Source: a bacterium
GTDB taxonomy: Bacteria > CG2-30-53-67 > CG2-30-70-394
Reading direction: 5' to 3'
Length of the DNA stretch: 18,829 bases
Assembly: GCA_024278555.1 (NCBI GenBank)
Contig: JAJRSX010000171.1
Location: 1 to 18,829 of the forward strand
The notes under the pieces are model-generated. The model was given only the letters and a program-made list of their open reading frames with translations, ran no database searches and had not been told where the DNA came from. Position numbers and translations under genes: made by a program. Of the stretch, positions 1 to 18,829 are shown piece after piece (the stretch's first letter is position 1; every line of letters begins with the position of its first letter).

Positions 1-858
1 CAGGCCGTCGGCGGGGCCGTAGCCATAGCGGCGGAGGAGGTCACCGACGAGGACGTCGGCGGCGCGTTGCTCTTCGGTGGAGAGCTCGCGCCGCCACACC
101 CCGGCGCGGCTCGGGTCGAGGGGGCCGCCCACCTTCTCCTTCCACCGCTCGCCGATGCTGTTCACCGCCGAGTAGGAGGCGGTGGTGTCGAGCATCGCCT
201 CGCAATACGGCTCACCGAGAAAACGGCACACATCCGCCAGGGTCGCCTCCGGCTCACGCAGGAGGGCCTCGTAGAGCACCGTGTGGGTATTGGGGTCGGA
301 GGCCAGGAAGGACTCCCCCTCCTCGTTGCAGAAACGCCACATGAGCAACGCACCGGGGAGATCCCGCGCCGCCCACTGCCACGGGGTCTTCATCGTCGAC
401 AGGGCCACGTCACGCGGGTCGCGGAGGATGCGCACGATCGGGGCGTCGGGGAAGGCTTCGCGGATCGCCCTGAGGTGGAGGATGTGGCGAGGGGTCTTTT
501 CCACCCACCGGTGGGCCCCCTTCGCCGCCATGGTCGGGACGGTGACCGCCTCCAGGATCGCCGCCACCGACGGCGACCGGCCACCCAAGAAGGTGGTGAC
601 CTCCTCCCGCGACAGGCCGTAGTTCTCCGGCACCGACCGCTTTGTCGCCGCCTGGACCATGGAGAAGAGGAAGTCCACCGCCGCCTCCGGCCACGATCCC
701 GGCGCCAGGAGGGCACCCGCATCCACCTGGGCGAGGAAGTGAAAAAGGTCGGTCTCGGTGCCGCAGCTCATCGCCGGGTGGGCGCCAAGCATGGCGCTCA
801 GTAACGTCGTCCCCGAGCGTGGCGCCCCCACCACGAAGATCGGCGGTGGAGGGGTCAC
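1..858 (-). CDS. Sulfotransferase family protein (C-terminus cut by window edge)
   Basis: Predicted PAPS-dependent sulfotransferase, probably sulfating a sugar of the exopolysaccharide or another locus product. The 286 visible residues begin at a GTG codon and remain open at the left edge. Seen: an N-terminal beta strand and phosphosulfate-binding loop, VVGAPRSGTTLL (residues 9-20), an EKTPRH segment (120-125) and the RILRDPRDVALS motif (143-154), whose Arg146 and Ser154 match the 3'-phosphate contacts of the family. The GTG overlaps the TGA of the upstream flippase in a GTGA tetranucleotide, so the two are probably translationally coupled. No signal peptide or membrane segment is visible, so it is likely cytoplasmic. 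The family is clear; the acceptor is unknown. A tyrosylprotein or lipid acceptor cannot be excluded. Confidence 0.88.
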   Translation of the reverse strand, partial: MTPPPPIFVVGAPRSGTTLLSAMLGAHPAMSCGTETDLFHFLAQVDAGALLAPGSWPEAAVDFLFSMVQAATKRSVPENYGLSREEVTTFLGGRSPSVAAILEAVTVPTMAAKGAHRWVEKTPRHILHLRAIREAFPDAPIVRILRDPRDVALSTMKTPWQWAARDLPGALLMWRFCNEEGESFLASDPNTHTVLYEALLREPEATLADVCRFLGEPYCEAMLDTTASYSAVNSIGERWKEKVGGPLDPSRAGVWRRELSTEEQRAADVLVGDLLRRYGYGPADGL

Positions 859-2330
859 GACCGCACCCCCACGTGGAGCACCGTGCGCCACCGCCCTACC
901 TCGCCGGCGAGCGCCTCGATGGGGAGAAAGAGAAAACAGGCGAGGTAACCCACCGTCCCCACCACCGCCATCCCCGTCAGGTAGAGGGCGGGCTCCGCCT
1001 CGCGCAGCGGTGCGAAGAGCAGGACGTGGGCCACCGCGAGGAGCATGCAGAGCAGGGTATTGAGCCAGATCGCCGGGGCGAGGGCACGGAAGAGATCACG
1101 GAAACCAGCACCGATGGTGGAGGCGGCGAGGTGGTACATGCGGCTGGAGCAGTAGAGGCGCACCGGGATCGTCGCCCACGCCACCCCTACGAGCCCCCAA
1201 CGCAGACCGAATACACACGCCGCCACCAGCCACACTACCCGCTCGATCTGGATGAAGAGCTCGCGGCCGAGGCAGTCCTGGGCCGCCACCAGGGCACCCG
1301 ACTGCATCCCGTAGGTGGCGACGAAGCCGCCAATGGAGAGGATCGCCAGAGGCGCCGCCGCCGCCCGCCACTTCTCCCCATAGACCGTGACGATAAAGGG
1401 ATCGGCGAGCCACGCCAGCCCCACGAAGAAGGGCCAGGTGTAGACCGCCACCAGGGTGATGGTGCGGAGGAAGATGTAGCGGCTGCGGTCGCGGCTTTCC
1501 TGCTCCACCGCCAGGGCACGGAAGACCGTCTGGTAGACCGACCCGCCGATCACGTCGCCCGGGAGGGTCTGGAGGGAGGCGGCCTTGTTGTAGAGACCGA
1601 GGAGGGCGGCGCCGCCGAGGCGGCTGAGGACGAAGTTCTGCGCCTCCCGGTTGACGAAGGAGACGAAGTTGTTGGCCGCCACCTTGCCACCGTAGAGGCC
1701 GAGCCGCTTGGCGGTGGGGAGGCGGAAGGCGGGCCTTGGGTACCAGCCGCTCGCCGCCATCAGGAGGAGGGCGTTGCCGAACGATCCGGCAAGGCCACCG
1801 TAGATCAAGCTCCACGGCCCGAAGTGGTGCCAGGCGAGGGTGATGCTCACCACCCCCGACAACGGTGTGGTGAGCATCCGCAGGGTGGAGATCGCCCGAA
1901 AGCGCATCGCCCGGTGGAGGTGGGCGCGCCCCACATTGCCCACCGGACGGATGAGGAAGCTGAGCGCCGAGACCCGCAGGAGGTCGCGATAAAGGTCGTC
2001 GTGAAACCAGTGGGCGAAGAGGGGGGCGATGAGGAAGAAGGCGCCGTAGATGAGGCAGCCCACGAGGAGCTGGACCGTGAAGACGACGTCGTAGTCGTGC
2101 CGCTCAACCTCCTTCGCCTGGACCAGGGCCTGACCCATGCCGCCGCCGGCCACGAAGCCGGCGAGGCCGGTGAAGATGCGCATCGTCACCAGCATCCCGA
2201 AGTCGGCCGGGACGAGGAGGCGGGCGAGGACAACGCCGAAGGCGAAGTCCAGCCCGCGCCCCACCAGATTGCCGGTGAGGAGCCAGCGGGTACCCCGGCG
2301 AATCACCGCCCCGGAGGAGAGTAGGACCAT
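855..2330 (-). CDS. Wzx-type oligosaccharide flippase (polysaccharide biosynthesis protein)
   Basis: A 491-residue polytopic membrane protein of the MATE-like polysaccharide transporter superfamily, of normal length for Wzx flippases. It is expected to move lipid-linked repeat units across the inner membrane. Seen: the N-terminal signature (residues about 14-45: GTRWLLTGNLVGRGLDF followed by VVLARLLVPADFG), which is typical of Polysacc_synt proteins, then alternating hydrophobic stretches to the C-terminus. An internal segment with an AHLHRAMRFR stretch is also characteristic of this branch. The ATG follows a weak purine-rich stretch (AAAGGCG), about 27 bp after the TPR gene. Its stop overlaps the start of the sulfotransferase gene. 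It fits a Wzx/Wzy-type assembly route with the chain-length and export genes at the other end of the operon. Substrate is not deducible. Confidence 0.9.
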   Translation of the reverse strand: MVLLSSGAVIRRGTRWLLTGNLVGRGLDFAFGVVLARLLVPADFGMLVTMRIFTGLAGFVAGGGMGQALVQAKEVERHDYDVVFTVQLLVGCLIYGAFFLIAPLFAHWFHDDLYRDLLRVSALSFLIRPVGNVGRAHLHRAMRFRAISTLRMLTTPLSGVVSITLAWHHFGPWSLIYGGLAGSFGNALLLMAASGWYPRPAFRLPTAKRLGLYGGKVAANNFVSFVNREAQNFVLSRLGGAALLGLYNKAASLQTLPGDVIGGSVYQTVFRALAVEQESRDRSRYIFLRTITLVAVYTWPFFVGLAWLADPFIVTVYGEKWRAAAAPLAILSIGGFVATYGMQSGALVAAQDCLGRELFIQIERVVWLVAACVFGLRWGLVGVAWATIPVRLYCSSRMYHLAASTIGAGFRDLFRALAPAIWLNTLLCMLLAVAHVLLFAPLREAEPALYLTGMAVVGTVGYLACFLFLPIEALAGEVGRWRTVLHVGVRS

Positions 2331-2357
2331 CGCTCGTCACGCCTTTCGTGGGAGGGG

Positions 2358-2987
2358 CTAAGGCTCGGCCGCCGCCGTCTTACCCTCTTCCGCCTTGGCC
2401 AACCCCCGGCGCAACGCGGCAACATCGGCGCCAAGCTCTTCTGCGCGGTCGGTCGCCTCCAGCGCCCTCTCTCTCTCCCCGAGGGCGAGATAGCTGGCGG
2501 CGAGGCCGCGGGCGGCATCACTGTTCTTCCCATTCATCGCCAGGGTGGCACGGAAGAGCTTGGCCGCCTGGGCGGGATTCCCCTCCCGCAGATAGAGATC
2601 GGCGAGGAGATAGAAGACCCGCTCATGCCTGCCGTACTGTTTGAGGGCGGTGATGTAGGCGGCCATCGCCTTAGCCGGCTTTTTTTGCAGCTCGTAGCAC
2701 TGCCCCTGGAGGACGAGGGCCTTGCGGCTGTACTTCGGCGAGCTGAACTCCGGGTGGTTGGTTAGGTACTGCGACTCACTGAGTGCACCATCACAGTTGT
2801 TCTCCTTCATGTACTCGGTCGCCGCCCACCAGTGGGACCAACCACGGGGTGCATCCGCGGGACGCCCGGATTTGGAGGGCAGCTTCGACCAGTCGATGGC
2901 CGCGGCGGGCAGTGAGATCAGGAGGATGACGGCACACGCCACCACCCATACGGCGGCGATCCGCCAATGCACGCGATGATCAGTCAT
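2358..2987 (-). CDS. Small TPR protein with N-terminal membrane anchor or signal peptide
   Basis: A 209-residue protein I do not recognise as a named family. The N-terminus (about residues 9-30, IAAVWVVACAVILLISLPAA) is a signal peptide or membrane anchor, so the rest is probably periplasmic. From about residue 80 the sequence shows degenerate tetratricopeptide-type helical pairs (for example the AMAAYITALKQYGRHERVFYLLADLYLREG region, then AAKLFRATLAMNGKNSDAARGLAASYLALGERERALE). Two cysteines, in NNCDGA and QGQCYE, could form a disulfide. Its ATG overlaps the end of the asparagine-synthase-like gene by 8 bp and is preceded by a GGGAG motif that lies inside a 10-bp palindrome. A scaffolding role in EPS assembly is only inference from position and fold. 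Confidence 0.8.
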   Translation of the reverse strand: MTDHRVHWRIAAVWVVACAVILLISLPAAAIDWSKLPSKSGRPADAPRGWSHWWAATEYMKENNCDGALSESQYLTNHPEFSSPKYSRKALVLQGQCYELQKKPAKAMAAYITALKQYGRHERVFYLLADLYLREGNPAQAAKLFRATLAMNGKNSDAARGLAASYLALGERERALEATDRAEELGADVAALRRGLAKAEEGKTAAAEP

Positions 2988-4758
2988 GGGGAGCTCCCGA
3001 GAGCCAGACCGCCAGGGCGAGGAAGGGCCACAACAGATCCGCGTAGTACGGCTCGCTCTCGCCTAGGTGGGCCTGGTGGAGGTGGGTGAGGAAGGAGGGC
3101 CGGACCCACTCCGCGAGCGGCGAGGTCTCGCTCTCCAGGAGGTCGCCCACCAGCGACCGCAGCCGCCCGTCGGTGCGCAGCCAGCTCGCGAAGGGGAGGC
3201 CGAAGCCGTGCTTCGACTTGGTGAGGACCTCTTGGGGGAGAAGATCTTTCATTGCATCTTTGTAGAAGGCACGGAGGCGGCCGCCTTCGAGGAGCCAGCC
3301 GGCGGGGACCCGGCCGGCGAGCTCGACCACGCCGCGGTCGAGCATCGGATAACGGACCTTCACGCCGGCGGCACCACACCCTTCGGTGACCTTCCTCAGG
3401 TCGTTATCGGCGAGGGTGAGCTGGTGGTCAAAGAGGAGCAGCCGCCCGAGCTCGCTCTCGGACTCACCGCCGCCGTAGATCTCCCGGGCGGTGGCCACGG
3501 CGCGGTGGCCGGCCACCTCCGCGAGGAGCTCCGGCTGCAGTACCTCGTCGAGGTGGCGATCGGCGTAGAGGCCGTAGGAGAGGAGACGGTCGGGGTTGGG
3601 CAGCCGCGCCCGGCGGACGTAGCGCCCCGCCTTGCCCACCAGCGGCAGCCCGCAGAAGCCGCTCGTCGACAGGGGGGCCAGGAGGGCGCGTGCCACTGAC
3701 GGTAGACGGTGGTAGCGCTGGAAGAGGTAATCGGTGCCGTACCGCTCGTTGCCGGCAAAGAGCTCGTCGCCGCCGTCGCCCGCGAGCAGGGTGGCCATCC
3801 CGGCCTCGCGGGCAAAACGGGCGCACTGGTACACGGCGATCGCGGAGCTGTTGCCGAAGGGCTCGTCGAAGGCAGTGACCACCGCCTCGATGGAGTCGGC
3901 GAGGTCGTCGGGGGTGACCACCCGCTCGTGGTGGCGGGCGCCGTAGCGTTGCGCGGAGATGCGGGCGTAGGCGCGCTCGTCGTAGCGCGCCTCGTCGAAG
4001 CCGATGGAGAAGGCGTCGCACGGGCCACACGCCGCGGCCAACCCCACCACGGTGGAGGAGTCGAGACCGCCGGAGAGGAAGCACCCCACCCGGTCGCCGG
4101 TGCCGCGCTGCCGAGCCACCGCCGAGGCGAGCCGGTCGCGTAGCTCCGCTGCCAGGGCCGAACGTGAGCCGCCGCCGTCTTCACGGTAGCGAAGCTGCCA
4201 GTACCGCTCCGGCTCACCGACTCGGTCACGACAGCCGAGGCTGTGGGCTGCACGCAGCTTGTGAATGCCGCGGAAGAAGGTGCGCGGCGCCGGGATGACG
4301 GCGAAGCTCAGGTAGTCCACCAGGGCGGCCAGGTCGACCTGGGTGTCGACGCCGGGCAGGGCCCGCAGGGGCTCGGTACGGGAGGCGAAGCAGAGGGTGT
4401 CGCCGAGGCGGGCGTAGACCAGGGGCCGGGTGCGGAAGAGGTCCACCGCCAGCTCCAGGCCGCCCCCCTGGCTCCAGCAGGCATAGGCGAAAGAGCCGTC
4501 GAGCCGGCCGGGGTCGGCCCCTCGGTGGGCCGCGAGGATCGCCGTGGCCGGGTCGGGTGATGCGCCGTCGAGGAGGAGATCCGCGTCCGCGACCACCGCT
4601 GCTCCGTCCGCCTCGGCGAGGAGGCAGCCGTCGCCCGCGGCGAGGAGCAGGCCGGGGAGCGGCCTTGCGAGACGCGCCTCGCCCACTGCCGCGCGGAAGG
4701 CGGCGGCGAGCTCCGGGGCGATCCGGCCTGGCGACCAGAGTCCGGCAAACCCCCTCAC
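2980..4758 (-). CDS. Asparagine-synthase-like amidotransferase lacking the N-terminal catalytic Cys
   Basis: A 592-residue homologue of AsnB-type enzymes. The C-terminal synthetase domain looks intact: PP-loop SGGLDSS (residues 229-235), the GDGGDELFAGNERY segment (327-340) and KHGFGLPF (516-523). It should adenylate a carboxylate and form an amide. The N-terminal class II glutaminase-like domain is degenerate: the protein starts V-R-G-F-A-G-L-W instead of the usual M-C-G-I-A-G, so Arg replaces the Cys nucleophile. Motifs corresponding to RGPD and NGEIYN are not recognisable. The GTG start lies in a GTGA overlap with the upstream glycosyltransferase stop. The longer in-frame ATG at 4866 would only add a Gly-rich stretch overlapping that gene, and adds no Cys. 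Asparagine-synthase homologues are common in XrtA loci; this one probably uses ammonia or an amine rather than glutamine (inference). Confidence 0.88.
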   Translation of the reverse strand: MRGFAGLWSPGRIAPELAAAFRAAVGEARLARPLPGLLLAAGDGCLLAEADGAAVVADADLLLDGASPDPATAILAAHRGADPGRLDGSFAYACWSQGGGLELAVDLFRTRPLVYARLGDTLCFASRTEPLRALPGVDTQVDLAALVDYLSFAVIPAPRTFFRGIHKLRAAHSLGCRDRVGEPERYWQLRYREDGGGSRSALAAELRDRLASAVARQRGTGDRVGCFLSGGLDSSTVVGLAAACGPCDAFSIGFDEARYDERAYARISAQRYGARHHERVVTPDDLADSIEAVVTAFDEPFGNSSAIAVYQCARFAREAGMATLLAGDGGDELFAGNERYGTDYLFQRYHRLPSVARALLAPLSTSGFCGLPLVGKAGRYVRRARLPNPDRLLSYGLYADRHLDEVLQPELLAEVAGHRAVATAREIYGGGESESELGRLLLFDHQLTLADNDLRKVTEGCGAAGVKVRYPMLDRGVVELAGRVPAGWLLEGGRLRAFYKDAMKDLLPQEVLTKSKHGFGLPFASWLRTDGRLRSLVGDLLESETSPLAEWVRPSFLTHLHQAHLGESEPYYADLLWPFLALAVWLSGAPHD

Positions 4759-5954
4759 GGCGCCTCCACCGCCTCTCCCGCCACCACCGCGGCCAGCGGC
4801 GCGAGGGTCTGCTCCCACCGGTAGCGACGGGCCATGTGGCGCCGCGCCGCCGCCCCCGCCGACCACGCCTTGGCCGGATCACGCAGGTAGTCGACCACCG
4901 CCCGGGCAAAGCCCTTCGCCTCCGAGGCGACCGCCAGGTGGTAGCTCGGCCGCGCGTCGATCCCCTCCAGGGCCTGGGGGGTGGCGACCACCGGCATGCC
5001 GAGGGCCAGGGCCTGGAGGAGCTTGTTCTGGACCCCGCGGGCGATCCGCAGGGGTGCCACAAAGAGGTGCGCCGCCATCAGCTCGGGGAGGACATCGGGG
5101 ACGTAGCCGGCGAGGCTCACCCCGCCGTGGCGGGCGAGGCGGCGAACCGCCGGCGCGGCGCGGCCACCGAGGACCCGGAGGGTGGCGCCGGGGAAGGCGT
5201 CACGCACCCGGGGCAGGATCTCACGGGCGAACCACACCACCGCCTCCACGTTCGGGCGGTAGTCCATCGCCCCCATGAAGCAGAGGGTCGGCTCCCGCTT
5301 CGCCGGTGACCGCCACGCGGTGTGGAGGAAGCGCTCCTCCACACCGTTGGCCACCGGAACCACCGGGAAGCCGTCGCCGACACGTGATCGAAAGAGGGCA
5401 GCCTCCGGCTCGGAGACCAGGGTGACGCAGTCGACCTGAGAGGCGATCGCCCCCTCCGCCGCCGCCACGAGGCGCGCCTCACGCCCAAAGAGCCAGCGCC
5501 GTGGACCGTGGGTCTCGGCGGCGTACTGCTCCCACTTGGCCGAGTCCACGTCCACCAGGTCCATGATGAGGCGGCGGCCGGGGCGGGCGATGAGGTAGGG
5601 CGCCATCGCCCCGGAGTAGGCGACCACCGCGCCGTACGGCCGCGCCTCCTGCCACCGGCGGGTGAGCTCGGCGAAGCGGCGGCTGTGGAAGGTGGCCAGG
5701 GAGATCGCCTCGCCGGTGGCCATGGCGCCGGCGGCGCGGGTGAGGCGCTGGTTACGGGTAAGCGGCTCGGCGTGAACCTCACGACAGACGCTGGAGAGGT
5801 CGCCGAGGTGGCGCACCCCCTCCGGGTCGTCGACAAAGCAGGCGAGATCGACCGTGTGGCGCTCTGCCAGGAAGCGGAGCTGGTGGTAGGCGCGGATCCG
5901 CTCCCCCTTGGTGGGGGGGACCGGGAGGCGGTGGGCGAGGAAGAGGATCTCCAT
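4755..5954 (-). CDS. GT4-type glycosyltransferase, XrtA/PEP-CTERM-associated (TIGR03087-like)
   Basis: A 399-residue cytoplasmic sugar transferase with a GT-B fold. The N-terminus MEILFLAHRLPVPPTKGERI is the hallmark of the sugar transferase associated with PEP-CTERM/EpsH1 systems (TIGR03087), and the length matches. The C-terminal donor-binding half shows CFMGAMDYRPNVEAVVWF (residues 225-242) and RGVQNKLLQALALGMPVV (306-323). In the latter motif many family members have Glu where this protein has Gln314. I chose the ATG at 5954: the open frame continues upstream, but that extension runs through the tRNA-like gene and does not look like protein. A 6-bp GC hairpin (5962-5976) lies just upstream of the start, and no strong Shine-Dalgarno is evident. 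Donor and acceptor sugars are unknown. Confidence 0.9.
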   Translation of the reverse strand: MEILFLAHRLPVPPTKGERIRAYHQLRFLAERHTVDLACFVDDPEGVRHLGDLSSVCREVHAEPLTRNQRLTRAAGAMATGEAISLATFHSRRFAELTRRWQEARPYGAVVAYSGAMAPYLIARPGRRLIMDLVDVDSAKWEQYAAETHGPRRWLFGREARLVAAAEGAIASQVDCVTLVSEPEAALFRSRVGDGFPVVPVANGVEERFLHTAWRSPAKREPTLCFMGAMDYRPNVEAVVWFAREILPRVRDAFPGATLRVLGGRAAPAVRRLARHGGVSLAGYVPDVLPELMAAHLFVAPLRIARGVQNKLLQALALGMPVVATPQALEGIDARPSYHLAVASEAKGFARAVVDYLRDPAKAWSAGAAARRHMARRYRWEQTLAPLAAVVAGEAVEAP

Positions 5955-6003
5955 GGAGTCGCCGCCGCGCCGGCGGATCGCCGCAGGGGTGGGGTCGCTC
6001 GAC

Positions 6004-6079
6004 TGGTAGGCGGAGCAGGAATCGAACGCTGCGGCCTCCCCGATGTGGTCGGGGTGCTCTACCACTGAGCTATCCGCCT
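6004..6079 (-). tRNA. tRNA-Val(CAC)-like gene with structural defects, encoded CCA
   Basis: A full cloverleaf can be folded on the minus strand. It has a 7-bp acceptor stem (AGGCGGA with TCCGCCT), U8-A9, a D arm with GCTC/GAGC and G18-G19, and a 5-bp anticodon stem (CCCCG/CGGGG). The rest is a 5-nt variable loop, a T loop TTCGATT, discriminator A and an encoded CCA at 6004-6006. The anticodon is CAC (6045-6047), reading the Val codon GUG. Two features are abnormal: position 33 is C (6048) instead of the near-universal U, and the T stem carries an extra C (6028) that must bulge. It lies between the FemAB and glycosyltransferase genes on the operon's strand, with no convincing promoter of its own. 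It may be a decaying tRNA, a minor isoacceptor or, less likely, a sequencing error. Confidence 0.85.
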
Positions 6080-6177
6080 GTGTCGAGTGCGAGGGTGTCA
6101 TGTTGCTTCGGTCGGTTCTACCGCCTGGGTGAGAGGGGCCGCCCCGCCAACGGGCGGTGCGGCGCTGGGGGCTGGAG

Positions 6178-7230
6178 CTACGGGATGGAGCGAATGATCC
6201 ACGGGCCGAGACGGTTGGCCACCGGAAGGGGTAGCCGCTTCCACGCCTCCACCTTGCGCCGGAAGCCGGGCGCGGTGGGGTTCACCTCCGGCCGCGGACC
6301 GCCGCCGGGCACGTGGTAGAGGTACGGCAACGGCGCCGGCTCAAACCCCCAGTGGACCTTGAAGTCGAAGGCGCCGGTGCCGCGCTTGGAGCGACCGAAG
6401 TCGAAGAGACGCACGCCGCGCTCGGCGGCAATCCGCATGAGCTGCCAGTACATGAAGTCGTTGGGGGCGAGGCGCCGGAACTCGGCAAGCGACCCGGCGT
6501 AGTACGGCAGCACCTGGTCTTTGAAGAAGAAGGTGAGCACCCCGGCCACCGGCCTTCCCTGGTGGCGGACGGTGAGACAGTGGCAGTCGTGGCCGAAGAC
6601 CTCCTGCAGGGTGCGGAACCAGCGGCGCGGGTAGACCGGGGTGCCGAGGCGGTGGACCGACTCGGCGTAGAGCGCCCACACCGCGTCGAGCTCCTGGGGA
6701 CCGGTGCGGTGGGTGAGGCCGCGCTTCGGCCCCTGGCGCACCATGCGCCGCTGCTTGCGCGGGATCTGCTTGAGGTTGGCGTCGTCGTCGCCACTGATCT
6801 GCTTGCGGAAGGTGACGTAGAGGTCGCTCCCCTCGCCGGTGAGCCCGGACGGCTCCAGGTAGCGCAGCTCCAGGTAGTCGGCGCGCCGGGTACGGGCCAG
6901 GGCCTTGGCGTGGGCATAGATGGCGGCGTGGACCTCGTCGTCCACCGCCACCGCGCCGCCGTAGACCGCGAAGGGGAGCGACACGAGGGAGTGGCCGAAG
7001 AGGCGACTCTTGAGCTCGAAGAGGGGGAGGATCCCGGCCACCTCGCCGTCGCGCTCCGCCAGCAGGTAGTGGGGGCGGTGGCCGAAGCACGACTCGACCG
7101 CCCGCCGATAGCCCCACTGGTGGAAGAAGGTGGCACCTGGGTGGTGGGCGACAAAGCGATCCCACGCCGGGCGCGCCTCCTCGCCCACCGTCTTGACGCT
7201 GCAGATCCCGGTCGCCAGCGCCTCAGCCAT
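6178..7230 (-). CDS. FemAB-like protein, XrtA/PEP-CTERM-associated (TIGR03019-like)
   Basis: A 350-residue protein of the FemAB/GNAT-fold superfamily that occurs beside the deacetylase in PEP-CTERM EPS loci. FemA/B relatives transfer amino acids from aminoacyl-tRNA; the substrate of the XrtA-linked group is not established. Seen: the first GNAT-like half with FFHQWGYRRAVESCFGHRPHYL (residues 35-56, broken by no gap) and an AGILPLFELKSRLFG segment, and the second half with the VAGVLTFFFKDQVLPYYAG region (228-246). The LFDFGRSKRGTGAFDFKVHWG segment (275-295) is highly characteristic of this group. The ATG at 7230 is chosen over an upstream one at 7287 because AGGAGG sits 6 nt before it, and it overlaps the deacetylase stop by 8 bp. 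Confidence 0.88.
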   Translation of the reverse strand: MAEALATGICSVKTVGEEARPAWDRFVAHHPGATFFHQWGYRRAVESCFGHRPHYLLAERDGEVAGILPLFELKSRLFGHSLVSLPFAVYGGAVAVDDEVHAAIYAHAKALARTRRADYLELRYLEPSGLTGEGSDLYVTFRKQISGDDDANLKQIPRKQRRMVRQGPKRGLTHRTGPQELDAVWALYAESVHRLGTPVYPRRWFRTLQEVFGHDCHCLTVRHQGRPVAGVLTFFFKDQVLPYYAGSLAEFRRLAPNDFMYWQLMRIAAERGVRLFDFGRSKRGTGAFDFKVHWGFEPAPLPYLYHVPGGGPRPEVNPTAPGFRRKVEAWKRLPLPVANRLGPWIIRSIP

Positions 7231-8086
7231 GGTCGTCCTCCTGCAGCCCGAGGACCCGGGCGGCGGTGTCGAAGCGGAACCGCTCAAGCAACCCCACGAG
7301 CCGCCCCTCCATGCGGTCGAGATTGTGGTAGTGGCGGATCCCAGTGAGCCACCCCACCCGCTGGCGCGGCTGGCCCGGGTCGATCTCCCACGGGTGGAGG
7401 TAGAGGATCGCCGGCATCCCCTCCCGCCGGTTCACCTGCGCCACCCCCCAACGGGTGAGCGCCGCGGGCAGGAGCCGCAGGTAACCGCCACCGGCCACCG
7501 GCAGGTTGCGACCGAGCAGCCGGGCGGTGGTGAGGGGGAACTCCACCAGACCGTCGCCGTCTGTGCCGCGCACCCGGTGGGGGAAGCGGGGAAAGTCGGG
7601 GATACCGTAGCGGTCGTGGTAGATGGGAAAGATGGAGGAGTCGTAGGCAAAGCCCGCCTCGTGGAGCACGTCGAGGGCCCAGAGGGAGCGGCGGGTGATG
7701 GAGTAGCTCGCCGCCCGGTAGCCGAGCACCGGCGCGCCGATGATCTCTTCGAGCACCCCCTTGGCACGCGCCACCTCGTCGCCAAAGGTCTCCGGCGTCT
7801 GGCGATAGACGAGCTCGTGGGCGTAGCCGTGGCACGCCACCTCGTGGCCGCGGTCGTGGATCTCGCGAATGAGGGCCGGCTGCTCCTCGGCCACAATCCC
7901 AAGGCAAAAGAAGGTGGCACGAACACCCCGGCCGTCGAGGAGGTCGAGGAGGTGGTGGGTGTTGGCCACCACCCGCCGCTCCATCTGCGACCACCGCCGG
8001 CGCGGGATGGCGGCGGCGAGGGCGGAGACGTGGTAGTAGTCCTCCACGTCGATGGTCAGGGCGTTGACCACCCCGCGCGCCTCCAT
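7223..8086 (-). CDS. Polysaccharide deacetylase, XrtA/PEP-CTERM-associated (TIGR03006-like)
   Basis: A 287-residue NodB-homology (CE4) deacetylase expected to remove N- or O-acetyl groups from the polysaccharide. Seen: NALTIDVEDYYHVSALA (residues 8-24), the characteristic opening of the PEP-CTERM deacetylase group, with Asp13 and Asp16 as candidate catalytic base and metal ligand. The metal motif HGYAH (86-90) supplies His86 and His90. An Arg-containing GYRAASYSI motif (122-130) and LYLHPWEID (228-236) with His231 follow. The C-terminal part corresponds to the DUF3473-like extension of this family. No signal peptide is visible, which is usual for this group. ATG 8086 follows a GGGGGAG ribosome-binding sequence; a GTG one codon upstream is possible. 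Confidence 0.92.
   Translation of the reverse strand: MEARGVVNALTIDVEDYYHVSALAAAIPRRRWSQMERRVVANTHHLLDLLDGRGVRATFFCLGIVAEEQPALIREIHDRGHEVACHGYAHELVYRQTPETFGDEVARAKGVLEEIIGAPVLGYRAASYSITRRSLWALDVLHEAGFAYDSSIFPIYHDRYGIPDFPRFPHRVRGTDGDGLVEFPLTTARLLGRNLPVAGGGYLRLLPAALTRWGVAQVNRREGMPAILYLHPWEIDPGQPRQRVGWLTGIRHYHNLDRMEGRLVGLLERFRFDTAARVLGLQEDDHG
7237..7242 (-). promoter_or_regulatory. Strong ribosome binding site of the FemAB-like gene
   Basis: A perfect AGGAGG, 6 nt before the ATG at 7230, inside the deacetylase coding region. It decides the FemAB-like start against the upstream in-frame ATG at 7287. Confidence 0.8.
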
Positions 8087-8099
8087 CACCGACTCCCCC

Positions 8100-9617
8100 C
8101 TACCGGCGGCGGAAGAAGCCGCCGCGCCGCTTCGGTGGCGGGTTTACCAGCTGGGTGAGGGGGTCCTCCTCTCTCTCCACCTCCTCCCTGGTCGTCGGCT
8201 CTTCGTCCGGGCTCACCCTGGCCGCACCCTTATCGGCCGAGCCCTGACGGGGAGACCCGGGCAACGTACCGGCAACCTCACCCTCCTCGACTGAAAGGCG
8301 ATCCAGGCGGCGTGCCACCGCATCCAGCCGCACCAACATCTGATCCTCCTTCAGGTCGAGGCTGGAGAGGCGGCGGAGCATGGCGCCGTGGCGATCGAGG
8401 ACCTGATGGATCTGCTCCAATAGCGGCACCAGCTTGTCGTTCGTGCGTGACCACTGGCTACCGGTCACCTCCAGGGCCTCGGCCATCCCGAGGAGGCGCT
8501 CCTCCAGGGCCCCGAGCCGCCTGCCGGTGGCGTCGGACTTGTCCCAGATGGAGGCGACGGTCTTCGCCGTCCCCTGCGTCGCCCGCCGCACCACCTCCTC
8601 AAGGTGGAAGGGGAGCCCCTCGACCTCCCGGCGGATCTGCTGCTGGAGGCCGGCCACCTCCTCCATCCGCGTCTCCATCTGCTGGAGGCGGTTCCACAGG
8701 AGGGTGGCGGTACGACTGTCCATGGAGCCGCCGCCGCGCCCCCCCTCGCTCAACCGCCGGGCGACCTCCTCCTCCTCGCCGTCTGCCGCCGCGTCCACCC
8801 CCTCCTCCTTGCGGATGTCGGCAAGAACCGTCTCCACCAGCGGACCGTCGATCGCCTCTTGCTCCTCCACGAAGCCGTAGAGCAGCGCCCGGTCCGCCAC
8901 CTTGTTGATCAGGCGGGGGATGCCGTGGGCGTAGTTGTGGATCAGGGCGACGGCATCCGCCTGAAAGAGGTCGACCGCGGCGCCCGCCACCTCCAGCCGA
9001 TGGGCGACATAGGCGGCGGTCTCCTCCTCCGAGAGGCGTTCCAGGTGGTAGGTGACGTTGATCCGCTGCTTGAACTGCCGCAGGGCCTGCTTGCCGAGGG
9101 TCTGCTTCAGCTCCGGCTGACCGCAGAGGATGATCTGCATCAGCTTGTCCGCGCCGCTCTCCAGGTTGGAGAGCAAGCGCAGCTCCTCGAGCATCGGGAC
9201 CTCGAGGTTCTGCGCCTCATCCACCACCACCACGCACTTGTTGCCCTGGGCGTACTGCTCGATCAGGAAGGTGTTGAGTTCGTGGAGGATGGCGGTCCGC
9301 TCCTTGCCGATCGGGTCGAGACCGAAATCGAGGCAGATGAGCTCGATGAGCTGCTCGCCGCTCACCCGGGTGTTCATCACCTTGGCGACGACGACCTCTT
9401 CCTCCAGCTCCCGCAAGAGCCCCTTCAGGAGGGTCGTCTTACCCGAGCCCACCTCGCCGGTGAGGAGCACCAGGTTGCCCGCGTCCGCGACCCCGTAGCG
9501 GAGGTAGGAGAGGGCCTTCTTGTGGGTCGCCGAGAGATAGAGGAACTCCGGATCGGCGGTGAGCTGGAAGGGCTTGCGGTGAAGCCCATAGAAGGTGCGG
9601 TACACGGTGCGACTCAC
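8100..9617 (-). CDS. ExeA-like AAA ATPase, XrtA-associated (TIGR03015-like), with long C-terminal extension
   Basis: A 505-residue protein. Residues 1-270 match the XrtA-associated general-secretion-type ATPase: YRTFYGLHRKPFQLTADPEF at residues 6-25, Walker A GEVGSGKTT (54-62), Walker B CVVVVDEAQ (128-136), a sensor-like IILCGQPE (162-169) and the HGIPRLINKVADRALL lid region (231-246). It presumably powers or regulates EPS assembly at the inner membrane. After an acidic linker (279-284) comes about 220 residues of charged, heptad-like helix (about 299-440). A disordered stretch and a basic tail, PPKRRGGFFRRR, end the protein. The family core is normally much shorter, so the tail is an addition. 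It starts with GTG immediately after the TGA of the barrel gene, without a clear Shine-Dalgarno, implying coupling. Confidence 0.9.
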   Translation of the reverse strand: MSRTVYRTFYGLHRKPFQLTADPEFLYLSATHKKALSYLRYGVADAGNLVLLTGEVGSGKTTLLKGLLRELEEEVVVAKVMNTRVSGEQLIELICLDFGLDPIGKERTAILHELNTFLIEQYAQGNKCVVVVDEAQNLEVPMLEELRLLSNLESGADKLMQIILCGQPELKQTLGKQALRQFKQRINVTYHLERLSEEETAAYVAHRLEVAGAAVDLFQADAVALIHNYAHGIPRLINKVADRALLYGFVEEQEAIDGPLVETVLADIRKEEGVDAAADGEEEEVARRLSEGGRGGGSMDSRTATLLWNRLQQMETRMEEVAGLQQQIRREVEGLPFHLEEVVRRATQGTAKTVASIWDKSDATGRRLGALEERLLGMAEALEVTGSQWSRTNDKLVPLLEQIHQVLDRHGAMLRRLSSLDLKEDQMLVRLDAVARRLDRLSVEEGEVAGTLPGSPRQGSADKGAARVSPDEEPTTREEVEREEDPLTQLVNPPPKRRGGFFRRR

Positions 9618-10847
9618 TCACAGGAGGGTGGCGCCGTAGCGCAGACCGATGAAGAGGCGGTTGTTGCTGACCGTTCCATCAGCCGCACCGTTGTTCTGGC
9701 GTTGGCTGGAGAAGAGGTAGCCGCCGGTGAGGCTGAGGTTGCGACCAAGGGGGTAACCGGTGTTGTAGCGCACCGTGAAGCGGTTGATGTCCTGGGTGGA
9801 GGCGGACTGTGAACGGCGCTCGGAGAAGGTCGCAGAGAGGTGGGAGCTCCACACCGGGCTGTGCTTGTAGGTCGCCGCAAGGTTGACCGCCTGTTGCTCG
9901 GCGGCGCCGCCGAAACCACGCGAGGTGGTGATCGAGCGGCGGTACCCGGCGGTGAAGCTGCCGCGCGGCAGCTCCTTGGTGAGGCGCGCGTCAACATCAG
10001 GGGTGACGTCGTCGACACCGTTATCGGCGGTGGAGTTGAAGCTCGCCCCGAGGCTCGCGCTCACCTTCCAAGTCGCCATCGGCTCATCGTTGTAGAAGAG
10101 GCTGACCACCTCGCTGTCGCTGCCCTCGAAGGCGTCGAACCGCGTCACCGAGTGGCGGTAGGAGAGGCCCACCGAACGCAGCGTGGAGAGGCGCCACGAG
10201 AGGCTGCCACCGGCAGAGGCGTCTCGGCTATCGATCAGTGTCGGGTCGTCGTACTCGATGATCGTGTACGAGCCGTTGAGGCCGAAAGAGAGCGGCACGA
10301 GGAAGTCGTGGTTGTAACCAAGTTGGGTGGTGTTGCGGATCACCCCGTCCCGTCCGACCACTACGCCCTCCGCGTCCACCGGCTGCTGCTGCACAGCACG
10401 CTGATCTCCCGCCGCATAGAGGGAGTCCGGTGTCCGGGTGAAGGCGTTGGAGTATGAGAGGGTGTCACGTGGCGAGAGGTGGACCGCGTCGCCGAAGGAG
10501 AGCGACTGGTTCTGGCCAAGGCCGGCGGCCTGCCCCACGTCGTTGAGTTCGGTGTGGTCGAGGTAGAGCTCCTGATCGAAGCGGTAGAAGAGGGTGAAGC
10601 TGCCCAGGGGGTGGTGGAGGACCAGGCGACTATCGAGGCCCAGGGTGGTGATGAAGTCGTCCTCTTTGTCGCCGGTGGCGTTCAGGACGTTGTCCTCGTA
10701 CGCCTCAGTCGCCGAGACGTTCCAGGAAAAGTCGAGCCAGTCGCCGACGTAGTGCCACACGTCCGCAATCGCCGGGCGACAGCCGAACAACACCGCCGCC
10801 GCCACCACCCCTCGACAACCACACCCGACCCCACGCCGATCACCCAT
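9618..10847 (-). CDS. XrtA/PEP-CTERM-associated outer-membrane beta-barrel protein (TIGR03016-like)
   Basis: A 409-residue exported protein. A signal peptide covers about residues 1-28, with cleavage after PAIA. The mature part shows many alternating amphipathic strands, for example SFTLFYRFDQELYLDH, LSYSNAFTRTPDSLYAAG, VGLSYRHSVTRFDAF and NRFTVRYNTGYPLG. It ends in NNRLFIGLRYGATLL, as expected of an outer-membrane barrel. The early motif ATEAYEDNVLNA resembles the start of the PEP-CTERM system-associated barrel family, which lies next to the kinase and ATPase in these loci. The start at 10847 is preferred to an upstream ATG at 10913. It has GGGGGAG 4 nt upstream, overlaps the kinase stop by 8 bp and puts the hydrophobic signal near the N-terminus. 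A role as EPS outer-membrane conduit or accessory is inferred. Confidence 0.87.
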   Translation of the reverse strand: MGDRRGVGCGCRGVVAAAVLFGCRPAIADVWHYVGDWLDFSWNVSATEAYEDNVLNATGDKEDDFITTLGLDSRLVLHHPLGSFTLFYRFDQELYLDHTELNDVGQAAGLGQNQSLSFGDAVHLSPRDTLSYSNAFTRTPDSLYAAGDQRAVQQQPVDAEGVVVGRDGVIRNTTQLGYNHDFLVPLSFGLNGSYTIIEYDDPTLIDSRDASAGGSLSWRLSTLRSVGLSYRHSVTRFDAFEGSDSEVVSLFYNDEPMATWKVSASLGASFNSTADNGVDDVTPDVDARLTKELPRGSFTAGYRRSITTSRGFGGAAEQQAVNLAATYKHSPVWSSHLSATFSERRSQSASTQDINRFTVRYNTGYPLGRNLSLTGGYLFSSQRQNNGAADGTVSNNRLFIGLRYGATLL

Positions 10848-11709
10848 CTCTCTCCCCCGTCTCCGAACCGTATCCACCGTACCCGTAGCCGCCATAGTAA
10901 TAGTGGTAGCCATAGCCGTAACCGTAACTGCCGTGGTCGCTCCGATTCACCACCACCCCGACGATCCGGTTGGCGCCGAACTGGCGCACCGCATCGGTGA
11001 GCGCCCGGCGCGACGTCTTGCCGGCGCTCACCACAATGATCCCACCGTCGAGCCACTGGACGAGGGTCATGGCATCGGGAGCGGGCAGGACCGGCGGTGA
11101 ATCAAAGAGGATGACCGCCTCCCGGAAACGGCGGCGCAGGTCGGCGCAGAACTGTGCCATCCGCTGCGAGCCGAGGAGCTCGGAGGTGTTGTGCAGCCGC
11201 ACGGTCCCGGCCGAGACGTAGAGGGGGCCGTCGGCCAGGCGGACCACCACATCGCCGAGGGTGACATCCGGATCGTCAAGGTAATCGGAGACACCGGGCC
11301 GCCCCTCGAGCCCAAGGAACCTCCCGAGCACCGGCCGCCGGAGGTCCGTATCCACCACCACCGCGTCGAGCTGGATCTCCTGGGCGATGGCGTAGCCGAG
11401 GTTGAGGGTGGTGATCGACTTTCCGTCCCCCTGCAACGGGCTGGTGACCACAAAGGAGAGGTGCTTCTGCTCCGCCGCCAGCATGAGGGTGGCACGGAGC
11501 TGGCGGTAGGCGTCGCTCGTCCCGAGGCTCGGCGACGACGCGACCACCAGGCGGTTCTCCGCCAGATGGAGTGGGTCGAGCTCCACCACCTCCACCTCTG
11601 TCGCAGCCTGCTCACGGGCCGCCGGTCGTGGTGCCGTAGACCTCGCGGTGGGAGCCTCCCCCTGGCGCTCCTGTGTCGCCTTCTCCAACGCCTCTTCAAT
11701 CTTGCTCAT
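10840..11709 (-). CDS. BY-type tyrosine autokinase, XrtA-associated (TIGR03018-like, CpsD/Wzc-C family)
   Basis: A 289-residue cytoplasmic kinase controlling chain length and export through its phosphorylation cycle with the Wzz-like partner encoded just upstream. Seen: MSKIEEALEKA at the N-terminus (typical of the XrtA group), Walker A SPLQGDGKS (residues 90-98), Walker A' VVVDTDLRRP (117-126) and Walker B ILFDSPP (200-206). The C-terminal tail (262-280) is a tyrosine/glycine repeat with ten tyrosines, the expected autophosphorylation cluster. The start at 11709 is chosen because it begins the conserved MSKIEE motif; the upstream in-frame extension overlaps the previous gene. Only 2 bp separate it from that gene's stop codon. 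Kinase and membrane adaptor are separate polypeptides, as in Gram-positive CpsC/CpsD and other XrtA loci. Confidence 0.93.
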   Translation of the reverse strand: MSKIEEALEKATQERQGEAPTARSTAPRPAAREQAATEVEVVELDPLHLAENRLVVASSPSLGTSDAYRQLRATLMLAAEQKHLSFVVTSPLQGDGKSITTLNLGYAIAQEIQLDAVVVDTDLRRPVLGRFLGLEGRPGVSDYLDDPDVTLGDVVVRLADGPLYVSAGTVRLHNTSELLGSQRMAQFCADLRRRFREAVILFDSPPVLPAPDAMTLVQWLDGGIIVVSAGKTSRRALTDAVRQFGANRIVGVVVNRSDHGSYGYGYGYHYYYGGYGYGGYGSETGERDG

Positions 11710-11711
11710 CG

Positions 11712-13367
11712 CTAGACCCCCACCAGGGCGCGTAGCGGATAGAGACCGATTCCCTGGATCTCCAGCCACAGCACCGACCCGAAGAGTGCGATCGTCATCA
11801 CCGTCGCCATGGCAAAGGCGAGGTTCGCCCGGTGGTGACGGCGGCGATCGCCGTGCGTAACCACGGTCGGGATCCGGCCGAGGACGGTGAGCCCCACCAA
11901 CCCCTGGATCTCGTCGCTGGAGCGGATGGTGTTGTCCATCAAGTGGCGGAGGAAGCCAAAGCCGTATCCGGCCGCCACCCCCCCGCCAAGCCCCATGAGG
12001 ATGATGACCACCCGATTCGGCTTCACCGGCTTGTACGGTACGGTGGCCGGCTCAATTACCCGGATACGGCCGCCACGGTCCTGGACCTCCATCTCCTTGG
12101 TCACCCGCGCCTCCTCCAGCCGCTTCAGGAGGTTATTGTAGATTGAGCTGTTCACCGAGTAGTCGCGGCGCAGGGCGACGAGCTCCTGCTCCTTCTTCGG
12201 CACATCGAGGATCGCCTTTCCGAGACCGCTAACCTCTCGCTTGAGCTGAGCCCGCTTTGCCTCGGTCGCGGTGAACTCCGCGTCGAGCTGGGAGACCTTC
12301 TCCTTCAGGCTCAGATAGTGGGGATTGAGGATCTGCTCCCCGAGGTCGGCAAGGACATCGTCCTCCCCCGCACCGCTGCCCGCCGACGGCTCTGCCTTCG
12401 CCGCCTCCCGCAGATGATCGATCTGCGCCTGCAGGGCCACCACCGCCGGGTGGCGGTCTGTGTAGCGCAGGCGGAGCTCGTCGATCTGCGCCTGCAGCGC
12501 GGCGATCTTCGGATCCCCCTGCCCCTGGCTCGCCACCGCGCCGCTGTCAAAATCCTGCTGCGCCGAGATCCACTTCGGCTCCGACTCGAGCTGCTTGGCG
12601 TAGGTTGCCCGCTCACTCTTCAGACGCTGGAGATCGATCTCGACCTCCGCCAGATTCGCCCGCGCCTCGTCGAGACGGTTGACGTCGGCAAAGGCGGCGC
12701 GCGGCGCCACATCCGCACCGCCGCTACCTCCCTGACTCGCCGGCAGGGCCGCTCCGACGCCAAGCTCCACGAGGTTCTTCTGTTTAAACTCCCGAAGCTT
12801 GCGCTCCGACTCCTCCAGCCGCGTCCGGTAGACCTGGAGCTGCTGGTTGATGAAGTCGTACGCCTGGTGTGCATCTACCCGTTTCGCCCCGAGGTTCTCC
12901 TCCAGGAGCATGTCGGTGAGCATCGCCACCACGTCACGTGCCACCGTGGGGTCGTTGTGCTGGAAACCGATCGCAATGAGCTGGCCGCGGCCGGTGGCGC
13001 GGACCTCGGTGTGGCTGCGCATCCGGTTGAGGAGACCCTCCAGCTCCTTCGGCGTCTGCGCCTTCAGGTCGAGGTCGAGGCGACGGGCGATCTGGGTGAG
13101 GTGGTCACGGGTGAGGAGGCGCTGCTCCACGAACTTCATCTTCGAAGTAATCGACGGCGCCACCGCCATCCGCTTGGTGAGCGCCTGGAGGATCGCATCG
13201 TCCTCGACCAGGATTGTCGCCTTCGATTCGTAGATCTTCGGGCTGGTATAGGCGACCACCCCGGCGGCCACCCCGGCGACCACCGCCGCCAGGAGCACCC
13301 ACCACCGGTTGCGCACCAGGATATCGAGATAGAGTCGAAGGTCGAGCGTGTTCGCCTGGACTTGCAT
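11712..13367 (-). CDS. XrtA-system polysaccharide chain-length determinant (Wzz/GNVR, TIGR03007-like)
   Basis: A 551-residue inner-membrane polysaccharide co-polymerase that sets polymer length. Seen: first transmembrane helix at about residues 21-42 after a short cytoplasmic N-terminus, a Wzz-type beta-alpha region with PKIYESKATILVEDD, and a long periplasmic alpha-helical, coiled-coil section (about 175-400). The GNVR-type segment before the membrane contains a proline-rich PATVPYKPVKPNR (residues 440-452). A second helix (about 453-473) and a third hydrophobic helix (about 515-536) follow, the last being an addition to the classical two-helix Wzz plan. There is no kinase domain, consistent with the separate kinase gene downstream. 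The ATG has GAGGGAG 6 nt upstream and starts 21 bp after the export gene. Confidence 0.92.
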   Translation of the reverse strand: MQVQANTLDLRLYLDILVRNRWWVLLAAVVAGVAAGVVAYTSPKIYESKATILVEDDAILQALTKRMAVAPSITSKMKFVEQRLLTRDHLTQIARRLDLDLKAQTPKELEGLLNRMRSHTEVRATGRGQLIAIGFQHNDPTVARDVVAMLTDMLLEENLGAKRVDAHQAYDFINQQLQVYRTRLEESERKLREFKQKNLVELGVGAALPASQGGSGGADVAPRAAFADVNRLDEARANLAEVEIDLQRLKSERATYAKQLESEPKWISAQQDFDSGAVASQGQGDPKIAALQAQIDELRLRYTDRHPAVVALQAQIDHLREAAKAEPSAGSGAGEDDVLADLGEQILNPHYLSLKEKVSQLDAEFTATEAKRAQLKREVSGLGKAILDVPKKEQELVALRRDYSVNSSIYNNLLKRLEEARVTKEMEVQDRGGRIRVIEPATVPYKPVKPNRVVIILMGLGGGVAAGYGFGFLRHLMDNTIRSSDEIQGLVGLTVLGRIPTVVTHGDRRRHHRANLAFAMATVMTIALFGSVLWLEIQGIGLYPLRALVGV

Positions 13368-13388
13368 GAAAGCTCCCTCGACCTCGGG

Positions 13389-13967
13389 TCATGGAACGAC
13401 GATGAGATCGCCGTCCTTCAGGTCCATCACCTGGGAGAGGTCGAGCTTCTTGTAGATGTCGCGGAACTTAACCGGGATCTTCCGTGCCTTGTCCCCCTCC
13501 TTCCGCACCACGGTCACCTTGTTCATGCTCGCGTAGGGGGTAAACCAGCCGGCGTCGATGATCGCGTCGATGATGTTGATCCCCTCCCGGTACGGAATCG
13601 ACTTGGGCTGGTTCACTTCGCCGAGGACGGTGATCTTGTGGTCCTGGGCGTAGGAGGCCATCCCCGCCATCATGATGGTCACCGTGGGCTCGCGCACATA
13701 CTCCTTCAACTTGGTGGTGACCACCCGCTGGAGCTCCTCGGTGGTCATCCCCTGGACGAAGACATCCCCCACCAGGGGCATGGAGAGCTTGCCGTCGGGC
13801 CGCACCACCCCTGTCGCCCCGAGGTCCGGATTCCCCCACACGAAGACCTGCACCGAGTCGCCGATACCGATACGGTAGTCGGGTCCCGCCGCCTCCCCGT
13901 TCACCACCGCAACGGCGAGGAGCAACAGCCCCACCACCAGAATTCCGCGCGCCACCCTCGTCACCAT
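13389..13967 (-). CDS. Polysaccharide export protein, Wza-like (XrtA-system, TIGR03027-like)
   Basis: A 192-residue periplasmic/outer-membrane export protein and the first gene of the minus-strand operon. Seen: signal peptide (about residues 1-27), a Poly_export domain from DYRIGIGDSVQVFVWGNPDL (30-49) to about residue 110, and an SLBB-type domain containing ITVLGEVNQPKSIPYREGIN (118-137). It is much shorter than enteric Wza, as usual for the XrtA group. There is no lipobox cysteine: the signal ends VVNGEAAGPDY, so it may not be a lipoprotein. ATG 13967 is chosen because GGGGG lies 7 nt upstream (13975-13979). The ATG at 13973 would sit directly on that motif, and the one at 13991 lies upstream of it. 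Confidence 0.92.
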   Translation of the reverse strand: MVTRVARGILVVGLLLLAVAVVNGEAAGPDYRIGIGDSVQVFVWGNPDLGATGVVRPDGKLSMPLVGDVFVQGMTTEELQRVVTTKLKEYVREPTVTIMMAGMASYAQDHKITVLGEVNQPKSIPYREGINIIDAIIDAGWFTPYASMNKVTVVRKEGDKARKIPVKFRDIYKKLDLSQVMDLKDGDLIVVP

Positions 13968-13994
13968 GTTCATTCCCCCACGATTTGCCACGAT

Positions 13995-14007
13995 TCTCAG
14001 AATGAGA
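13995..14007. promoter_or_regulatory. Inverted repeat in the divergent gap, over the start of the TIGR03790 gene
   Basis: TCTCA-GAA-TGAGA, two perfect 5-bp arms around 3 bases, covering the ATG at 14002 and lying in the roughly 34 bp between divergent start codons. It could be an operator or a small hairpin; short repeats of this size also occur by chance. Confidence 0.3.
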
Positions 14008-15261
14008 CACTACCGATGCATTCTCCACCAACCCACCCAGGTCTGCCACCGGCTCACGGCCCTCTTTCGCTCCCCCGTTCGCTGCTGCCTGTCGATCGCC
14101 TTGGCAGCGGCCGTCTGTCTCGGGGGGGGGAACGCGAGCGCCCTGGAGCCCCGCGAGGTGGCCATCCTTGCCAATGCCGATCTCCCGGCCTCGTTAGATG
14201 TTGCTCAACGGTATCGGCAGCTCCGCCACATTCCCCAAGGAAACCTCCTCGCCCTGCCCCTGCCGAAGGGGGAGACGATCTCCCGCGAGCAGTACGTGCG
14301 ACAGATCGCCGACCCCCTGCGCGACTGGCTCGCCCGGCCGGAGCTGGCACAGATCCGCTGCCTCCTCCTGGTCTACGGCGTCCCTCTGCGAATCCGCTCG
14401 ACCTATCCCGAGTCCGAGGAGCACGACCGGGTCGAGAAGATCGACGCGCGCCTCGACCGCCTGGAGGTGGAGTCGCCCCTCGCCCCGGAGATCGAACGGC
14501 TACGCCGCCGGCGAATCGAGCTGCGCCGCCTGGGCCGCTCCGACCTCGCCGCGGTCGACTCGGAGCTCACCCTCCTGCGCATCCCGCACGCCCTGCGCGG
14601 CTGGCTCCCCAACCCCCTCTTCCAGGCCGAAATCCAGCCGCCCCAGCAGGTGCAGCTGCCGCCCGGCGGCCTGTTCACCGCCCGCCTCGACGGCCCCACC
14701 CCGGCGCTCGCCATCGCCCTTGCCGAACGCGCCATCGCCGCCGAGGCCCAGCCGCCCCGCGGCCGCATCTACATCGACGCCCGCGGCCTCACCAAGGGCA
14801 ACTACGCCCCCTTCGATGAGGCGATGCGCCGCGCCGCCAAGCTCCTGCGCCCCCTCCCCTACCCGGTCACCCTGGAGGACACCAAGCGCCTCTTCGGCCC
14901 TGGTGAGTGCCCCGACGCCCTCCTCTATTACGGCTGGTACCGCCTCCGCCACTACCGCGACGCCTTCGACTGGGCCCCCGGCGCCATCGGCGTCCACCTC
15001 GCCTCCGGCGAGGCGGTGTCGCTGCACCGGGGCGACTACTGGTGCCCGCGAATGATCGCCGACGGGGTCACCGCCACGGTCGGGCCGGTGGCCGAGCCGT
15101 ACGCCTCCGCCTTCCCCCCGGCCGACCTCTTCCTCCCACGCCTCGCCGACGGCCAGTACACCCTGGTTGAAGACTACTTCCTCACCCTCCCCCACCTCTC
15201 CTGGCGGATGGTCCTGGTGGGGGACCCGCTCTACCGGCCGTTTCTCAAGCGGCAACGGTGA
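14002..15261 (+). CDS. TIGR03790 family secreted protein of unknown function
   Basis: A 419-residue protein. Segments resemble the TIGR03790 family: VAILANADLPASLDVAQRYR near the start (residues 53-72), ISREQYVRQIADPLRDWL (93-110), LLLVYGVPLRIR (121-132), and RGRIYIDARGLTKGNYAPFD mid-protein. Near the end are YYGWYRLRHYRDAFDWAPGA and MVLVGDPLYRPF. Function of the family is unknown. A hydrophobic segment (about 28-42) ending in GNASA looks like a signal peptide, but it is preceded by an unusually long N-terminal arm. The start is therefore uncertain: ATG 14002 has no Shine-Dalgarno, and ATG 13966 would extend back to the export gene's start. A G9 run (14122-14130) lies in the signal-peptide codons. 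It diverges from the EPS operon; any link to it is only positional. Confidence 0.83.
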   Translation: MRHYRCILHQPTQVCHRLTALFRSPVRCCLSIALAAAVCLGGGNASALEPREVAILANADLPASLDVAQRYRQLRHIPQGNLLALPLPKGETISREQYVRQIADPLRDWLARPELAQIRCLLLVYGVPLRIRSTYPESEEHDRVEKIDARLDRLEVESPLAPEIERLRRRRIELRRLGRSDLAAVDSELTLLRIPHALRGWLPNPLFQAEIQPPQQVQLPPGGLFTARLDGPTPALAIALAERAIAAEAQPPRGRIYIDARGLTKGNYAPFDEAMRRAAKLLRPLPYPVTLEDTKRLFGPGECPDALLYYGWYRLRHYRDAFDWAPGAIGVHLASGEAVSLHRGDYWCPRMIADGVTATVGPVAEPYASAFPPADLFLPRLADGQYTLVEDYFLTLPHLSWRMVLVGDPLYRPFLKRQR

Positions 15262-15297
15262 CCGCCCCCTTCGCGATGCAAACGTGGACACACGGCG

Positions 15298-15313
15298 GTC
15301 TACTCTGGTAGAC
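15298..15313. other. Short hairpin upstream of rpsA
   Basis: GTCTAC-TCTG-GTAGAC is a perfect 6-bp stem with a 4-nt loop in the 153-bp gap between the TIGR03790 gene and rpsA. No U-tract follows, so it is not a canonical terminator. I could not identify a convincing -35/-10 pair for rpsA in the rest of the gap. Confidence 0.4.
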
Positions 15314-15414
15314 AGGCCCGCTTCGCTCCATTTGGGTATTTGACCCGTTCCATTAACCCCTTCCCGGGCCACGCCAGTGGTCCACCCTCGCCCACGCGGG
15401 CGAAAGGACAACGC

Positions 15415-17226
15415 ATGAGTCAGTCGGATTCCGAAACCTCCACCCCCTCCCCCGAGCCCAGCACCCCGGCGACCCAGCCGGTAGTAGTCGCGACCGCGCC
15501 GACCATCGAGTTCCCGGACACCCCCGATGATGAGCTCACCGCCGAGCAGATGGAGGCGCTCTACAGTCAGACCTTCCAGAATGCGACCCAGGGCAGCCTG
15601 ATCCAGGGGACGATCATCAGCGTCGGCAAGGACGAGGTGATCGTCGACGTGGGGTTCAAGTCGGAGGGGGTGCTGATGATGCGGGAGTTCCGCCGCAGCG
15701 GCGCCGGCGACATTCAGGTGGGCGACGTCGTCGACCTCTACCTGGAGCAGATGGAGAATGAGGAGGGCCAGGTGGTCCTCTCCAAGGAGAAGGCCGACAA
15801 GATCAAGATCTGGAACAAGGTGGCGGAGTTCTTCGAGAAGGGTGAGGCCCTCGAAGGGACCCTCGTCAGCCGCATCAAGGGCGGCGTCTCCGTGGACCTC
15901 GGCGGCATCCGCGGCTTCCTCCCCGGCTCCCAGGTGGACATCCGGCCGGTGCGCAACCTCGACCGTGTCCTCGGCCAGACCCTGGAGATGAAGGTCATCA
16001 AGATGAATCAGGCGCGGGGCAACATCGTCCTGTCGCGCCGGCAGCTCCTCGAAGAGCAGCGCACCGGCATGAAGGACAAGATCCTCGCCACCTTGAAGGA
16101 GGGGCAGATCGTCAAGGGGGTGGTGAAGAACCTTACCGACTACGGCGCCTTCGTCGACCTCGGCGGTCTCGACGGCCTCCTGCACATCACCGACATCTCC
16201 TGGGGCCGCATCGGCCACCCGTCGGAGGTCTTCAAGATCGGCGACGCGGTCGAGGTGGTCATCCTCAAGTTCGACCGCGAGCGCGAACGGGTCTCCCTCG
16301 GCTACAAGCAGAAGACCCCGGACCCGTGGGTCGCGGTGGAGCAGAAGTACCGGGTCGGCGACCGGGTGAGCGGCAAGGTCGTCTCGATCACCGACTACGG
16401 CGCCTTCATCGAGTTGGAGGAGGGGATCGAGGGGCTCGTCCACGTCTCCGAGATGTCCTGGACCCAGCGGGTGAAGCACCCCTCCAAGGTGGTCAACCTC
16501 GGCGACGTGGTGGACGCGATGGTCCTCAACATCGACGCCAACAACAAGCGTATCTCCCTCGGCATCAAGCAGGTCGAGGCGAACCCGTGGGACTCCATCG
16601 AGGAGCGTTACCCGGTCGGCTCGAAGATCACCGGCACAGTGCGCAACATCACCGACTTCGGCGTCTTCGTGGGGCTGGAGGAGGGGATCGACGGCCTCGT
16701 CCACATCTCCGACCTCTCCTGGACCGAGCACGTGAAGCACCCCTCCGAGCTCCTCTCCAAGGGCGACGAGGTGGAGGCGGTGGTGCTCGCCATCGACAAG
16801 GAGAAGGAGCGCATCTCCCTCGGCCTCAAGCAGCTCCAGGAGGATCCGTGGCAGCAGGTGGCCGGTAACATCTCCATCGGCTCGGTGGTCGACGGGACGG
16901 TGACCAAGATCACCGAGTTCGGCGCCTTCGTCGACCTCGGCGACGACGTCGACTCCCTGATCCACATCTCCGAGCTCTCCACCGAGCAGGTCCGCTCGGT
17001 CAGCGACGTCCTCAAGGTGGGCGACAAGGTCCACGCCCAGGTGATCAAGTTCGACCCGGCGCAGCACAAGATCGGCCTCTCTATCCGCGCCCTGCAGAAC
17101 CAGGAGGAGCGCGCCCAGGTGGAGCGCTACATGGAGCAGGAGACCATGCCCGAGACCGCCATGGGCGCCGCCCTGTTGGAGAAGCTGCGCGAGCAGAAGG
17201 GGGAGAGCGAAGGCGACAGCGAGTAA
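15415..17226 (+). CDS. rpsA: 30S ribosomal protein S1
   Basis: A 603-residue S1 protein with six S1 RNA-binding repeats at about residues 60-125, 143-209, 230-300, 315-386, 402-473 and 488-559. The last four show the canonical pattern, e.g. ITDYGAFIELEEGIEGLVHVSEMSW. It binds mRNA and helps initiation on weakly structured or SD-poor messages, relevant here because several starts lack a clear Shine-Dalgarno. Relative to the 557-residue E. coli protein it has a low-complexity Ser/Thr/Pro-rich N-terminal extension (residues 1-35) and a somewhat longer acidic tail. ATG 15415 is chosen: AAAGGA (15403-15408) precedes it and MSQSDSE starts the conserved reading. An upstream TTG at 15340 is not supported. 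It is followed by sppA and ihfB, a gene order seen in several proteobacterial groups. Confidence 0.97.
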   Translation: MSQSDSETSTPSPEPSTPATQPVVVATAPTIEFPDTPDDELTAEQMEALYSQTFQNATQGSLIQGTIISVGKDEVIVDVGFKSEGVLMMREFRRSGAGDIQVGDVVDLYLEQMENEEGQVVLSKEKADKIKIWNKVAEFFEKGEALEGTLVSRIKGGVSVDLGGIRGFLPGSQVDIRPVRNLDRVLGQTLEMKVIKMNQARGNIVLSRRQLLEEQRTGMKDKILATLKEGQIVKGVVKNLTDYGAFVDLGGLDGLLHITDISWGRIGHPSEVFKIGDAVEVVILKFDRERERVSLGYKQKTPDPWVAVEQKYRVGDRVSGKVVSITDYGAFIELEEGIEGLVHVSEMSWTQRVKHPSKVVNLGDVVDAMVLNIDANNKRISLGIKQVEANPWDSIEERYPVGSKITGTVRNITDFGVFVGLEEGIDGLVHISDLSWTEHVKHPSELLSKGDEVEAVVLAIDKEKERISLGLKQLQEDPWQQVAGNISIGSVVDGTVTKITEFGAFVDLGDDVDSLIHISELSTEQVRSVSDVLKVGDKVHAQVIKFDPAQHKIGLSIRALQNQEERAQVERYMEQETMPETAMGAALLEKLREQKGESEGDSE

Positions 17227-17240
17227 CCCTCCAAGCAAGC

Positions 17241-17257
17241 GTCCGCCAGCAGCGGAC
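17241..17257 (+). promoter_or_regulatory. Hairpin 1 between rpsA and sppA
   Basis: GTCCGC-CAGCA-GCGGAC, a perfect 6-bp stem with a 5-nt loop, 14 bp after the rpsA stop. Its 3' arm GCGGAC is also complementary to the GTCCGC inside the next hairpin (17290-17295), so alternative pairing is possible. Confidence 0.5.
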
Positions 17258-17278
17258 AGCACACAGCACCAGCCCACC

Positions 17279-17318
17279 CCTTCCTTGCAGTCCGCGCTCC
17301 CGCGGACTGCAAGGGAGG
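17279..17318 (+). promoter_or_regulatory. Strong hairpin 2 upstream of sppA
   Basis: An 18-bp stem with one G-U pair and a CTCC loop: left arm 17279-17296, right arm 17301-17318. The right arm ends in GGGAGG, the only Shine-Dalgarno-like sequence before sppA (ATG 17333), so the fold would hide it. No U-run follows, which argues against an intrinsic terminator. It could be a processing or attenuation element that separates rpsA from sppA expression. Confidence 0.65.
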
Positions 17319-17332
17319 CCCGCGAGTCCCTC

Positions 17333-18208
17333 ATGCGCCTCCGTAACCTCAAGCGCATCCTTTTCCTCGCGGCCTTCCTCGGGCTGATCCTTCTCCTCTT
17401 TCGCATCGGCTCCGGCAGCGGCGTCCTGCCCCTGGAGAGCGACCGCCTCGGCTATATCGCCCTGACCGGCGTCATCACCACGGCGGCGGAGGTCGTCGAC
17501 GACATCGACGACCTCGCCGACAACCCGCGGGTACGCGGCCTGCTGGTGCGGATCGATTCGCCGGGCGGCGCGGTGGCACCGTCACAGGAGATCCACGCCG
17601 CGCTGGTCCGTTTTCAGGAGGTCCACCACAAGCCAGTGGTCATCTCCATGGGCAACGTTGCGGCGAGCGGCGGCTACTACATCGCCTGCTCCGCCACGCG
17701 GATCGTCGCCGACCCCGGCACCCTCACCGGCTCCATCGGGGTGATCATGCACTTCACCCGCGTCGACCCCCTGCTCGACCGCCTCGGGGTCTCCAGCCAG
17801 GTGGTGAAGTCGGGCAAGTACAAGGACATCGGCTCCCCCACCCGGGCGATGACCGATGATGAACGGGCGCTCCTCGCCGGGGTGATCGACTCGGTCTACG
17901 GCCAGTTCGTCGACGCGGTCGCCGAGGGTCGCGACCTCCCCGAGCAGCGGGTGCGGGAGCTTGCCGACGGCCGCATCTTCTCCGGCGCCCAGGCGCGGGA
18001 GGCGGGGTTGGTGGATGACCTCGGCGGCCTCCACGCGGCGATCCGCATCGCCGGCGAGCTCACCGACCTCGGCCCCACCCCCGCGCTCCTCCGCCCCCAG
18101 GAGCGCGGCATGCGCCGCCTCCGCCGCGCCGTCGACTCCACCGCCCTCGCCCGCTGGTTCCCCCACCTAAGCGGCGTCACCGGCCTCTGCTACCTGGCGC
18201 CCTTTTGA
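17333..18208 (+). CDS. sppA: Signal peptide peptidase SppA (S49 serine-lysine protease, short form)
   Basis: A 291-residue inner-membrane protease that degrades cleaved signal peptides. Seen: N-terminal anchor at about residues 9-23 (ILFLAAFLGLILLLF), LLVRIDSPGGAVAPSQEIH (70-88), and the catalytic serine motif NVAASGGYYIA with Ser112. The lysine motif SGKYKDIGSP (160-169) has Lys164 as the candidate general base, 52 residues after the serine as in the Bacillus-type enzyme. DGRIFSGAQAREAGLVDDLGG is the usual C-terminal S49 motif. The length is that of the single-domain form, not the 67-kDa enteric form. ATG 17333 gives a typical basic-then-hydrophobic start; a TTG at 17285 lies inside hairpin 2. 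The GGGAGG upstream is unusually distant (about 14 nt), so initiation may depend on coupling or structure. Confidence 0.95.
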   Translation: MRLRNLKRILFLAAFLGLILLLFRIGSGSGVLPLESDRLGYIALTGVITTAAEVVDDIDDLADNPRVRGLLVRIDSPGGAVAPSQEIHAALVRFQEVHHKPVVISMGNVAASGGYYIACSATRIVADPGTLTGSIGVIMHFTRVDPLLDRLGVSSQVVKSGKYKDIGSPTRAMTDDERALLAGVIDSVYGQFVDAVAEGRDLPEQRVRELADGRIFSGAQAREAGLVDDLGGLHAAIRIAGELTDLGPTPALLRPQERGMRRLRRAVDSTALARWFPHLSGVTGLCYLAPF

Positions 18209-18246
18209 GGTGGCCGGAAAGAGACAGAACCACGACCGGAGACGGA

Positions 18247-18419
18247 TTACCACGGGGGGCACGGGGACGCGGGCGACCGGTCCTCGATCCAGGGTCTGGC
18301 GGCACTGGCGGCAGATCCATCTGAAACTCCTCCTGAAACGGAACACCTCGTTGGCGATCTGCCTGCGGGAGACCTCCCGATTCGTTCACTCCCAAGGTTC
18401 CCCGTGCCCCCCGTGGTAA
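18247..18419. repeat. Intergenic element with perfect 21-bp terminal inverted repeats
   Basis: Between sppA and ihfB (312 bp without a credible gene). The left repeat (18247-18267) begins TTACCACGGGGGGCACGG and the right repeat (18399-18419) is its exact reverse complement, enclosing 131 bp. Inside are a second 8-bp inverted pair, GGCAGATC (18310-18317) and GATCTGCC (18356-18363), and a 9-bp tandem duplication CTGGCGGCA. The CCACGGGG-CACGGGG pattern resembles dispersed intergenic repeats known from many environmental bacteria. It contains no transposase. Short open frames on both strands end at the repeats (both reading PCPPW-stop) and look like products of the repeat, not genes. Confidence 0.75.
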
Positions 18420-18421
18420 AA

Positions 18422-18433
18422 CGGTCTAGACCG
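18422..18433. promoter_or_regulatory. 12-bp perfect palindrome upstream of the ihfB promoter
   Basis: CGGTCTAGACCG, a perfect dyad just right of the inverted-repeat element and 25 bp before the candidate -35 box. It may be an operator for ihfB or part of the element; no regulator is recognised. Confidence 0.35.
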
Positions 18434-18458
18434 CCGATCATGGCCTTGTGGAGGCCGC

Positions 18459-18487
18459 TTGACACAGCTATTTTTGTACTCTAACGT
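18459..18487 (+). promoter_or_regulatory. Candidate sigma-70 promoter of ihfB
   Basis: TTGACA (18459-18464), a perfect -35 box, 17 bp spacer, then TAACGT (18482-18487), a weak -10. It sits in the only AT-rich stretch nearby and places transcription start about 27 bp before the ATG at 18521. It suggests ihfB can be expressed apart from rpsA-sppA. Confidence 0.55.
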
Positions 18488-18520
18488 CTTGTTTTCCCAC
18501 AATCTTTCCGCGAGCACTCC

Positions 18521-18808
18521 ATGACCCGTATCGATTTGGTGACGATCACTCAGGAAGCTATCGAGGGGCTGAATCGGCGCCAGTGCGAGGTGATCGTCAA
18601 CTCGATCTTCGACGCCATCCGCGACGCCCTCGCCGCCGGTGAAAAGGTGGAGCTACGGGGCTTCGGCAGCTTCAAGGTGCGCCAGCGCCGCTCCCGTGAC
18701 GGCCGCAACCCAAAGACCGGCGAGCCGGTCCACGTGCCGCCGAAGACCGTGCCCTACTTCAAGCCGGGCAAGGAGCTGCGCGAGCGGGTGAACGGTAAGA
18801 CGGCCTGA
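18521..18808 (+). CDS. ihfB: Integration host factor beta-type / HU-family DNA-bending protein
   Basis: A 95-residue nucleoid protein. The beta-arm region VELRGFGSFKVRQRRSRD (residues 43-60) and GRNPKTGEPVHVPPKTVPYF (61-80), then KPGKELRERVN, match the IHF/HU family, with Pro64 as the DNA-intercalating proline. VELRGFGSF and its place after rpsA favour the IHF-beta branch, but I cannot exclude an HU-like homodimer. IHF sharply bends DNA in recombination, replication and promoter control. No clear Shine-Dalgarno precedes the ATG; the start matches the family's usual MTR/MTK beginning and length. The 21 bp after its stop to the window end hold nothing recognisable. Confidence 0.92.
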   Translation: MTRIDLVTITQEAIEGLNRRQCEVIVNSIFDAIRDALAAGEKVELRGFGSFKVRQRRSRDGRNPKTGEPVHVPPKTVPYFKPGKELRERVNGKTA

Positions 18809-18829
18809 GGCGCCGCATTAGGTGCGGGG

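Follow-up and report, generated by a model that had tools for sequence, protein, structure and literature searches.

Gene content of the locus

The window (the whole stretch of 18,829 nucleotides analysed here) contains TIGR03007, TIGR03006, TIGR03015, TIGR03019 and TIGR03087 genes together, and this combination identifies an XrtA/PEP-CTERM exopolysaccharide (EPS) locus. On the minus strand the order is TIGR03007, TIGR03015 (an ATPase according to NCBIfam), TIGR03006, TIGR03019 (FemAB), a tRNA gene, TIGR03087, and an amidotransferase of the asparagine synthase type (NCBIfam). XrtA/PEP-CTERM exopolysaccharide loci routinely encode a FemAB protein, and both the gene set and the order deacetylase-FemAB-TIGR03087 glycosyltransferase are those found in other exosortase loci of this class. 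Unlike the window, the other loci examined have no tRNA of this kind, apart from the relative described below. The scan of the window proteins did not reveal the exosortase gene xrtA. A 431-aa ORF without a Pfam match lies on the plus strand at 13966-15261, divergent from the EPS operon.

The main features are as follows.

2980-4866, minus: XrtA/PEP-CTERM-type amidotransferase, asparagine synthase family (TIGR03108, 257.9 bits, below the cut-off of 816.9)
4755-5954, minus: TIGR03087 (stp1) PEP-CTERM/XrtA glycosyltransferase (NCBIfam, 395 bits)
6004-6079, minus: extra tRNA-Val(CAC)-like gene, hereafter EPS-tRNA (ARAGORN; Rfam RF00005, 52.1 bits; sister species; relative in genome G271)
6006-6004, minus: encoded CCA of the EPS-tRNA
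6028, minus: extra C in the 5' strand of its T stem
6047-6045, minus: its anticodon, CAC
6048, minus: its C33
6080-6123, minus: conserved 5' leader, CGGTRGAACC..CCGAAGCRACATGACACCCTC (36/44 identical to the sister species; no sigma-70 consensus)
6178-7287, minus: FemAB-family XrtA-associated protein (TIGR03019, 421.7 bits, NCBIfam; Pfam; tandem GNAT); 7287 is where the listed ORF begins, and translation probably starts nearer 7230
6358-6360, minus: codon of the invariant FemAB lysine equivalent to FemX Lys305 (PDB profile search, motif count)
7223-8089, minus: XrtA-system polysaccharide deacetylase (TIGR03006, 387 bits, NCBIfam)
11712-13367, minus: XrtA-system chain length determinant (TIGR03007, 418.9 bits, NCBIfam)

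The tRNA gene thus lies between two co-directional EPS genes, as the initial annotation had stated, with FemAB on one side and the TIGR03087 glycosyltransferase on the other.

Structure and valine identity of the EPS-tRNA

ARAGORN called positions 6004-6079 of the minus strand as a tRNA-Val(CAC). The covariance score against RF00005, compared with a gathering score of 29, and the cloverleaf with its CCA place the gene in the tRNA family. The acceptor stem is a perfect 7 bp (AGGCGGA/UCCGCCU), the D arm carries G18G19, the anticodon stem has 5 bp and the V loop reads AGGCC; U8, A14, the G15-C48 pair, the UUCGAUU loop and A73 are all present. ARAGORN and Infernal/Rfam agree with the earlier description of these elements, including the encoded CCA, as intact.

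The two oddities that had been pointed out from the letters alone are also real features of this DNA. The anticodon loop is ACCACAU (A32, C33, CAC, U38), and the T arm is GCAG-C-G / UUCGAUU / CCUGC, with the insertion placed at 6028 by the Infernal alignment as well. A standard elongator has U33 and an uninterrupted 5-bp T stem; the EPS-tRNA has neither. In its own genome (48 tRNAs) and in the sister genome (46), every other tRNA has U33 and a T stem that pairs in the standard register. The score of the EPS-tRNA ranks 46th of the 48 in its own genome, among the lowest. RNAfold predicted a cloverleaf with A32-U38 paired, leaving a 5-nt anticodon loop, and a bulged T stem; the z-score was modest (-1.9). 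As reported before, no promoter is visible: a simple scan found neither a sigma-70-like promoter nor a terminator, which is weak evidence in GC-rich DNA.

Normal tRNA-Val genes with anticodons GAC, UAC and CAC are all present in the window genome (G000), in the sister genome (G001) and in G271, so that the search for further tRNA-Val(CAC) and tRNA-Val(TAC) genes proposed in the initial annotation found both. The EPS-tRNA is redundant to a full translational set, as a non-proteinogenic tRNA would be. Bacterial valyl-tRNA synthetase (ValRS) recognises A73, G3-C70, A35 and C36, together with U4-A69 and the minor elements G20 and G45 (PMC9976931). The EPS-tRNA has A73, G3-C70, A35, C36 and G45; its 4-69 pair is C-G, the same as in the normal tRNA-Val genes of the genome, and G20 is absent. 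In acceptor stem, D arm, A35-C36 and A73 it is like the AGGCGGA type of tRNA-Val(UAC) in RF00005, whose normal genes in other phyla are up to 61/73 identical to it. The EPS tRNAs are unlike that type in having A32, C33 or U33, a CCCG/CGGG anticodon stem and a base inserted in the 5' T-stem strand.

Conservation in the sister species

The genus has only one other genome, that of a sister species (G001; its contig is the same as MNYW01000039.1 of MAG Nitrospirae bacterium CG2_30_70_394). A comparison of related genomes at the junction had been suggested, and it was informative: the sister carries the EPS-tRNA at the same place, 75/76 identical, with both C33 and the T-stem insertion kept and the lone difference in the variable part of the D loop. 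This copy scored 49.6 bits in a genome search and was missed by the Rfam fast filters. At fourfold-degenerate sites of the two flanking genes, 124 of 391 positions (32%) differ between the species; at that rate, the probability of 0-1 changes in 76 bases is ~1e-11. Most normal tRNA genes show 0-3 differences between the two genomes, so the EPS-tRNA evolves like a working tRNA. At the level of sequence comparison, strong purifying selection is thereby shown along its whole length, C33 and T-stem insertion being fixed. That the EPS-tRNA is real and conserved is well supported.

A protein-coding cause of this conservation was considered and rejected. In both species the mechanical ORF of the glycosyltransferase stays in frame across the tRNA; in the window it reaches 6101. 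In the resulting 49-codon extension, changes are spread evenly over the three codon positions (7, 9 and 8), and the single change in the tRNA is non-synonymous in the glycosyltransferase frame. The TIGR03087 match begins at residue 52 of the long ORF (NCBIfam). This, the 49-nt spacing from the tRNA in both species and the even codon-position changes make the ATG at 5954 most likely the real start, and we read the long ORF through the tRNA as an accident of open frame.

The oddities had been taken as possible marks of a tRNA remnant at an old insertion junction. C33 and the inserted base would indeed harm a translational tRNA, as expected of a decaying gene or an att scar. Decay is nevertheless highly improbable, and we regard it as refuted: the sister keeps 75/76 bases including both oddities against ~32% fourfold divergence, the gene evolves as slowly as the normal tRNAs do, and no duplicated (att-like) tRNA 3' end was found in the window or the genome. 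No integrase was recognised in the window. A mobile or phage origin was also rejected, with no plasmid match, no exact match in IMG/VR, and one phage match that is a normal tRNA-Val.

Immediately upstream of the tRNA, the leader at 6080-6123 stands out as conserved within an otherwise divergent intergenic region (36/44 identical, versus 30/49 for the sequence downstream of the tRNA), and is possibly a promoter or a processing leader. Its position would suit a tRNA mimic acting as a regulator of EPS expression, either a leader that senses ValRS or the charging state, or a decoy. Some mRNA leaders, that of E. coli ThrRS among them, contain tRNA-like operators (PMC9976931). We consider such a regulator improbable: folding of the two species' sequences gave no alternative conserved structure outside the cloverleaf, and an encoded CCA and a full cloverleaf exceed what a mimic needs.

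A related tRNA in a second lineage

When the 76-nt EPS-tRNA was searched against 386 genomes, the best match outside the genus was full-length, 80% identical, and located in G271, a genome of a different, small phylum. This tRNA is Val(UAC)-like, with U33 kept, a CCA that is not fully encoded, and one additional base in the 5' strand of the T stem, a placement that keeps G15-C48 and that Rfam also gives. At its 5' end the tRNA overlaps the stop codon of a TIGR03087 glycosyltransferase gene. The locus is again of the XrtA kind, with exosortase (xrtA), EpsI, deacetylase, FemAB and chain-length genes distributed over the contig with the tRNA and glycosyltransferase and the contig with FemAB; the contig break falls between FemAB and the glycosyltransferase/tRNA.

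In a FastTree phylogeny of 40 tRNAs, the EPS tRNAs of the window, the sister and G271 form a clade with support 0.986, and among 198 tRNAs checked, A32 in a Val tRNA occurs in the EPS tRNAs only. Plain identity is less telling: the EPS tRNAs share 59/73 with each other, versus up to 61/73 with normal Val(UAC) genes of other phyla, so that common descent is likely, not proven. The probability that a tRNA lands by chance within 200 bp of a TIGR03087 gene is ~3e-4. The EPS-tRNA precedes the glycosyltransferase gene in the window lineage and comes after it in G271.

These arrangements bear on the idea of a tRNA-like processing element acting in cis, at which RNase P and 3' processing would divide the operon mRNA into a FemAB part and a glycosyltransferase part, or would determine how stable these are. 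The gene is embedded between co-directional genes, 49 nt ahead of the glycosyltransferase start in both species, the G271 tRNA overlaps a stop codon, and the acceptor and T arm retain a shape that suffices for RNase P. A pure processing site, however, does not need anticodon, V and D loops that stay unchanged (1/76), its place would hardly change from ahead of the glycosyltransferase in the window lineage to behind it in G271, and it leaves the kept Val identity elements unexplained. We therefore find it rather unlikely; it accounts less well for full-length conservation than a non-decoding tRNA does.

The gene could also be an ordinary second tRNA-Val(CAC) of slightly irregular shape that serves translation and raises GUG decoding. 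This would agree with the intact charging determinants and CCA, with the normal-tRNA-like evolution and with the U33 of the G271 relative. In some in vitro tests, moreover, decoding does not strictly depend on U33. Against this, the gene stands alone in its genome and in the sister's in lacking U33 and having an interrupted T stem, a normal Val(CAC) is already present, and translation offers no reason why such a gene sits in an EPS operon in two phyla. We judge a role in ordinary translation unlikely; together with the cis processing element it is the chief alternative to the reading favoured below.

The FemAB neighbour

The AlphaFold model of the window FemAB is a confident tandem GNAT fold (pLDDT 93.5), and its fifteen best PDB matches by Foldseek are all aminoacyl-tRNA-dependent enzymes (Sbb17/Sba18, FemX, FemA, MprF/A-PGS). 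Sequence profiles find the same enzyme group, ahead of acyl-CoA GNATs. The catalytic lysine of FemX is Lys305 (PMC12945691); in a profile alignment and motif count, it aligns with a lysine invariant in 39/39 XrtA FemAB proteins. A tandem GNAT fold nearest FemX or Sbb17, together with the catalytic lysine, places the protein in the FemABX type, and fold and lysine suggest a transferase of the aminoacyl-tRNA type. The FK motif that contains the lysine may be shared across the PF13480 family as a whole, and is for that reason no proof of aminoacyl-tRNA use.

FemX (Weissella, S. aureus) and the streptothricin-type Sbb17/Sba18 share with the XrtA FemAB both the tandem GNAT fold and the lysine in an FK motif. 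They differ in drawing on bulk cellular aminoacyl-tRNA, and we know of no tRNA gene beside them. A second, diverged FemAB of the window genome (G000:C11:21055-22041), which scores 220 bits and falls under the TIGR03019 cut-off, has no tRNA close to it.

Rarity among XrtA-type loci

We surveyed FemAB or TIGR03087 loci of >70 other genomes, ~50 of them in stretches up to 20 kb. Some 95 other FemAB or TIGR03087 (XrtA-type) loci were without such a tRNA. Within 1.5 kb of 56 FemAB loci, the only tRNA was an ordinary tRNA-Leu (G235); the wider stretches of the ~50 loci, mostly 10-20 kb, held only ordinary tRNAs elsewhere; and among the TIGR03087 loci scanned, G271 alone had such a tRNA besides the genus. 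A scan of genome contigs gave three FemAB loci only. The EPS-tRNA is thus seen in two lineages, the window genus and G271, and given the ~95 loci without one, FemAB generally works without it. In the open-access literature searched, no paper describing a tRNA within an XrtA locus was found.

Two side observations were made in other genomes. In G546, of another phylum, a small ORF lies between FemAB and the TIGR03087 glycosyltransferase (L146 2512-2946), flanked by short GGGGAGTGGGGAGT-type repeats; it resembles, by eye, the four-helix-bundle proteins of 23S rRNA intervening sequences. The gap at the same junction is similar in size in L145 and shorter in L151. In G004, a tRNA-Ala with anticodon AGC (L064 1938-2014) closes a Lys-Glu-Val-Asp tRNA cluster and has 2/5 T-stem pairs in the standard register.

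Discussion

We propose that the XrtA/PEP-CTERM exopolysaccharide locus carries, in the EPS-tRNA, an additional tRNA gene that is functional. The reading we tentatively favour, with a probability of about 0.45, is that it is a dedicated, translation-avoiding valyl-tRNA that feeds FemAB. The tRNA would either be released from the operon mRNA by processing or be transcribed from a promoter of its own. Charging by ValRS is suggested by the retention of A73, G3-C70, A35, C36 and G45, whereas the T-stem bulge and the missing U33 suggest poor use by EF-Tu and the ribosome. The FemAB-type tandem-GNAT enzyme would then move valine to an exopolysaccharide or cell-envelope precursor, a transfer resembling the use of aminoacyl-tRNA by FemX and streptothricin-type enzymes. 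Near-unchanged in the sister and recurring in an XrtA operon of another phylum, the EPS-tRNA may well supply an amino acid to FemAB and not to the ribosome. Of the earlier interpretation, the insertion remnant falls away, while a non-decoding role with a possible link to FemAB is strengthened by the G271 relative and by the FemAB fold and lysine.

A parallel exists in S. aureus, where non-proteinogenic tRNA-Gly isoacceptors are thought to feed FemXAB (PMC4052509). There too, extra isoacceptors stand beside the normal set and are changed so as to stay out of translation, through loss of G18G19 and altered 49-65 and 51-63 pairs, T-stem pairs weak for EF-Tu (PMC4052509). The EPS-tRNA keeps its GG and has its T stem altered differently, by a bulge, and so does not follow the S. 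aureus pattern: it has a T-stem insertion and C33, belongs to the valine type, and is encoded in the same operon as the enzyme presumed to use it.

Several observations count against FemAB supply: the G271 tRNA has U33 and an incompletely encoded CCA, ~95 loci have no such tRNA and two lineages do, and in G271 FemAB and the tRNA are on different contigs. The wider proposal, that in at least two phyla XrtA loci come with a translation-diverged valyl-tRNA of their own as a dedicated FemAB donor, we hold slightly more doubtful still.

If FemAB supply is the right explanation, the co-encoded valyl-tRNA would name the likely amino acid of FemAB, valine, and the FemAB reaction would be shown to be tRNA-dependent. 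The presence of the tRNA in the locus makes the function of FemAB directly testable. The locus would then be a case of a pathway-dedicated tRNA inside its own operon, in which the pathway brings its tRNA along.
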